From Flavobacteriales bacterium (lineage in GTDB: Bacteria; Bacteroidota; Bacteroidia; Flavobacteriales_G; JALEGO01), in the NCBI GenBank assembly GCA_020628935.1, contig JAHDEG010000011.1, positions 1 through 64,000 of the forward strand: 64,000 nucleotides of DNA. Reading direction: 5' to 3'. The notes beneath the pieces are model-generated. The model did not search any database. It had not been told where the DNA came from and was given only the letters and a program-made list of their open reading frames with translations. Positions 1 to 64,000 of the stretch are shown in pieces (position 1 is the stretch's first letter; the number at the start of each line of letters is the position of its first letter). The position numbers and the translations under genes were made by a program.

Positions 1-179
1 TCAACAGATGGGGAACCGAAATGTACTCATTTGATGAATTAAACAATAAATGGGACGGTAGAACTTACAGTGGACTGCCTGTACCTGAAGGTGTTTACTA
101 CTACGTTATAAACGCTACTGGACAAGACAATAAAGAATTTATTCTTAAAGGTTCTTTCAATGTGTTGAGAAGTAGGTAG
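1..179 (+). CDS. C-terminal end of a T9SS type B sorted protein (5' truncated)
   Basis: Only the last 58 codons are inside the window, read in the frame beginning at base 3 and ending with TAG at 177-179. The peptide has the hallmarks of the gliding-motility-associated (type B) C-terminal sorting domain: an N-R-W-G turn, a W-D-G motif, then a V-P-E-G-V-Y-Y-Y strand and a short basic end. In this family the domain directs a secreted protein through the type IX system to the cell surface. The rest of the protein and its function lie upstream. A strong hairpin terminator follows within 30 bases, so this gene ends its transcription unit. Confidence 0.85.
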   Translation, partial: NRWGTEMYSFDELNNKWDGRTYSGLPVPEGVYYYVINATGQDNKEFILKGSFNVLRSR

Positions 180-206
180 TAATCTTTTTTTAAACCCAAA
201 AATTTG

Positions 207-243
207 AAATCCCCTAACACCGATGGTGTTAGGGGATTTTTTT
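207..243 (+). terminator. Rho-independent terminator
   Basis: A perfect 15-bp stem (arms 207-221 and 225-239, GC-rich core CCCCTAACACC) closes on a GAT loop and runs into a stretch of seven T. It follows the T9SS protein and precedes the ychF promoter. Confidence 0.9.
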
Positions 244-303
244 ATATGACAATTGAAAAAGAAAAACGCTTAACACTTCCACCAAAAAACAAAAGGGATT
301 TTG

Positions 304-311
304 TAGTTTTG
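304..311 (+). promoter_or_regulatory. Probable -7 promoter element for ychF
   Basis: TAGTTTTG matches the Bacteroidota -7 consensus TAnnTTTG and lies 24 bases before the ychF ATG, just after the upstream terminator. No clear -33 TTG is visible at the usual spacing, so this is a motif-based call. Confidence 0.5.
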
Positions 312-335
312 CACAAAAATAAAACTCTTAGTATC

Positions 336-1433
336 ATGGGACTTAAATGTGGAATTGTAGGATTACCAAATGTTGGAAAATCAACTTTATTCAATTGTTT
401 ATCTAATGCACAAGCGAAATCAGCAAATTTTCCATTCTGTACAATTGAGCCACAAGTAGGAATGATAAATGTTCCTGATAACAGACTTGAAAAATTAGAA
501 GAGCTTGTTAACCCTCAGCGTGTTGTACCAACAGTTATTGAAATTGTAGATATTGCAGGTCTTGTAAAAGGTGCTAGTAAAGGAGAAGGCTTAGGAAATA
601 AGTTTTTAGCAAATATTAGAGAAACAGATGCGATACTACATGTTTTAAGATGTTTTAACGATGACAATATTGTTCATGTACATGGAAAAGTGGACCCAAT
701 ATCTGATAAAGAAATCATTGACTTTGAACTACAACTTAAAGATTTAGAAACTGTTGAAAGTATGGCTTCAAAAAACCAAAGAGCAGCCAAAACAGGAGAT
801 AAAGAAGCAATTAAAAAAGCAGCGGTATATGAAAGACTAAAAGCTCATTTAGAAAAGGGAAAATCTGCTAGATCATTAGAGTTAGAGGATTTCGAAGTGC
901 CTATTATTGACGAAATGTTTTTATTGACAAATAAACCAGTACTCTACGTATGTAATGTTGATGAAACATCGGCAGCAGAAGGAAATGAATATGTTGAGTC
1001 TGTAAAAAAAATGGCAGAAGAAGAAAATGCACAAGTACTTTTTATATGTGCAGGTTTAGAAGCTGATGTAGCACAACTTGATTCATACGAGGAGCGGATG
1101 GAGTTTTTGAATGATGTAGGACTAAAAGAAGCTGGTGTAAACAAACTTATAAGATCTGCATACAAACTATTAAATTTATCTACCTATTTTACTGCAGGAG
1201 TACAAGAAGTTAGAGCATGGACAATTCCTGTTGGAGCTACGGCACCACAAGCGGCAGGAGTAATACATACTGATTTTGAAAGAGGGTTTATCAAAGCAGA
1301 AGTTATGAAGTATGAAGACTTTACTAGCCTAGGATCAGAGGCTGCATGTAGAGAAGCAGGTAAACTAAATATGCAAGGAAAAGAATATTTGGTTGAAGAT
1401 GGAGATATAATGCATTTTAAGTTCAATGTATAA
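336..1433 (+). CDS. ychF: Redox-regulated ATPase YchF (Obg-like)
   Basis: The product is 365 residues, close to the usual 363 of the family. It has a P-loop GLPNVGKST at residues 9-17, the switch motif DIAGL at 72-76, and NVDE in place of the NKxD specificity motif, which is why YchF binds ATP rather than GTP. The C-terminal 80 residues form the TGS domain. YchF is a cytosolic ribosome-associated P-loop protein linked to translation and oxidative stress. The frame stays open upstream to base 204, but that part runs through a terminator; the ATG at 336, directly before M-G-L-K-C-G, is the family's normal start. It appears monocistronic with its own promoter. Confidence 0.95.
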   Translation: MGLKCGIVGLPNVGKSTLFNCLSNAQAKSANFPFCTIEPQVGMINVPDNRLEKLEELVNPQRVVPTVIEIVDIAGLVKGASKGEGLGNKFLANIRETDAILHVLRCFNDDNIVHVHGKVDPISDKEIIDFELQLKDLETVESMASKNQRAAKTGDKEAIKKAAVYERLKAHLEKGKSARSLELEDFEVPIIDEMFLLTNKPVLYVCNVDETSAAEGNEYVESVKKMAEEENAQVLFICAGLEADVAQLDSYEERMEFLNDVGLKEAGVNKLIRSAYKLLNLSTYFTAGVQEVRAWTIPVGATAPQAAGVIHTDFERGFIKAEVMKYEDFTSLGSEAACREAGKLNMQGKEYLVEDGDIMHFKFNV

Positions 1434-1526
1434 AACAAAAACAATACGTATTTAAACTCAAAAATAAAATAATTACGCATTTAAACGTAATTTAAATTAA
1501 GTTTGTAGAAACAAATACTAAAACAA

Positions 1527-2351
1527 ATGGATACAGTAACAAAATCACTAGGGAGTTTTATAAATTCAATATGGTCAAGTATAGGCACTTATATACCAAG
1601 TCTAATTGGAGGAATTATTGCTTTAATAATTGGGTTGTTAATTATTAAAATAATAATGCGAGGTATTGCTTCAGCCATGGATAGAAGCAAATTAGATAAT
1701 ACATTAAAACCTTTTTTGATTACTCTAATAGGTTTTATGCTAAAGGTTTTATTGTTTATATCAATTGCGGGGATAGTTGGAGTTCCTACAGCATCTTTCG
1801 CAGCACTTTTAGCTGGTGCAGGTTTAGCAATTGGAGCTGCATTTAACGGCTCACTTGGTCATATGGCCTCAGGTGTAATGCTACTCATTTTTAGACCATT
1901 TAAAGTTGGTGATTTAATTGAAGTAGATGGAGCTCTTGGCTTTGTTGAAGAAATCTCGGTATTTGTAACCATTTTAAGAACTTTCCAAAATAAAACTGAA
2001 ATTATCCCTAATGGTAAAGTAACTTCTGGAAAAATAACTAACTACACTACAATCGGAAACTTAAGAGTTGATATGAACTTCGGAATTAGATATGGAGCAG
2101 ATGTTGAAAAAGCTAAGCAAATCGCCCTAGAAGTATTAAAAAATGATCCAAAAGTATTAAACGACCCAGCACCAAGAATTGGAGTTAATAATTTAGGACT
2201 AAATGGTATTGAATTTATTGCTTTACCATACAGTACTTGTGAGAATTACTGGGACGTATACTGGGACACAAGAGAAGCTATTTTAATTGCGCTTGGCAAC
2301 GCGGGCTTTGAAGCACCTTTACCACAAAGAGTTGTAACAATGAATAAGTAA
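1527..2351 (+). CDS. mscS: Small-conductance mechanosensitive channel, MscS family
   Basis: The product is 274 residues, the length of the basic three-helix MscS type. Hydrophobic segments are seen at about 17-45, 62-90 and 94-125; the third is the Gly/Ala-rich pore helix, followed by the typical segment around F-R-P-F-K-V-G-D and the beta domain around I-P-N-G-K. The channel sits in the inner membrane and releases solutes on hypo-osmotic shock. It stands alone between ychF and a strong terminator. The family call is firm; no ligand-gating domain is present. Confidence 0.93.
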   Translation: MDTVTKSLGSFINSIWSSIGTYIPSLIGGIIALIIGLLIIKIIMRGIASAMDRSKLDNTLKPFLITLIGFMLKVLLFISIAGIVGVPTASFAALLAGAGLAIGAAFNGSLGHMASGVMLLIFRPFKVGDLIEVDGALGFVEEISVFVTILRTFQNKTEIIPNGKVTSGKITNYTTIGNLRVDMNFGIRYGADVEKAKQIALEVLKNDPKVLNDPAPRIGVNNLGLNGIEFIALPYSTCENYWDVYWDTREAILIALGNAGFEAPLPQRVVTMNK

Positions 2352-2373
2352 TTTTTTAAAAATTTCTTAAAAC

Positions 2374-2410
2374 AAAAAGGTCTGGAAGTATTTCCGGACC
2401 TTTTTTGTTT
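2374..2410 (+). terminator. Rho-independent terminator after mscS
   Basis: The arms GGTCTGGA (2379-2386) and TCCGGACC (2393-2400) pair with one G-T wobble over a 6-base loop. A-rich sequence precedes the stem and six T follow, extending the pairing with the upstream A run. Confidence 0.85.
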
Positions 2411-2419
2411 TAAGATCAT

Positions 2420-2472
2420 TTATAGTAAAAAATCTGTGTAAGTAATTCACAATTTTATGATCTTTACTATAA
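2420..2472. repeat. Short inverted repeat upstream of lipoprotein gene
   Basis: TTATAGTAAA at 2420-2429 is the exact reverse complement of TTTACTATAA at 2463-2472, with 33 bases between. It lies 60-110 bases before the next start codon, where an operator or a leader hairpin could sit. AT-rich sequence makes chance pairing possible. Confidence 0.25.
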
Positions 2473-2532
2473 TTAGAAAGCAAAAGAGTAAATATCTACT
2501 TTAACTTACCATTAATCCGTCTTAAGACAATC

Positions 2533-3414
2533 ATGAAAAATAACACACTTCAATTATTTCTTTTTGTATTACTTATAAGCTGTAATAACAAAGAAAAACC
2601 GACCCCAGCAAATCAGAATAATATTAATTTGAATAAAAAACCCACAAGCTGGATAAGTAATAGAGTTAAAAATGCGAATAACAAGTTTAAAGAGTCTCAA
2701 GCAGGGAAATTAGTACTACAGTCTATAAATGCACACGGAGGCTTAACCAATTGGTTTGATAAATCTGCACTATCCTTTCGATTTGATTACCTTCCTATGA
2801 ACGGAAAAACACCCAGAAAAACAATACAACAAATTGATTTATGGAGTAACAGAGCTGTACACCAAGATACTAAAGACAACAACGATCGTTTTGGATTTGA
2901 TGGGAAAAAAACATGGATAAAACGTAATGACACCTCTAAATTCGATTTTGATGTTAAATTCTGGGCTCTTACCCCCTATTACTTTGTTGGTCAGCCATTT
3001 ATATTTGATGGCAAAGGAGTAAATTTAAAAAAAATAGAAGATCAAACATTGTTTAGTGAGCCGTATGATGCAGTAAAAATCACTTATGACGCAGGTACAG
3101 GTGATGCACCAGATGACTACTACATTAACTATTATGAAAAAGAGACGCATTTATTAAAAGCTATTAAATACATTGTTTCTTATCCTTCCTATTTTAAAAA
3201 TGGTGGACACTCTCCAGAAAAATTAATGGTAATTACAAAATATAAAACTGTTGAAAATATAGTTTTAGCTGCTGAATATGAAACATATTCAACAGACTCA
3301 AATGGTTTTGCAAATGAGAAAATAACTGAAGTATTTGTCTCAGACATTAAATTTATGCCTAAGATTAAAGATAATTACTTTGAGATGCCTAATGGCGCAG
3401 AAGTAATAAAGTAA
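2533..3414 (+). CDS. Lipoprotein of unknown function, LolA-like fold suspected
   Basis: The 293-residue product begins with a short hydrophobic signal ending in a lipobox (L-L-I-S-C, Cys at 17), so it is expected to be lipid-anchored and periplasm-facing. After a low-complexity linker, residues about 55-290 contain the sequence A-G-K-L-V-L-Q-S-I-N-A-H-G-G and alternating beta strands like those of LolA/LolB-type lipoprotein carriers, a resemblance common to uncharacterised Bacteroidota lipoproteins. I do not recognise a specific function. It stands between a terminator and the TonB-type receptor gene, from which it is separated by 195 bases. Confidence 0.7.
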   Translation: MKNNTLQLFLFVLLISCNNKEKPTPANQNNINLNKKPTSWISNRVKNANNKFKESQAGKLVLQSINAHGGLTNWFDKSALSFRFDYLPMNGKTPRKTIQQIDLWSNRAVHQDTKDNNDRFGFDGKKTWIKRNDTSKFDFDVKFWALTPYYFVGQPFIFDGKGVNLKKIEDQTLFSEPYDAVKITYDAGTGDAPDDYYINYYEKETHLLKAIKYIVSYPSYFKNGGHSPEKLMVITKYKTVENIVLAAEYETYSTDSNGFANEKITEVFVSDIKFMPKIKDNYFEMPNGAEVIK

Positions 3415-3609
3415 GCGAATAAACACCAAATTGTGGAACAGCCTTTTAAGTAAAAGTATATTTATTAACATTGACGTTTATACAAAACCTACTTTTAAGT
3501 ATTTTTAAAAAGAATTGTTAAACAATGGTTAATTAATATTTTGTTCCAAGTCTCAATAGCAAATTCACAATTCAATTAAAAATAGATTATAAAAAACTAT
3601 AAACTGAGC

Positions 3610-5988
3610 ATGTTAAGGAAGCAATTATTACTATTAATTACCTTATTTGTAAGTTGTAATTTACATGCCCAACTAAAGAAATCTAGTTCTTTTACAATTT
3701 CAGGTACCATTATTGAATCTACAAGTAATTTACCAATAGATTATGCCACAGTTACTATTTTCAGCAACAATGATTCTCTTTTAACAGGTGTTACAACAAC
3801 AAATGGAGGCATGTTTTCAGTTTCCTCCAAAACAAAAAATATTTATTTAAAAGTTAGTTTTATTGGCTATGAAACTAAAATTATAGACTCTATTTCTTTT
3901 AATGGCAAGGTTGCAAATTTAGGAAGGATAAAATTAGGTTCCGGAGCCGTTGCTTTAAATGAAGTACAAATTACTGCAGAAAAATCGAGTACTGAATTTA
4001 AGCTTGATAAAAGAGTATTTCATGTAGGTAAAGATTTAAGTTCAACTGGGGCGAGTACGTTAGAAGTTTTAAATAATGTGCCTTCAGTAAATGTAAGTAT
4101 TGAAGGAGAAATAAGTTTACGGGGAGGAAGTGGCGTACAAATTTTAATTGATGGAAAACCATCTGTTTTAGCGAATGATGAAAGTAATGCACTTGGTACA
4201 ATTACTGCAGACATGGTAGAAAAAGTAGAAGTTATAACTAACCCTTCAGCAAAGTATGAAGCAGAAGGCACGGCAGGCATTATAAATATAGTACTAAAGA
4301 AAAACGAAAAAAAAGGCCTTAACGGATCAGTAAGTTTTAACACTGGTATTCCAGATAATCACAGTTTTGGACTAAGTTTAAATAAGAGAACAGAAAAATT
4401 CAATCTATTTACACAATTAGGATTAGGTTACCGATCCCTGCCCAGCGAAACCAAAGCTATTAATTCTAATTTCATAAACAATCAAACCGTTTCTTCGGTT
4501 GGGGAGGAATTTAGAAATGAGATGTTTTACAATCTCATTTTAGGAACAGACTATTACATTAACAAAAATAATATAATCACCCTTTCTGGTAGTTTTGCAT
4601 ATGAAGTTGAAAACCAACCATCCTCTACTCTATTTAATTTTATAAACAGTGGAAACGAAATTACTAAAGAATGGAAACGAACAGAAATTACAAGCGCGTT
4701 AAACCCCAAAATACAGTACGAGCTGCAGTATAAAAAAGATTTTAAGGACAATAAAAAACATAAATTGCAATTGAGTGCTATAGGCAACTATTTTGGAAAA
4801 GACCAATCTTCGGTTTTTAGCGAAGAAATTATTTTAGGCACAAATGATCTTACAAACCAAACAACTAATACTAGTTTTGAGGAAGGAAAATACACGTTTA
4901 ATTTAGATTACACGAAACCTTTCAACAAAAAGATAACTTTAGAAGCTGGCTCACAATATGTAGATAATACAGTTAGCAACAATTATCAGGTAAAAAATGA
5001 AGTTAACAACATACTTCAAATAGACCCAGATTTTAGCAACCTATTTAAATACGAACAAAAAGTACTTGGCGTTTATACTACCGGAGCTTATGAGGGTGAT
5101 ATTTGGGGGTTGAAACTAGGAATAAGAACTGAGTATACAAATATAATAACTCTTTTAGTTAATACGGATGGCGAAAACAATCAGACGTTTATTAACTTGT
5201 TTCCTTCAGTACACTCCTCTTATAAGCTTTCTGAAAGAATATCTTTTCAAGTAGGATATTCAAGGCGAATATACAGGCCAAGGCTGTGGGATTTAAATCC
5301 ATTTTTTAATATAAGAAATAATTTTTCTATTAGAACAGGAAATCCGAATTTAGAGCCAGAGTATACAGATTCTTATGAGTTTGGAAGTATTTTTATATTA
5401 GAAAAAACATCTTTAAATATTAATATTTATAACAGAAAAACTACCAATACAATAGAACGAGTTTCCATTTTTGAAAACAATGTAAACACGCAAACCCCAA
5501 TGAATATTGGTACAAATAATACTTTTGGAGTTGAGTTAAATTTTAAACAAACCCTTTCGAAAAAAATAAGTGTAAATGGTGATGCCAATTTTAACTTTTT
5601 TAATAGAAAAGGATCTTTTAATAATCAGTCATTTGATTTTGATGCTAACCAATGGTCGGGCAAATTAACTTCAAAATTTAAGCTTAATAAATCATTTGAT
5701 TTTGAGGTAACTGGCAATTACCAATCTAGCTTAAAAACAGTACAAGGCATAAATTCTGAAAATATATTTGCCGATTTTGGGCTTAGATACAAAATAAACA
5801 AAGGTAAAATGGTTTTAAACTTAAGTGTGAGGGATGTTTTTGCTTCAAGAATAAGAGAAAATACTATAAGTAACGAAAATTTTTTCGCCTATTCGTTTAG
5901 GCAAAGAGGGCGATTTATTACACTAGGTTTTAGCTATGGTTTTGGTAAAGGCGAAGCAATGCAATACAGTGGCGCTAGAAGAAGGTAG
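3610..5988 (+). CDS. TonB-dependent receptor-like outer-membrane beta-barrel protein
   Basis: The 792-residue product has a signal peptide (residues 1-20 ending H-A-Q), a carboxypeptidase-regulatory-like beta sandwich at about 28-115, a plug domain at about 128-232 with the R-G-G-S-G-V-Q-I-L-I-D-G-K-P core, and a long beta-barrel region of the Bacteroidota outer-membrane barrel type to the end. It belongs to the small-plug receptors that lack a SusD partner. No SusD-like or substrate-specific enzyme gene is adjacent, so the ligand cannot be predicted; peptide, metal or siderophore uptake are all possible. The C-terminus is R-rich rather than ending in an aromatic residue. Confidence 0.85.
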   Translation: MLRKQLLLLITLFVSCNLHAQLKKSSSFTISGTIIESTSNLPIDYATVTIFSNNDSLLTGVTTTNGGMFSVSSKTKNIYLKVSFIGYETKIIDSISFNGKVANLGRIKLGSGAVALNEVQITAEKSSTEFKLDKRVFHVGKDLSSTGASTLEVLNNVPSVNVSIEGEISLRGGSGVQILIDGKPSVLANDESNALGTITADMVEKVEVITNPSAKYEAEGTAGIINIVLKKNEKKGLNGSVSFNTGIPDNHSFGLSLNKRTEKFNLFTQLGLGYRSLPSETKAINSNFINNQTVSSVGEEFRNEMFYNLILGTDYYINKNNIITLSGSFAYEVENQPSSTLFNFINSGNEITKEWKRTEITSALNPKIQYELQYKKDFKDNKKHKLQLSAIGNYFGKDQSSVFSEEIILGTNDLTNQTTNTSFEEGKYTFNLDYTKPFNKKITLEAGSQYVDNTVSNNYQVKNEVNNILQIDPDFSNLFKYEQKVLGVYTTGAYEGDIWGLKLGIRTEYTNIITLLVNTDGENNQTFINLFPSVHSSYKLSERISFQVGYSRRIYRPRLWDLNPFFNIRNNFSIRTGNPNLEPEYTDSYEFGSIFILEKTSLNINIYNRKTTNTIERVSIFENNVNTQTPMNIGTNNTFGVELNFKQTLSKKISVNGDANFNFFNRKGSFNNQSFDFDANQWSGKLTSKFKLNKSFDFEVTGNYQSSLKTVQGINSENIFADFGLRYKINKGKMVLNLSVRDVFASRIRENTISNENFFAYSFRQRGRFITLGFSYGFGKGEAMQYSGARRR

Positions 5989-6008
5989 GTTAATTGTTAT
6001 ATGTAGTT

Positions 6009-7769
6009 TTAATTATCTAATACTGTAAGCTTCTTTTTAATTCGTTGTTTAGATTTCTTCACTCCTTCTAAAGTGATATTTAGTAAATCAGCTATTTCCT
6101 TATTGCTAATATGCAATTTCAAAAGCATTTGCATTCTTAACTCTGATTTAGATAGAATATTTTCATATTTCTCTAAGTAATGGGGGTGTAATTTTTTGAA
6201 TTCCATTAAAAAACTCAACCAATCATTCTCATTTTTCAGATTGGTATTTATTTTGGATTCCTGTTTTAAGCTGAGTTCTTCTAACATTTGATTCTTGTTC
6301 AAAATATTTTGTTGCAACCACTTAATTTTCTCATTTGATGATTCTATGGCTAACTTTTGTTGTTTAGACTTTATCTTTTGGTTTCTCCACAGCGAAATTA
6401 TAGTTATTAACACAAATAACAGTGATGTTAAAATAAGAAAACTGATTTTAGCCTGTTGCTTTTTATTTAGTAATGATTGCTTTAATTCATTTTCTAAACT
6501 CTGCGATTTCTCTTTTTCTAAATTAAGATTCAAACTAGCTAAATCTTGAGTCGCCTTCTGACCAACTAAAGAATCTTTTAATTCATGATGTAGTTTTAAA
6601 TATTCAATAGCTTTTAAATATTTTTTTTGTTTTTCAAATACCGAGTATTTATGCTTATAAATTTTAGATCTTAGTGCTTTATCCCCTACATCAATAGCTA
6701 ATGTTTCTGCACTATCTAAATACGAATGTGCTATTGAGAATTGTCTCTTTATGAAAAAATAATTTCCGAGAATATTGTAATCGTACATAAGTCCGTATTT
6801 ATTCGAACTCGCACGATTTATAGATTTAGACTCGCTAATTAATTTAAATGCTTTTGATAAATTTTTTCTTTGAGATAATAATATTTCAGCCATATTGCCT
6901 GACATTGAAGAGATCCCAAAAAGTATGTTGTTATTTTTAGAATATTGCCTTACTTCTTTGTACAAAGCGTAAGCTGAATCCAACTCATTTTCTTTTTCAT
7001 AAATTAACCCTAGCCAAGAGAGGTTTTGATAGTAGGTTAAAGTATCCGAAATTTTTAATGCTATTTCATTAGACAATCCAAATTCTCTTCTAGCTTCTTC
7101 AAATTTATTTTCATGCATAAATAAAGTTCCTTTGTGATTGTGAACATGTATCAAATCTGATATTATATTCGCACGAGTAGCATAGTACTTAAATTTTTCG
7201 ATTGAACTAAAAGCATTTTCGTATTCTGATAAGTCATCATAATTACGAGAGAGCAATCGATAAGTATTAGACAATAGTGGTAATTCAGTAAAACTATCTT
7301 TTAATTCTAGTAAAATTGAATTAGACTTCTTTAGGTTGCTCTGACTTGTGTACACCCAAGATAAAAAGAGTTTATTCATATTTACATTATGTTTATCTCC
7401 ATACTTTATATTTAAGTCAATAGCTTTTTTTAGGTATAATTCGGCACTATCAAGTACACGAGTATTAAAGAAAAGTATTCCTTTAAGAAGGAAAATTCGT
7501 TCAGGCTTAGTTAAAGTGAAATCACACTTTTGATCTAAATTTGAGATAACATTATTGCTATCATTTTTCACCAAAGCATATTTAGCTTTATGAAAATTGA
7601 GCTCACAACTGTCCTTAAAATTATACGTGTATAGATATTTCAACGCGGTGTCAGACTCATAGAATAACATAGAGTCAAAGACAGATTCTTCAAAATGATC
7701 TGTTTTATTACAACTACTAAAAAAAAACGCTAGTATTAGTAATGGTATAAAAACAAGACTACGGTACAT
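6009..7769 (-). CDS. Membrane-anchored TPR protein with C-terminal LuxR-type HTH
   Basis: The 586-residue product starts with a hydrophobic signal ending in a possible lipobox (F-S-S-C, Cys 20). Residues about 60-400 are helical TPR-like repeats, followed by a Lys/Glu-rich coiled coil, one transmembrane helix at about 430-450, a second coiled coil, and a C-terminal helix-turn-helix (I-S-N-K-E-I-A-D-L-L-N-I-T). This is the layout of the Bacteroidota one-component regulators in which a periplasmic TPR sensor is joined through the membrane to a cytoplasmic DNA-binding end. It is divergent to the fibronectin-like T9SS genes, which are plausible targets. Ligand and regulon are unknown. Confidence 0.75.
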   Translation of the reverse strand: MYRSLVFIPLLILAFFFSSCNKTDHFEESVFDSMLFYESDTALKYLYTYNFKDSCELNFHKAKYALVKNDSNNVISNLDQKCDFTLTKPERIFLLKGILFFNTRVLDSAELYLKKAIDLNIKYGDKHNVNMNKLFLSWVYTSQSNLKKSNSILLELKDSFTELPLLSNTYRLLSRNYDDLSEYENAFSSIEKFKYYATRANIISDLIHVHNHKGTLFMHENKFEEARREFGLSNEIALKISDTLTYYQNLSWLGLIYEKENELDSAYALYKEVRQYSKNNNILFGISSMSGNMAEILLSQRKNLSKAFKLISESKSINRASSNKYGLMYDYNILGNYFFIKRQFSIAHSYLDSAETLAIDVGDKALRSKIYKHKYSVFEKQKKYLKAIEYLKLHHELKDSLVGQKATQDLASLNLNLEKEKSQSLENELKQSLLNKKQQAKISFLILTSLLFVLITIISLWRNQKIKSKQQKLAIESSNEKIKWLQQNILNKNQMLEELSLKQESKINTNLKNENDWLSFLMEFKKLHPHYLEKYENILSKSELRMQMLLKLHISNKEIADLLNITLEGVKKSKQRIKKKLTVLDN

Positions 7770-7960
7770 TTATTTAAACTTTAAAATTTGAACTAGTTAA
7801 TAGTTAAGAAAGTTAAACATTATTTAGTTTCGAAAAAATGGTTGTATTGTTCATCTACTACAGTATTGAGGGGGGGACAAAAAGAGGACAAATGATTTTT
7901 AGCTTGATTTTCAAAGGTTTACTCGATAATATTGCATCTCAAAACAAACTAATACAAGTC

Positions 7961-8878
7961 ATGAAAAAATTGTTACTTTTAGTAATCCTCACCAGTATTT
8001 TTTTTAATACAAAAAGTCAAATAGCATTAACCACTCCAGTTTTAAGTAGTCCCTCAGATATGAATTGTATTGAAATAGGATCAGCATTAACGCTGGAATG
8101 GGAAACGGTATCAGGAGCAACTAGTTACGAAATTAATTTTTACAATAACGGTTCTACAAACAACACATTCACTTCTAGTACCAATAGTTTTAATGGAAAC
8201 ACTTCAAACTTTCCAAATTGGTCTACCTTTTTTTGGAGGGTAAAAGCAGTAAACCAAAATGATAGTTCAGCATGGTCAGAACCTTTTTCTTTTAAGGCAC
8301 AAAATTCGTGTGATGATTCTCAAAATGGAGTTATTTTAACACAGCCAGAAAACAACATCACAACTGCGCTAACATCAGTTTTTTTCGACTGGGAACATTA
8401 TATGTTTGGCAGTAGTAACGCAACCGAATATATTTTGGTAATTGCAAAAAGTAGTAATCTCTCAGATGTACAAGAGTACACTATTAATCAAGGTACTAGT
8501 AAGACGTTGTACAACCTTGAACCAAACACTGAATATTCTTGGCAAGTTAGGGCGTATTACTTCGGTTCGTACATCGAAAGGAGTCAACTGAGAAGTTTTC
8601 AAACTCCTTCAGATGTAACAACTGGCATTGAGTTAAATACTAACGGTGGTATAAAAGTGTTCCCTAACCCAGCTTACGATAATATTGCAGTTCAAGGATT
8701 AAAAGCGAAAACTGAATTTACAGTAACAGACTTAAATGGTAAAACGTGTTTAGCGGGTATATTATCAACACAGCAAGCAAACATTAACATTACTGATCTT
8801 AATAAAGGTTTGTACATTTTAGAATTGCTCAATGAAGACACAACTACAAAGAGAATCAAATTGATAAAAAGTAAATAA
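7961..8878 (+). CDS. Secreted fibronectin-type-III-like protein with T9SS type A sorting domain
   Basis: The 305-residue product has a classical signal peptide (M-K-K-L-L-L-L-V-I-L ... K-S-Q), two fibronectin-III-like beta sandwiches at about 25-115 and 125-215, marked by V-S-G-A-T-S-Y-E and W-R-V-K-A strands, and a type A C-terminal domain beginning V-F-P-N-P at about 235. The frame is open upstream to 7838, but the signal peptide fixes the start at the ATG at 7961. It is likely exported by the type IX system and attached to the cell surface. The next gene is a close paralogue 50 bases downstream, so the pair arose by tandem duplication. Function is unknown; adhesion or matrix roles are usual guesses. 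Confidence 0.85.
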   Translation: MKKLLLLVILTSIFFNTKSQIALTTPVLSSPSDMNCIEIGSALTLEWETVSGATSYEINFYNNGSTNNTFTSSTNSFNGNTSNFPNWSTFFWRVKAVNQNDSSAWSEPFSFKAQNSCDDSQNGVILTQPENNITTALTSVFFDWEHYMFGSSNATEYILVIAKSSNLSDVQEYTINQGTSKTLYNLEPNTEYSWQVRAYYFGSYIERSQLRSFQTPSDVTTGIELNTNGGIKVFPNPAYDNIAVQGLKAKTEFTVTDLNGKTCLAGILSTQQANINITDLNKGLYILELLNEDTTTKRIKLIKSK

Positions 8879-8928
8879 TTATAATTAAATTTATCAAACA
8901 AAGATAACTTCATCAAAAAAAAGCAATT

Positions 8929-9855
8929 ATGTTAAAAAACAGCTTTATTGTAGTAGTTTTAATATCTACTTTCACGAACATTAACAGTCAGACTGCATTA
9001 CTACCTCCAACCCTCAATAATCCTCCTAAAGAAGCATGTGTAGAAATAGGCGAACAACCTTATGAAAACATCTTATTTGATTGGAGCAAGGTTGCAGGAG
9101 CTACCAGTTACGATGTTCAATTTGATAATAACATAGAATCATTTGATACAAATGAGATTTCTATTATTCCAGAGTTATTTTATCCACTTATATCCTCGGG
9201 TTCATCGCACTTTTGGAAAGTTAGATCTAGAAATGCATCAGGAGTCTCTGACTGGTCAGATCAATTTAGGTTTTTTGCCTATGACACTTGTGACGGATAT
9301 AATTTTAATAGCTATGATATAACATTATTACAACCGGAAAACAATTCTACAGTAAATGACCTTTCAGTTAATGTTAATTGGAATGAGAAACCAAATACAA
9401 CATATTATGAGCTGTTTGTTTCAAAAAATAGTGATTTATCAGATTTACATTGGAGCGGTAATATATTTGATACGTCTGCTGTAATTACCGATCTCGATGC
9501 TGGAACCAAATATTATTGGATGGTACGACCTAACCCGCAAACAACACAAGACCCATCCGGACAAAGTGAAATTTGGAATTTCACCACCCCTGGTGTTACA
9601 TCTAATGTAAATTCAATAGAAAAGAAAGAATTTACGCTATATCCTAACCCTGCCCACGATAACATCACAGTTAGAGGCTTACAAACGAAAACCAAATATC
9701 AAATAACTGACTTAAATGGTAAAATATGTTTGGTCGGTGTATTATCAACACAGCAGTCGAACATTATTATTACAGATCTTAATTCAGGAATGTATTTCAT
9801 GGAACTACTAGGTGAGAATACAGTCACAAATAGGATAAAACTTATTAAAAAGTAA
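8929..9855 (+). CDS. Second fibronectin-type-III-like T9SS type A protein (paralogue)
   Basis: The 308-residue product repeats the architecture of its upstream neighbour: signal peptide, two fibronectin-III-like domains (V-A-G-A-T-S-Y-D, W-K-V-R-S) and a type A sorting domain starting L-Y-P-N-P at about 238. The last 70 residues are nearly the same in both proteins (I-T-D-L-N-G-K and V-L-S-T-Q-Q are shared), whereas the exposed domains differ, as expected for a conserved secretion tail on diverging cargo. It probably shares a transcript with its neighbour. No catalytic residues are recognisable. Confidence 0.83.
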   Translation: MLKNSFIVVVLISTFTNINSQTALLPPTLNNPPKEACVEIGEQPYENILFDWSKVAGATSYDVQFDNNIESFDTNEISIIPELFYPLISSGSSHFWKVRSRNASGVSDWSDQFRFFAYDTCDGYNFNSYDITLLQPENNSTVNDLSVNVNWNEKPNTTYYELFVSKNSDLSDLHWSGNIFDTSAVITDLDAGTKYYWMVRPNPQTTQDPSGQSEIWNFTTPGVTSNVNSIEKKEFTLYPNPAHDNITVRGLQTKTKYQITDLNGKICLVGVLSTQQSNIIITDLNSGMYFMELLGENTVTNRIKLIKK

Positions 9856-10023
9856 ACAATTAGCTACATCAAGTCGTTGTATCTTACAAAACTGGATGTA
9901 ACTATTCTACGATTTTAAGTTCTTTCTTTTCACTTTTAAATTAGGTGCTTTTTGCCACCACTAAACCAGTGTCTATCTTTCTATTTTTTACAGAGTGATT
10001 TTTGCAAGTAAACTATTTTTTTT

Positions 10024-10029
10024 TAAATA
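10024..10029 (+). repeat. Target-site duplication, left copy
   Basis: TAAATA directly abuts the left inverted end of the insertion sequence and is repeated exactly at 11498-11503 against the right end. A matched pair of this kind is the footprint of transposition into this site. Confidence 0.75.
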
Positions 10030-10044
10030 GTCGAACCTTACGAA
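10030..10044 (+). repeat. IS left terminal inverted repeat
   Basis: GTCGAACCTTACGAA matches the reverse complement of the right end (GTCGATCCTTACGAA) at 14 of 15 positions. The transposase stop codon lies almost inside this end. Confidence 0.8.
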
Positions 10045-10045
10045 C

Positions 10046-11368
10046 TTAAATTTTGATGATATAAAATTGTAAATAGTATTTTTGGAGTAAAATCCCAAAA
10101 ATGTTTTTTGCTTTATTTTTCAATTTTTTCATCATTTTCTTAAAATTCCATCCCGCAGAAGCTAAAAAAGCATTCATTTTGGGAGATTTACTGCCGCTAA
10201 GATAGTTTTCTCCCATACGGTGATCTGACTTTAGGTGACCAAAGACGGGTTCTATAGCAGCCCTTCTTCTGAATTTCTCTCGTTTTGCTCTGGCTTGATA
10301 TTCGCTGTCTTTTTTTAATCTTTTGCCTGGAATACTTACCTTGCTCTCATTCACTTGTTTTACTCCTCTTGCTCCTCGATCATAAATAACTTCTTTAGGC
10401 TTAAAGTTGAAGTTCTTCTCTAATTGATCTAGCAGTGGTTTAATGGTTCTACCATCATTTGGATTGCCCTTAAAAGATGCTACAGCCAATATGATGTTTG
10501 ATTTGTAACTGGTGATTATACCTATTTTGTTGCCAAACTCATAGGGTTTCGCTGCTTTTCCTTTGGCAATACAAGCTGTAAAAGGTTTATGAATACTGTA
10601 AATCTTATCTTTATCATTTCTTTTTTGAGTGATAACTCTTTTGTAAAGTTCAAGCTCTTCTCTGTAAGTTTCTAATTGCGAACCTGTAAGTTTTCTTTCA
10701 AGCTCTCTGATTTGTCTCCCTGCTATAGTTTGTAGCTTCTTAAAAGCTTTTTTAGCTCTTTTTCTTCGCTTTGGATGATTAAAATTGTGAGTATCCCTTA
10801 ATGCTTGCTTGGTTGTTCTGGTGTAGGTCTGTCTTTGAGTAATGCCTTCTTTTTGAGCAATATTATTGCAGCAATCAATTACTCTTTTTCGTAGCTTACC
10901 ATCGGTAGGAAAACTAACATTATTACCTTGAACTGTAGTATCAGAAAGAACCTTGTCACTCATTGCTTTAGGGCCATGCATCTCAACAGAATATGCAAAA
11001 ATGATTTCCATACCTTCTTCTCCTATACGATTTCTAAAGTGAACAAAATCACTCGGGTCGCATGGAAACTTATGTTCAAAGTAAGCACGACCACAAAAAT
11101 ACTGCATGTAAGGATCTCTTACCCAAGCATCAGCCAATGTTTCATCTCCTAAGTTGTAAATACGCTTTAAAACCAAACATCCCACCATAAAACGAATAGG
11201 CATACTGGGCTGACCAGTATGTGAGTAAAACTTACACAGCTTATTTTCAAAGTATTGCCAATCAATTTTATCGGATAACAAGGCTAGTTCATGATCCCTG
11301 TTTATAAAATCGGTTAGTAAAGGGCGGAACATATCCCGCTGGTTTTGATCTGGTGATTTACCCAACAT
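10046..11368 (-). CDS. IS5-family DDE transposase
   Basis: The 440-residue product has the N-terminal DUF772-type helical domain (M-V-G-C-L-V-L-K-R and F-P-C-D-P-S-D-F-V-H-F-R segments, residues about 55-120) followed by a DDE catalytic domain. The first Asp is in L-S-D-T-T-V-Q-G-N-N, the second in V-I-Y-D-R-G-A-R-G, and the Glu in A-A-I-E-P-V-F-G-H-L-K, all intact. A Lys/Arg-rich insertion lies between the first two. The enzyme cuts and rejoins the element ends. It reads from the right end of the element toward the left and fills nearly its whole length. The family assignment (IS5 rather than IS1182) rests on overall resemblance. Confidence 0.92.
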   Translation of the reverse strand: MLGKSPDQNQRDMFRPLLTDFINRDHELALLSDKIDWQYFENKLCKFYSHTGQPSMPIRFMVGCLVLKRIYNLGDETLADAWVRDPYMQYFCGRAYFEHKFPCDPSDFVHFRNRIGEEGMEIIFAYSVEMHGPKAMSDKVLSDTTVQGNNVSFPTDGKLRKRVIDCCNNIAQKEGITQRQTYTRTTKQALRDTHNFNHPKRRKRAKKAFKKLQTIAGRQIRELERKLTGSQLETYREELELYKRVITQKRNDKDKIYSIHKPFTACIAKGKAAKPYEFGNKIGIITSYKSNIILAVASFKGNPNDGRTIKPLLDQLEKNFNFKPKEVIYDRGARGVKQVNESKVSIPGKRLKKDSEYQARAKREKFRRRAAIEPVFGHLKSDHRMGENYLSGSKSPKMNAFLASAGWNFKKMMKKLKNKAKNIFGILLQKYYLQFYIIKI

Positions 11369-11482
11369 ATCTGCAAGATTTTACAAACAAAACAATACTT
11401 TTCTTGCAATTTAAACAAGAACAAAACAGAGTTTTTATCAATAAAAATGCTGACAATCAAACAGTTAAAACCTTAAAAACTC

Positions 11483-11497
11483 TTCGTAAGGATCGAC
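11483..11497 (-). repeat. IS right terminal inverted repeat
   Basis: TTCGTAAGGATCGAC is the inverted partner of the left end. It lies about 115 bases upstream of the transposase start, leaving room for the transposase promoter between them. Confidence 0.8.
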
Positions 11498-11503
11498 TAA
11501 ATA
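11498..11503 (+). repeat. Target-site duplication, right copy
   Basis: TAAATA directly follows the right inverted end and matches the copy at 10024-10029. Confidence 0.75.
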
Positions 11504-11581
11504 GAGTAACTGTTTATAACTAATCACACTAAACGTTAGTCTAAGAAATATTTTTTTAGTCAATCTATAAATTATCGTTCG

Positions 11582-11919
11582 CTATTGTTGGTTAATTTGA
11601 AAAATAGAACCATCAGAATTTGTATTAAATGCTTGATCATAATCAGAAGCTAATCCAGCTTTACATTATAGTTGTTGCACTGCCTTAGCTATTTTACACA
11701 TATAGGTAAGAGCTTCTTTGGTCGCTTTACCCCTACTACAAAAGTAAGCAAAGCCAATACAACAAGCTGCCATTTCAATCTGGGCTAAATGATATTTATT
11801 AGCAAAATAATTAAATCTCAACCCCTAGCCCTGACCATACGAAAAGCGTGTTGAACTACTTGTTTTTTAGTTGAATTTAGTTGGCAGCGGCTTTTACTGA
11901 GTAAAAGACCATGTACAAC
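11582..11919 (-). pseudogene. Decayed protein gene of unknown family
   Basis: On the minus strand the translation reads like a real protein but is broken twice. The first part (from about 11919 down to 11818) contains N-S-T-K-K-Q-V-V-Q-H-A-F-R-M-V-R-A and ends in TGA; the next reading frame continues at 11821 with L-R-F-N-Y-F-A-N-K-Y-H-L-A-Q-I-E-M-A-A, as if one base had been lost or gained. This frame meets TAA at 11666-11668 and then continues coherently to TAG at 11582-11584. No start codon survives. I do not recognise the family. Its position beside the IS suggests relaxed selection or old mobile-element debris. Confidence 0.45.
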
Positions 11920-12216
11920 TTAAGAAAACTTAAACAATAGAAAACACCTTGTAGTAAGGGCGGGAAACAGCTCACATAACAAAATGAAATTAATCTCAAG
12001 TATAAACAAATTTTTAAACCTATTTACCAACAAATTACGGGCGGCTGATACTCTACTGTCTAGGTAATTATGATAAGCTGTGGTGTTCTAATTCTAATTT
12101 CTGGACATATACTTTGAAAAAAAACTTTTATAGATCTGTTTGGTTGGGTTATTGAAGAAAAATTATTCTTTTCACTAAAAACTGTAAGGATTCACTCCTA
12201 AAATCGACTACCAATT
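11920..12216. other. Intergenic stretch with no recognisable feature
   Basis: I see no coding frame of meaningful length, tRNA or terminator here. It must contain the promoter of the msrB-msrA gene, but no good -33/-7 pair stands out. Confidence 0.5.
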
Positions 12217-13248
12217 ATGATTAAAGCTAAAATGCAATTTTTACTATTAATGCTAGTTACTCTAACTAGTTGTGCGCAAAAATCAGAGGTTAAAAATAGT
12301 GTCTCAAAAAATATTGAAACGCCAGATACAACATGGATCCACAAAGTTGAAAAAACTGAAGCTGAATGGCAGAAAGCACTAACTAAAGATCAATTTTACA
12401 TTCTTCGGAAAAAAGGTACAGAGTCACCGTTTACTCATCCATATAATGATAATAAGAAACCAGGCACCTATTTATGTACAGGATGTGAAAACCCATTATT
12501 TAGTTCAAACACTAAATTTAAATCAGGCACAGGATGGCCAAGTTTTTGGGCTCCGTACTCATCTAAGAGCGTTAATATTGGTGAAGATAATTCTTACGGA
12601 ATGTCTAGGGATGAAGTTGTATGCGCAAGGTGTGATGGGCATTTAGGCCATGTTTTTGGGGATGGGCCTAAGCCGACAGGATTGAGATACTGCATTAACG
12701 GAGAATCTTTACTATTTAGCCCTCAAAAAGGGACCGCTGCTGCAGTATTTGCCCAGGGCTGCTTTTGGTGTGTAGAAGAAATTTTTGAAGCTGTAAGAGG
12801 CGTTTCTGAAGTAGTTTCGGGTTATGCAGGAGGAACAGAGAAAAACCCAACTTACAAACAAGTAGGCAGCGGAAGCACTGGCCATGCAGAGGCTGTAGAA
12901 GTTCAATATGATCCTAACAAAATTAGCTATGAAGAATTACTGAAAGTATATTTTAATGCTGGAGATATAACTCAGGTTAATGGCCAAGGTAATGATAGAG
13001 GCAAACAATATAGATCAGTTATTTTTTATAAATCAGAGCAAGAAAAAGCCCAAATAGAGGCTTACATAAAGGAACTAGATAACCCCAAAATTGCAGTTGA
13101 AGTACTTCCACTACAGAAATTTTATAAAGCTGAGCAGTATCATCAAGATTTCGTTAAACGAAACCCTAATCAAGGTTATGTTGTTGGTGTATCTATTCCC
13201 CGTTATAAAAAGGCAATACAGAAATTTCCTGAGTTATTAAAAGATTAA
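12217..13248 (+). CDS. msrBA: Bifunctional methionine sulfoxide reductase MsrB-MsrA, lipoprotein
   Basis: The 343-residue product joins an MsrB domain (about 40-168) to an MsrA domain (about 172-330). MsrB keeps its zinc cysteines C87, C90, C136 and C139 and its catalytic C159 in R-Y-C-I-N; MsrA keeps G-C-F-W-C with the catalytic cysteine at 182. A signal ending in the lipobox L-T-S-C (Cys 19) places the enzyme outside the cytoplasm, where it would repair oxidised methionines of envelope proteins, reducing both R and S epimers. The order B then A is opposite to that of many known fusions. Its last 70 codons are duplicated as a fragment at 20700-20923. Confidence 0.95.
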
Positions 13249-13262
13249 AAACACTGTGGTCA

Positions 13263-13919
13263 TTAATCAAATAAATCATTTTCCATACCGTATTTGATTA
13301 ATCCTACAGTATTTCTAACCCCTAGCTTATTAATCATGTTCTGACGGTGAGTGTCTATAGTTCTTTTACTTACAAATAAAGCATTGGAAATCTCTTCATT
13401 AGTTTTTTCCATTGCGATTAGTTTTAAAATCTCTATCTCTCGTTTACTTAATAATAAAGACTTACTATTGGCCTGACTAAAAGTAAAAGTGCCGTCCATA
13501 ATACTTAAAGCAATATCATTACTAAAGTATTTTTTTCCTGCCAAAACAGTAGAAATAGCTAAAGTTAACTCTGTACTGCTCGTATTTTTTAGCACATATC
13601 CCATAACACCGGCATCAAACATTCCTTTAATTCTAATGGGTTCATCATGCATTGACAGACAAATAATTTTAAGATCAGAACGGATATCTAGAATTTTTCT
13701 CGTTGCCTTATCACCATCCATATTAGGCATATTTATATCCATCAAAATTAGATCATAATCAAAAGATTTAGCCATATCTATGGCCATCAAACCATCTTCT
13801 GCTTCATCAATAGTAGTGGTAAATAAATCTTGAAATTGTAAAGTTGATTTTATCCCTTCTCTAATTAATCTATGATCATCAACAATTAGTAATCTAATAT
13901 CTTTTTTAATCTCTAGCAT
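13263..13919 (-). CDS. NarL/LuxR-family response regulator
   Basis: The 218-residue product has a receiver domain (residues 8-125; acidic pair D14-D15, phospho-acceptor D61 in L-M-D-I-N-M-P) and a C-terminal LuxR-type helix-turn-helix at about 152-218 with T-N-E-E-I-S-N-A-L-F-V-S and T-I-D-T-H-R-Q-N-M. It lies 6 bases downstream of a HisKA_3-type kinase gene and is surely its partner. Phosphorylation would switch DNA binding. The last gene of the three-gene operon, it converges on msrBA across only 14 bases. Confidence 0.93.
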   Translation of the reverse strand: MLEIKKDIRLLIVDDHRLIREGIKSTLQFQDLFTTTIDEAEDGLMAIDMAKSFDYDLILMDINMPNMDGDKATRKILDIRSDLKIICLSMHDEPIRIKGMFDAGVMGYVLKNTSSTELTLAISTVLAGKKYFSNDIALSIMDGTFTFSQANSKSLLLSKREIEILKLIAMEKTNEEISNALFVSKRTIDTHRQNMINKLGVRNTVGLIKYGMENDLFD

Positions 13920-13925
13920 ATATCG

Positions 13926-15128
13926 TTAGTAATTGTTATACGCATAGGGTAATGGTACTTTTACATTTAATGTTGTACCAATGTCTTTCTGGCTTTCTAT
14001 CTTAACTTTTCCTGAAAAAGCCAAAACTCTAGATGTAAAGTGCTGCAATCCATTACCAGAATTAATCTTTTCACGTAAATTAAATCCTACCCCGTTATCT
14101 TTTAAAGATAATGTCAAATAATGAGAATCAGAAGCAAGATAAACCGAAAGCTTAGATGCTTTGGCATGCTTAATTGTGTTATTTATAAACTCTTGTGTAA
14201 TTCTGTAAAGATTTAGACTCAATAAATGGTCAAGGTTTTTACATTCATATTCATTGAGATTATAGTCGAAGATGATTTTAAAATTATCTTGTTTTGATAA
14301 TACTTTACATAATTGAAAAATTGCTTTAACTATATCCCCTTCTTTTAAACTACTCGGCATGATATTAAAACAGATTTCTCTCAATTGAGACACTGAATTA
14401 TTAAGTAATGATGTGCAATTTTTATACAAATCTTTTGCCTGCTGATTTTCTTTATCTAAAAACCTATCTAGGTTAGAAAAAATAATACTCAGGGCAGATA
14501 ACTGTTGACCTAAAGAATCATGTAAATCTTTAGCAACTCTCAATTGTTCTTGTTTTTGAGATTTCAAGCCCACTTTTAATAATGCCTTATGATGTTCTTT
14601 CCTCTCTGTTATTTCTTCTAACACTAACAAATAACCCTCATGTTCACCATAACTATTTTTAATTCCTGATCCTTTACAATTAAAAAATCTTGGATTGTCA
14701 TTAACATACTTTTGATCTAAAAGCTCGATATTGATATTTTCAAATGATTCGATTTGTTTTTGAGCTTCCTCCCAAAATGGAACTTGAGAAGTATTATTCA
14801 AATAAAATTTTTCTCTAACAGAATCAGTATTTTGACCTAAAAATTCACTTGCGGCAGTATTCATTGCATTAATTTTACCATCTACATCAATCACTACTAC
14901 CAAATTTGTAGAGGCATTAAAAATATTAAGAAAATAATCTCTAGAAACTGTTGTAGAATTCAACTCCTGCCCTAAGACATTAATAGCCTCAATAATTGTA
15001 TCAATTTCATCTCTTTTATCAGATAACTTTCCTTGATATTTATAATTGCCCATTGAATATTCTAAAAGCAATGTATTTACTTCTGTTATTTGAGACTCTG
15101 GTATATTATAATTTAACTTAAAGCTCAT
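13926..15128 (-). CDS. PAS-containing sensor histidine kinase, HisKA_3 (NarX/DegS) type
   Basis: The 400-residue product has an N-terminal helical segment, a PAS domain at about 60-175 (V-V-V-I-D-V-D-G-K-I-N-A-M-N) and a HisKA_3 dimerisation domain with the phospho-acceptor H203 in D-L-H-D-S-L-G-Q-Q-L. A HATPase_c domain with N and G boxes (D-N-G-V-G-F-N-L, G-N-G-L-Q-H-F) follows. No membrane helix is seen, so it senses a cytosolic signal. The start chosen is the ATG at 15128, which overlaps the TGA of the upstream STAS-like gene (ATGA), indicating translational coupling; an ATG 21 bases further upstream is less likely. Confidence 0.92.
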   Translation of the reverse strand: MSFKLNYNIPESQITEVNTLLLEYSMGNYKYQGKLSDKRDEIDTIIEAINVLGQELNSTTVSRDYFLNIFNASTNLVVVIDVDGKINAMNTAASEFLGQNTDSVREKFYLNNTSQVPFWEEAQKQIESFENINIELLDQKYVNDNPRFFNCKGSGIKNSYGEHEGYLLVLEEITERKEHHKALLKVGLKSQKQEQLRVAKDLHDSLGQQLSALSIIFSNLDRFLDKENQQAKDLYKNCTSLLNNSVSQLREICFNIMPSSLKEGDIVKAIFQLCKVLSKQDNFKIIFDYNLNEYECKNLDHLLSLNLYRITQEFINNTIKHAKASKLSVYLASDSHYLTLSLKDNGVGFNLREKINSGNGLQHFTSRVLAFSGKVKIESQKDIGTTLNVKVPLPYAYNNY

Positions 15129-15514
15129 TTTACAAAGGTTTTCAGCCAATCCAATGCCTTTTTTTCGTCCATAAATATTTGAGTTGGAACAGTTTTAATT
15201 TTATAAGCTACTTTTAAAAAAAGATTTCCAAGATAATTTGTAAAAATTGAATCTGTGAGTAAAGCAGCTGCTAGAACTCCTTCTCTTGCTTCGTTCGACT
15301 GCAAGTAATCTCGTGTCTGTGTGTCAGCAGCATAATTTATATTTCGTATATCAGATAAAACCGGGTAATTTTTCCCAGCAGCAAAAGCTTTTCTATCACT
15401 AACTATAACTTTTGCATCCTCTATTTTTAATTTAACATCACTTTTGAATCGGGCAATCAAAATATCATCATCCGTCAGGGTATATAAAATATGCTGAGTG
15501 TTAAGCTTCTTCAT
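15125..15514 (-). CDS. Small STAS/SpoIIAA-like protein preceding a kinase gene
   Basis: The 129-residue product has an alternating beta-alpha pattern with V-L-S-D-I-R-N-I-N-Y-A-A at about 52-63, where STAS/SpoIIAA-like proteins carry a strand and loop, and a final helix K-K-A-L-D-W-L-K. Uncharacterised Bacteroidota proteins of this type commonly sit beside two-component genes. It is the first gene of the operon and overlaps the kinase start by 4 bases, so stoichiometric production with the kinase is likely. A regulatory or sensing partner role is an inference; no catalytic residues are apparent. Confidence 0.65.
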   Translation of the reverse strand: MKKLNTQHILYTLTDDDILIARFKSDVKLKIEDAKVIVSDRKAFAAGKNYPVLSDIRNINYAADTQTRDYLQSNEAREGVLAAALLTDSIFTNYLGNLFLKVAYKIKTVPTQIFMDEKKALDWLKTFVK

Positions 15515-15520
15515 TTATAC

Positions 15521-15530
15521 GTGTATACAC
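15521..15530. promoter_or_regulatory. Perfect 10-bp palindrome between divergent genes
   Basis: GTGTATACAC lies 6 bases from the start codon of the STAS-like gene, in the intergenic space shared with the divergent oxoamine synthase fusion. A regulator-binding site is possible; there is only this one copy here. Confidence 0.25.
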
Positions 15531-15600
15531 TTACGTTCATAACCTCCGTAAATCACTAACAATAAGTATTTTATACGAAAAATAATAAATATACATAAAA

Positions 15601-15608
15601 TAGTTTTG
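15601..15608 (+). promoter_or_regulatory. Probable -7 promoter element of the oxoamine synthase fusion gene
   Basis: TAGTTTTG matches TAnnTTTG and ends 13 bases before the start codon. The -33 element is not clear. Confidence 0.5.
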
Positions 15609-15621
15609 TTCCTAAAAACAT

Positions 15622-18048
15622 ATGACTAAATATAGTTCTTTTATTGAATCTATTAATGACATTGCATCCCAAGGAATAGACAATGGCATCGTACATTTAC
15701 CAATTGGAAAACAAATTCTTTCAGGAAATAAAATAAGCATCAAAAACAAAGAGCTTACTACTTTCGGTTCTTGTAGTTATCTAGGGCTTGAATTAGACCA
15801 GCGACTGAAAGATGGAGCAATTGAGGCAATTGAAACGTATGGCACACAGTTTTCTTCATCTACTGCATATACAAAAGTCCCTCTTTATAACGAGTTAGAA
15901 GATAATTTTAGTAAACTATTTGGCTCTATTGCCATTGTTTCGCAAACAACTACCCTTGGTCACATGGGAACTATCCCTATTGTAATTGATGATAATGATA
16001 TTGTAATTTTAGATCATCAAGTTCATAATACTGTTCAAATCTCAGTTAATCTTTTAAAATCTAGGGGTATCGCTGTTGATATGATTAGACATAATAGATT
16101 AGATATTTTAGAGGAGAAAATAAAAAGCTATAGAAATAAGTATCGCAGAATATGGTACATGATTGATGGTGTGTACTCAATGTACGGAGATTTTGCACCC
16201 ATAAAACAAATTGAGGCTTTAATGAACAAATATGAACAACTATCCGTGTATGTTGATGACGCACATGGAATGAGTTGTTATGGAAAAAATGGAAGAGGTT
16301 ACACATTAAGCCAAATAGACCAACATGAAAACATGATTATTGCAACTTCTTTAGCAAAAGGATTTGGATCAGGTGGTGCGGTATTTCTATTTAAAAATAA
16401 AAAGCAGAGTGAACTTATACAGAGGTGTTCGTTGACTTTAATGGCCTGCGGACCTTCTCAACCGGCAATACTAGGAGCTTCTTTAGCTTCATCAAAAATA
16501 CATTTATCGAATGAGGTTAATGTGTTACAGAATAAATTAATGAGAAAAATCGCCTACTGCAATCAGAAAATTAAAGAGGCAAAACTTCCATTAATCGCTA
16601 ACAATGAGGGACCCATATTTTTCATTGGAGCAAGCTTACCAAAGCTAGCAACTAAAGTAATTCAAAAAACAATGGATGATGGATTTTACACCAACTACGG
16701 TGTATTTCCGGCAGTATCTCCTAGAAACTCTGGTATTAGGTTCACTATAACAAATCATCACAATAAACGTGACATTGATGGTTTAGTTGAGTCACTAAAA
16801 CATAATCTGAATACTGTACTTAAACAAGAAAATTTTTCAGAAGAAAGAATCTATAAAGCTTTTAAACTACCAATTCCGGTGGAAAAACCAAAAACACTAA
16901 CAATTAAAGTAAATGAAAATCAGTTATTACTTTCTCACCACCAAACTGTAAATAATATTGATCAAAAAAAATGGAATTTACATTTAGGAAAGCTTAACAT
17001 GATAGATTCTAATTCCCTCCAAATATTTGAATCTGTTTACAAAAACACATCGACTAAACATCTTAATTGGGACTTTGATTATATTAGTATAACTGATACC
17101 TATACCCAAGATGTTATTTTGCAAACTTTTTTTACTACAAGCATTGTAAAAGATGACATGTTATCAAGTAAAGAAAAATCTGAAGTAATAGAGCACGAAC
17201 GACTGAACGACCCGTACTACATGACATCAAAAATGATGATGATGGGAACCCAACTAACAGAGGGGAATCACTTGTTTTTAAACAAAAAACACCCTAAATG
17301 GAAGCAAGCCATTCACATGCTTTTTAACAAAATTGAAAAACTTAAATACGAGCACCAAGCAAACACCTTGTTAATGAGAGATTTTGATAGTCAAGATAGT
17401 TCATTAGACCAATTGTTTATTGCTTATGGGTTTATAAAAAATGAAATGCCTGCTAACAATATTGCACCAATTAATTTTATATTGGAGGAAGACTTTTTGG
17501 ATACAATTTCTACTAAATCTAGAAGACACGTTAGAAAGCACATTCTACCAAATAGGAAGTTGTACTCTATTGAGTATGATAAAAATATAATTCTGAATCA
17601 ATTTGATCATTGCTATAACCTATATAAAAATGTACACGAAAAAAGCAAAGAACTAAACACTTTTAAGCTACCCAAACAACTTTTTAAGAAAATCTTATTG
17701 AGCAAGAACTGGCATGTAATTTTGCTTAGGGAAAAAAAATCACAAGAAATTGTTAGTATACTATATGGATACAATCACAAAGAAAAATTTTACGCTAAAA
17801 TAATTGGATTAGATTATAGCTTACCTGCTTCTCATGAACTATACAGACAAACACTTTACCAAACAATGCTTAAAGCCTCAGTGCTTGGCTGTAAACAATT
17901 ACATTTTGGATTTACAGCGAGCATAGAGAAAAAGAAACTTGGTGCTAAACAAGTTAAACTGCACTCTTATTCCCAAGTAAGCGATCAGTTTAATCTTGAA
18001 TACATCAACGCTTTTGAAAAAAGCATCAAAAGCAAACAAATGGCCTAG
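15622..18048 (+). CDS. Alpha-oxoamine synthase fused to a GNAT/BioF2-like acyltransferase
   Basis: The 808-residue product has two parts. Residues about 1-400 are a PLP-dependent alpha-oxoamine synthase (the family of serine palmitoyltransferase, BioF, KBL and CqsA): D-D-A-H-G at 212-216 and the PLP lysine K246 in T-S-L-A-K-G-F-G-S-G are present. Residues about 490-808 resemble GNAT_6/BioF2-like acyltransferases, with S-R-R-H-V-R-K-H and H-E-L-Y-R-Q-T-L-Y-Q segments. The first half would condense an amino acid with an acyl thioester; the second could acylate the product. A sphingoid-base or sulfonolipid role is attractive but inferred. It has its own promoter and no co-transcribed partner. 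Family members are normally about 400 residues. Confidence 0.85.
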   Translation: MTKYSSFIESINDIASQGIDNGIVHLPIGKQILSGNKISIKNKELTTFGSCSYLGLELDQRLKDGAIEAIETYGTQFSSSTAYTKVPLYNELEDNFSKLFGSIAIVSQTTTLGHMGTIPIVIDDNDIVILDHQVHNTVQISVNLLKSRGIAVDMIRHNRLDILEEKIKSYRNKYRRIWYMIDGVYSMYGDFAPIKQIEALMNKYEQLSVYVDDAHGMSCYGKNGRGYTLSQIDQHENMIIATSLAKGFGSGGAVFLFKNKKQSELIQRCSLTLMACGPSQPAILGASLASSKIHLSNEVNVLQNKLMRKIAYCNQKIKEAKLPLIANNEGPIFFIGASLPKLATKVIQKTMDDGFYTNYGVFPAVSPRNSGIRFTITNHHNKRDIDGLVESLKHNLNTVLKQENFSEERIYKAFKLPIPVEKPKTLTIKVNENQLLLSHHQTVNNIDQKKWNLHLGKLNMIDSNSLQIFESVYKNTSTKHLNWDFDYISITDTYTQDVILQTFFTTSIVKDDMLSSKEKSEVIEHERLNDPYYMTSKMMMMGTQLTEGNHLFLNKKHPKWKQAIHMLFNKIEKLKYEHQANTLLMRDFDSQDSSLDQLFIAYGFIKNEMPANNIAPINFILEEDFLDTISTKSRRHVRKHILPNRKLYSIEYDKNIILNQFDHCYNLYKNVHEKSKELNTFKLPKQLFKKILLSKNWHVILLREKKSQEIVSILYGYNHKEKFYAKIIGLDYSLPASHELYRQTLYQTMLKASVLGCKQLHFGFTASIEKKKLGAKQVKLHSYSQVSDQFNLEYINAFEKSIKSKQMA

Positions 18049-18165
18049 AATTAGTGTAAAAATTTAAATAGCTATTTCTCTAAAATTTCTGATTAAAAAT
18101 ATAATTGTACACTTTATTTATTTAGACAGGTCAGAAATTAGCAGATTTTTACTGATTAAGTCTTT

Positions 18166-18187
18166 CCCAAGGATTTAGATCCTTGGG
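18166..18187. terminator. Hairpin between convergent genes, possible terminator
   Basis: CCCAAGGAT (18166-18174) pairs perfectly with ATCCTTGGG (18179-18187) over a TTAG loop. No run of T follows on either strand, so it may terminate weakly or merely stabilise transcript ends. Confidence 0.45.
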
Positions 18188-18245
18188 GGGACTTTAGAGC
18201 AAATTGTTGGCTTTAATTTTTATCAAATATTTTAAGTCGAAAAAT

Positions 18246-19739
18246 TCATTCAGGAATTACTTTATGATTGATAAATTGTTTTGATGATATGTTAAGTAGT
18301 GAAAGTATATAAAACCTGCTCTTTTTAAGAAAATCGCAAGTGATCGTATACTTGGAGTTACCCGTAGTAAATTTATGACTAAATATTACTTGACCATTTA
18401 CATTATTTATAGTTAAATAATAATCATGGTTTTTTGTTAATCCTTCTAAATAAATAGAATTATCAAACACCCTGATTTTCAACTCATCGGCATTTATTTT
18501 ACATTCAACAGCAATAGGGGGATAAAATGTATGATTCCCATTGTAGTCTACCTGCTTTAACTTATAATAATTAACTCCTTCACTAGGCGAATCATGTAAA
18601 AAAGAATATTTATTTAATGTATTACTATTACCGTTTCCTGACACTGAGCCTATTAATTTTTGATTACAATACAAATCAAAAAAATTATTATTTATTTCTG
18701 TTAAGGTTTGCCAACTTAACTCCACCATATGCCCTATTGATTCACCTGAAAAACTGATAAGCTCAATAGGTAGTGGAGTGGTAGTATTATTAATAGATCC
18801 TATTTTAAAAATACTATTTAGTTCAGTAGTATTTAATCCTACTCTTTGCACAATCGGATTTACAGCATCCCCAGAATTTACACCTGCAGTCCCAATCACT
18901 GAAGATTCTCTCATCACTCTTAAATGACTAAGGTCACCAACCACACCTATATTCTTTGCATACATTTGTACGTTATAATTCCCTCCAGTTAATCCATCTC
19001 CAACAGTTAAAGTCCAATGAGAATTATGTCTTCTAACAATAGTTTCTACTCCATCAACTATTGACACATCATTTACAGAAAGTTCAGTTTGATATGAAAC
19101 CATAACTGTACCTCCTATAGTAGGTGCGGTAACTGGCATAGAAACATAAACTGGTTTATAAAAATTTTCATCACCTGCTGGTAATAAACCTTTATTTCCA
19201 CCATCTGAAATTGTAGATAAACCAAACCACCTTTTAAAATTACCTCCGTAAATGCTACCAGAACCAATGTCAATAAAACCACTCTTAGCTACAGAAAGTC
19301 CTAATGTTAAGGTTTCTGTATTTAAATTAATTACTTTATCTGTTAATCGTAATGTATCACCAACAATTATTGATGTGTTCAAACTAAGGTGGGGTATAGC
19401 ACTCGTATTTTCTAAAAGAAGATTATTTATTTGTACAGGATTGCTACCACCAATATTTTGTAAAGCGGTTCCGTTCATAACCAAAGTTCCAGAGTCTAAA
19501 GTAAATACTTCATTAGTGGTTCTGTTCACTAAATCGCCCGTAATTTCAAATAAACCTGCATTTTCAAACTCTGCTTGAGTAGTCATTGAACTATCATGAT
19601 AATAAGTACCTTGTACAGTTAATGTTACTGCAGAATCTAAATGAATTTTTGTGCCTTTATTGCATAAATTTATTTGAGCGAAAATTTTACTAGAACAACA
19701 AAGAAATATAATACAAAAATAATATTTATACATATCCAT
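18246..19739 (-). CDS. Secreted surface protein with divergent T9SS-type tail
   Basis: The 497-residue product has a signal peptide ending I-F-A-Q (about residue 22), a beta-rich body with the L-D-S-G-T-L-V-M-N-G and W-F-G-L-S-T strands often seen in large Bacteroidota surface proteins, then a domain around P-L-P-I-E-L-I-S-F-S-G typical just before type A sorting tails. The last 80 residues resemble the type A domain but lack the usual P-N-P motif, so the export route is less sure. Its ATG overlaps the TAA of the upstream gene by one base (TAATG), so the two are co-translated. No enzymatic function is visible. Confidence 0.75.
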   Translation of the reverse strand: MDMYKYYFCIIFLCCSSKIFAQINLCNKGTKIHLDSAVTLTVQGTYYHDSSMTTQAEFENAGLFEITGDLVNRTTNEVFTLDSGTLVMNGTALQNIGGSNPVQINNLLLENTSAIPHLSLNTSIIVGDTLRLTDKVINLNTETLTLGLSVAKSGFIDIGSGSIYGGNFKRWFGLSTISDGGNKGLLPAGDENFYKPVYVSMPVTAPTIGGTVMVSYQTELSVNDVSIVDGVETIVRRHNSHWTLTVGDGLTGGNYNVQMYAKNIGVVGDLSHLRVMRESSVIGTAGVNSGDAVNPIVQRVGLNTTELNSIFKIGSINNTTTPLPIELISFSGESIGHMVELSWQTLTEINNNFFDLYCNQKLIGSVSGNGNSNTLNKYSFLHDSPSEGVNYYKLKQVDYNGNHTFYPPIAVECKINADELKIRVFDNSIYLEGLTKNHDYYLTINNVNGQVIFSHKFTTGNSKYTITCDFLKKSRFYILSLLNISSKQFINHKVIPE

Positions 19740-20404
19740 TACTTAAATTGTAAAGCTATAAGACCTACTGCAGGAGAAGCTAGTCCATTACCCCCAAAAC
19801 CAATAATTCTGATAAGTACATCCGTCTTAGAGTCTTCTTCAATCTCTACCCAGCCAGAATCACTCAATCCTGAGACCCCAATGGGTGCTGCCGGGCCAGT
19901 TAATCCATCTAAAGCACTCCATGAAGTTCCATTATCTAATGAGTACTCAGCACCTAAATTAGCTGTGCCAATACTGCCTGTAGAAACATTAACCATTAAT
20001 CTTACTGAATCTGCATTTGACAAGCCTACTTTAAAGCGATGTATCGATAATCCTAAGAATTCTGTTCCTGCGGCTGGCATTGCAGACCAAGTAGCTAAGG
20101 CAGAGTTTACCGTAATATTAATCGATAATTGAGTATTAGTTGTTTTAAAATTACTCCACCGCCCGCCATCAAACATGTGTAAAGTACTATCGTCTAATGA
20201 AAATGCAATTAAACCCTTTGCTGGAGAAGGAATTGCTTTTAACTGAGCAGTGGTCATTCGAGGGAATAGAACTCCCTGAGTGGTAGACTCAATTTCAAAA
20301 ATAGCTGAAGAATCTGGATTGCACTCATTAATACCAATCCCTTGAGAATTGGCTTTTAATGATAATACTATTAAAACAAGGTAAAAAAAATTTTCTTTTA
20401 ACAT
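19739..20404 (-). CDS. Secreted protein with Bacteroidota 'tail-fibre-like' N-terminal motif
   Basis: The 221-residue product has a signal peptide ending in A-N-S-Q (about residue 21). It continues G-I-G-I-N-E-C-N-P-D-S-S-A-I-F-E-I-E-S and G-V-L-F-P-R-M-T, the motif that opens many Bacteroidota secreted proteins related to phage tail-fibre heads. The rest is beta-rich and contains L-S-I-N-I-T and W-S-A-L-D-G-L. It has no T9SS tail of its own; the downstream gene, co-translated by a one-base stop-start overlap, has a tail-like end, so the two may form one surface complex. Function unknown. Confidence 0.7.
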   Translation of the reverse strand: MLKENFFYLVLIVLSLKANSQGIGINECNPDSSAIFEIESTTQGVLFPRMTTAQLKAIPSPAKGLIAFSLDDSTLHMFDGGRWSNFKTTNTQLSINITVNSALATWSAMPAAGTEFLGLSIHRFKVGLSNADSVRLMVNVSTGSIGTANLGAEYSLDNGTSWSALDGLTGPAAPIGVSGLSDSGWVEIEEDSKTDVLIRIIGFGGNGLASPAVGLIALQFK

Positions 20405-20699
20405 CTAAATCATTTTGCACCAATATTGCAAAAAAAGAGAACTGTAAAAGTTAGTTTTTAAACGTAAATATGCTTAAAACACTTATGTATATAAACGTAT
20501 TTATGTATAAAATTTTAACGCTTAAAATATTATGGAAGTAAAAAACTTATGGTGTTGTAGCAATTGTTTATGCTATTAATAATAGTTAACACATATTGGC
20601 TCTCATTAATATTTTATTGTAATTAAGCTACTGAGTAGCCATACTAGTAAGATACCCGAATCTATAATTTAAATAAGAAATACAGTAAATGTTAATAGT
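20405..20699. other. AT-rich intergenic stretch with short direct repeats
   Basis: No gene is visible. The motif AACGTA-n2-TATG occurs at 20461-20472 and again at 20495-20506, and TTATGTATA occurs at 20483-20491 and 20501-20509. These could be regulator sites for the minus-strand secreted-protein operon that begins at 20404; chance repetition in AT-rich DNA is also possible. Confidence 0.3.
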
Positions 20700-20923
20700 T
20701 TTTATATCAATTGGAGAAAGAAAAAGCCCAAATAGAGGCTCATACAAAGGAACTAGACAACCCTAAAATTGCAGTAGAAGTACTCCCACTACAGAAATTT
20801 TATAAAGCTGAGCAGTATCATCAAAATTTCGTTAAACGAAACCCTAGTCAAGGTTACGTTGTTGGTGTGTCTATTCCCCGTTATAAAAAAGCAATACTAA
20901 AATTTCCTGAGTTGCTTAAATAG
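20700..20923 (+). pseudogene. msrA: Duplicated 3' fragment of msrA (about 70 codons)
   Basis: The reading frame from 20711 (a TTG, not a convincing start) to the TAG at 20921-20923 matches the last 70 codons of msrBA (13036-13248) at about nine positions in ten, both in bases and residues; [10 protein letters not shown] and [15 protein letters not shown] are identical. The similarity stops abruptly just upstream, where an in-frame TAG lies. The fragment lacks the catalytic G-C-F-W-C and the whole MsrB domain, so it cannot reduce methionine sulfoxide. It is a remnant of a recent segmental duplication. Like the parent, it ends a few bases before a converging response-regulator gene. Confidence 0.85.
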
Positions 20924-20947
20924 TGTTAGTGGTTGTTATTTAGCGAT

Positions 20948-21355
20948 TCACCAATTAAAATGTTTTCTCATAGTAGCTCTTAAACCTTCTGCTGTAAGAG
21001 GTTTAGATAAAAACCCCTCTGAAACACCAAGCGAATCTGCCCTGTCTTTATCATCTTGTAGTATAGATGTACTCAGCATTAATATAACAACCGATTTTTT
21101 TAGTGAGTCACTAAAATCATTGTACGCTTCAAGAAACTCGAAACCATTCATTTTAGGCATATTAATATCTAAAAATATTAGCGAAGGAATATAACTGCTA
21201 TCCTCAGTTCCTTTTTTAATATAGTCTAAAGCCTCTAAACCATTTTTCGCAGTTTCAACTCTATCTGTAATTCCAAGAGTTAAAATTAATTCTTTATTAA
21301 TTAGGTTTGTAGCTAAGCTATCATCAACTAATAAAACACTATCAATCTTTTTCAT
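20948..21355 (-). CDS. Single-domain CheY-like response regulator
   Basis: The 135-residue product is a receiver domain only: acidic pair D11-D12, phospho-acceptor D63 in F-L-D-I-N-M-P-K-M-N-G, conserved S/T in L-S-T-S, and K in S-K-P-L-T. There is no output domain, so it would act by protein contact or as a phosphorelay intermediate. It begins 2 bases after the stop codon of the ethylene-receptor-like kinase gene and is almost certainly its partner. Confidence 0.93.
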   Translation of the reverse strand: MKKIDSVLLVDDSLATNLINKELILTLGITDRVETAKNGLEALDYIKKGTEDSSYIPSLIFLDINMPKMNGFEFLEAYNDFSDSLKKSVVILMLSTSILQDDKDRADSLGVSEGFLSKPLTAEGLRATMRKHFNW

Positions 21356-21357
21356 TT

Positions 21358-23460
21358 TTATACTTTAAGTGTAAAATAGAAGGTGGTTCCTTTATTTAAG
21401 CCTGATTTTAACCATACTTTTCCATTATGATCTTTAATTATTTTTTTACAAGTAGCTAAACCAATACCCGTTCCCGAATACTCATCTCTTGTATTTAATC
21501 TCTGAAAAACCTCAAAAATTTTATCGTGATATTTCTCATCTATTCCTATTCCATTATCACTAATACTAAATTGCCAAAAAGACTCTTTCACAGTACAGTC
21601 AATAGTAACCAACGGATTTTCAGATTCGTTATACTTTAAACCATTAGTTATAAAATTTTTGAACAAGAGATAGAGGTGAGATTTTGAAGCAACTATATCA
21701 GGTAAATCAGTAATTTCAATATTAGCATTTTTTTCAGTTAAAACTTGTTCTAAATCAGCTTTAACATTTTGTAATAATTCGTTAGTATTAATTTTTTCTT
21801 TTTTAAGCTCACTATTATTAAATCTAGAATACTCTAAAATATCTGTAATGAGAATCTTTAGTCTTGTTGCTGCATCTTTAGCAAAACTTAAAAACTGTAA
21901 CCCCTTGTCATCAAGAACAGTGTTATACTTTAACTCAAAAATTTCTATTGTACTCTGAATTGTTCCTAGAGGTTCTTGTAAATCGTGAGATATCATATAA
22001 CCAAATTGCTCTAACTGTTTGTTACTCTTTTGAAGATTTGATATTGCTAAATTACGTTCTTCATTTGCTTTTCTGAGTTCTTTTTCTGAGTTGACTTGAT
22101 TGTTGATATTTTCGAACAGTACAACTGCACCAGAAGGTTTATTAGCCAAATCTTTTAACTGAACAGCTCTAACATCTAAATAGGTAATATCATGAAACCC
22201 TGGACGTTTCAAAATTAATCTTGTTCTGACGTCTTGTTCACCGTTTAGGGCTCGAACTATTGGTAAATCAGTTTCTTTTAAAGGGGTAACTGCATCTAAT
22301 TCGAACACTCCGAATTTACTAACCATTTCACCTTTGTTTACTCCTTCAATATTGTCATCTGCGATTATTTCTCTTCCCGACTGATTTGATAATATGATAT
22401 CACCTTTCATATCAGCAACCACAACTCCAAAGGGGGATTGCTGCAAAACTGCATCTAATAATTCTTTCTTGTCTCCCAGTTCCTTTTTCATAGCTTCCCT
22501 TTCTAATGCAGTACTTATCCATCCTCCTAATAAACGAAGTAAATTTATCTCCGACTTATTAAAAGCTACTCTAGTTGTATCACTTGAAAAATTGAGCGTT
22601 CCGTAGGTTTTACTATTTACTAAAAGTGGTATTCCAATATAAGACTCTAACTTAAATGCTCCATAGCAAGGATGTGCATTGTAAACAGAATCTTTCATAC
22701 TATCAATATGAATTAATTTATTCTCCTTTAATACTATATCACAATAGGTATTACCAATATCAAAAGTTTCGCCACCAGTAAGTAAACCAGCTTCATGAAA
22801 TGTATATTTAACAACATACTTATTGTTTTTAACCTCACTTATGATACCAATTTTAAGGTTTAGCATTCTAGTGACCTCCTTCAATAAATGAATTACATCT
22901 TCGTCAAAATTGTTAGAAAAATTTGCGATCAAACCGTATAGCATTTTCAGCTGGCTATTGTTTCTTTCGATTTGAGCTAATAACTTTTTAACCTCTTCTT
23001 TCTCTTGAACTTCTTTGGCAAATTGTTCTGGTGATGGCACTTTTAATGCCTTAGGTAAAATTGGAACTAAAATTATTGCAGTTGCTATTGATATTAAACC
23101 TGTTATTAGCTTTAATATAGACTGCAGTCTGTAGGTAGGAGTCCAGATGGTCCAAATATCAATCATGTGTGTTAATCCACAAGAGATAATAAATGCAGCA
23201 AAAAGATAAAAAATACCCTTCAGCTTTAAATCTGTTCTTTTTCTTATAAATACAATCATCATGATTGGAATAACCATGTAAGCAATTGATGTTAATAAAT
23301 CACCAACTACGGTAGTCCACAATACTTCTGGCCGCCAAAAATAGCAGTGCCCATGAGGCATAAAATCACTACTTTCAAAAAAGTTTTTGAAATAGTCAAC
23401 AATGGGACTGTTAGTTGCTTCAAGTACTTCTTTGTGATTATGGCCTTCATGCTGTTTCAT
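21358..23460 (-). CDS. Ethylene-receptor-like (ETR1-type) hybrid-less sensor histidine kinase
   Basis: The 700-residue product opens with a His-rich stretch, then a three-helix membrane domain (about 45-140) that matches the ethylene-binding domain of plant ETR1 and cyanobacterial homologues: D54, Y61, I64-P65 and the copper-ligand pair C94 and H98 in C-G-L-T-H keep the ETR1 spacing. A GAF domain (about 180-320), a PAS domain (about 333-450), a HisKA domain with H492 in S-H-D-L-Q-E-P-L, and a complete HATPase_c domain (D-N-G-I-G-I, G-T-G-I-G-L-A) follow. The start is the ATG at 23460; a TTG 6 bases upstream is unlikely. It is expected in the inner membrane. Ligand identity (ethylene, or another small molecule) is inference. 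It is operonic with the receiver gene. Confidence 0.88.
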   Translation of the reverse strand: MKQHEGHNHKEVLEATNSPIVDYFKNFFESSDFMPHGHCYFWRPEVLWTTVVGDLLTSIAYMVIPIMMIVFIRKRTDLKLKGIFYLFAAFIISCGLTHMIDIWTIWTPTYRLQSILKLITGLISIATAIILVPILPKALKVPSPEQFAKEVQEKEEVKKLLAQIERNNSQLKMLYGLIANFSNNFDEDVIHLLKEVTRMLNLKIGIISEVKNNKYVVKYTFHEAGLLTGGETFDIGNTYCDIVLKENKLIHIDSMKDSVYNAHPCYGAFKLESYIGIPLLVNSKTYGTLNFSSDTTRVAFNKSEINLLRLLGGWISTALEREAMKKELGDKKELLDAVLQQSPFGVVVADMKGDIILSNQSGREIIADDNIEGVNKGEMVSKFGVFELDAVTPLKETDLPIVRALNGEQDVRTRLILKRPGFHDITYLDVRAVQLKDLANKPSGAVVLFENINNQVNSEKELRKANEERNLAISNLQKSNKQLEQFGYMISHDLQEPLGTIQSTIEIFELKYNTVLDDKGLQFLSFAKDAATRLKILITDILEYSRFNNSELKKEKINTNELLQNVKADLEQVLTEKNANIEITDLPDIVASKSHLYLLFKNFITNGLKYNESENPLVTIDCTVKESFWQFSISDNGIGIDEKYHDKIFEVFQRLNTRDEYSGTGIGLATCKKIIKDHNGKVWLKSGLNKGTTFYFTLKV

Positions 23461-23662
23461 AAACAAACTAAATAATGTATTTGGGCTAACTTTCTATTTA
23501 AAAACTCAAAAATAGACATTTATTAAGCGAATAAACCATAACAGATATGATATTAACCTGGAGCTTTATAAATAAATATTAATTTCTGCTGATTTAAAAT
23601 GAAAGGATATGGCCCCATGTAAAAACAACGAATAAATATTTTTTTATAAGAGCAACGTATCA

Positions 23663-23670
23663 TATTTTTG
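23663..23670 (+). promoter_or_regulatory. Probable -7 promoter element of the terB-like gene
   Basis: TATTTTTG matches TAnnTTTG and ends 37 bases before the start codon, giving a short leader. It lies between divergent genes. Confidence 0.45.
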
Positions 23671-23707
23671 CAGTAATTATATCAATACAATATCAAATTC
23701 AATTAAA

Positions 23708-24133
23708 ATGGCTATAGCTGACTTATATCAATCTAGTGAACATAAAAGTAATTTATCACATTTCGCAGCTATAGTTAAACTTGCTTCGGTTGATGGTTCA
23801 ATTAACGAATCAGAAGACAGCATAGTTAAGGGGTTTGCCAAAAAATTAGGTATTACAGACCAAGAATACATAGATATAACCAGTGGAAATAAACATTACC
23901 CCATTCATACCCCAGTTGATGCAATGGATAGAAAACAGCACCTGTTAGATTTCTTTAAAATCATTTACAGCGATCACGTTTTAGATGAGCCTGAAATGAA
24001 AATGTTGATGAGTTATGCTGCAGGATTAGGCTATAACTCTGAACAAGCCAACGAAATAGTTACTAAGTCCATCAAAATTTTTACTAATAAGTTTGATGTA
24101 GAGGAATATGACGCTATCCTTAAGATAGTTTAA
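23708..24133 (+). CDS. TerB-family protein
   Basis: The 141-residue product is all-helical with the TerB pattern: a first acidic motif V-D-G-S-I-N-E-S-E-D (about 29-38) and a second, pseudo-symmetric one, S-D-H-V-L-D-E-P-E-M (about 93-102). TerB-like domains bind metal ions and were named from tellurite-resistance loci, but stand-alone copies occur throughout Bacteroidota with no tellurite link. No terC, terD or terE gene is nearby, so resistance to tellurite should not be assumed. It is probably monocistronic. Confidence 0.8.
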   Translation: MAIADLYQSSEHKSNLSHFAAIVKLASVDGSINESEDSIVKGFAKKLGITDQEYIDITSGNKHYPIHTPVDAMDRKQHLLDFFKIIYSDHVLDEPEMKMLMSYAAGLGYNSEQANEIVTKSIKIFTNKFDVEEYDAILKIV

Positions 24134-24343
24134 ACATTTCATACTTAAGGTTAACTCTGCTACTTCTAAACACAAAAGAATCACTCAAAAATACGTAAAG
24201 GCAGGTTATTAATTTCTTTTTAACATCAATAGTTCCTAGCTCTTTATAATTTGGAATACAAAAGCGCTGTAAAATTATTATTGAGGAAGGGATGAAAAAA
24301 AGCATTAACTATTAAATAATTAATACCTACTAAATTTTTAAAG

Positions 24344-24430
24344 CAGAGAGAGAGGGATTCGAACCCTCGGTACGCGTAAACGCACACACGCTTTCCAGGC
24401 GTGCTCCTTAAGCCACTCGGACACCTCTCT
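24344..24430 (-). tRNA. tRNA-Ser, anticodon GGA
   Basis: On the minus strand an 87-nt cloverleaf is seen: acceptor AGAGAGG/TCTCTCT with one G-T pair, the D-arm G-A-G-T-G-G, an anticodon stem CACGC/GCGTG around the loop CTGGAAA (anticodon GGA), a long variable arm typical of serine tRNAs (GTGTGCGTTTACGCGTAC) and a T-arm GAGGGTTCGAATCCCTC. The CCA end is not encoded. It lies 7 bases from the end of the next minus-strand gene. Confidence 0.95.
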
Positions 24431-24437
24431 AAATATA

Positions 24438-25070
24438 TTACTCACCTAGCATTCGTTCAATCATAGCCGCAGAATCTTCTGCAGTGTTTGCGCTCTCTAA
24501 ATGCTCTTCTATATCTTCTACTTTTATTTCTGGCTCTTCAACTGTTGTTTCAACATTATTTTCTACTTCTTCATGAACAGCGTCTTCTTTATGATCACCA
24601 GAGAGCATTGGCTTTACAAAAAACCATCCTACTAAAGCAAGAACTAAAACTGCAATTATGCCTATTATTAATCCCTTTTTACTTTTTTTAGGAGTATCAT
24701 TTAACTGATCATCCATAAAATCGAGCGAAGAATCTAATTCAGAAACTTTTCTTTTAGAACCAAAACTTGGAACTGGCTCTCCTTTAACCAAAGCATTAAC
24801 CTTAGTTACATATTTATAATTAAGATAAGCCATAACCTCAGCTTCCTTACCTTTAAACTCAGAAACCAATTTAGGCACATGCTTAAGCTTACTTTTTCTG
24901 TATTTAGTAAAAAATACTTCTAAATTTTCTTTCAAAGATTTAGATGCATCGTAGTAATCAACAGTAGAATCTTCAACTACTGATTTAATTTCGCTAGTTG
25001 TTTCTTCTATATTTGATAAAGACTCGCTGTTTAAGCCATCTTCCGCATCAATATTATTTTCATCTTGCAT
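24438..25070 (-). CDS. Single-pass membrane protein of unknown function, acidic tail
   Basis: The 210-residue product has an acidic N-terminal half, a basic helical stretch (F-F-T-K-Y-R-K-S-K-L-K-H), one transmembrane helix at about 132-153 (G-L-I-I-G-I-I-A-V-L-V-L-A-L-V-G), and a Glu-rich C-terminal tail. No family is recognised. The start is the ATG at 25070; a TTG 6 bases upstream is not needed. The gene precedes tRNA-Ser on the same strand and may be co-transcribed with it. A scaffold or membrane-tether role is a guess. Confidence 0.65.
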   Translation of the reverse strand: MQDENNIDAEDGLNSESLSNIEETTSEIKSVVEDSTVDYYDASKSLKENLEVFFTKYRKSKLKHVPKLVSEFKGKEAEVMAYLNYKYVTKVNALVKGEPVPSFGSKRKVSELDSSLDFMDDQLNDTPKKSKKGLIIGIIAVLVLALVGWFFVKPMLSGDHKEDAVHEEVENNVETTVEEPEIKVEDIEEHLESANTAEDSAAMIERMLGE

Positions 25071-25173
25071 AGCCAATAGTTGTAGGATTAACTCAAAAGT
25101 AATAAAAGCATTTATATAATACTAAAGCTATTTAATAAATGCTTCAAATGTTATCTGAATAAAAGTGAAAAAG

Positions 25174-27564
25174 TTAATATTTAATCCATTTTTGAGTAGC
25201 TACTTTTATGTTATTATCGTAAACTGAAACCTGGTAAGTTCCGGTGGCTAAACCATTAGCGCTGTTAATTTGACCTTCCATTGATATTATTGGCTCTTGC
25301 AATACAACTTCACCTAATATATTTCTTATTTGAATATATTTTGTAGTACTTGTAGCGTTTGCAAAAGAATAATTCAACAGCCCACTACTAGGGTTAGGGT
25401 AAAAGATAACATTCGTCTTTGTTGAAACCTCTTTTTGAGATAATGCTGCATCAAACACTTTAAAATCATCAAACCCGGCTTCTGTAATGTTTCCTTCAGG
25501 AATATCAACTGCTGTTACAATTAACTGAAGAGGTAAGGTTGTATTTACATAGTCTGACAAGGTATATGTATCTGACAACCATTCAGACATTGTTGAAGTA
25601 GCATCTCTAAACATCAATGTAACTGTTTGATTTCCGTCAGAAATTTTCACATCCATATAATCATTTAACGGATTATTACCCTGCGAATTGAAAGAAGAAA
25701 ACCAATGACTAAAACTTAGTTGAGCAGAGCCGTATCCATCCACATTAAAAAGAGGAGATTTTAATACTGTAATTCCATCATCAATATCATCCTCCCAAGG
25801 ATTATTGGTCATGTTATTTCCTGTTATATAAGCTTTTTCGCCACAATCGGTTGCTGCATCTGTATCTGGATTAGAAAGTGTTCCATCATCTTGTGCTGAA
25901 CCATTAGGAATGCCTCTTTCCCAATCGCCACTACTTGCTGTTGTTTCAACTACCCATCCCAAATCATTTTCAAAATTATCTTCATACCCCTCAATTAAAG
26001 AATATGATAAATTTGTATTTGAAGCATCTATAACTGTACTCGGCAAGCAAACTGGCTTGTATCCCCACTTAGAAACAGAAACTTCGTAAGTACCAGAAGG
26101 AATACCACAACGCTCAAAATTACCACTAGCATCTGTTATGAAATTATAACTAATGGCTTCATTGTACACCACTACTGAAACTCCTTCAACTGAATTACCT
26201 TGAGCATCTTGAACTATCCCTGCTAAATCTACCGCTGAAGAAACAGGTACTAATTCTACATCTAAATTAGTGGTTTGCCCATTCGTTAAGGTAACTCCAG
26301 TAACTTCTTTAGTTTCGTAACCAAACTTCGAGAATCGTATTGTATACGTGCCTAAGGTATGATAACCAGTGTTAAACGCACCGTCTTGTAGTGAAAATTT
26401 TTCTATATCTGTTCCTAAAATTTCTACTTTAACTCCATCCAAATTCGCTCCACAAACACCATCTGTTACGAATCCTTCTAAATAGCAGCCTCTCTTATAA
26501 ATAGGGAACAGCACAAACAATCCTTCTTCCATATCTGTTGCCAATATATTACCCGATGGTAAATAAGGGTAAGCTCCCCAACAGCCATTAAAACCATCTC
26601 CGCTCAAGGGAGATGTATCATAATTGCCCACTTCTATAAGGTTGTAAGGATGGTTTGCATCCACAATAGTTACGCCATCCCTATAATAAGATGTCACTAA
26701 ATATTTATCGTAATAGTGTGTGTTATGAGGAATAACATTTTCACCTGGACTGGATTGATAACGATCTAATTCCACCACATTTGACAAATCCGACACGTCA
26801 TACGATGCAACATATGCATTTGAAACCTCATCGGTAGTAAACACATAATTACCATCATCAGAAACCCAAACATTATGTGAAAACTCACTTGGTGTATCCC
26901 AAGCAGCCATAGTTACAGGGTTTGTTTTACTTGTTACATCTGCAGCTATTGTAATACCGTCATATACTGCTGAACCCCAAAGTGTATCTCCTCTAACTAC
27001 TCCATCGTGAAAATAATACTCATCGTATAAACCAGCTTCTGTAGGGTTCCAAGGATCTTGGCTTAAATCTAAAATTATTGCTCCTCCCTCACTATAATTT
27101 GCTCCAAAAACATAACAATATCCATTTTCATCTATATATAAATTATGTGCACTTTGAAAAGGATAATTTACTCCTGTATAGTATTTTGAAGCAATCGTAT
27201 CAGATGTAGCTAGTGTGCTCATATCTACAATTAACAAACCAAAACCGGTACCATCTTGGGTTCTATCTGTTGTTACATACGCATAATGCTTCCATGTTTT
27301 AATATCACGCCAAGTTGAGTTAAAGCCATCTCTATAAAATAACTCAGGCATTCCGTTTACCGGATCGGTAACATCTAGTATTGAAAAACCTTTTCGAGTT
27401 CCCACTAAAGCGTATTCATTTCCAAGAGAATCGGCATAACCCCAAACATCATTTAGTTTTTCGTTAGGATAAGTTCTGCTACCAAACGAGCCCATGTTTA
27501 ATTGAGCCACTAATAAAGTTGTAAAAAATGAAAATGTGAGTGAAAACGTAAGTTTTTTAATCAT
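25174..27564 (-). CDS. Choice-of-anchor B family T9SS type A protein
   Basis: The 796-residue product has a signal peptide ending L-V-A-Q, then LVIVD-type repeats (residues about 22-365, for example G-F-S-I-L-D-V-T-D-P, H-N-T-H-Y-Y-D-K-Y-L-V-T-S and P-S-G-N-I-L-A-T-D-M-E), the signature of the choice-of-anchor B family. Two carboxypeptidase-regulatory-like domains (about 370-440 and 450-520) and a further beta-sandwich domain (about 530-705) lead to a type A sorting tail (V-I-F-Y-P-N-P-S-S-G at about 722). It is a large surface or released protein; its substrate, if any, is unknown. It appears monocistronic. Confidence 0.88.
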   Translation of the reverse strand: MIKKLTFSLTFSFFTTLLVAQLNMGSFGSRTYPNEKLNDVWGYADSLGNEYALVGTRKGFSILDVTDPVNGMPELFYRDGFNSTWRDIKTWKHYAYVTTDRTQDGTGFGLLIVDMSTLATSDTIASKYYTGVNYPFQSAHNLYIDENGYCYVFGANYSEGGAIILDLSQDPWNPTEAGLYDEYYFHDGVVRGDTLWGSAVYDGITIAADVTSKTNPVTMAAWDTPSEFSHNVWVSDDGNYVFTTDEVSNAYVASYDVSDLSNVVELDRYQSSPGENVIPHNTHYYDKYLVTSYYRDGVTIVDANHPYNLIEVGNYDTSPLSGDGFNGCWGAYPYLPSGNILATDMEEGLFVLFPIYKRGCYLEGFVTDGVCGANLDGVKVEILGTDIEKFSLQDGAFNTGYHTLGTYTIRFSKFGYETKEVTGVTLTNGQTTNLDVELVPVSSAVDLAGIVQDAQGNSVEGVSVVVYNEAISYNFITDASGNFERCGIPSGTYEVSVSKWGYKPVCLPSTVIDASNTNLSYSLIEGYEDNFENDLGWVVETTASSGDWERGIPNGSAQDDGTLSNPDTDAATDCGEKAYITGNNMTNNPWEDDIDDGITVLKSPLFNVDGYGSAQLSFSHWFSSFNSQGNNPLNDYMDVKISDGNQTVTLMFRDATSTMSEWLSDTYTLSDYVNTTLPLQLIVTAVDIPEGNITEAGFDDFKVFDAALSQKEVSTKTNVIFYPNPSSGLLNYSFANATSTTKYIQIRNILGEVVLQEPIISMEGQINSANGLATGTYQVSVYDNNIKVATQKWIKY

Positions 27565-27669
27565 AAAGTATAGTTGTTAGGATGGTACTAAATATAACTA
27601 ATAATTACAGTCATATGCAACCAAATTAAAAATGAAACTAACCGCTTAAATAGAAATTTGTTGATTTAA

Positions 27670-30390
27670 CTAAAATTCTAACTCAAATTGATTTAATAAA
27701 TCATCGTCATTAGATTTAGGTTTTTTAGTCTTCTTAGGTTCTTTTTTTAGCTCAGCACCCTCGTTATTAACTTGAAGAGTTTCTTCAGTATTACCATCTA
27801 CTGACTCTTCAGCTGGCTCTTTCATCTCTACCAACTCACCCAAATTAGGTTGCAGAGGTTCTAACCTATTTATTGACTTTACTTTATTGGTTGTAAGTCT
27901 GTTACCTATAGCTTTTAATCCTTTTACAGAAATAAATTCTGCTACATTTATTGTTTCAGATTCTCTTTCTTTACCTTTTTCTTTTTTAAACTCTAGTTCT
28001 ACCATTGGTATCCAATCAGTAGATGCAAACTCCAAGTATGACTTTTCGTGCTCCGTTATAAAACTGACTTTTTTATCTGAATCTTCGGCTAAAAACCTTT
28101 TTACATTAAACTGTTCTTTTTCTCCATCCCAATATATACAAGAGATAGGTTTATTAGGCTTCCATTTTTCAATATGTATTAAATCATCATCAAAATGAGT
28201 AGATACATCTAATCCTACTAAACGATAATTACCTGATTGATTAATGGTTAGTATTTTATCTTCGGCACCAAACTCCCCTAAGTAATCTCCTCGCTCTTGC
28301 TTATTTAACCGCATTACAGAATCGTCAAACCATAGTTTAAGAGCTCCTAAAGTGGACAAGCCTTTTTCTTTTTGTTCGATTTTCTTTACCGGATATTTTG
28401 TTACCGTATTACCGGCTGCTCCTCTACCCTTAATGGCTAGTTCTCCAAAATCTTGTTCAAATTTTAGCTTTCTAACTTTAGCAATAGGTTTTAGAAGGAT
28501 AGATACCACCTCAGCTTCGCCATTAGGATTTACTGATAAATACAGTACTTCAGAGCCTTTAGCGCCTTTGGTTAAGGCATATTCTTTATCTCGGGTTATG
28601 GATGTAACTTGAAAACGTTTAGCATATGCTTTTTTACTTTCGCCATCCTTATAAATTAAATTATAAGTGGTGCGTTTGTCGCCTTTTTTCCAAACTGCTA
28701 CGTGAATAATATTTTTACCTACAAATGTTTTATTGGCAATTTTAGTGATTTGCATTACGCCATCCTTTCTAATAATAATTACATCATCAATATCTGAACA
28801 ATCGCACACAAACTCTGATTCTGACTTTTTGAGTCCCATGCCAATAAACCCTTCAGATCTATCAACATATAGTTTTGTATTAGCGACTGCAACATTTGTT
28901 CTTTCAATGGTGCCAAACGATCTTATTTCTGTTTTTCGATCCCTTCCTTTGCCGTATTTTTTCTTAATATCCTCATAAAACTTTATGCTAAAGTTTATGA
29001 TATCAGCGAGGTTTCCTTTTACAACTTCTAGCTCCTCTTCTAACCCTTTTATATAATTATCTGCTTTGAAGCTATCAAACTTTGAGATTCGCTTAATTTT
29101 AATCTCAACCAAACGCTCTACATCTTCATCTGTAACTGGTTTAATAAGATGCTTAATGTGAGGTTTTAATCCTTTGTGTATGGTTTCTATAATTTCATCC
29201 CAAGTTTCGCACTCTTCAATATCGCGATAGATACGATTTTCAATAAAAATTTTCTCTAATGAAGCAGCATGCCAAGAGTTTTCGAGCTCGTTTTTTCGTA
29301 TTTCTAATTCGAGTTGAAGCAGGTTACGGGTGTTTTCTGTATTTTTTCTTAGAATATCTTCAACACCAATGAAATGTGGTTTATCATTTTCAATGATACA
29401 GGCGTTAGGCGAAATAGATATTTCACAATCTGTAAATGCATAAAGTGCATCAATCATTTTATCAGGAGATAAACCAGCATTTAAATGAACGAGTATTTCA
29501 ACATTTTCGGCCGTATTATCTTCTATCTTTTTTATTTTTATTTTGCCCTTAGTATTTGCTTTAAGAATAGAATCAATTAGGGAGGAAGTTGTTGTATTAA
29601 AAGGTATCTCTGTTATTACCAACGTTTTTTTATCAAGAGCATCAATTTTAGCTCTAACACGAATTTTCCCCCCCCTTAGTCCGTTATTATATGCAGAAAA
29701 ATCTGCAGTACCGCCTGTTAAAAAATCTGGTAAAAGTGTGAATTTTTTCCCTTTTAAATGTTTTATTGAGCAATCTATAAGCTCATTAAAATTATGAGGC
29801 AAAATTTTGCAAGCCAAACCTACGGCAATACCTTCTGCACCCTGTGCTAAAAGCAATGGAAACTTTACGGGTAAGTTTAAGGGTTCCCTATTTCTACCAT
29901 CGTAAGATAATTGCCAGTTTGTAGTTTTCGGATTAAATACTACATCTAAAGCGAATTTAGAAAGCCTTGCTTCTATATATCTCGGTGCTGCAGAACGATC
30001 TCCGGTAAAAATATTACCCCAGTTTCCTTGCATGTCAATTAACAAATCTTTTTGTCCTAATTGAACCATCGCATCACCAATAGAAGCATCACCATGTGGG
30101 TGATATTTCATTGTGTTACCAATTACATTGGCAACTTTATTGTATCGACCGTCTTCCAATTCACGCATTGAATGAAGAATACGTCTTTGTACTGGTTTAA
30201 AACCATCGTTAACCATTGGCACCGCCCGTTCTAAAATAACGTAAGAAGCATAATCAAGAAAGTACTCATTGTACATACCTGATACCGGAATAATTTTATC
30301 TCCTTCAGAACCATCGCTTGCTGAGGCATTTAAAAACTCTTCGTCTTTCTCTTCTTCTTCGTTATTTGAATGATCATCTGCCATATACAT
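27670..30390 (-). CDS. parC: DNA topoisomerase IV subunit A
   Basis: The 906-residue product carries the type IIA breakage-reunion domain: P-V-Q-R-R-I-L-H-S-M near residue 67, Y-H-P-H-G-D-A-S near 97, and the catalytic tyrosine Y138 in A-A-P-R-Y-I-E. A GyrA-like C-terminal beta-propeller region and a Lys/Glu-rich tail follow. It relaxes and decatenates DNA together with ParE, which is not in the window. ParC rather than GyrA is chosen because the propeller region lacks an obvious GyrA box; I am fairly but not wholly sure. Two ATGs (30390 and 30384) are possible starts; a TTATTTTG element lies just before them. Confidence 0.88.
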   Translation of the reverse strand: MYMADDHSNNEEEEKDEEFLNASASDGSEGDKIIPVSGMYNEYFLDYASYVILERAVPMVNDGFKPVQRRILHSMRELEDGRYNKVANVIGNTMKYHPHGDASIGDAMVQLGQKDLLIDMQGNWGNIFTGDRSAAPRYIEARLSKFALDVVFNPKTTNWQLSYDGRNREPLNLPVKFPLLLAQGAEGIAVGLACKILPHNFNELIDCSIKHLKGKKFTLLPDFLTGGTADFSAYNNGLRGGKIRVRAKIDALDKKTLVITEIPFNTTTSSLIDSILKANTKGKIKIKKIEDNTAENVEILVHLNAGLSPDKMIDALYAFTDCEISISPNACIIENDKPHFIGVEDILRKNTENTRNLLQLELEIRKNELENSWHAASLEKIFIENRIYRDIEECETWDEIIETIHKGLKPHIKHLIKPVTDEDVERLVEIKIKRISKFDSFKADNYIKGLEEELEVVKGNLADIINFSIKFYEDIKKKYGKGRDRKTEIRSFGTIERTNVAVANTKLYVDRSEGFIGMGLKKSESEFVCDCSDIDDVIIIRKDGVMQITKIANKTFVGKNIIHVAVWKKGDKRTTYNLIYKDGESKKAYAKRFQVTSITRDKEYALTKGAKGSEVLYLSVNPNGEAEVVSILLKPIAKVRKLKFEQDFGELAIKGRGAAGNTVTKYPVKKIEQKEKGLSTLGALKLWFDDSVMRLNKQERGDYLGEFGAEDKILTINQSGNYRLVGLDVSTHFDDDLIHIEKWKPNKPISCIYWDGEKEQFNVKRFLAEDSDKKVSFITEHEKSYLEFASTDWIPMVELEFKKEKGKERESETINVAEFISVKGLKAIGNRLTTNKVKSINRLEPLQPNLGELVEMKEPAEESVDGNTEETLQVNNEGAELKKEPKKTKKPKSNDDDLLNQFELEF

Positions 30391-30477
30391 ACAAAATAAC
30401 TAAAATTTTTGAGCTATATCTAACGTATCGATTATATTTTTATTACAGACTTTAAATGGTAATATGTCAATTTTCAG

Positions 30478-30485
30478 CACCTTTG
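30478..30485 (+). promoter_or_regulatory. -7-like promoter element abutting a start codon
   Basis: CACCTTTG matches TAnnTTTG at seven of eight positions and is separated from the ATG at 30490 by only CACT. If it is used, the mRNA is leaderless or nearly so. Confidence 0.4.
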
Positions 30486-30489
30486 CACT

Positions 30490-31656
30490 ATGAGATTAAT
30501 GATTTTATTGTCACGAATTCCATATCCCCTTGAAAAAGGAGACAAATTGCGTGCATTTAATCAAATAAAATTATTAGCAAAGGAAAATGAAATTACCCTT
30601 TGCTGCTTAACTGATAGCAAGCCTCATAAAGAAGCTCATAAAATACTAAGCGAGTTTTGTAAAAACACCTATTTTATTAAACTAAATAAGTTTAAGATCT
30701 ATCAAAATACGCTCTCTTCTTATTTTGATAAGAAACCTTTACAAACACACTATTTTTATCAAGAGGAAGCACAAAAAAAGATAGACCAAATAATACAAGA
30801 TCATGCACCTCAACATATTTACTGCCAGCTTATTAGGGTTACTGAATATGTTAAAAAGTATAGCTTTATCCCTAAAACGCTAGACTATATGGATTGTCTA
30901 TCAGTTGGAATGAAACGAAGAAGCAATAAAACTTCACTGTTATCTACCTTTTTTAAAGATGAAGCTAAAAGATTAGCTAACTATGAAAACCTAATATTTG
31001 ATTTATTTGAACATAAAACAATTATATCAGAACAAGATAAACAGGAAATTAAACACCCTTTAAAAAATAATATTCACGTTATACCTAATGGAATAGATAC
31101 ATCTTTTTTCTCGCCAACAGCAATTTCAAGAGATAAAGAATTTGACCTAGTATTTACAGGTAATATGGGATACCCACCCAATATTGATTGCGCCCAATAC
31201 TTAGCTTCTGAAATAATGCCACTACTAGTTAAGAAAAAACCTGAAATAAAATTATTAATTAGCGGGGCAAACCCCAGTGCAAAGGTTCGTAAACTAGCAA
31301 ACAAAAACATAATTGTGACCGGATGGGTAGACGATATTAGAGAATCGTATGCTAAAGGAAAAATATTCATCGCTCCTTTAAAATTAGGCTCAGGATTACA
31401 AAACAAACTCCTAGAGGCTATGGCCATGCAAATACCCTGCATAACTTCTCAATTGGCTAATGGAGCCTTAAATGCGAATCAGAATGAACAAATTTTAATT
31501 GCTGAGAAAGCTCAAGAATATGTTCAACACATTTTTAAATTATTGGAGGATAAACCACTTTACAATCGTATTTCTAAAAATGGGTACGAGCATGTACTTG
31601 AAAATTTTAGCTGGCAATCTTCAGTCAATAAATTGAACAATATTTTACACACTTAA
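30490..31656 (+). CDS. Glycosyltransferase family 4, TIGR03087-like
   Basis: The 388-residue product has two Rossmann-like lobes. The N-terminal part starts L-S-R-I-P-Y-P-L-E-K-G-D-K-L-R, characteristic of the EpsH/PEP-CTERM-associated sugar transferases, and the C-terminal lobe (about 200-370) carries I-P-N-G-I-D, F-T-G-N-M, and the nucleotide-sugar binding region S-G-L-Q-N-K-L-L-E-A-M-A-M. It moves a sugar from an activated nucleotide donor to a lipid or glycan acceptor, probably for surface polysaccharide. The acceptor is not predictable. It is followed after 7 bases by the DUF4105 gene. Confidence 0.85.
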   Translation: MRLMILLSRIPYPLEKGDKLRAFNQIKLLAKENEITLCCLTDSKPHKEAHKILSEFCKNTYFIKLNKFKIYQNTLSSYFDKKPLQTHYFYQEEAQKKIDQIIQDHAPQHIYCQLIRVTEYVKKYSFIPKTLDYMDCLSVGMKRRSNKTSLLSTFFKDEAKRLANYENLIFDLFEHKTIISEQDKQEIKHPLKNNIHVIPNGIDTSFFSPTAISRDKEFDLVFTGNMGYPPNIDCAQYLASEIMPLLVKKKPEIKLLISGANPSAKVRKLANKNIIVTGWVDDIRESYAKGKIFIAPLKLGSGLQNKLLEAMAMQIPCITSQLANGALNANQNEQILIAEKAQEYVQHIFKLLEDKPLYNRISKNGYEHVLENFSWQSSVNKLNNILHT

Positions 31657-31663
31657 TAAGCAA

Positions 31664-32788
31664 ATGAATCATTTTAAAACGATAATAATTATTTTTTTCA
31701 GCCTGTTATCTTCAATCTCAATAGCCCAAGATAAAACAGAAATATCAATTATAACTTGTTCAGCTGGTGATGAGTTATACTCAGCCTTTGGCCATACAGC
31801 TATTAGAATAAAAGATTTGTCAAAAAACAGAGATGATGTTTTTAATTTTGGAACATTTAATTTTAGTGAGCCTAACTTTTATATAAAGTTTATGAGAGGA
31901 AAGCTGAATTATTACCTAGATGTTGACGAATACAAACGATTTATTAGAACATATGTTTATGAACACCGAGAGGTAAGAGAGCAAGTTTTAAACCTAACGG
32001 AAGACCAAACCAACAGATTTATTAAGATACTTGAAAAAACCTATGAAAGTGAAGACCGATATTATAAGTATGATTTTCTTTATAACAATTGCTCAACTAA
32101 AATATGGGAACTTATTAAAAACGTAGTAAATAACGATTTAATTATTGATGAGGAAAGCGAGAACAAAACATTTAGAAATGCTATACATTCTTACCTTTTA
32201 GAAAAACAATGGGCACAATTTGGCATTGATATCGCTTTAGGAATGCCTACAGATAAAATTATGAATAAAGAGGAAGAAAATTTCTTACCTGAACTTTTAG
32301 AAAACAACTTAAACCACACTTATACAAACGGTAATAAAATAGTTAAAAGCTCTTCTAAACTAATACCCGGGGCTGACTTTAATAAAAAGTCTCTTCACTA
32401 CCCTTTAATAGCAAGTATATTACTATTAATTACTTTTTTTGCTGTTGCTAAAAGCAAAAAATTAAAGTTACTACGTGTATTGTATGGCATTTTTCATGTT
32501 ATTATTTTACTAATAATTATAGTAGTTCTTCTGTTGTGGTTTTGGACAGATCATGATGCTACACAAGTAAATCAAAACCTAATATGGCTAATTCCAGCTT
32601 TAGCCTTTTTATTTTTCAGAAAATGGTTACTACAAAATGATAAAAAAGCAACTTACATTGGCTTTGGGATATTAATTGTTGTGAGTTTTATGATTTTAAA
32701 CGGGCTTTTAAATATTGCAATAGCTCCATTACTAATAATTAGCTTACTCGTACCTACTTTACTATTAAAAGCGGGGTTAAAAACTTAG
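31664..32788 (+). CDS. DUF4105 family membrane protein
   Basis: The 374-residue product has a signal peptide (ending S-I-A-Q), a DUF4105 domain at about 23-190 with the motif T-C-S-A-G-D-E-L-Y-S-A-F-G-H-T and N-N-C-S-T-K, and four or five C-terminal hydrophobic helices (about 245-370). The Cys and His residues in these motifs recall papain-like or NlpC-type active sites, but no activity is established for the family. It follows the glycosyltransferase by 7 bases, likely co-transcribed. It is probably an inner-membrane protein with a periplasmic domain. Confidence 0.85.
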   Translation: MNHFKTIIIIFFSLLSSISIAQDKTEISIITCSAGDELYSAFGHTAIRIKDLSKNRDDVFNFGTFNFSEPNFYIKFMRGKLNYYLDVDEYKRFIRTYVYEHREVREQVLNLTEDQTNRFIKILEKTYESEDRYYKYDFLYNNCSTKIWELIKNVVNNDLIIDEESENKTFRNAIHSYLLEKQWAQFGIDIALGMPTDKIMNKEEENFLPELLENNLNHTYTNGNKIVKSSSKLIPGADFNKKSLHYPLIASILLLITFFAVAKSKKLKLLRVLYGIFHVIILLIIIVVLLLWFWTDHDATQVNQNLIWLIPALAFLFFRKWLLQNDKKATYIGFGILIVVSFMILNGLLNIAIAPLLIISLLVPTLLLKAGLKT

Positions 32789-32820
32789 TATTTCTTAACT
32801 TTACACATAAAAATTTACAA

Positions 32821-34086
32821 ATGATTAAAGCAAACAATCCTAATTTAAAAAGCTGGGCACCTATTGATAAAAACAGTGACTTTTCTTTACAGAATTTACC
32901 CTTTGGCATTTTTAAAACCAAGCAACTTACTAAAAGAGTGGGCGTGGCTTTGGGCGATAATGTAATTGACTTACACACACTTTCAGAATTAGGATACTTG
33001 AGTCGTTTACAGCTAGGAGAGGTTTTAAATCAAGAATATTTAAACCCGCTAATGAAATTTGGAAAATTAGCGACTAGAGAGTTAAGAAATCGTATTTCAG
33101 AGTTATTTACCGATTCTAACGATGAACTTAAAAAAAATGAACACCATGTTAAGCAGGTTTTAATCCCCATGAATATGGTAGAAGTGTGCTTACCGGTAAA
33201 TATTGGAGACTACACCGATTTTTACTCCAGCGAGCAACATGCCTACAATGTAGGATGTATGTTTAGAGACCCAGATAATGCACTCCTCCCAAACTGGAAG
33301 CATTTACCTGTTGCATATCACGGTAGAGCCTCCTCTATTATTCCTTCAGAACAAGATATTTATCGCCCAAAAGGACAACAAAAACCAGATGATAGTAACC
33401 CTGTATTTGGAAACTCCAAATTATTAGACTTTGAATTAGAAATGGGCTTTATCACTTATGATGGTAAACCATTAGGAGAATCAATTAGCACAAAAGAAGC
33501 CGAAGACTATATTTTTGGAATGGTACTTTGTAACGACTGGAGTGCGAGAGATATTCAAAAATGGGAATATATTCCGTTAGGTCCATTCTTAGCAAAAAAC
33601 TTTGCAACATCAATATCTTGCTGGGTTGTAACATTAGATGCATTAGCACCATTTAAAACCGAAGGGCCAGTTCAAGAGCCTAAGGTACTTCCTTATTTAG
33701 AATACGAAGGCAATAACCATTATGATGTAAATTTAGAAGTAATTTTAGAAACACCTGAAGGCAAGCAAAAGTCTGTGAGCAAATCCAATTATAAAAACAT
33801 GTATTGGAACATGAATCAGCAATTAGCACATCATACTGTAAATGGCTGTAATGTTAGAGCAGGAGACATGATGGCTTCAGGTACTATTAGTGGCAACGAT
33901 GAAACTTCTTATGGCTCTATGTTAGAAATTAGCTGGAAAGGCACAAAACCTGTTGAAATGCCTGACGGAACTACCCGAAAGTTTATTCAAGATAATGATA
34001 CCGTAATAATGAAAGGTCATTGCATTAAAAATAATATTAGAGTTGGCTTTGGAGAAGTAAAAAGTAAAGTTTTACCTGCTAAATGA
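32821..34086 (+). CDS. fahA: Fumarylacetoacetase
   Basis: The 421-residue product matches fumarylacetoacetate hydrolases along its whole length: S-W-A-P-I-D and F-S-L-Q-N-L-P-F-G at the start, D-Y-T-D-F-Y-S-S near 135, A-Y-H-G-R-A-S-S-I near 168, and L-E-M-G-F for metal binding further on. The enzyme is cytosolic, Mg/Ca-dependent, and splits fumarylacetoacetate to fumarate and acetoacetate, the last step of tyrosine and phenylalanine breakdown. Other pathway genes (hppD, hmgA) are not in the window. A TAACTTTA promoter-like element lies at 32796-32803. Its stop overlaps the next gene by ATGA. Confidence 0.95.
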   Translation: MIKANNPNLKSWAPIDKNSDFSLQNLPFGIFKTKQLTKRVGVALGDNVIDLHTLSELGYLSRLQLGEVLNQEYLNPLMKFGKLATRELRNRISELFTDSNDELKKNEHHVKQVLIPMNMVEVCLPVNIGDYTDFYSSEQHAYNVGCMFRDPDNALLPNWKHLPVAYHGRASSIIPSEQDIYRPKGQQKPDDSNPVFGNSKLLDFELEMGFITYDGKPLGESISTKEAEDYIFGMVLCNDWSARDIQKWEYIPLGPFLAKNFATSISCWVVTLDALAPFKTEGPVQEPKVLPYLEYEGNNHYDVNLEVILETPEGKQKSVSKSNYKNMYWNMNQQLAHHTVNGCNVRAGDMMASGTISGNDETSYGSMLEISWKGTKPVEMPDGTTRKFIQDNDTVIMKGHCIKNNIRVGFGEVKSKVLPAK

Positions 34087-34502
34087 GCTCTCGCTTAGTA
34101 ACAATTCATCAGTTTTCATACCAGCATGAAATCATAGGGCTCATACCCCTTCTTGAATCTCATAATATAAATTTTCATTTTGCAGATTTAGAGACTGTTA
34201 CTATAGACCCTCTTCTTTCTCAGGCAATTGGAGGTATAAGACTGCAAGTAAATTCTAATCAAGTTAATGAAGCAAGAGAAATAGTAGACGAGTTTTTAAT
34301 TAACAAAGCAGAAGCAGAACTTGAGTCTGAAATTATATTAAACAACGAATTCTATTACAAGACAGATGAAGAAAAATGCAAAACCTGCAATTCTGAAGAT
34401 AAAGTTTACATTAAACAAAAAAGCTTTTTGAGTAAACTATTTGGCAACAAGCAACATAACTATTACTGTAAAAAGTGTGCAAATACTTGGAAAGGAAAAT
34501 AG
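34083..34502 (+). CDS. DUF2007-type protein with C-terminal zinc ribbon
   Basis: The 139-residue product has an N-terminal DUF2007-like domain (about 1-75; F-S-Y-Q-H-E-I-I-G-L-I-P-L-L-E, typical of the PII-like 'putative signal transducing' family) and a C-terminal zinc ribbon with C99-x2-C102 and C129-x2-C132. It overlaps the fahA stop by 4 bases, so translation is coupled. The function is unknown; a small-molecule or metal sensing role is only suggested by the domain types. Confidence 0.75.
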   Translation: MSSRLVTIHQFSYQHEIIGLIPLLESHNINFHFADLETVTIDPLLSQAIGGIRLQVNSNQVNEAREIVDEFLINKAEAELESEIILNNEFYYKTDEEKCKTCNSEDKVYIKQKSFLSKLFGNKQHNYYCKKCANTWKGK

Positions 34503-34508
34503 ATTAAA

Positions 34509-34901
34509 ATGAGAAAAACAATTAGCTCAAGAGAAGATATTTCAACTTTAGTACATGCATTTTACGGTAAAATAAGATCTCATGAAACTTTAGGTCCTAT
34601 TTTTAATAGCCATATTACTGATACAGACTGGCCAATTCATTTAAATAAGTTAACAGATTTTTGGGAAACTAATATTTTTGGCATCCCAAAGTTCAAAGGC
34701 AATCCTACACAAAAACACATTCAGGTAGATAAAAACCTACATCATAAAGTCTCTTTTAATCATTTTGAACAATGGCTAGCACTTTGGACAGAAACCCTTG
34801 ACGAAATGTTTGAAGGAGAAAACGCCATAAAAGCAAAAAATAGAGCCAAAAACATGGCTGTTGGACAATACACCACTCTGCTTAATTTTAGAAATAATTA
34901 A
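34509..34901 (+). CDS. Group III truncated haemoglobin
   Basis: The 130-residue product is of truncated-globin length and has the group III pattern: L-G-P-I-F-N at the end of helix B, L-T-D-F-W-E in helix E, N-P-T-Q-K-H-I-Q-V around the E-F region and a proximal histidine in N-L-H-H-K-V or F-N-H-F-E-Q-W-L-A-L-W. These cytosolic haem proteins bind oxygen, nitric oxide or other small ligands and are associated with nitrosative or microaerobic life. It follows the DUF2007 gene by 6 bases, probably co-transcribed with fahA. Confidence 0.88.
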   Translation: MRKTISSREDISTLVHAFYGKIRSHETLGPIFNSHITDTDWPIHLNKLTDFWETNIFGIPKFKGNPTQKHIQVDKNLHHKVSFNHFEQWLALWTETLDEMFEGENAIKAKNRAKNMAVGQYTTLLNFRNN

Positions 34902-34927
34902 TATGAATAATCCAATTCAAAAAAAAG

Positions 34928-34935
34928 TACATTTG
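34928..34935 (+). promoter_or_regulatory. Probable -7 promoter element of the GT2 gene
   Basis: TACATTTG matches TAnnTTTG exactly and ends 11 bases before the ATG at 34947, beginning a new transcription unit. Confidence 0.55.
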
Positions 34936-34946
34936 CTTTAACACAA

Positions 34947-35906
34947 ATGCTTAGCAAAACCAATATATCGCTCTCTATAATTACGCCCTGTTTTAACGAA
35001 CAAGAAAATGTCTCTATACTAGCCAACCAACTAAGAACTAAGGCACTTATTAACTATCCTAACTATGAAATTATTTTCATAAATGACGGAAGCACAGATG
35101 GCACGTTAAACGAATTAAAAAAGCTCAATAAAGAAAACAAAAAAGTTAAATACATTTCTTTAGCCAGAAATTTTGGGCACCAAAATGCCATAAAAGCAGG
35201 TTTAGATCATGCAAATGGTGATGCCGTAATTATGATGGATGCAGATTTACAACATCCTCCCGAAATAATTGAGCAACTAATAATCGAGTGGCAAAAAGGG
35301 TTTGATATTGTTTATACACAACGAAAAGACGGGCAAGAATTAGGTTTCATTAAAAAAATAACGGCTAAGTACTTTTACAAGTTCATGAACTACTTTTCCG
35401 ATTTAAATATTGAACAAAACACAGCAGACTTTAGGCTACTAGACCGAAAAGTGGTAAACGTAGCAAAAAAGCTTAAAGAAAACGACTTATTTTGGAGAGG
35501 TCTTGTTTTTTGGTTCGGATTCAAAAAAACAAAAATAGATTATAAGGCAAATCAAAGAATACATGGTAATACAAAGTATCCATTAGCAAAAATGATAAGT
35601 TTTGCAATAAACGGAATTACATCCTTCAGTATAAAACCATTACGATTTGCAATATTTTTAGGAATGGGTATTTCTGTGTTGGCTGCTATTTATGGCTTGT
35701 ATGCACTTCTACTTTACTTATTAACTAACGAACCAATACAAGGCTGGACGTCAATATTACTTAGTGTTCTTTTTATTGGAGGCATACAATTATTAATACT
35801 AGGTGTAATAGGCGAATACTTAGGCAAGCTATTTATGCAATCAAAAAACAGACCTAATTACATTATTGACGAATCAACATTATCATCAAATGAGCACGAG
35901 CGATAA
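34947..35906 (+). CDS. Glycosyltransferase family 2, polyprenyl-phosphate sugar type
   Basis: The 319-residue product has a GT-A domain with D-G-S-T-D-G-T at 47-53 and D-A-D at 98-100, then two transmembrane helices at about 230-255 and 265-290. This is the GtrB/DPM1-like arrangement, in which a sugar from UDP or GDP is put on a polyprenyl phosphate at the inner membrane. It overlaps the following methyltransferase gene by 17 bases and forms the first gene of a three-gene unit. The exact sugar is unknown. Confidence 0.9.
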   Translation: MLSKTNISLSIITPCFNEQENVSILANQLRTKALINYPNYEIIFINDGSTDGTLNELKKLNKENKKVKYISLARNFGHQNAIKAGLDHANGDAVIMMDADLQHPPEIIEQLIIEWQKGFDIVYTQRKDGQELGFIKKITAKYFYKFMNYFSDLNIEQNTADFRLLDRKVVNVAKKLKENDLFWRGLVFWFGFKKTKIDYKANQRIHGNTKYPLAKMISFAINGITSFSIKPLRFAIFLGMGISVLAAIYGLYALLLYLLTNEPIQGWTSILLSVLFIGGIQLLILGVIGEYLGKLFMQSKNRPNYIIDESTLSSNEHER

Positions 35907-36579
35907 AAAAATGTACTTCTACGAATCGTTTTCGAAAGATTTCGATTCAAAAATGAACATGTACGACACCAATAAACGGTTAGATGTGTTTTATAATGAA
36001 TTATTAACCGAAGACATTAGTAATAAAGATGTGCTAGATGCCGGTTGTGGCACCGGTTGGTTTAGCAAAGCAGCAGCAGAAAGAGGCGCAAATGTAACCT
36101 CTATGGATTTAGGAGAAGGCCTGTTACAACAAGTATCCATAAAATGTAAATCAAACAGAGTAGTTGGTTCTATTTTAAATATTCCGTTTAGTGATAACAC
36201 GTTCGATTATATTGTTTCTAGTGAAGTTATAGAACATATACCTCAGCCTTTAGATGCTATTGATGAATTATATAGAGTGCTTAAACCAGGAGGCAAGCTA
36301 GTATTATCTACCCCAAACAAAGTATGGTACTTTTCTATTTGGATAGCAAACGCACTTAAACTTAGGCCATATCAAGGCTTAGAAAACTGGGTTAGCCGTT
36401 CGCAATTAAAAAACAAATTAAAAGAAACAGGCTTTCAAATAGACGAATTTCCTGGCATTCACCTTTTTCCGTTTGTACACAAACTAACCTACCCCATTTT
36501 AAACTACTTTCATAAGTTTAACAAAACATTAGCTCCAGTAATGCTAAACATGGCTGTTAAATGCACTAAACCCAAGTAA
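35890..36579 (+). CDS. Class I SAM-dependent methyltransferase
   Basis: The 229-residue product has SAM motif I V-L-D-A-G-C-G-T-G at 48-56, an acidic residue after the next strand (S-M-D-L-G), and the post-motif segment D-Y-I-V-S-S-E-V-I-E-H, as in UbiE/UbiG-like or capsule methyltransferases. The start chosen is the ATG at 35890, giving M-S-T-S-D-K-K; an ATG 24 bases upstream and one at 35911 are possible. The overlap with the glycosyltransferase suggests joint action on one glycolipid, but the substrate is unknown. Confidence 0.88.
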   Translation: MSTSDKKMYFYESFSKDFDSKMNMYDTNKRLDVFYNELLTEDISNKDVLDAGCGTGWFSKAAAERGANVTSMDLGEGLLQQVSIKCKSNRVVGSILNIPFSDNTFDYIVSSEVIEHIPQPLDAIDELYRVLKPGGKLVLSTPNKVWYFSIWIANALKLRPYQGLENWVSRSQLKNKLKETGFQIDEFPGIHLFPFVHKLTYPILNYFHKFNKTLAPVMLNMAVKCTKPK

Positions 36580-36581
36580 CT

Positions 36582-37346
36582 ATGGCACACGAAATGCGAA
36601 AAGCATTTATCTTATTTTTTTTGGGCCTTGCAGGTGTATGTTCTTTGTTACTATCTAATATTGAATTAAGTGCAGAAATACAAAAGGCGTTAGCACAATA
36701 CTCCAACCTACAAATTAGGTTGTTGCTACTAATAAACCCAACTATATTTTTAATAACAGCCATAATGGTTGGTAGTTATTTAGGTCCAAAAGTAAACTTA
36801 AAGGCTCCCGTTATTGAAGGATTTATTCAAAAGATTCCCAACACACTAAGCATTTTTACAAGTCAAATAAAATACGGTTTTATATTTGGTTTTAGCTCAG
36901 CATTAATTGTAGTGATTACCATTTTAATCACTAAAAATTATTTACCTAAAGAACTAATAGAAAGTAATAAAATTAACCTTCACCCCATAAGCAGGTTTTT
37001 GTACGGAGGCATAACCGAAGAAATACTTATGCGCTATGGTTTTATGACTTTATTCACATGGCTACCAATCGCTATTTTTAAACCAAACATATCTAACACA
37101 AAATGGCCTTATATTCTTGGTATTATTGTTTCTAGCGTGCTTTTTGGGCTTGGGCACTTGCCACTTGCGTATAACTTAGTTGGTTATATTAACGCCCCTA
37201 TATTTCTATATATTTTACTGGGTAATGGCTTAGTTGGTGCTGTTTGCGGTTGGCTATTTTGGAAAAAAGGATTAGAAGCTGCTTTTATTGCGCATATCAG
37301 CGCTCATTTAGTTTTAATCACTTTCGACTTTTTTATAAGGTCTTGA
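36582..37346 (+). CDS. CPBP-family intramembrane glutamic protease
   Basis: The 254-residue product has about six hydrophobic helices and the CPBP/Rce1 motifs E146-E147-x3-R151 (T-E-E-I-L-M-R), H192 in F-G-L-G-H, and H238/H242 near the end. These are the catalytic residues of Rce1-like intramembrane proteases. In bacteria the family is often linked to peptide maturation, self-immunity or membrane regulation; no partner is evident here. It starts 2 bases after the methyltransferase stop. Confidence 0.85.
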   Translation: MAHEMRKAFILFFLGLAGVCSLLLSNIELSAEIQKALAQYSNLQIRLLLLINPTIFLITAIMVGSYLGPKVNLKAPVIEGFIQKIPNTLSIFTSQIKYGFIFGFSSALIVVITILITKNYLPKELIESNKINLHPISRFLYGGITEEILMRYGFMTLFTWLPIAIFKPNISNTKWPYILGIIVSSVLFGLGHLPLAYNLVGYINAPIFLYILLGNGLVGAVCGWLFWKKGLEAAFIAHISAHLVLITFDFFIRS

Positions 37347-37595
37347 GTTTCTCATAAAGTATAATTCTTGCTTAAAATCACATTACTCCTAAAATAATAA
37401 AGCCGTAAATAAACAAAATGTTAAACACGAGAGTTTATGGAGTGATTTAATAAATAAATTCATCTCTATTTAGGTTTGAAACCATTAAATCTATTTTAGA
37501 CATTTGAATACTATATTTTAGCTAAATTTATATTAACACTTGGCATGTAACGTTTAAAATATTATAACGTACAATCGAAGTATAACCCAAAGATT

Positions 37596-39329
37596 ATGGA
37601 TAGAACTATATTTATTTTTAGACTTTTTCTTATAGCAGGAACAGTATTACTGTTAAATCAGTCAATAAATGCACAAGCATTCATTACAACATGGAAAACA
37701 AATAATCCTGGTTCATCCAACAACACTTCTATTACTATACCTACAACTGGAGCAGGATACAATTATGATGTAGATTGGAACAATGACGGAACTTTTGACG
37801 AATTTGGTTTAACAGGTGATAAAACTCATGATTTTGGTGCCACAGGCACTTATATTATTCGTATAAAGGGCACGTTTCCTCGAATATACTTTAATAATAC
37901 TGGCGATAAATTGAAAATCATCAATATTGTTCAATGGGGTAATATAGAATGGGACAATATGAACAACGCATTTTATGGTTGCTCAAATTTAACTTGTACC
38001 GCTACAGATGTTGCTGATGTGCAAGGAGTAAATGATTTTTCTAATGCGTTTAACCTGTGCACTGTATTTAATGGAGACTTGAGTGGATGGTACATGGCAG
38101 ATGCTTTGTACTTGGATGCAATGTTCCATAGTGCAACAGTATTTAACACAAACGTTTCATCATGGCAAGTTGATAGGGTAAGAGATTTTTCAGATATGTT
38201 TAACAGCGCAATTTCATTCAACCAAAATATTAACACTTGGAATACTTCAAGCGCGTCAAACATGGGTGGAATGTTTGCAAACGCAGTTAATTTTAACCAA
38301 CGTTTAGACGCCTGGAACACAAGTAGTGTATCAAATTTCAAAGGGATGTTTTTCCAAGCTATCGCATTCAATAAAGATATTGGAGGATGGGAGACTGGCA
38401 ATGCAACAGTAATGGATTTAATGTTCTCCAATGCAATTGCTTTTAATCAAGATATTAGTTCTTGGAGAACCAGAAGAGTCGAAAATATGTCTAGAATGTT
38501 TGAAGGAGCAACTGATTTCGATCAAAACCTTGGAGGCTGGGATATTTCAAATATTCCTGCATATACATCCGCAAATACTTCGCTCGATAAAATGTTTGAT
38601 AATTCTGGTATGTCTGTAACCAACTATGATAATACTATAATTGGTTGGGCAAACTTGGCCAATACTCCAAAAACGGCAGCTGTGAATTCTGGAGTTAGAG
38701 TTACCGCCGTGAATGTTAGTTACTGCAATTCAGTAGCGGAGCGAGCCGATTTAATATCCAATTTTGGCTGGACGATAAGTGGAGATGCTAATGATTGTAC
38801 GGGACTTCCTATTGAACTAGCTCATTTTAATGTTAAGTTCGAAAATAACGTTACCAATATTTATTGGGAAACACTAAGTGAAATAAATAACGATTATTTC
38901 ACTATCGAAAAATCTTCTGATGGTAACACATGGATAAACTTACTTAAAATTGATGGTGCAGGAAATTCAAATATAAGCTTAGAATATAAAGCTGTGGATG
39001 AAAATCCAAATTTAGGTCAGAACTATTACCGACTTAAACAAACCGATTTTGATGGAACACACAGCTACTCAGAAATTAAAAGTATAAACTTTAATAATGA
39101 AGAAAATTTAGATTTCGTTCTCTTTCCTGTACCCTCAACCAATGAACTATTCATTCAAATAAATGATAGAACAGAAGAAAATATTAAAGTATTTAATTAT
39201 TTAGGTGAAAATATAAATTTGAAGAGCACATCTAATAATAATGTAATTAGCCTAAATGTATCAAACTTGCCGCAGGGCGTGTATTACGTTGAATTAAATG
39301 GTGTAACAAAACCATTTGTAAAAAATTAA
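37596..39329 (+). CDS. BspA-like (DUF285) repeat surface protein with T9SS type A tail
   Basis: The 577-residue product has a signal peptide ending N-A-Q, then repeats of about 30-35 residues of the DUF285/BspA type across about 120-320, each built on M-F-x(2)-A-x(2)-F-N-x(2)-I-x(2)-W. Repeats of this family form leucine-rich-like solenoids used in adhesion. The region around P-I-E-L-A-H-F-N-V-K-F and the end V-L-F-P-V-P-S-T-N-E (about 510) form the usual lead-in and type A sorting tail. It is expected on the cell surface. No neighbour shares its role. Confidence 0.88.
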   Translation: MDRTIFIFRLFLIAGTVLLLNQSINAQAFITTWKTNNPGSSNNTSITIPTTGAGYNYDVDWNNDGTFDEFGLTGDKTHDFGATGTYIIRIKGTFPRIYFNNTGDKLKIINIVQWGNIEWDNMNNAFYGCSNLTCTATDVADVQGVNDFSNAFNLCTVFNGDLSGWYMADALYLDAMFHSATVFNTNVSSWQVDRVRDFSDMFNSAISFNQNINTWNTSSASNMGGMFANAVNFNQRLDAWNTSSVSNFKGMFFQAIAFNKDIGGWETGNATVMDLMFSNAIAFNQDISSWRTRRVENMSRMFEGATDFDQNLGGWDISNIPAYTSANTSLDKMFDNSGMSVTNYDNTIIGWANLANTPKTAAVNSGVRVTAVNVSYCNSVAERADLISNFGWTISGDANDCTGLPIELAHFNVKFENNVTNIYWETLSEINNDYFTIEKSSDGNTWINLLKIDGAGNSNISLEYKAVDENPNLGQNYYRLKQTDFDGTHSYSEIKSINFNNEENLDFVLFPVPSTNELFIQINDRTEENIKVFNYLGENINLKSTSNNNVISLNVSNLPQGVYYVELNGVTKPFVKN

Positions 39330-39756
39330 ACAAACTTTATCAGCCACAAAATAATTGGTTTAAATACCTAAAATCTAATTTAGCTTTAGTAGTTGATTTA
39401 AAGCACATAGGTATAAGAAATGAGTAAACAAAATTATTGAAGACTTACTTTTTAGATTAGCGTTGTGCTTTAAACTAGATAAAACTACTTTTTAAATACA
39501 TAGGAACCATAAGAAAAACCAGGCGCTTACGGTTAACAAAGTAAATACATATTATTAGAAATGACATTACAATAAAGGAGTACATTAGTCTGCCTGAAAA
39601 AGTATTTTGAAAAATTAATTAATTCTGGTAAACACAAGTTACTGGCTAAATTACTTTCATTAACTTTTACGCATACTTTTAAAAAGAAAAGGCACTAAAG
39701 AATAAAATAACTTCAATTTTTCAGATCAAACTTTATATTAACTTTAGCTGCCATTT
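39330..39756. other. 427-bp intergenic stretch with an inverted repeat
   Basis: No gene is visible on either strand. An inverted repeat is described separately. A TAACTTTA element at 39739-39746 may be the -7 promoter box for the VF530 gene that starts at 39757. Confidence 0.4.
39388..39489. repeat. Imperfect inverted repeat, possible stem-loop RNA or small element remnant
   Basis: AGTAGTT followed by TTTAAAGCAC (39388-39406) is mirrored by GTGCTTTAAA (39465-39474) and AACTACT (39483-39489), with a 58-base loop. It may be a transcribed stem-loop or the remains of a short mobile element; nothing else identifies it. Confidence 0.3.
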
Positions 39757-40113
39757 ATGGATGCAAAAAACGCAAATAAGAAAGAACCTACTAATAAGCC
39801 AAAGCAATCAGACCAGATGTTTAAGCCAAAAACTAATGAAGAGTTAAATGAAGAAAACCCAAAAAGACAAAACAGAAGGCAAGCTACCGAAGAGCAAGTA
39901 AACAATCCTTTTCATGGAGTAAAACTAGTGCAAATTTTAGAACGCTTAGTTGATTACTATGGCTGGGAGTATTTACATGAACGTGTAAAAATTCGTTGTT
40001 TTAAGTATAACCCTACTATGAAATCGAGCCTTGGATTTTTAAGAAAAACTGACTGGGCTCGCAAACATGTTGAAGACCTTTATTTAGATATGCTAGATGA
40101 GAAAGGCTTATAA
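39757..40113 (+). CDS. VF530-family (DUF2132) DNA-binding-type protein
   Basis: The 118-residue product has a charged, low-complexity N-terminus (residues 1-45, rich in Lys, Asn and Gln) and a C-terminal VF530 domain with N-N-P-F-H-G-V, L-V-D-Y-Y-G-W-E-Y-L and T-D-W-A-R-K-H-V-E. The Vibrio protein VF530 has a helical fold proposed to bind DNA; its role is not known. It is followed 12 bases later by the DUF72 gene. In many relatives the domain stands alone without the charged extension. Confidence 0.85.
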   Translation: MDAKNANKKEPTNKPKQSDQMFKPKTNEELNEENPKRQNRRQATEEQVNNPFHGVKLVQILERLVDYYGWEYLHERVKIRCFKYNPTMKSSLGFLRKTDWARKHVEDLYLDMLDEKGL

Positions 40114-40125
40114 AAACCTTTTAAA

Positions 40126-41010
40126 ATGGAGTTTGGAAAAGTAAAACCAGAATACTTAGATGAAATAGATTTTACACTTAAAAAACCTACTATATTAAAG
40201 AGTAATTCTGAGTCTGGCTCAATTCATATTGGCTGTACCTCCTGGGTTAGGCCTGAGTGGGTCGAAATCGTTTACCCTGAGTACATAAGAGCAAATGAAT
40301 ACCTTAACTACTATAGCGATGCTTTTAACGCTATTGAGTTAAATGCAACCTATTACAACGTACCAGCAATAAACCGAATTATTAAGTGGAAAGAAAAAGT
40401 AAACTCTGATAACTTTTTGTTTTGCCCAAAAGTAAGCAAGCTATTTTCTCATGAAAAACGCTTGCAAAACTGCGATGATCAATGGAAAATTTTCTCAGAA
40501 AACATAAAAGCATTTGAAGAATACTTAGGGCCAACCTTTTTACAATTGCCTCCTGATTTCGGTACTAGAGAAGCAGTCATATTCAAAAATTTTATAGAAA
40601 ACATCTCAAACGAACTCAACTTTTTTGTAGAATTTAGAAACCCAAGTTGGTTTAAACCAAACATAATTGAACGAACAGCAGCTTTTTTAAACAAACAAAA
40701 TATAGGTTTAGTAATTACAGATACTACTGGCAGAAGAGACGCTGCTCACATGCAAATTGCAGCTAATAAAACAATGATAAGATTTGTAGGAAACGGTTTA
40801 CATAGATCAGATTTCGATCGGATTGACATATGGGTAAATCATATTCATGAGTGGATTTATAAAGGAATAAATATTACCTTTTTCGTACACCAAAGCAACG
40901 AAGTTAAAGCAGCTTTACTTACTTCATACATGATTAAAGAACTTAAAAAGTTAGGTGATTACAGTTATTTAACAGATCCGTTATTGCCAAACTCAAAAAT
41001 TTTTATTTAA
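40126..41010 (+). CDS. DUF72 (YecE-like) TIM-barrel protein
   Basis: The 294-residue product has the family's opening H-I-G-C-T-S-W, F-N-A-I-E-L-N-A-T-Y-Y and the barrel strand F-V-E-F-R-N-P-S-W-F. YecE-like proteins fold as TIM barrels with conserved polar residues, but no reaction is known. It is probably co-transcribed with the VF530 gene. A repeat element follows its stop codon and may end the transcript. Confidence 0.88.
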   Translation: MEFGKVKPEYLDEIDFTLKKPTILKSNSESGSIHIGCTSWVRPEWVEIVYPEYIRANEYLNYYSDAFNAIELNATYYNVPAINRIIKWKEKVNSDNFLFCPKVSKLFSHEKRLQNCDDQWKIFSENIKAFEEYLGPTFLQLPPDFGTREAVIFKNFIENISNELNFFVEFRNPSWFKPNIIERTAAFLNKQNIGLVITDTTGRRDAAHMQIAANKTMIRFVGNGLHRSDFDRIDIWVNHIHEWIYKGINITFFVHQSNEVKAALLTSYMIKELKKLGDYSYLTDPLLPNSKIFI

Positions 41011-41017
41011 AATTTCA

Positions 41018-41110
41018 CGTTAGCGATTGCAGTGGTTAGCCCACAGTGAGCTCGCGAGCGAGGACTATGAACGGAAAGTGCGACCCAAGTTTTACACTTG
41101 GGGAACGCCC
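41018..41110 (-). repeat. REP-like intergenic repeat, copy 1
   Basis: Read on the minus strand it starts GGGCGTTCCCC, contains GGGTCGC and a hairpin (CCCAAGT/ACTTGGG), and ends near CTAACG. Copy 2 at 57820-57910 has the same starts and ends in the opposite orientation. The sequence sits between two converging genes. Repeats of this kind are scattered through many Bacteroidota genomes. The element is GC-richer than its surroundings. Confidence 0.65.
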
Positions 41111-41118
41111 AAAACAAT

Positions 41119-42723
41119 TTACTTAGCTTTTATAGCTGTATAGTTTAACTTAACACCTTCGTTACCAATCATTATTGGATCGTCATTAATTCGTCCTTCT
41201 TCTGGGCCGTTTTCTAACTTTAAAACACCACGAGGGCAGACTGCAGCACACACACCGCAACCTACACAAGAAGATCGTACAATATTCTGTCCTTTTTGAG
41301 CATATGCTCTAACATCTATACCTTGTTCGCAATAGGTTGAACAATTACCACAAGATATACACTGTGCACCATTGGTTGTAATTCTGAAACGAGATTTAAA
41401 ACGCTGAACCAAGCCCATGTAAGCAGCTAATGGACAGCCAAAACGGCACCAAACACGATTACCAAAGATTGGATAAAAACCCGTACCAATTACGCCAGAA
41501 AAAATTGAGCCAATTAAAAAACCATACCAACTTCTTATATCAAAAACAGATATACCTAGTAAGGAAGCTTTAACATTTTCTGAATCACTGGCATTTAACA
41601 CATTGTATGTGTGATAACCCGTCCAAGCAGTCATTACAATAGCGAAAACAAGCACACCATGAATTATATATCGCTCAAATTTCCAAGCTTTGATTGATTT
41701 ATCTGAATGCTGACGATATGGATCGCCCAACGTTTCTGCCAAGCCACCACAGCCACAAACCCATGAACAATACCAACGTTTACCATAAAAATAAACAAGG
41801 GTTGGCACAATAATTACCGATAAAAGTATTCCCCAAAAGAAAACAAATTTACCAACGTTACCATATTCAAAAAGCTGCTTGACATTCCAATCGAACAGGA
41901 AATCATAATCTAATGGCCAAGCGTTTTTTAAATCTACCGCAGGCATATTAAATAGTGGTAGTATTTCCACCAATAAAAAAGCAAAAATTAGCTGGAAAAA
42001 GATAACTGAAAGCGTTCTTACAATTTGGTAATTATTATGGCGATATTTAATAATCATACGTATTCCCATTACAGTCATTACTGTACAATAGAGCACTCCA
42101 TATAAAAACCACTGACTTGATTCTCCTCCAGAAATAAATTCTTTAATAGGCTCTACGATTTGTATTTGACTCACCAAAAACTGAGGATTAAAGTACAATA
42201 ACACGTAAAAACCAACTAAATAGACAAAAACCAACCAAGCTATCCAGCCTCTGTTGGTAGACGGGTTCTGATACACATGATTATTTTTAATTCCGGCAGG
42301 GCCTAATGTAACAACTTGTGGTATGATATACATCAAGGCCCCAATTACACCTAAACCAAAGGTCAAAAATAAAAGTAAGCCTTGCGATGTTACAAACCAA
42401 CCTACGGTATTTTTTTTAATTAGCTGATATGTAAGTTGGCCTGAACCTACATACATTACCTTGTCCCACTCTTTTGCTTCTTTATACTTTTGATTTTTTT
42501 TATTGTAAATATCTGAAACAAGACCACTAATTTTAATAGGATTGCTAAATGTGCCCTGCAGCGCATCTGACAGCTCTGAGCCTATACTTTTATACACGTT
42601 TTCATTTACGGTTTCTTTAACACTATTTTTAGTAAACTCTACCTTACTAAGAAAGGTAGAGGATGTAAACAACACCAATGCACCTAAAAATAAGGTCATT
42701 CCAATACTCTGAATAATTTTCAT
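41119..42723 (-). CDS. Membrane polyferredoxin, NapH/NosR-like 4Fe-4S protein
   Basis: The 534-residue product has about eight hydrophobic helices and three cysteine clusters: C-S-W-V-C-G-C (about residue 320), C-R-F-G-C-P (about 427), and near the end two 4Fe-4S motifs, C-I-S-C-G-N-C-x3-C and C-V-G-C-G-V-C-x3-C-P. This is the NapH/MauN/NosR/CcoG pattern of electron carriers at the inner membrane. The upstream FAD oxidoreductase gene (8 bases away) probably feeds it electrons. The final acceptor is not identified; no nitrate, nitrous-oxide or cytochrome genes are adjacent. Confidence 0.85.
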   Translation of the reverse strand: MKIIQSIGMTLFLGALVLFTSSTFLSKVEFTKNSVKETVNENVYKSIGSELSDALQGTFSNPIKISGLVSDIYNKKNQKYKEAKEWDKVMYVGSGQLTYQLIKKNTVGWFVTSQGLLLFLTFGLGVIGALMYIIPQVVTLGPAGIKNNHVYQNPSTNRGWIAWLVFVYLVGFYVLLYFNPQFLVSQIQIVEPIKEFISGGESSQWFLYGVLYCTVMTVMGIRMIIKYRHNNYQIVRTLSVIFFQLIFAFLLVEILPLFNMPAVDLKNAWPLDYDFLFDWNVKQLFEYGNVGKFVFFWGILLSVIIVPTLVYFYGKRWYCSWVCGCGGLAETLGDPYRQHSDKSIKAWKFERYIIHGVLVFAIVMTAWTGYHTYNVLNASDSENVKASLLGISVFDIRSWYGFLIGSIFSGVIGTGFYPIFGNRVWCRFGCPLAAYMGLVQRFKSRFRITTNGAQCISCGNCSTYCEQGIDVRAYAQKGQNIVRSSCVGCGVCAAVCPRGVLKLENGPEEGRINDDPIMIGNEGVKLNYTAIKAK

Positions 42724-42731
42724 AATCTTAT

Positions 42732-44090
42732 TTATTTTTGAGAGAGGTTAAATATTCGTTTCCAACTCTTCTTTTTAGGTTTAATTGATGTATTATTTTC
42801 ACTGTTAAATTGCTGAACGATTTGCTTTTCGTACTGAGAATAAAGCTCAGGATCAAAGTTTGCGTCTTTTAAATGCTCTAACACATATTCGATTGACATT
42901 TTATCCGTTAACCAACGGTCAAACAGCTCATGCCTTAATCGTATTCCGAAAGTATTTATGCCTTTAAACTCGTGCGTTTTTGTATTAAACACAAAATAAA
43001 GACTTAAATATTTTGTAGGATGCTCCCAGTAAAAAACAGACTCGTTTTCTTGCGGTTTAGCGAACACCCAACCATAGGTTTGGTACTCAATATCAAAGAA
43101 TTTGGCAGAATTAAACCAATTACCAGGTTTATAAGCTGTTTTAGCTCCAGTAAGCGTATATGCTAATGTTTCACCCATCATTTTACCTGTATACCAAACT
43201 TGCTCTAAATTTCTTCTTCCGGTAGGATGTTCTTTAAACTCTGCACAATCACCAATTGCATAAACATCTTTAATGGATGTTTCAAGGTATTCATTAACCA
43301 AAATACCTTTATCGGTTTTTAAGGAAGTGTTTTTAAGGAAGTCGATATTTGGGCTAACTCCTGCTGTTAAACCGACCAATTGACAGTCTATTTTTTCGCC
43401 CGACTTAGTAGTAATCTTACTTACTCTACCATTTGAACCTGCATGAATCTCGGCCAATTCGGTATTTAACTGCAAATCGATATGATAGTCGGTTGTCATG
43501 TGTCGCTCAATCATTTTGGCTTGTGGTTCAGGCAAAACCCCACCCCAAAAAGCGCCTTCTCTTACTAAAAAAGTAACTGGGTAGTTTCTTGTGTGTAACA
43601 TTTCGGCTAATTCAATCCCTATTAAACCGCCCCCAATAATTACACTTCTATTAATACCATTTTTTGTGTTTTCTTCTAGTAATTCTAAATCCTTATAACT
43701 ATACAAGCCTTGAACCCCCGGCAAATCTTGACCCGGCCAGCCAAATTTATTGGGTTTAGATCCTACGGCTAAAACCAACGAGTCGTATTTCATACTCGAG
43801 CTAGTTTCAAAATTCAGCTGTTTGTTTTCAAAATTAATATCAGTTACGTGATCAAATTTTAAATCAATTTTATTTTTCTCCCAAAAATCATTCTCGTAAG
43901 GTTGCGTATCTTTCAAACGCATATGGCCCATGTATATGTACATTAGTGCCGTTCTAGAAAAAAAATATTCTGTTTCTGAGGATATGATTGTGATTTTGCA
44001 ATCGCTATTTTTGCGTACAAAACGAGCGAGAGTAACTCCAGAAATACCATTTCCTATAATAACAATATGATCATTTGAACCTGCACTCAT
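42732..44090 (-). CDS. NAD(P)/FAD-dependent oxidoreductase
   Basis: The 452-residue product has an FAD-binding Rossmann motif I-G-N-G-I-S-G-V-T near the start, a second nucleotide-binding motif I-G-G-G-L-I-G-I-E (about 150) and the flavin contact Y-A-I-G-D-C-A-E, as in the nitrite-reductase/rubredoxin-reductase branch of pyridine nucleotide-disulfide oxidoreductases. There is no CxxxxC redox disulfide. It is the first gene of a two-gene operon with the polyferredoxin, so electron transfer from NAD(P)H into the membrane is the likely job. The substrate remains open. Confidence 0.88.
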   Translation of the reverse strand: MSAGSNDHIVIIGNGISGVTLARFVRKNSDCKITIISSETEYFFSRTALMYIYMGHMRLKDTQPYENDFWEKNKIDLKFDHVTDINFENKQLNFETSSSMKYDSLVLAVGSKPNKFGWPGQDLPGVQGLYSYKDLELLEENTKNGINRSVIIGGGLIGIELAEMLHTRNYPVTFLVREGAFWGGVLPEPQAKMIERHMTTDYHIDLQLNTELAEIHAGSNGRVSKITTKSGEKIDCQLVGLTAGVSPNIDFLKNTSLKTDKGILVNEYLETSIKDVYAIGDCAEFKEHPTGRRNLEQVWYTGKMMGETLAYTLTGAKTAYKPGNWFNSAKFFDIEYQTYGWVFAKPQENESVFYWEHPTKYLSLYFVFNTKTHEFKGINTFGIRLRHELFDRWLTDKMSIEYVLEHLKDANFDPELYSQYEKQIVQQFNSENNTSIKPKKKSWKRIFNLSQK

Positions 44091-44258
44091 TTAATAAATT
44101 TAATTTAAAGGTATAAATACTTTGTTGCAAACCTAAATTCCCAAAACAATAGAATTCAATAAACGGTCTAGAACTAATTTCCTTACAGTTGAATCAATGA
44201 ATTTCACCTCATAAAGTATTAGGTTGTATTCTAGCTTATGTAATTAGGTAAAAAGTGT

Positions 44259-44266
44259 TACTTTTG
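44259..44266 (+). promoter_or_regulatory. Probable -7 promoter element of the pseudopilin-like/rsmD unit
   Basis: TACTTTTG matches TAnnTTTG exactly and ends 17 bases before the ATG at 44284, between divergent transcription units. Confidence 0.5.
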
Positions 44267-44283
44267 TTGCAAATTGAGTTTTT

Positions 44284-45066
44284 ATGAAACAGATTGGCAA
44301 ACTTTTATTTCCTGCATTACTTATAATTTTAGGACTAATAGCTATTATAATTGGAAACAATACTGATCAAAATGGGCTATTTCTTTTTGGAGCTTTTGTA
44401 ACACTAATTATTGGCGTAACCGCACTACTTGCTATTCTTAATGTTTTTAACAAAACTGTTAGAATTATTTTACTTGTTGTTTTTTTAGCAGGTTCTGGTT
44501 TATTAGCATTTTACGATGTAAATTCAATTCAAAAGCCTCTTGAGTTTGAAAAAACGAAAGAAGCGAGATATGCAGCGGTTGTACAAAGAATGAAGGATAT
44601 AAGAGAAGCTCAAAAAGGATATAAATCTGCCAAAGGTAACTATGCACCAACATTAGATACTTTAGCAATGTTTATTTTGCAAGACTCTATGCCAATTGTA
44701 AAAGCAATTGGAGATAGACCAGACACATTAACAGAAGCTAAAGCGTTAGAATTAGGAATAATGAAAAGAGATACTATTCAGGTTTGGGCTAAAGAGAAGA
44801 TTTTTAATAGTAAATATTTAGCTACAAGGAACTCGCAGTTTGCACTTGCTGTGGATTCTTTCGAGTACATTCCCTTTACAAAAGGAGAAAAATTTAATAT
44901 GTCTGTAGGTGAAGTCGAAAAAAACAATGTTAAAGTAAAAACTTTGTATGTATCTGCACCTAACGCAGTAATTTTCCCTGACTACGACAAAAACTTTTAT
45001 GTTAGCCTTAGAGATTTAGAATTCGGATCTACAACCGATCCTGTATTAAACGGTAATTGGGAATAA
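44284..45066 (+). CDS. Membrane protein of unknown function with pseudopilin-like C-terminal half
   Basis: The 260-residue product has three hydrophobic helices in its first 80 residues, then a soluble part in which R-x(5)-R-M-K-D-I-R-E-A-Q-K-G-Y-K-S-A-K-G-N-Y-A-P resembles the helix-to-sheet region of type II pseudopilins. No prepilin cleavage motif precedes it, so the similarity is structural at best. It lies 6 bases before the DUF3822 gene and in front of rsmD, an arrangement suggesting one transcript. No reaction can be assigned. Confidence 0.65.
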   Translation: MKQIGKLLFPALLIILGLIAIIIGNNTDQNGLFLFGAFVTLIIGVTALLAILNVFNKTVRIILLVVFLAGSGLLAFYDVNSIQKPLEFEKTKEARYAAVVQRMKDIREAQKGYKSAKGNYAPTLDTLAMFILQDSMPIVKAIGDRPDTLTEAKALELGIMKRDTIQVWAKEKIFNSKYLATRNSQFALAVDSFEYIPFTKGEKFNMSVGEVEKNNVKVKTLYVSAPNAVIFPDYDKNFYVSLRDLEFGSTTDPVLNGNWE

Positions 45067-45072
45067 CACCTA

Positions 45073-45858
45073 ATGGGTCAAAACGCTGAGCTAATAGCTC
45101 AACAACTTATTATTCATGTAAATCAAAAAGTAGCTGAATACTTATTAGTATACACTAACAAATCAGTTTATGGCTGGATAGAGTCTATTAAAGATGAACA
45201 CGATCTAGTAAACAGAATTTTACACCACCGAAATAAAAATAATCTTTCTGAAACTCGTATTAAGGTTTTGATTAACCCAGATGAGTTTTTAATAATTCCT
45301 AAGGCGCTATTTGATAAAAACAATATTGCAAAAGCTTGGAATACCGTTAATAATTCGACTCCAGAAAAGCTTTTTCAAGAGTACATAGACTTTATAAATG
45401 GATTTTTTGTTTCGAATATTTCTAACAAGCTAATCAAAATTTTAGAGAACAAACATCCTGAAATTAATATTTCAACGCATCACAAATACATTATAGAATC
45501 GCTCTCAGTTTTAGATTACACCACAGCTTTTTTTGTTTTTAAATATGACAGCAAAATTCTATTACTCAGTTTAAAGGATAACAATCTTACTTTCTATAAT
45601 GAATTTCTAATAACGTCACCCAATGACGTAGCGTACTACATTTTATCAGTATTTGAACAGCACAATATTAGTCCTACATCAACTGTGTTACTATATGACA
45701 CTGTAAATACCGACTTTGATGAGGAACTATCAGTTTTAAAATCGTACATTAAAAATTGTAACCCATTAAATCTTGATTTAGTCGCAAACATTACAAGAAT
45801 ACAGAATAAAAATAATCTAATATCTTATAACACCATAAGCACTTTATTATGCGAATAA
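45073..45858 (+). CDS. DUF3822 family protein
   Basis: The 261-residue product has the actin-like, alternating beta/alpha pattern of the DUF3822 family (S-V-Y-G-W-I, D-Y-T-T-A-F-F-V-F-K, L-L-Y-D-T-V near residue 209). Bacteroidota genomes often place this gene beside rsmD, as here, where the two overlap by 10 bases. No catalytic residues are known. It may be a regulator or chaperone of its neighbours; that is inference. Confidence 0.8.
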   Translation: MGQNAELIAQQLIIHVNQKVAEYLLVYTNKSVYGWIESIKDEHDLVNRILHHRNKNNLSETRIKVLINPDEFLIIPKALFDKNNIAKAWNTVNNSTPEKLFQEYIDFINGFFVSNISNKLIKILENKHPEINISTHHKYIIESLSVLDYTTAFFVFKYDSKILLLSLKDNNLTFYNEFLITSPNDVAYYILSVFEQHNISPTSTVLLYDTVNTDFDEELSVLKSYIKNCNPLNLDLVANITRIQNKNNLISYNTISTLLCE

Positions 45859-46382
45859 TAGGAGGTAAATTTAAAGGGAGAAGAATTGTAGCCCCAAAAA
45901 AATTACCTATAAGGCCAACTACAGATTTCGCTAAAGAGGCTTTATTTAATATTCTAAATAACCAGTTGAATTTTGAAGAGACAAGTGCATTAGACCTATT
46001 TTCCGGATCAGGAAACATTTCTTTTGAATTACTCTCCAGAGAAACAAAACAAATAATTGCTGTAGATCAAAATTACTTGTGTACAAAATTCATCTCAGAA
46101 GAATCTAAAAAATTAGAAGCTGGTAAGGTCAAATGTGTAAAATCTGAAGCTATTAAATTTTTAAATCGCTGCGAAATTAAGTTCGATCTTATTTTTGCAG
46201 ATCCTCCTTACGACTACACGTTATACACAGAGTTAATTAACGCAGTATTTAGTAATAATTTACTTTCGCCTGACGGCTTATTTGTTTTAGAACATTATAC
46301 AAAAACCAACGTAGAGCATCCTAAACGATACAACACAAGAAATTATAGTGGTGTTTCTTTTAGTATGTTTGACAATAAATAA
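45849..46382 (+). CDS. rsmD: 16S rRNA (guanine(966)-N(2))-methyltransferase RsmD
   Basis: The 177-residue product has SAM motif D-L-F-S-G-S-G at 49-55 and the catalytic D-P-P-Y at 118-121, with the N-terminal R-I-I-G-G-K-F-K-G-R-R of the family. It methylates G966 in the small-subunit rRNA. It overlaps the DUF3822 gene by 10 bases, and the PHP phosphatase gene begins 14 bases after it. Confidence 0.93.
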   Translation: MRIIGGKFKGRRIVAPKKLPIRPTTDFAKEALFNILNNQLNFEETSALDLFSGSGNISFELLSRETKQIIAVDQNYLCTKFISEESKKLEAGKVKCVKSEAIKFLNRCEIKFDLIFADPPYDYTLYTELINAVFSNNLLSPDGLFVLEHYTKTNVEHPKRYNTRNYSGVSFSMFDNK

Positions 46383-46396
46383 GATTTGAGGTATAT

Positions 46397-47146
46397 ATGG
46401 GATTTTTAAAGAAATTGTTTAAAAAGAAAGTAGAAAGGTTAGATCCTATCAATTTCGAGGTTTTTCATACTGATGTGCATTCACATCTTATTCCCGGCAT
46501 TGATGATGGTGCGCAAAACATAGATCAATCTATAGAGCTTATTGAATCACTTATTGGATTGGGGTATAAAAAAATTATAACAACCCCACATATTTATATG
46601 GACTATTACCAAAATACCCCAGAAATTATTTTGGAAGGATTGAATGCCGTACAAATAGAACTAAAAAAAAGAAACATAAATATTCAAATTGAAGCTGCAG
46701 CTGAATATTTTTTAGATGACCATTTTTTAAAAGAAATTGAAAAGGAAAACCTATTAACTTTCGGTGATAATTACGTGCTATTTGAACTACCTTTTTTAAC
46801 AGAAACACCTTATTTAGCTGATGCTATATTCCAAATGCAACTAAAAGGTTACAAACCTGTTTTAGCTCATGTTGAACGATACAATTACTGGCATCAAAGC
46901 CATGAAGAACTACACAAAATAAAAGATAAAGGGGTATTATTTCAGCTTAATATAAATTCTTTATCAGGAGCTTATGGGCCAGGATGTAAAGAAACAGCAC
47001 AATACATGATTGAAAAAAACATGTATAATCTTGTAGGATCAGATTGCCATCATCTCAAACATATTGAATTACTGAAACAAGCTTCTCAAGAAAAGGCTTT
47101 ACACGATTTGGTTGCTCAGGGTGACTTAATAAATAGCGCGTTATAG
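46397..47146 (+). CDS. CpsB/CapC-family PHP-type tyrosine-protein phosphatase
   Basis: The 249-residue product has the PHP metal motif H-S-H at 28-30 followed by L-I-P-G-I-D-D-G-A, T-T-P-H near 65, and C-terminal V-G-S-D-C-H-H. In Gram-positive capsule systems CpsB dephosphorylates a tyrosine kinase that controls polysaccharide export. No kinase or export gene lies near, but glycosyltransferases are elsewhere in the window. It is the last gene of the unit running from 44284. Confidence 0.88.
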   Translation: MGFLKKLFKKKVERLDPINFEVFHTDVHSHLIPGIDDGAQNIDQSIELIESLIGLGYKKIITTPHIYMDYYQNTPEIILEGLNAVQIELKKRNINIQIEAAAEYFLDDHFLKEIEKENLLTFGDNYVLFELPFLTETPYLADAIFQMQLKGYKPVLAHVERYNYWHQSHEELHKIKDKGVLFQLNINSLSGAYGPGCKETAQYMIEKNMYNLVGSDCHHLKHIELLKQASQEKALHDLVAQGDLINSAL

Positions 47147-47154
47147 TACAAGTA

Positions 47155-48036
47155 TTAGACTGAAGTAAAACTCATCACTTTCTTATCTACGTCAATTTTT
47201 CTAGCCAAACCTGTTAGAACCTTTCCCGGGCCAACTTCAGTAAAGTTAATAGCCCCGGCAGAAATCATATTCTGAACAATCTGCGTCCAGCGAACAGGTG
47301 ATGTTAACTGATCTATTAGTTTTTGCTTTATTTCATTAACATTTTTGCTAGGCTGTGCGTCAACATTTTGATATATGTGACAAATAGGTTCAGAGAATTC
47401 CGCTTCTAATATTGCCTTTTCTAATTTGCTCTTTGCAGAATTCATTAAAGGAGAATGAAATGCTCCACCAACTGGCAATAAAAGTGCTCGTCTTGCTCCT
47501 GCTTCTTTAAGTTTATCACAGGCTAGGTTTACGGCATCAACTTCTCCAGAAATAACTAATTGGCCAGGGCAATTATAATTAGCAGGTACTACTACTCCAT
47601 CAACATCCTCACATATTTGTTCTACAACATTATCTTCTAAAGCTAAAACAGCAGCCATTGTAGATGCTTGTATTTCACATGCTTCCTGCATAGCCATTGC
47701 TCTTTTATAGACAAGGCTTAACCCATCCTCAAAAGAAAGAACTTTAGCTGCCACTAAGGCTGAAAACTCACCCAATGAATGCCCCGCTACCATTGCAGGA
47801 GAAAAGTCAGGTATTGTTTGTAAAACAGCAATACTATGCACAAAAATAGCAGGTTGAGTTACCCCGGTTTGTTTCAAATCCTCTTTTTCACCGTTAAACA
47901 TAATATCAGATAGTGAAAAACCAAGAATTGAATCTGCTTTATCAAATAAAGCTTTACACTCTGCATTCTGCTCATATAAATCTTTACCCATACCAGGGAA
48001 CTGAGAACCTTGACCAGGAAAAACGTAAGCTTTCAT
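47155..48036 (-). CDS. fabD: Malonyl-CoA-acyl carrier protein transacylase
   Basis: The 293-residue product has the active-site G-H-S-L-G with S87 and the second histidine in A-F-H-S-P-L-M, plus the N-terminal F-P-G-Q-G-S-Q. It moves malonyl from CoA to acyl carrier protein, starting fatty-acid elongation in the cytoplasm. The start is the ATG at 48036 (M-K-A-Y-V-F-P-G); a TTG 6 bases upstream is unlikely. A -7-like box lies 3 bases before the ATG. It converges on the PHP phosphatase gene with an 8-base gap. Confidence 0.95.
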   Translation of the reverse strand: MKAYVFPGQGSQFPGMGKDLYEQNAECKALFDKADSILGFSLSDIMFNGEKEDLKQTGVTQPAIFVHSIAVLQTIPDFSPAMVAGHSLGEFSALVAAKVLSFEDGLSLVYKRAMAMQEACEIQASTMAAVLALEDNVVEQICEDVDGVVVPANYNCPGQLVISGEVDAVNLACDKLKEAGARRALLLPVGGAFHSPLMNSAKSKLEKAILEAEFSEPICHIYQNVDAQPSKNVNEIKQKLIDQLTSPVRWTQIVQNMISAGAINFTEVGPGKVLTGLARKIDVDKKVMSFTSV

Positions 48037-48039
48037 ATT

Positions 48040-48047
48040 CAAATATT
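48040..48047 (-). promoter_or_regulatory. -7-like promoter element abutting the fabD start
   Basis: Read on the minus strand, AATATTTG matches TAnnTTTG at seven of eight positions and leaves only 3 bases before the fabD ATG, implying a leaderless message if used. Confidence 0.35.
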
Positions 48048-48102
48048 TAATTTATTTGAGAAAAGAATTTAAAGCTGATTTAATACAACCATCAGTATAG
48101 TA

Positions 48103-48702
48103 TCAAGACAACTTAGCAGATATTAAATTAATGAATTCCTTGCGAGTTGTATCCTTCAAAAAAGCACCTTTAAAGGCAGAAGTAGTTGTAACAGAATTTT
48201 GCTTCTGTACCCCCCTCATTTGCATACACATGTGCTTTGCTTCAATCACTACAGCAACACCAAGAGGCCTTAAAGTTTCCTCAATACAATCGGTTATTTG
48301 ATCAGTTAAACGTTCTTGAACTTGTAACCGTCTAGCAAATGCATCAACAACCCTAGGTAATTTACTTAAACCAACAATGTGCCCATTTGGTATATAGGCT
48401 ATATGTGCTTTACCAAAAAAAGGCAGCATATGGTGTTCACACAAAGAATACAACTCTATATCCTTAACAATTACCATTTGACTGTAGTCTTCTTTAAACA
48501 TGGCCGATTTTAGTATCTCTTTAGCATCTAAATCGTAACCTTGAGTTAAAAACTGCATCGCTTTAGCAGCACGTTCAGGCGTTTTTAATAATCCTTCTCT
48601 ATCAACATCCTCCCCAATTTCTTTAATGATTGATTTATAACTTGCAGAAACTACTTTGGTTTGCTCTGCATTATATTCATGCACTTTTTTATAATTACTC
48701 AT
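48103..48702 (-). CDS. folE: GTP cyclohydrolase I FolE
   Basis: The 199-residue product has the zinc ligands C88 and H91 in C-E-H-H-M-L-P-F and C159 in C-M-Q-M-R-G. It turns GTP into dihydroneopterin triphosphate for folate and 7-deazaguanine (queuosine) synthesis. The queD-type gene lies 5 bases upstream on the same strand, so the two share an operon and probably a pathway. Confidence 0.95.
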
Positions 48703-48707
48703 AATAT

Positions 48708-49118
48708 TTATCCGTAATATTCTACAAAATTATTTTCAGTTTCAGTAAGCTTTATACAATGTAAATCGGCACCTAGTTGCTTAATTTCATCCACCAAAAC
48801 ATTCCATATTTCAATAGCTAAAACTTCGGTTGAAGCTCGCTTATCCTTCATAAAATCTACTTCAACATTTATGTTTTTGTGATCTAGTTTTTGAATCACA
48901 TGCTCATCTACAACCTTACTCAATTGTTTTAAATCAATAACCCAACCTTCATCATCTCTTAGCTCACCCTTAACAGTAATATACAATACGTAGTTATGAC
49001 CATGCCAATTAGGGTTTGAACAGTTCCCGAAAACCTCTTTATTTTTTTCATCGGTCCATTTAGGGTTGTATAAACGGTGAGCAGCATTAAAACGTTCTCT
49101 CCTAGTTAAGTGTATCAT
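48708..49118 (-). CDS. queD: 6-carboxytetrahydropterin/6-pyruvoyltetrahydropterin synthase
   Basis: The 136-residue product has the zinc histidines H14, H39 and H41 (F-N-A-A-H, W-H-G-H-N-Y) and the catalytic Cys C33. In bacteria this fold usually makes 6-carboxytetrahydropterin for queuosine; the linked folE supplies the substrate. It is the first gene of the folE operon and diverges from mqnB across 100 bases. Confidence 0.9.
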
Positions 49119-49184
49119 ATATTATATTTTTGTTTCAAACGTTTGACTAACAAAGCGGCTAAGTATATGTTTACATCATCCCTA

Positions 49185-49214
49185 TTGCTTACAAAAGTAT
49201 TCAGTTTATCTTTA
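49185..49214 (+). promoter_or_regulatory. Promoter of the mqnB-mqnD unit, -33 and -7 elements
   Basis: TTG at 49185-49187 and TATCTTTA at 49207-49214 (seven of eight matches to TAnnTTTG) are separated by 19 bases, the normal spacing in Bacteroidota. Only CACT separates the -7 box from the ATG at 49219, so the mRNA would be leaderless or nearly so. Confidence 0.6.
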
Positions 49215-49218
49215 CACT

Positions 49219-49884
49219 ATGGCTATTTTAATAATTTCAGCATCCGCTAAAGAAATTGAATTTTTACCAGGTGTCAAAAATAAAGAAATTTTAATTGGTG
49301 AGGTAACTGACATAAATTCAAACTATAGCCTATTAATTGTTGGAATAGGCATTGCATCTGCAACCTATAACCTAACAAAAAACATTAACACCATTAAAGA
49401 GTATTCTTTCAAAAAAATACTAAACATAGGTATAGCCGGTTGTTTTAGTAAAAAAATCTCATTAACTACTGTAGTTCACATATCTAATGATCAGTTTGGC
49501 GATTTAGGAGCAGAAGACGGTGATAGTCTCCAAACTGCTTTTGATTTGGGGTGGGTAAAAAATAATGAATTCCCATTTACTAATTGCAAGTTAAAATTGC
49601 TTAATAATGATAACAAAAACATTCAATCTCTAGAAGCTATTACAGTTAACAAAGGCTCAGGAAGCCAACACACAATAAGTATATTAAAGAATAAGTTTGC
49701 TGATGCTCAAATAGAAAGCATGGAAGGAGCCGCTATCGCTTATGTGCTCATTAAGGAAGGAATGAATATTCTACAGATAAGAGCAATTTCCAATTATATA
49801 GCAACCCGAAATTTTTCTGAGTGGAAAATCACAGAAGCCATTTCCATACTAAATACATACATTACTAAACAATTTAAACTATGA
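49219..49884 (+). CDS. mqnB: Futalosine hydrolase
   Basis: The 221-residue product has a nucleoside-phosphorylase-like fold with N-I-G-I-A-G-C-F near residue 75 and M-E-G-A-A-I-A-Y near 172. It splits futalosine into dehypoxanthine futalosine and hypoxanthine in the futalosine route to menaquinone. The next gene, overlapping by 4 bases (ATGA), is mqnD of the same pathway, which settles the assignment against other phosphorylases. Confidence 0.9.
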   Translation: MAILIISASAKEIEFLPGVKNKEILIGEVTDINSNYSLLIVGIGIASATYNLTKNINTIKEYSFKKILNIGIAGCFSKKISLTTVVHISNDQFGDLGAEDGDSLQTAFDLGWVKNNEFPFTNCKLKLLNNDNKNIQSLEAITVNKGSGSQHTISILKNKFADAQIESMEGAAIAYVLIKEGMNILQIRAISNYIATRNFSEWKITEAISILNTYITKQFKL

Positions 49885-50702
49885 AAATAAGCTTAGGATA
49901 TTCTCCATGCCCCAACGATACATTTATTTTTCATGCCATAGCAAATAAAAAAATTGATTTAGAAGGATTAGATTTCAACATCATTTTAGCTGATGTACAA
50001 GAACTTAACGAAATGGCAATAGCAAACAAATTAACCGTCACCAAATTAAGTTACAATGCATATTTTAAAATTCACAACAACTATCAGCTCTTAAAATACG
50101 GCAGTGCATTAGGCAAAGCATGCGGACCTTTATTAATAAGTAAATCAGAGCTAAGTATTGCAAACAAGGATTCGCTAACTGTGGCTGTACCAGGAGAAAA
50201 TACAACCGCGAATTTTTTACTGAATTTCGCTTACCCAAACCTAAAAAATAAAAAATTTGTTCTTTTCTCTGATATTGAAAATATGTTACTAAACGAGCAA
50301 GTTGATTTAGGTGTTATAATTCATGAGAACAGATTTACATATCAATCAAAAGGACTTAAATTAGTAAAAGACCTTGGTAAACACTGGGAAGATAATACCT
50401 CCTCCCCAATACCTTTAGGAGGAATAGCTATTAAAAGAGATGAGACCAACGAACTAAAAAATAAAATCTCTAACCTAATAATCAAGAGCATTCAATACGC
50501 AAAACAAAATACAGAAGAAACACTAAACTACTGTAAATTGCACGCTCAAGAAATGAATTACGAAGTTATGAAGCAGCACATTAATTTGTATGTAAATGAG
50601 TTCACCGAAAATTTAGGCGATCAAGGAATTAAAGCAATTGAATTAATGGGCTCTAAAGTTTTGAATACCAACTCGTTCGATTTACCTTTGATTTATAATT
50701 AA
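49881..50702 (+). CDS. mqnD: 1,4-dihydroxy-6-naphthoate synthase
   Basis: The 273-residue product begins G-Y-S-P-C-P-N-D-T-F-I-F-H-A and shows the periplasmic-binding-protein-like fold of MqnA/MqnD, with V-T-K-L-S-Y-N-A-Y near residue 53. It converts cyclic dehypoxanthine futalosine to 1,4-dihydroxy-6-naphthoate in the cytoplasm. It is translationally coupled to mqnB. The remaining pathway genes (mqnA, mqnC, mqnE) are not in the window. Confidence 0.92.
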   Translation: MKISLGYSPCPNDTFIFHAIANKKIDLEGLDFNIILADVQELNEMAIANKLTVTKLSYNAYFKIHNNYQLLKYGSALGKACGPLLISKSELSIANKDSLTVAVPGENTTANFLLNFAYPNLKNKKFVLFSDIENMLLNEQVDLGVIIHENRFTYQSKGLKLVKDLGKHWEDNTSSPIPLGGIAIKRDETNELKNKISNLIIKSIQYAKQNTEETLNYCKLHAQEMNYEVMKQHINLYVNEFTENLGDQGIKAIELMGSKVLNTNSFDLPLIYN

Positions 50703-50710
50703 GAATAACA

Positions 50711-51670
50711 ATGATTGTCGTAACCGGAGCCGCAGGATTTATAGCCAGCAATTTAGTTAAAAAGCTAAATTCTGAAGGATATAAAGACATCATATTAGTT
50801 GATGATTTTTCCAATCTAGAAAAAGAAAATAATCACAATACAGTAACATACACAAAAAAAGTAGACCGCGACATTTTTATTGAATGGATAAATTCCAATT
50901 ATGAGCACATTCAATTTATATTTCACTTAGGTGCAAGAACAGACACTACAGAATTTGATTACGCTATATTTGAAAAACTAAACGTAAATTATTCTAAAGA
51001 CATTTGGAATAAATGTTGCGAATTTGCAATACCATTAGTTTATGCATCGTCAGCAGCAACCTACGGTGATGGCTCACTTGGGTATGATGATAATCACGAA
51101 ATAATTGATAGATTACAGCCACTTAATCCCTACGGTGAGTCGAAAAATGAATTTGACAAATGGGCATTAAAGCAAGATAAAAAACCTTTTTTTTGGGCAG
51201 GACTAAAATTCTTCAATGTATACGGTCCTGGAGAATCTCATAAAAAAAGAATGGCTTCAGTGGTACTTCATGCACACAAGCAGATAAAGCAAAACGGAAT
51301 TGTTAAACTTTTTCGATCACACAACGAAAAATATAATGATGGAGAGCAACTTAGAGACTTCATTTACGTTAAAGACATAGCCGATGTGTGTGTATTCTTA
51401 CTTGAAAACCGGAAGCATTCAGGCATATATAACTTAGGAACTGGAAAAGCTCAAACATTTAAAAACTTAGCCGAAGCTACATTCAGAGCTTTAAACAAAC
51501 CCGTAAATATTGAGTACGTTGATATTCCAAAAGATATTAGAGATAAGTACCAATATTTTACGGAAGCAAACATGAATAAATTAAGAAGCATTGGTTACCA
51601 TAAGTCTTTTAACAACCTTGAACAAGGAGTTTCAGATTACGTGACTAATTACCTAGAAAGCGAATTATGA
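50711..51670 (+). CDS. rfaD: ADP-L-glycero-D-manno-heptose-6-epimerase-like enzyme
   Basis: The 319-residue product is an extended SDR with T-G-A-A-G-F-I at 5-11, an S-S-A-A-T-Y-G-D strand, and the catalytic Y-x3-K in N-P-Y-G-E-S-K. The V-D-D-F-S-N-L and Y-G-P-G-E-S-H-K segments match RfaD/HldD enzymes, which epimerise ADP-heptose for the lipopolysaccharide core. It starts 8 bases after mqnD and overlaps the next gene by 4 bases, but its role is unrelated to them. Specificity among NAD-dependent epimerases is inferred. Confidence 0.85.
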   Translation: MIVVTGAAGFIASNLVKKLNSEGYKDIILVDDFSNLEKENNHNTVTYTKKVDRDIFIEWINSNYEHIQFIFHLGARTDTTEFDYAIFEKLNVNYSKDIWNKCCEFAIPLVYASSAATYGDGSLGYDDNHEIIDRLQPLNPYGESKNEFDKWALKQDKKPFFWAGLKFFNVYGPGESHKKRMASVVLHAHKQIKQNGIVKLFRSHNEKYNDGEQLRDFIYVKDIADVCVFLLENRKHSGIYNLGTGKAQTFKNLAEATFRALNKPVNIEYVDIPKDIRDKYQYFTEANMNKLRSIGYHKSFNNLEQGVSDYVTNYLESEL

Positions 51671-52713
51671 AAGGGAGAGAAAGAAGTAAAAACAATCCTA
51701 GAGAAGACAAAAAATCTAGTTCAACTAGATTTTCTAAGAAAAAAGGAGACGGCAAATTCAACTCATCAAATAAAGATGAAAAAGCAAGTAAATTTGGTGA
51801 CAGAAAATTTGGATCCAAAACCTCCAATAACGAACAAAGTAAATTTGGAAGAAAAAAATTCAATACTCAAAAAAGAGACGACAAACCAGGTAGTAAGTTT
51901 GGAGATAGAAATGAGCAAGAGTATATCCCTACAAAAAAATACAAGTCGAACAGCAAAAAAAGAGTAACAGATAAAACAACTAAAAAAGGAGAGTCTGACG
52001 GAACCACCAGACTTAATAAATACATTGCAAATGCTGGTATTAGCTCAAGAAGAGAAGCTGATGTTTTAATTGCTACCGGCACTGTACAGGTAAATGGCGT
52101 TGTTATAACTGAAATGGGTTATAAAGTAAAGCCTGGAGATAAAGTTGTGTATGCAGGAGAAAAAATAAAAAATGAAAAACTAGTCTATTTACTCCTCAAC
52201 AAACCAAAAGATCATATAACAACTTCAAAAGACCCCCAAAACAGGCGTACAGTATTACAATTGGTAGATAAAGCCTGCAAAGAAAGAATTTATCCAGTAG
52301 GCCGACTTGATAGAAACACAACAGGACTTCTATTACTGACAAATGATGGTGATTTAACTAAAACATTAACTCATCCTAAACATGGTGTGAAAAAGATCTA
52401 CCATGTTGTTGTAGATAAAGCTTTATCAAAAGGAGACATTTTACAACTACAAAAAGGAGTTAAGCTAGAGGATGGCATAGTAAAAGCTGATAAAGCAAGT
52501 TTTATAGAGGGAAAGAGCAATAGAAAAGAAATAGGAATTGAGCTTCATTCAGGCAAAAACCGAGTTATTAGAAGAATGATGGAAGCTTTAGGCTACAATG
52601 TAACAAAACTCGATAGAGTTTATTTTGCTGGATTAACAAAAAAAGGAATTGAGCGAGGAAAATTCCGTTTTTTATCTGAAAAAGAAGTTCAATACTTAAA
52701 ATTACAAGGCTAG
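51667..52713 (+). CDS. RsuA/RluB-family pseudouridine synthase with long basic N-terminus
   Basis: The 348-residue product has a Lys/Ser/Asn-rich N-terminal extension (1-112), an S4 RNA-binding domain at about 114-160, and a catalytic domain with D215 in G-R-L-D-R-N-T-T-G. It converts uridine to pseudouridine in rRNA; RluB (23S U2605) is the most likely member. The disordered basic extension is common in Bacteroidota versions and may aid rRNA binding. The gene overlaps rfaD by ATGA. Confidence 0.88.
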   Translation: MKGRERSKNNPREDKKSSSTRFSKKKGDGKFNSSNKDEKASKFGDRKFGSKTSNNEQSKFGRKKFNTQKRDDKPGSKFGDRNEQEYIPTKKYKSNSKKRVTDKTTKKGESDGTTRLNKYIANAGISSRREADVLIATGTVQVNGVVITEMGYKVKPGDKVVYAGEKIKNEKLVYLLLNKPKDHITTSKDPQNRRTVLQLVDKACKERIYPVGRLDRNTTGLLLLTNDGDLTKTLTHPKHGVKKIYHVVVDKALSKGDILQLQKGVKLEDGIVKADKASFIEGKSNRKEIGIELHSGKNRVIRRMMEALGYNVTKLDRVYFAGLTKKGIERGKFRFLSEKEVQYLKLQG

Positions 52714-52755
52714 AATTTTCATGCCTTGTTTAAAAGTTTATATTTGAAATAATAA

Positions 52756-53286
52756 ATGCGCAAAACCCTATCATACATTAAACAAATATCACTCTTCGTG
52801 GTAATGTTGTTTGCCGTTCTGAGTTTTCAGAACCAGTATGATACCAATGCAAAAATTAAAAGTTTGTTCATTTATAACTTTGCAAAGTATATTGAGTGGC
52901 CTAGCTCTTACAAGCAAGGTGATTTTATAATTGGTATTCTTGGAGATCACCCTGTATATAAAGAGCTCAATAATATGGCACAAACTAAAAAAGTTTTCGA
53001 TCAGCCAATTCAAGTAATAAAGTTTAGTAATGTAAATGAAATTCAAAAATGCCATATGCTTATAATACCTAGGCAAATGACCTCAAAAATATCGCAATCT
53101 AAAGCTAAAATTCAGCCCTACAATACGCTTTTGGTAACAGAAAAAATAGGTGTGGGAAAATCATCAGACATTAATTTCGTTATCTCCGAAAACAAGCAAA
53201 AGTTTGAACTGAATCAAAATAACTTAGCTAAGAAAGACTTAAAAGTAAGCAACAACCTTGTATCACTAGCAATTGCAGTAAAATAA
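52756..53286 (+). CDS. YfiR-family (DUF4154) periplasmic protein
   Basis: The 176-residue product has an N-terminal hydrophobic segment and the DUF4154/YfiR core I-Y-N-F-A-K-Y-I-E-W-P and I-G-I-L-G-D-H-P. YfiR-type proteins are periplasmic repressors of membrane diguanylate cyclases; here no such enzyme is adjacent and the partner is probably the SpoIIE protein two genes on. The next gene's ATG follows its TAA directly, so the three-gene set is one operon. Confidence 0.85.
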   Translation: MRKTLSYIKQISLFVVMLFAVLSFQNQYDTNAKIKSLFIYNFAKYIEWPSSYKQGDFIIGILGDHPVYKELNNMAQTKKVFDQPIQVIKFSNVNEIQKCHMLIIPRQMTSKISQSKAKIQPYNTLLVTEKIGVGKSSDINFVISENKQKFELNQNNLAKKDLKVSNNLVSLAIAVK

Positions 53287-54177
53287 ATGGATATTAAAAA
53301 ACATATAATATTAATCTTCTTTGCATTTACTTGCTTGGCTCCCTCCTTTGGCCAAGCGAGTAAAATAAAGCAAGCATTAGACTTGTTTAAGCAAAGTAAA
53401 TTAGATTCGGCTGGTTTAATTATAGATCAAGCGATTGAGAATGAAGAAACAAAAGAAAAGTCATCTACCTATTACTATGCAGGTATTATTTATAAGGAGA
53501 AGTACAATAAGCAGCAAAAAGATGACAAAGCTTCGCCAGCTAGAGATAAAGCTATAGAGTACTTTAATACATTTTTGAAACTAAATGAAGATGAAAAATT
53601 AGTTCCCCCCATTAAAAAAAGTATCGACTATTTAATTAACACTATTTATAACGATGCTGTGGTACTATTAAATACTGAAACCTATGATCAATCTATAACT
53701 CTTTTTGAAAAATATAAAAAACTGCAGGCATACGCAGATCCTACTAAAGACATCAATAAAATCAACATTCAATATAATTTAGTATTAGGTCAGGTATACT
53801 CAGATTTATACGACAAAAACGAAGAAAATAAAACTGAATTCTTCGAAAAAACAGCAAATACTTATTTAAAAGTGTTACAAGATGACCCTGAAAACTGGGG
53901 AGCTAATTATAATTTAGGCATTCATTACTATAATGAAGCTGTAAACAGAATTAAAGCTTTAGAATATGATGTAGATTTAGTAACTCTAGATATGCTAGAA
54001 GGCGAATACATTGGGCTTTTTAAAATGGCCTTGCCCTACATGCAAAAAGCTTATCAAATGAATCCAAACAGAAAGGAAACAATCATAGGACTATCTGGTA
54101 TTTATTACAGCCTTAAAGACTATGACAGGTCAGACGAATACACTGAGAAATTAAAGAAACTAGAGGAAGAAAAATAG
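53287..54177 (+). CDS. Secreted TPR protein of a YfiR-TPR-SpoIIE operon
   Basis: The 296-residue product has a signal peptide (ending F-G-Q-A) and at least four helical TPR-like repeats, including I-E-Y-F-N-T-F-L-K-L-N-E and N-W-G-A-N-Y-N-L-G-I-H-Y-Y-N. TPR domains act as protein-docking surfaces, in this case in the periplasm. It lies between the YfiR and SpoIIE genes with 0 and 12 base spacing, so a shared sensory complex is likely but unproven. Confidence 0.85.
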   Translation: MDIKKHIILIFFAFTCLAPSFGQASKIKQALDLFKQSKLDSAGLIIDQAIENEETKEKSSTYYYAGIIYKEKYNKQQKDDKASPARDKAIEYFNTFLKLNEDEKLVPPIKKSIDYLINTIYNDAVVLLNTETYDQSITLFEKYKKLQAYADPTKDINKINIQYNLVLGQVYSDLYDKNEENKTEFFEKTANTYLKVLQDDPENWGANYNLGIHYYNEAVNRIKALEYDVDLVTLDMLEGEYIGLFKMALPYMQKAYQMNPNRKETIIGLSGIYYSLKDYDRSDEYTEKLKKLEEEK

Positions 54178-54189
54178 GCCAATATATTT

Positions 54190-55962
54190 ATGGATAAATT
54201 AAAATTTTCTATAAGTTGGATTATTGGCGTTGGTTTTGGCGTATTAATCCTATTTATACTTTTTGTTAACCTTAAAACAGTTCTAACCCTAGAGGATAGT
54301 ACTAAAGTAAATAAAGAAATTGTGGAGGTTCACTCCCCTTCTGTAGATGCACTCCAAGAGCTAAAAATTCAAATTCTACAATCAAAAGCTTTAATAAATC
54401 ATTGGGTAAATAGCGATTTGGACATCAGAGATGCCAATAAACAAGAACTTATTAAGTTAATTGAAAACAGTTATCCTGAACTTAAAGACAAAATTTATAC
54501 CATCTCACAAAGATGGAGCCGAGAAGACATTTTAAGCATTGATGAAATTTTCTCTCAAGTGGGGCTTTTATTTTCTAATCACGAAGTCATTAAACAATCA
54601 CTACAGTCAACTGAAGATTATAGAGACCCCTTTTTACTATTCACTGCTCAAGATTATATTGCTGAGCAAGGCGAAATAACTGTTAAAACAAATCAAATTA
54701 TTGAGTTACTAGATAAACTAATAGCTGTACAGAGAGATTATACTAAAAAAGATACTAAAGAAATGGTTAGATCTTTTGCCGATCTTGAGTTCTTTGCAAG
54801 AGATTTAGGTATTGTAATTATACTTTTAGGTATAATTATAGCATTTTTAACCATCAGATCAATTGTTAGACCCGTTACTGAAGTCAAAAACCAACTCATA
54901 CAATTAGGAAAGGGTATTATCCCAGAGAAAAAAATGAAACCAAGAGGTAAAGAGATTGGTGAAATGGCAAAAGCTCTCAACCAGCTATTAGACGGTTTTA
55001 CAAGAACAAAAGAGTTTGCAACTCAAGTAGGTTCTGGAAATTTCCATGCTAATTATGAACCACTAAGCGATCAAGATACCCTTGGCCATTCATTGCTACG
55101 AATGAGGCAGGACTTGCATGAACTAACCAGTGATCTCGAACAAAAAGTACTCGTTAGAACCGAAAAAATTGGCGAGCAGAAAAAAGAGATTGAGGTACTA
55201 CTAAAACACACTACAGATAGTATTGTGTATGCAAAACGTATACAAGAAGCAATATTACCATCAGACCAATATGTAAGAAACGTACTTCCCGACTCCTTTT
55301 TCTTCTACATCCCTAAAGACATTGTTAGTGGTGATTTTTATTGGGTGCATAACGAAGGAGATGAAGTGTTTTTTGGAGCAATAGATTGTACAGGCCATGG
55401 TGTACCGGGTGCATTCATGACAATTATTGGACACAACGGATTAGCGAGAGCCGTACGACAAGTCGAGAACCTAACTCCAGCCAAAATTTTAGATGTCCTA
55501 AATCAAGAAGTACAAGCTACATTTGAGCAAGCAGGTGATGGCGCATCAATAAAAGATGGTATGGACGCAGCCATTTGCTCAATAAATAACAAAACTCTAG
55601 AACTGCAATACGCAGGAGCCTATAACCCTCTATTTTACGTAAGAAATAACGAATTACATGAGATAAGAGCTGATAAGTTTCCGGTTGGCGCACAGTACAC
55701 CGATGAGAAAAAGCATTTTACTAACCACTCTATTCAACTCCAAAAAGATGATGTTGTGTATATATTTTCAGATGGTTATGCCGATCAATTTGGAGGACCA
55801 AGAGGAAAAAAATTCATGTATCGAAAATTCAGAGAATTACTCATTAACTCACATCATTTACACATGAGTAAGCAAGAGCAAATATTAAGAAAAGAATTTC
55901 TGGCTTGGAAAGGCGACCTCGAACAAGTGGATGATATTTTAGTCATAGGCTTAAGAGTCTAA
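54190..55962 (+). CDS. Membrane SpoIIE-type PP2C phosphatase with HAMP domain
   Basis: The 590-residue product has a transmembrane helix at about 8-28, a periplasmic helical domain, a second helix at about 200-220, a HAMP linker with coiled coil (about 225-350), and a SpoIIE/PP2C domain with G-D-F-Y-W, D-C-T-G-H-G-V-P-G-A-F-M-T and a late S-D-G-Y-A-D motif. Such proteins dephosphorylate anti-sigma antagonists or similar proteins. Its operon partners are periplasmic, so the signal probably comes from outside. No downstream STAS gene is in the window. The call is firm, the target open. Confidence 0.92.
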   Translation: MDKLKFSISWIIGVGFGVLILFILFVNLKTVLTLEDSTKVNKEIVEVHSPSVDALQELKIQILQSKALINHWVNSDLDIRDANKQELIKLIENSYPELKDKIYTISQRWSREDILSIDEIFSQVGLLFSNHEVIKQSLQSTEDYRDPFLLFTAQDYIAEQGEITVKTNQIIELLDKLIAVQRDYTKKDTKEMVRSFADLEFFARDLGIVIILLGIIIAFLTIRSIVRPVTEVKNQLIQLGKGIIPEKKMKPRGKEIGEMAKALNQLLDGFTRTKEFATQVGSGNFHANYEPLSDQDTLGHSLLRMRQDLHELTSDLEQKVLVRTEKIGEQKKEIEVLLKHTTDSIVYAKRIQEAILPSDQYVRNVLPDSFFFYIPKDIVSGDFYWVHNEGDEVFFGAIDCTGHGVPGAFMTIIGHNGLARAVRQVENLTPAKILDVLNQEVQATFEQAGDGASIKDGMDAAICSINNKTLELQYAGAYNPLFYVRNNELHEIRADKFPVGAQYTDEKKHFTNHSIQLQKDDVVYIFSDGYADQFGGPRGKKFMYRKFRELLINSHHLHMSKQEQILRKEFLAWKGDLEQVDDILVIGLRV

Positions 55963-56026
55963 CTAAATACAATTTTTTAAAGAAATAAATTATTTATTAT
56001 CTTAAAAAGAAACGTGCTCTAATTAA

Positions 56027-57814
56027 ATGAAACTGAAACTATCCATATTATTTACTATAACCGCACTATTGAGTGTCCATAATTTAATTGCGCAAAACTA
56101 TGTAAATAATACTGGAGGTGACATTTTTGTATCAAATGGAGCATTGCTTCATATTAATGGAGGCATTACGAACAGCGGCATAGCAGCATCAATAACCAAT
56201 AATGGAACCTTACAAGTAAAAAATGCTGATACACCCGGCAATATTAATCTAACCAACAGCTCATCCATGCTTGGTGAAGGGCAATATAGGCTAGAAGGTG
56301 ACTGGGTAAATAATGCAAACTTTATTTCCGGAGGAGCGAATAATCAAAGTGAAGTAGTATTTGATGGAGATAATCAAAAAATTAGTGGACCAGTAATTAC
56401 TTCATTTTACGATTTAGAAATGGGAAATAGTGCTACTATTAAAACATTAGAAATAAATACCCGAGTAAAAAACACCCTTAACCTTAACAATAATGAATTA
56501 CAGGTAGGTAATTATTCTCTAGTAGTTGAAAACCCAGCAGTAAATGCAATCTTATACGATAATATTTTCCAAGACGAAGGCTTTGTTTCAACAGATTTAG
56601 GAGGTAGATTAGCAAGATTTACAAATAGCTCAATAGAATATTTATTCCCAATGGGTTCAGGTTTAGGAACAAAAAGGTATAGAAAAATTGAAATCACTCC
56701 AGATGGTTTAGCACCAGATACCTTCTCTGTAACATTTAAAAATAACGATCCAACTTTAGATGGATTTAACAAAGACAATATCGATAGTCAGATATGTGCC
56801 GTTAACCCCAGTTATTATCACATAATTCAACCAAGTGGGAACTCCACTGCATCTATAGAATATTATTTTGATCCAATCAATGATGGAGCCAATTTTCAAC
56901 ATATTTCACAGTGGAATATCCCTCAAAATAATATTTGGAACAACATTAATCAATCAATCGCGTCCGTAACCGCAGGTAACTACCTCTCTATTAAACTTTT
57001 AAACTGGAGTACCTATACAAATCCTGAATTTATTTTAAGCCTAAAACAACAATCGGCTCCCAATATTACAGGCCCTTCATTCATTTGCTATGGCCTCGAT
57101 AGCCTAATATTTAACGCAATTGGCTCTACAGCACCTTACGAATGGAATTTCCCGCCCGGAGTAAATATATTATCAAACCCTGACTCCAGTACCGTTTTAG
57201 TAAATTGGGGGTATGCGGCAGACACTGTTTTCGTGCAAGGTAACGCAACAAGCTTATGCCCATCTTCCCCAGGTAATTTTCCGGTATTAGCAAGCAATTT
57301 ATTAAACACAAATTTTACAACAGATAGCAATTATACGTTGGCACAACAACCAGTAATTTTCACTGATGTGAGTACAAGTAATATAAATTATTGGCAATGG
57401 CAATTTGGTGATAGCACAACAAGTAACGAGCAAAATCCCATTCACATATATGCCCAACCAGGCGAGTATACAGTAATATTTACAGGCAAAGATTCAACTG
57501 GCTGCGGAGACACCTCAATGACAACAGTATTTGTTGATGAGTACATCGAATTCCCCAACGTTTTTAGCCCCAATGGAGATGGCCTTAACGACAATTTTAC
57601 CATACCATTTGCCGTTAAAGACGGGGAGTATTTATTAAGCGTTTACAACAGATACGGCCAATTATTATTTCAATCACCCTCCTACCAATTAACCTGGGAC
57701 GGTACAGCAAACTCCGGTCAGCAGGCCCCAGACGGCACCTACTACTACAAACTTGACGCTCTTACTCCCGAAAAAAAGTACAATCGCGCAGGTTACATTA
57801 CACTGGTTAGGTAA
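56027..57814 (+). CDS. PKD-domain surface protein with T9SS type B sorting domain
   Basis: The 595-residue product has a signal peptide ending I-A-Q, a beta-rich body with G-D-W-V-N-N-A-N-F and similar repeats, a PKD domain at about 435-505 (W-Q-W-Q-F-G-D-S-T-T-S-N-E-Q-N-P), and the type B tail beginning V-F-S-P-N-G-D-G-L-N-D and containing W-D-G-T. It is exported by the type IX system and is likely large-scale surface material, as in gliding-associated SprB-like proteins. It follows the SpoIIE operon by 64 bases, with its own control. Confidence 0.9.
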   Translation: MKLKLSILFTITALLSVHNLIAQNYVNNTGGDIFVSNGALLHINGGITNSGIAASITNNGTLQVKNADTPGNINLTNSSSMLGEGQYRLEGDWVNNANFISGGANNQSEVVFDGDNQKISGPVITSFYDLEMGNSATIKTLEINTRVKNTLNLNNNELQVGNYSLVVENPAVNAILYDNIFQDEGFVSTDLGGRLARFTNSSIEYLFPMGSGLGTKRYRKIEITPDGLAPDTFSVTFKNNDPTLDGFNKDNIDSQICAVNPSYYHIIQPSGNSTASIEYYFDPINDGANFQHISQWNIPQNNIWNNINQSIASVTAGNYLSIKLLNWSTYTNPEFILSLKQQSAPNITGPSFICYGLDSLIFNAIGSTAPYEWNFPPGVNILSNPDSSTVLVNWGYAADTVFVQGNATSLCPSSPGNFPVLASNLLNTNFTTDSNYTLAQQPVIFTDVSTSNINYWQWQFGDSTTSNEQNPIHIYAQPGEYTVIFTGKDSTGCGDTSMTTVFVDEYIEFPNVFSPNGDGLNDNFTIPFAVKDGEYLLSVYNRYGQLLFQSPSYQLTWDGTANSGQQAPDGTYYYKLDALTPEKKYNRAGYITLVR

Positions 57815-57819
57815 AACTT

Positions 57820-57910
57820 GGGCGTTCCCCTTAAAAACGGGTCGCGCTATCACTCATACGCTTCATTCCGCAAAAGCTACATTGCAGGGTAATCCGTTCT
57901 ATCACTAACG
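57820..57910 (+). repeat. REP-like intergenic repeat, copy 2
   Basis: It starts GGGCGTTCCCC, contains GGGTCGC and ends CACTAACG, in the opposite orientation to the copy at 41018-41110. The middle differs, so the family is defined by its ends. It directly follows the T9SS type B gene and may act as a transcript end. Confidence 0.65.
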
Positions 57911-58071
57911 CAATAAGCTATAATAACTACTAGTTAAAGTATCACTTTTTATAATTCATTACTCTAAATTAAACTAAACTCATTATACAATTTTATCTAT
58001 ATTAGTTAAAATGCTTTATTGTGCTCCACCAATAGATTTTGTATAAATACCTAGTACTAAAAACTTAAATC

Positions 58072-58404
58072 ATGAAAGAAGAAAAAAAGCAAGAAATATT
58101 CACCAAGTTTTACGAAAACGTGAATATGGCTCCATCCGAACTTGAGAAATGGCTTGAAACTGACAAATCAAAATCAGTTGGTCAGGATAGTGGTAACAGA
58201 GAATCTATTGGACATAAAAGTGGTAAAAAGATTATAGAAATAAAAAACACTAAAAAATCTGAGTTGACCAATGAAAATTACGAGCATATGAAAAAAGTAA
58301 ACTCTTATATAGCCAGACACACAGCTCAAAAACCTGATGGGGATATAGAAGAATCTAATTGGAGGTATTCACTAAAAAACTGGGGGCACGATCCCTTAAA
58401 ATAA
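58072..58404 (+). CDS. DUF3140-type protein
   Basis: The 110-residue product has the family's helical start I-F-T-K-F-Y-E-N-V-N-M-A-P-S-E-L-E-K-W-L-E-T and an internal S-G-K-K-I-I-E-I-K-N. A conserved C-terminus with W-R-Y-S-L-K-N-W-G-H-D-P is present. The family is common in soil and marine bacteria and is of unknown function; DNA or histone-like associations have been proposed only by annotation. It is alone with its own promoter region. Confidence 0.8.
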   Translation: MKEEKKQEIFTKFYENVNMAPSELEKWLETDKSKSVGQDSGNRESIGHKSGKKIIEIKNTKKSELTNENYEHMKKVNSYIARHTAQKPDGDIEESNWRYSLKNWGHDPLK

Positions 58405-58453
58405 ATCTCATGATTTTTAGTTGAAAAAGTCCAACTTCCTAACAACTACCAAG

Positions 58454-58701
58454 ATGGAACTATTTAAAAAAGAGAATACTCTAGAGAAATGAGGTCAGAA
58501 ATAAAATCATATAATTCAGAAGATTTCTGCAAAGAGTATTTTAATGCTAGTCCTGAGTTAGATACTAATTAAACCTACATCACCTACTGTTCATATGGTT
58601 TGAGAAGTGTGAATGTCAAAAATATTCTAAGAGAATTAGGCTTTAAGAACGTATTTAATGGTGGATCACAATCTGATTTAGAAACCATCATCAAGAAATA
58701 A
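58454..58701 (+). pseudogene. Rhodanese-like pseudogene
   Basis: From the ATG at 58489 a frame of 24 codons runs to an in-frame TAA at 58570-58572, then continues without a break to TAA at 58699-58701. The second half reads Y-C-S-Y-G-L-R-S-V-N-V-K-N-I-L-R-E-L-G-F and N-V-F-N-G-G, which matches the catalytic loop (Y-C-R-x-G-x-R-S) and the following helix of rhodanese domains. A 12-codon frame from 58454 in another phase may be the displaced N-terminus. The broken gene lies just before a small ferredoxin-fold protein gene. A sequencing error could also explain the stop. Confidence 0.6.
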
Positions 58702-58711
58702 ATGAAGTGAG

Positions 58712-58921
58712 ATGATACATATATTCAAAACCTCTGTTGAAACAGTGGAAGAAATAAAAATACTTGAACCTATTATCAATGAGTTGTTCTCATCTACAAA
58801 ATGGAATTTTGACTTGGAAGATTGTAATAATATTTTCAAGGTTAAAATACCCGAAAATAATATAACTCATCTTAAATCTATCTTCAAAACTCATAATTTT
58901 GAGTGTAAAGAAACATTTTAA
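58712..58921 (+). CDS. Small protein resembling heavy-metal-associated domains but lacking CxxC
   Basis: The 69-residue product has a beta-alpha-beta-beta-alpha-beta pattern with K-I-L-E-P-I-I-N-E-L and W-N-F-D-L-E-D-C-N-N-I-F-K-V, as in proteins related to copper chaperones in Bacteroidota, but there is no M-x-C-x2-C metal site, only single cysteines. It may be a degenerate or non-metal-binding member. It begins 10 bases after the rhodanese remnant and was perhaps once its operon partner. Confidence 0.55.
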   Translation: MIHIFKTSVETVEEIKILEPIINELFSSTKWNFDLEDCNNIFKVKIPENNITHLKSIFKTHNFECKETF

Positions 58922-59080
58922 AGGTTCAGCATCAGATAATTTGCGTCATTTGAAGAAATAAATATCGCTTAACAAGCGTAAGAACAAGTATAAGTGATGA
59001 CTCAATTTTTAATAACTTTAACAGCAAACATTTACTACTCTTTCTAATAAACGTTAAATTGGAAGAAAATTAAACACCTC

Positions 59081-59665
59081 ATGAGATCAATTATTTTCTT
59101 AATTACCTTTTTACTATCAGCTACTTATTTAACTGCTCAAGAAAACACACAAAGTATTCAATGGATGTCTTTTTCTGAAGCCGTAGAAGCAAGAGCTAAA
59201 TTTATGACTGAAAATGCTGATGCAATTCAACAGAGAAAAGTAGCTCCTAAAAAAATATTTATCGATGCGTATACAAATTGGTGTGGATGGTGCAAAAAAA
59301 TGGATGCGACTACATTTAAAGACCCTGCCGTAGTTAATTACATGAATCAGAACTACTATGCCGTTAAACTTAATGCAGAAATGCACGATACGATAGTATA
59401 TAACGGGCACAAATTTTTTAACCCGGCTCCTAAAGGTAAAAAAGGTACGCACACATTAGCATCTTCGCTAATGGATAATAAAATGTCGTATCCTACTTAT
59501 GTTATAATGGATGAAAATATTAATAGAGCAGCAGTTTTCCCTGGATATAAAAGAACCCCTGAATTTTTTGGTATACTAACATTCTTTGGTTCAAACGAGT
59601 ATTTGCGGTATAAAGAGCAAGTAGAAAAGGCGTATGACATACAGCAAAAAGCAGGACAAAAATAA
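59081..59665 (+). CDS. Secreted thioredoxin-family protein (DUF255/thioredoxin-7 like)
   Basis: The 194-residue product has a signal peptide ending L-T-A-Q and a thioredoxin domain with the active site W-C-G-W-C (C68, C71) followed by K-K-M-D-A-T-T-F-K-D-P. Long insertions after the active site are typical of this branch. It acts in the periplasm or on the cell surface, probably as a disulfide reductase. There is no clear partner reductase nearby. Confidence 0.88.
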   Translation: MRSIIFLITFLLSATYLTAQENTQSIQWMSFSEAVEARAKFMTENADAIQQRKVAPKKIFIDAYTNWCGWCKKMDATTFKDPAVVNYMNQNYYAVKLNAEMHDTIVYNGHKFFNPAPKGKKGTHTLASSLMDNKMSYPTYVIMDENINRAAVFPGYKRTPEFFGILTFFGSNEYLRYKEQVEKAYDIQQKAGQK

Positions 59666-59725
59666 GCCCGTGAAGTTTTTATAACTTTAATGCAAAAATT
59701 ATTTTTCAAATTAGGAGTAAAACAT

Positions 59726-59733
59726 TAACTTCG
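59726..59733 (+). promoter_or_regulatory. Possible -7 promoter element of rplS
   Basis: TAACTTCG matches TAnnTTTG at seven of eight positions and lies 19 bases before the rplS start. No convincing -33 element is visible. Confidence 0.35.
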
Positions 59734-59752
59734 CAATTCAATTTTTTGAATC

Positions 59753-60115
59753 ATGAATCCAATTATCAAGGAAATACAGTCAGAGTTATCGCCAATCACT
59801 GCTAATGCAGATTTCAAATCAGGTGATACTGTAGCGGTTAGTTACAGAATTAAGGAAGGAGAAAAAGAAAGAATTCAGATTTTCCAAGGTGTTGTTATTC
59901 AAAGAAACGGTTCTGGAAGCAGCGAAACTTTTACAGTTAGAAAAATGTCTAACGGTATTGGTGTTGAAAGAATTTTCCCAATTGCTTCTCCAATGATCGC
60001 AGAGATCAAAGTTAATAAGAGAGGTGTTGTAAGAAGAGCTAAAATATATTACCAAAGAAATCTTACTGGTAAAGCTGCTCGTATTAAAGAAAAAGTATTC
60101 GTTAAAAAGAAATAA
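59753..60115 (+). CDS. rplS: 50S ribosomal protein L19
   Basis: The 120-residue product has the family's compact SH3-like body: [35 protein letters not shown] and A-K-I-Y-Y-Q-R-N. It lies at the 30S-50S interface. A strong terminator follows the stop codon, so it is expressed alone rather than with rpsP-rimM-trmD as in some bacteria. Confidence 0.97.
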
Positions 60116-60135
60116 TTATTACTTTGTAATAATCC

Positions 60136-60171
60136 AAAAACCCCAAAACGCGTTGCGTTTTGGGGTTTTTT
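60136..60171 (+). terminator. Rho-independent terminator after rplS
   Basis: A perfect 16-bp stem (60136-60151 and 60155-60170) encloses a GTT loop and ends in a T run. The core ACGC-GTT-GCGT is shared with the terminator at 61661-61709. It could act in both directions. Confidence 0.9.
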
Positions 60172-60503
60172 GTTCTAAACTACATCTCTTTCTCTGTTTT
60201 CACAAGACAAAATATTCACACATCTTCTGATAAAATTTTAAGTCAATTCGGCCGCATTTATCTCTCAGCTGAATTTCCTTCTTTGCTATATACTATTTAA
60301 AGTACCCTACTAACAGTCTTCTAATCTTATCTTCTGTAGAGATCCTTCTACATTCTAGGCAAATCATCCACAAACAACCATTTGAAAATTCTCAGTAAAA
60401 GAAATGATCTACTGATAAACAGATACTTAAGAATAATTAATTGTGTGGTAGAAATATTGCATTAAGTAGATTATAACAATTAAATTAATCTTAAATAATA
60501 AAT
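60172..60503. other. Intergenic stretch with no recognisable feature
   Basis: About 330 bases without a coding frame of useful length. The SDR promoter must be here, but I see no well-formed -33/-7 pair, and no repeat or RNA structure stands out. Confidence 0.5.
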
Positions 60504-61244
60504 ATGGAAATCAAGGATAGTGTAGTAATAGTAACAGGTGCATCAAGCGGAATTGGTAGAGCAACAGCAAAAAATCTTGCAAATGCAGGTGCTAAAGTCG
60601 TACTGTCAGCAAGAAGTGAGGACAAGTTAGAAAAGCTAAAATCCGAGATTGAGAAAAATGGTGGTTCTGCTTTAGTTGCTCCAGCAGATGTCACAAACAA
60701 AGAAGACTTTAAAAATGTAGTAGATAAAGCGATAAAGGAATATGGTACAGTCCATACACTGATTAATAATGCAGGCTTGATGCCACTATCATACGTCAAA
60801 AAATTAAAAACGGATGAGTGGGATAAAATGGTTGATGTAAATCTTAAAGGTGTATTAAATGGAGTGTCAGCTGTTTTACCAACTTTAATCGAAAATAAAA
60901 AAGGGAATATTGTAAACATTTCATCAATGGCAGCATATTCGTATTTTCCAGGAGGTGCTGTATACTGCGCTACAAAGGCTGCTGTAAAAATGTTTTCTGA
61001 GGGTTTAAGAAAAGAACTAGCCCCTAAATATGGTATTAATGTAACCTCAATTGAACCAGGAGCAGTTGATACCAACCTAATGAATACAATCACTGATGAA
61101 GACATTAAAGAAGAGTTAAAAGAAATGCAAGAAATGACCACTCTAGAGGCGGAAGACATTGCTGAAGCAATCCACTACTCTCTAGCCCAGCCCAGTCGTG
61201 TAAACATTAACGATGTTTATATTATGCCATCTGAACAAGGCTAA
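60504..61244 (+). CDS. Classical short-chain dehydrogenase/reductase (SDR)
   Basis: The 246-residue product has the NAD(P) motif T-G-A-S-S-G-I-G at 11-18, N-N-A-G at 88-91, the catalytic S140 and Y154-x3-K158 (Y-C-A-T-K). It is of the length of classical SDRs, with no membrane segment, and is close to the oxidoreductases annotated as YdfG-like or clavaldehyde dehydrogenase-like in many genomes. Substrate unknown. It stands alone. Confidence 0.93.
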   Translation: MEIKDSVVIVTGASSGIGRATAKNLANAGAKVVLSARSEDKLEKLKSEIEKNGGSALVAPADVTNKEDFKNVVDKAIKEYGTVHTLINNAGLMPLSYVKKLKTDEWDKMVDVNLKGVLNGVSAVLPTLIENKKGNIVNISSMAAYSYFPGGAVYCATKAAVKMFSEGLRKELAPKYGINVTSIEPGAVDTNLMNTITDEDIKEELKEMQEMTTLEAEDIAEAIHYSLAQPSRVNINDVYIMPSEQG

Positions 61245-61346
61245 AAAACCAAAAATCTACCTATACCGCAACTCTAACTTCTTAAGCTAAGTTGCTAAAT
61301 AATAGCACATAACTTATTTTATTAACAAATCAAAAAATCAAATCAC

Positions 61347-61625
61347 ATGAAAAATTCACACACAAATAACACAGAGAGTAATATTACAGACCAAGACCTC
61401 AAAATTCTAGGCAATAAGCAAGAAAACTTACGAAGAGATGGAGGTGCAGACGAAATTCTAAAAAACAGAAACAAGCCAGTAGACTTTACTGGATCAGATT
61501 TAGACGTGCCGGGCAGAAAATTACCGAACGATCGCAATCTAGGAATATCTAAAGACGAAGAGAACCAATTGTATAGCCAAGGTGGAGACGGAAATGGGCA
61601 TTTAGAGTCTGGCACTAAGTACTAA
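61347..61625 (+). CDS. Small hydrophilic protein of unknown function
   Basis: The 92-residue product is almost all polar, with N-rich and D-rich segments (N-N-T-E-S-N-I-T-D-Q-D, D-V-P-G-R-K-L-P-N-D) and no hydrophobic core, so it is probably disordered. Proteins of this kind, with D-x-P-G and N-x-Q-G-G motifs, are widespread in Bacteroidota and sometimes stress-induced. It is followed by a very strong hairpin terminator. Confidence 0.6.
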   Translation: MKNSHTNNTESNITDQDLKILGNKQENLRRDGGADEILKNRNKPVDFTGSDLDVPGRKLPNDRNLGISKDEENQLYSQGGDGNGHLESGTKY

Positions 61626-61660
61626 TAAATAGAGCGAAAGACACTTCTAGTAATCAATCC

Positions 61661-61709
61661 AAATATAAGCCCCCCAAAAACGCGTTGCGTTTTTGGGGGG
61701 CTTATATTT
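61661..61709 (+). terminator. Long perfect hairpin, rho-independent terminator
   Basis: A perfect 23-bp inverted repeat (61661-61683, 61687-61709) with a GTT loop forms a very stable stem with a GCCCCCC arm. It is shared in core with the rplS terminator. It is flanked by AAATATAAG/CTTATATTT, so it may terminate transcription from either side. Confidence 0.8.
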
Positions 61710-61836
61710 GCAACAATCATTAGATCTTGCTATAAAGATTCCTTCTATACAGATTTACTTAATAAACGATAAAATATGCAAAGGATAGAGTAATTTTAAA
61801 GATTAGTAAAATATAAAATAACTCACTAACATATAT

Positions 61837-62868
61837 ATGAAACATCTTTATCTATTCATACTAACCCTTTTGTTTGCATCATGCATATCACAGTCAATTA
61901 AAAATCCAGTTTCAGAGACAGATAAAACTTATCAAATCGCTGAATATGTAATTGCAACATTTGAAGATTCAAAAAGAAACTTGTGGCTAGGAACAATTAA
62001 AAAAGGGGTCGCAAAATATGATGGAAGCAAATTAAAATATCTTACTACCAAGAATGGTTTACCTAGTAACTTTATATCCTCCATTATAGAAGATACTAAT
62101 GGCAATATTTGGTTTGGAACAAATTCAGGACTATCAAAATACAATGGAAAAACATTCATCAATTACACTGAAAAACATGGACTCTTCGACAACACAATAA
62201 GAAATATATTAATAGATAGTAAAGAAAATCTATGGATTGGAACAAGTAATGGAGTTTGTCTATTTGATGGGGTCACGTTTATTCCCTTTCAAGTTCCTAC
62301 TCCAAAAGTCAATTCTCAGATAAATGAAGACACCAAAAACTGGATAACCGAAATCATAGAAGATTCTAAAGGGAACATTTGGTTTGGTAGAGATGGATAC
62401 GGAGCAACAAAATATGATGGTAAAAACTTCACCTACTTTCTCAAGAAAGACGGGCTTTTATCTAATTATGTTCAAGAAATTGAAGAAGACGAGCAGGGAA
62501 ACATTTGGTTTGGATGTAGAGTAGCAGAAAAAGATAATCCAAATCCCAAAAATCGTGCAGGAAAAGGTGGAATTACAATGTATACTGGTGAAGAGTTCAT
62601 TCATTTTCCTAAGACAAAAGGACTAATTGATAACGATGTATACGAAATTCATAAAGACACGAAGGATAATATATGGACTGCAACCACAAAATCAGGAGTG
62701 TATAAATTTGATGGATTAGAATTCATAAATTACAACATCCCTATATCTATTATGAGCATCACAGAAGACTCGAAAGGAAACATTTGGCTGGGAGGAGCTG
62801 GAGGATTATACAGAATAAATAACAAAAACCAAATCAATAATATAACTCAAAACGGACCTTGGAATTGA
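61837..62868 (+). CDS. Lipoprotein with two-component-regulator-type propeller repeats
   Basis: The 343-residue product has a signal ending in the lipobox F-A-S-C (Cys 16) and seven or so repeats of about 40-45 residues, each with L/I-W-x-G-T and D-G-x3-Y motifs (D-S-K-x-N-I-W-F-G). Such blades normally form the periplasmic sensor half of hybrid two-component proteins; here the kinase half is absent, so it may be a lipid-anchored binding protein. Ligand unknown. Confidence 0.82.
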   Translation: MKHLYLFILTLLFASCISQSIKNPVSETDKTYQIAEYVIATFEDSKRNLWLGTIKKGVAKYDGSKLKYLTTKNGLPSNFISSIIEDTNGNIWFGTNSGLSKYNGKTFINYTEKHGLFDNTIRNILIDSKENLWIGTSNGVCLFDGVTFIPFQVPTPKVNSQINEDTKNWITEIIEDSKGNIWFGRDGYGATKYDGKNFTYFLKKDGLLSNYVQEIEEDEQGNIWFGCRVAEKDNPNPKNRAGKGGITMYTGEEFIHFPKTKGLIDNDVYEIHKDTKDNIWTATTKSGVYKFDGLEFINYNIPISIMSITEDSKGNIWLGGAGGLYRINNKNQINNITQNGPWN

Positions 62869-62972
62869 AACCCCAAACCACCAAGTAAAAATCATCCTAC
62901 CCTACTTAAAAATCATTCATAAATAACCTTAAAAAACCAGGTATACAATCAGGACATAACATCAATTTTTAT

Positions 62973-62980
62973 GACCTTTG
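62973..62980 (+). promoter_or_regulatory. -7-like promoter element abutting the dnaE start
   Basis: GACCTTTG matches TAnnTTTG at six of eight positions (A at the second position and TTTG kept) and leaves 3 bases before the ATG at 62984. It is the weakest of the short-leader promoters listed here. Confidence 0.3.
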
Positions 62981-62983
62981 TGT

Positions 62984-64000
62984 ATGTTCTTAATATTTGA
63001 TACAGAAACAACAGGTTTACCCAGAAATTTTAAAGCCCCAATTTCCGACACAGATAATTGGCCTAGGCTAGTTCAACTCGCTTGGCAATTACACGATGAA
63101 CAAGGCAATCTGTTAGAAGTTAAGAACTTCATCGTTAAACCCGATGGGTTTACTATTCCATATAACTCTGAAAAAATACACGGTATATCTACCGAAAGAG
63201 CTAATCGCGAAGGCATCTCCTTAGAGCGAGTAATGAAAGAGTTTTCTGCTGATTTAGAAAAGACTAAATTTATAATAGGACACAACATAAACTTCGATAT
63301 AAATATTTGTGGCTGTGAATATTTCAGATTAGGGCAAGAAGGCGTGCTTGAAAAATTTAAAGCACTCGATACCGTCACCCTTTCTACTGAGTATTGTGCT
63401 ATTCCTGGAGGAAAAGGAGGTAAATTCAAGTGGCCAAATCTAACCGAATTACATCACAAACTCTTTAACGAAGGCTTTGATGCAGCTCACAACGCATCTG
63501 CCGATGTGGAAGCTACCACAAGGTGCTTTTTAGAACTTATACGTTTAAATATAATTCCTCTAAAAACACTAGAGTGGACAAACGAACAACTCGAAAACTT
63601 TAAAAAAAATAATCCTTCACAAGTAAAAGCAATAGGGCTAAACATAGAACCCTATCACGAAAACAACGAGGAGGAAATCAAAACTGTTGTAAAACCAAAA
63701 ACAACAGATGGCAGTCAAAAAGGAACTACTGTATCCGCTTCCCAAATTACCGGACCATTTGTTCACCTTCATGGTCATTCACAATATTCTGTACTTCAGA
63801 GTACTGCTTCTATAAACGGTATAGTAAAAAAGGCAAAAGAACTAAACATGCCTGCAGTTGCCATAACTGATTTAGGCAATATGTTTGGTACATTTAAATT
63901 CGTTAAAGCAGCACTAAAATCAGGTATTCAGCCCATAGTTGGTTGTGAGTTTTACTTAGCAAAAAACCATACCGATAAAACAGTAAAAGATCATTTCATT
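62984..64000 (+). CDS. dnaE: DNA polymerase III subunit alpha with N-terminal exonuclease (3' truncated)
   Basis: The window holds the first 339 codons. They begin with a DnaQ-like DEDDh exonuclease (D6 and E8 in F-D-T-E-T-T-G, H-N-I-N-F-D, and H-N-A-S-A-D-V), then a linker, then the PHP domain of the alpha subunit (H-L-H-G-H-S-Q-Y-S-V-L-Q-S; A-I-T-D-L-G-N-M-F-G). The enzyme replicates the chromosome, with proofreading on the same chain. The start codon ATG at 62984 gives the exonuclease its natural first residues. The polymerase, HhH and OB domains would lie beyond the window. The PHP metal ligands visible so far are intact. Confidence 0.93.
   Translation, partial: MFLIFDTETTGLPRNFKAPISDTDNWPRLVQLAWQLHDEQGNLLEVKNFIVKPDGFTIPYNSEKIHGISTERANREGISLERVMKEFSADLEKTKFIIGHNINFDINICGCEYFRLGQEGVLEKFKALDTVTLSTEYCAIPGGKGGKFKWPNLTELHHKLFNEGFDAAHNASADVEATTRCFLELIRLNIIPLKTLEWTNEQLENFKKNNPSQVKAIGLNIEPYHENNEEEIKTVVKPKTTDGSQKGTTVSASQITGPFVHLHGHSQYSVLQSTASINGIVKKAKELNMPAVAITDLGNMFGTFKFVKAALKSGIQPIVGCEFYLAKNHTDKTVKDHFI

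Follow-up and report, generated by a model that had tools for sequence, protein, structure and literature searches.

An ethylene-receptor-like histidine kinase and its neighbouring receiver in a Flavobacteriales genome

Among bacterial receptors, ethylene binding has been shown in one cyanobacterium and one proteobacterium, and putative ethylene receptors occur in other bacterial phyla, according to PMC11819568. As described there, the first 130 residues of AzoEtr1 from Azospirillum brasilense bind ethylene, function is not restored by its D35A and C75A mutants, and the AzoEtr1 gene is followed by an overlapping gene for AzoRR-etr1, a 135-aa receiver without an output domain. In plant ETR1, published modelling pairs D25 with K91, and a review reports that replacing the conserved membrane Asp with Asn lowers the binding affinity of ETR1-type domains about 100-fold. 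Copper is thought to be supplied to plant ethylene receptors by the P-type ATPase RAN1 (PMC6656775). Here we describe a kinase gene and a receiver gene from a 64,000-nucleotide stretch of contig JAHDEG010000011.1 (the window). We interpret the kinase as likely to sense ethylene, or another small alkene like it, by means of copper(I), and predict that it phosphorylates the 135-residue receiver whose gene starts 2 bases downstream; we assign this reading a probability of about 0.6.

The kinase and its membrane domain

The kinase gene, for an ethylene-receptor-like sensor histidine kinase (21358..23460, minus strand), is an open reading frame of 700 aa with Pfam matches to ETR1_N, GAF, HisKA and HATPase_c. 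It starts at the ATG at 23460, with an alternative in-frame TTG at 23466. The ETR1_N membrane domain (aa 46–141, 23038..23325) matches PF25487 with an E-value of 6.7e-34 and a score of 116.5 bits against a cut-off of 27. It is followed on the same strand by a GAF domain (aa 192–319, 22504..22887; PF01590, E 1.8e-9), the HisKA dimerisation and phospho-acceptor domain (aa 483–548, 21817..22014; PF00512, E 3e-8) and the catalytic HATPase_c domain (aa 594–699, 21364..21681; PF02518, E 6.5e-25). The 700-residue kinase of the initial annotation is thereby borne out, its GAF, HisKA and HATPase domains all having significant Pfam E-values. The PAS domain that it placed after the GAF domain is plausible as a PAS-like segment (aa 339–454, 22099..22446, minus strand) but uncertain, the PAS_4 match (E 0.064, 13.9 bits) lying below the cut-off of 23.1. 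Pattern searches located the H-box (S491-H492-D, in SHDLQEP at 491, with H492 as phospho-acceptor), G1 at 635 and G2 at 663; the N-box pattern gave no match, and the sequence there reads F-I-T-N-G-L-K-Y-N. NCBIfam left both kinase and receiver unnamed: they have 73 and 38 matches, and the 25 listed in each case all fall below their cut-offs.

The residues first read as an ETR1-type ethylene site, D54, Y61, I64-P65, C94 and H98, were all found at exactly those positions. With K117, they correspond to D25, Y32, I35, P36, C65, H69 and K91 of ETR1. A seventh ethylene-binding residue of ETR1, I62, would match I91 of the window kinase, a position invariant in alignment A3. AlphaFold2 predicts three membrane helices (aa 44–74, 81–106 and 110–139) and then a long helix, with a mean pLDDT of 87.9; a search for a solved structure of an ETR1_N domain found none. 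Given the profile score and the retained site residues, membership in the family of ETR1 and bacterial ethylene-receptor domains is firm.

Conservation was assessed in 115 unfused relatives, comprising P0002–P0120 minus four without a domain match, from the 120 listed of 528 matches. Among these listed matches, D54, Y61 and I64 are each kept in 112, P65 in 110, C94 in 114, H98 in all 115 and K117 in 112, and D54 and K117 occur together in 111. Upstream of the domain lies the motif MPHGHCYFW (aa 34–42, 23335..23361, minus strand), which is typical of the unfused bacterial form and absent from the fused relatives described below; H36, C39 and W42 are present in 109, 114 and 105 of the same 115 listed proteins, respectively.

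Relatives in Bacteroidota and the pump-fused branch

An ETR1_N search matched 21 of 395 sampled Bacteroidota genomes, the window's own included, and none of 14 control genomes, which argues against a chance match. Within the window's family, four genomes in all, only the window's genome gave a match over the cut-off. One of the sampled loci, L041, identifies the sampled phylum as Bacteroidota: it encodes a protein identical to a Roseivirga protein at 629 of 630 residues. A pattern scan using one genome per species returned 447 matches, of which 443 are relatives from many phyla, and the best 80 of these were retained as a named set. In 79 named rows from these best 80, Y61, P65, C94 and H98 are invariant, D54 is kept in 76, I64 in 75 and K117 in 73; the PHGxCY stretch is fixed in this set by the search pattern itself, [FY]MPHG[MHA]CY.

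The first of two trees, with 111 rows, groups the window protein with Bacteroidota rows (14 rows, support 96/82); in the second, with 98 rows, its placement is weaker (86/88, not starred). ETR1 sits on a long branch in the first tree, so that the tree carries no claim on plant origin. A second Bacteroidota form of the domain occurs in L025, L029, L033 and L035, and in the interrupted L027: here [WF][PM]PRWxCGxW replaces MPHGHCYxW, with D or N at position 54 and the Y, I, P, C and H residues retained. L042 and L045 form a diverged branch with ETR1_N scores of about 52 bits and N-S in place of the CG of the copper motif; lacking this CG, they probably do not hold copper in that way.

In two sampled genomes, at loci L026 and L028, the ETR1_N domain lies inside a 1532-residue open reading frame that joins a copper P-type ATPase, the ethylene-receptor domain and a histidine kinase (L026:8440-13038 in the first). 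An HMA domain comes first, then the P-type ATPase, in which CPC and DKTGT are present; a further hydrophobic stretch leads to ETR1_N, after which come PAS domains and the kinase. A 146-aa receiver adjoins at a gap of 0. The same junction is found in L044, from a third species of this genus, where the contig ends inside the gene, and in two further genomes (L134 and L135); in the class sample, four of nine matches over the cut-off are fused. On the fusion, the copper-ATPase model TIGR01511 reaches 559.7 against a cut-off of 397; cut-offs are likewise exceeded by TIGR01525, the broader model for heavy metals, and by TIGR01512, that of the cadmium family.

A protein search with the junction as query found 283 proteins, of which 120 were listed (P0121–P0240). 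The fusions, most of them with a histidine kinase, form a sizeable family of Bacteroidota-type sequences. Both CPC and DKTG are present in 114 of these 120, the other six starting inside the ATPase. The few source names given among the listed matches are heavy-metal or copper ATPases or PAS proteins, and the organisms named there are Bacteroidales, Bacteroidetes and Prolixibacteraceae. The 114 listed fused proteins contain CPC and DKTGT throughout, GDGxND in 113, MxxSS in 111, TGES in 109, and YN and HP in 106 each; 110 have a CxxC within their first 100 residues.

In this branch the D54/K117 pair is replaced throughout: all 114 listed fused proteins have N at position 54 and D at position 117. 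In them C94, H98, H101, Met47, Met48 and Met50 are invariant, Y61 is present in 114, and I64 and P65 are each kept in 113. None of the 114 has H36, C39 or W42, the PHGxCYxW motif being gone. Considering the reported loss of affinity on Asp-to-Asn replacement in ETR1-type binding, the fused sites may, by analogy, be of low affinity, or they may be there for copper itself. All fused rows fall in one branch (support 100/100), and P0091 groups beside it (97/79). P0091 is unfused and has PHGxC but carries N/D; this single case suggests that N/D arose earlier than the fusion. The window kinase was also considered as a pump-fused member and rejected, as it has no ATPase domain and carries D54/K117 and PHGHC.

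At L026, cydAB (cytochrome bd oxidase, L026:5812-8204) lies directly upstream of the fusion, which is followed by its receiver and a hybrid kinase. This neighbourhood makes a link between copper, oxygen and the signal of the fusion possible. Among the open-licence PMC papers listed in literature searches, several of the lists being capped at 10 or 20 rows, no title or abstract described the fusion or a Bacteroidota ethylene receptor, and the fusion is probably new to the literature.

Possible signal and copper supply, and the neighbouring receiver

The reading of the window kinase as a sensor of ethylene or a similar alkene draws on AzoEtr1, whose ethylene binding is in print and which has a similar layout, and on the seven site residues; keeping D54 and K117 makes the window protein resemble the proven ethylene receptors. 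Ethylene would be the likely ligand and copper(I), bound by C94 and H98, the metal. The D54–K117 pair would connect this site with helix 3 and with the kinase, and ligand binding, by analogy with predictions for AzoEtr1 and SynEtr1, would lower phosphorylation of H492 and so the transfer to D63 of the receiver. Without an output domain, the receiver would be expected to act by protein contact.

The fusions bear on the metal: as the pump RAN1 is the proposed source of ETR1's copper in plants, a pump joined to the same domain supports copper as its metal. It speaks against a simple RAN1 analogy that no P-type ATPase was found in the window's genome (G000, 82% complete) or in two family genomes (G395 and G396, 98% complete), whereas the same search found at least one in 21 of 24 genomes and in all 14 control genomes. 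HMA proteins are present in the window's genome. As no such pump was found, the copper, if the receptor uses it, would probably come from the periplasm. The window protein has a His-rich N-terminal tail, H4-E-G-H-N-H9 (23434..23451, minus strand), for which a part in periplasmic copper loading would be a speculative role.

A broader picture, which we put forward as possible but tentative, treats the ETR1-type domain as a copper module used in two ways in Bacteroidota. The window would represent the stand-alone form: its lineage would have no P-type copper pumps, and the kinase would obtain periplasmic copper through the His tail and PHGxC. In the other branch, the receptor would be joined to its own pump and copper passed within the chain to a re-tuned site (N54/D117, the Met cluster and HxxH). 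What the kinase reads and reports to a partner receiver would then be either the efflux of copper or an alkene site of low affinity that loads itself.

The main competing explanation is that the window kinase senses copper(I) or redox state: its Cys/His site would report periplasmic copper, and ethylene would not be its natural signal. It draws on the same site being kept in every listed pump-fused protein (114 of 114), where copper is the obvious cargo and may also be the signal, a point that counts against ethylene sensing, and on the HxxHxH-like tail, which the window protein alone has among 192 rows (some of them duplicates). We nonetheless consider it unlikely: the window protein has D54/K117, as do 111 of the 115 unfused relatives, and not the N/D pair of the fusions, and ethylene elicits the response of those bacterial receptors for which binding has been proven.

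The preferred reading, an alkene sensor signalling to its neighbour, also depends on the receiver. This protein of 135 aa (20948..21355, minus strand) has PF00072 (E 1.2e-14) as its sole Pfam family at E ≤ 0.001, with the phospho-acceptor D63, S/T95-96 and K118 present and the acidic pair D11 and D12 read from the sequence. Its gene lies downstream of the kinase gene at a gap of 2 nt, precisely the spacing first noted, and this spacing on one strand suggests a single transcript. Kinase and receiver likely form a pair; the layout, similar to that of AzoEtr1 and seen in 9 of 21 Bacteroidota kinases, is not peculiar to this genome. The nine, each with a stand-alone receiver directly after the kinase, include the window and two fused kinases. 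Of the 21 Bacteroidota loci, 20 could be judged, L027 being left out for its interrupted kinase frame. Among the 80 named loci (the best 80 of 443), in 73 of which the kinase is complete and followed by 500 nt or more of sequence, an adjacent receiver occurs in 11, including Pontibacter and Adhaeribacter. That the kinase is an ethylene-type sensor signalling mainly to other receivers of the cell, as the missing neighbour in 11 of the 20 judgeable loci and in most of the 80 named loci might suggest, is quite improbable given the 2-nt spacing and the recurrence of the layout in Pontibacter, Adhaeribacter and Azospirillum.

Two further features of the window were observed. At 20708-20922 (plus strand) lies what looks like the remnant of a gene for a peptide methionine sulfoxide reductase (PF01625, E 7.4e-9): it encodes a C-terminal fragment, and the start and the N-terminal part are missing. 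A second sensor kinase with HisKA_3 and PAS (13926-15514, minus strand) has a start that overlaps the end of a gene for a DUF7793 protein.

Comparison with known systems

With its matching site and comparable layout, a Bacteroidota pair would extend ethylene binding by bacterial receptors to another large phylum, and the cultured relatives in Pontibacter and Adhaeribacter make such a pair testable. The pump-receptor fusions would matter more than the window pair. They resemble a covalent version of the proposed hand-over from RAN1 to ETR1 and would let copper delivery be studied within one protein, while their fixed D/K change would amount to a natural experiment on the coupling between ethylene site and kinase.

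The closest described system is AzoEtr1 with AzoRR-etr1, which shares with the window an ETR1-type domain with the site residues, a histidine kinase and a 135-aa receiver encoded directly downstream. AzoEtr1 has 525 aa and a PAS domain, whereas the window kinase, at 700 aa, combines a GAF domain with a PAS that is uncertain, belongs to another phylum and is known from sequence. SynEtr1 (Slr1212) of Synechocystis likewise has an ETR1-type domain before a histidine kinase (PMC11819568 and PMC6682694), and the window protein has one N-terminal cysteine before the domain, a feature also reported for cyanobacterial proteins; SynEtr1, however, also senses light, and its response regulator activates a small RNA, while the window receiver has no output domain. 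ETR1 of Arabidopsis resembles the window kinase in the seven matched residues and in the GAF domain after the membrane domain. Plant receptors differ in that they signal through a Ser/Thr kinase, for the most part without kinase activity of their own (PMC11819568), and in receiving copper via RAN1 (PMC6656775), whose P-type ATPase class was not found in the window's 82% complete genome. The fusions share with the window kinase the domain itself, Y61, I64, P65, C94 and H98, often a kinase and, in L026 and L028, an adjoining receiver; they differ in carrying a pump in the chain, N/D for D/K, no PHGxCYxW, and invariant Met47, Met48, Met50 and H101, which the window protein lacks. The window pair is thus a known layout and typical of its family, and the fused branch is what stands out.
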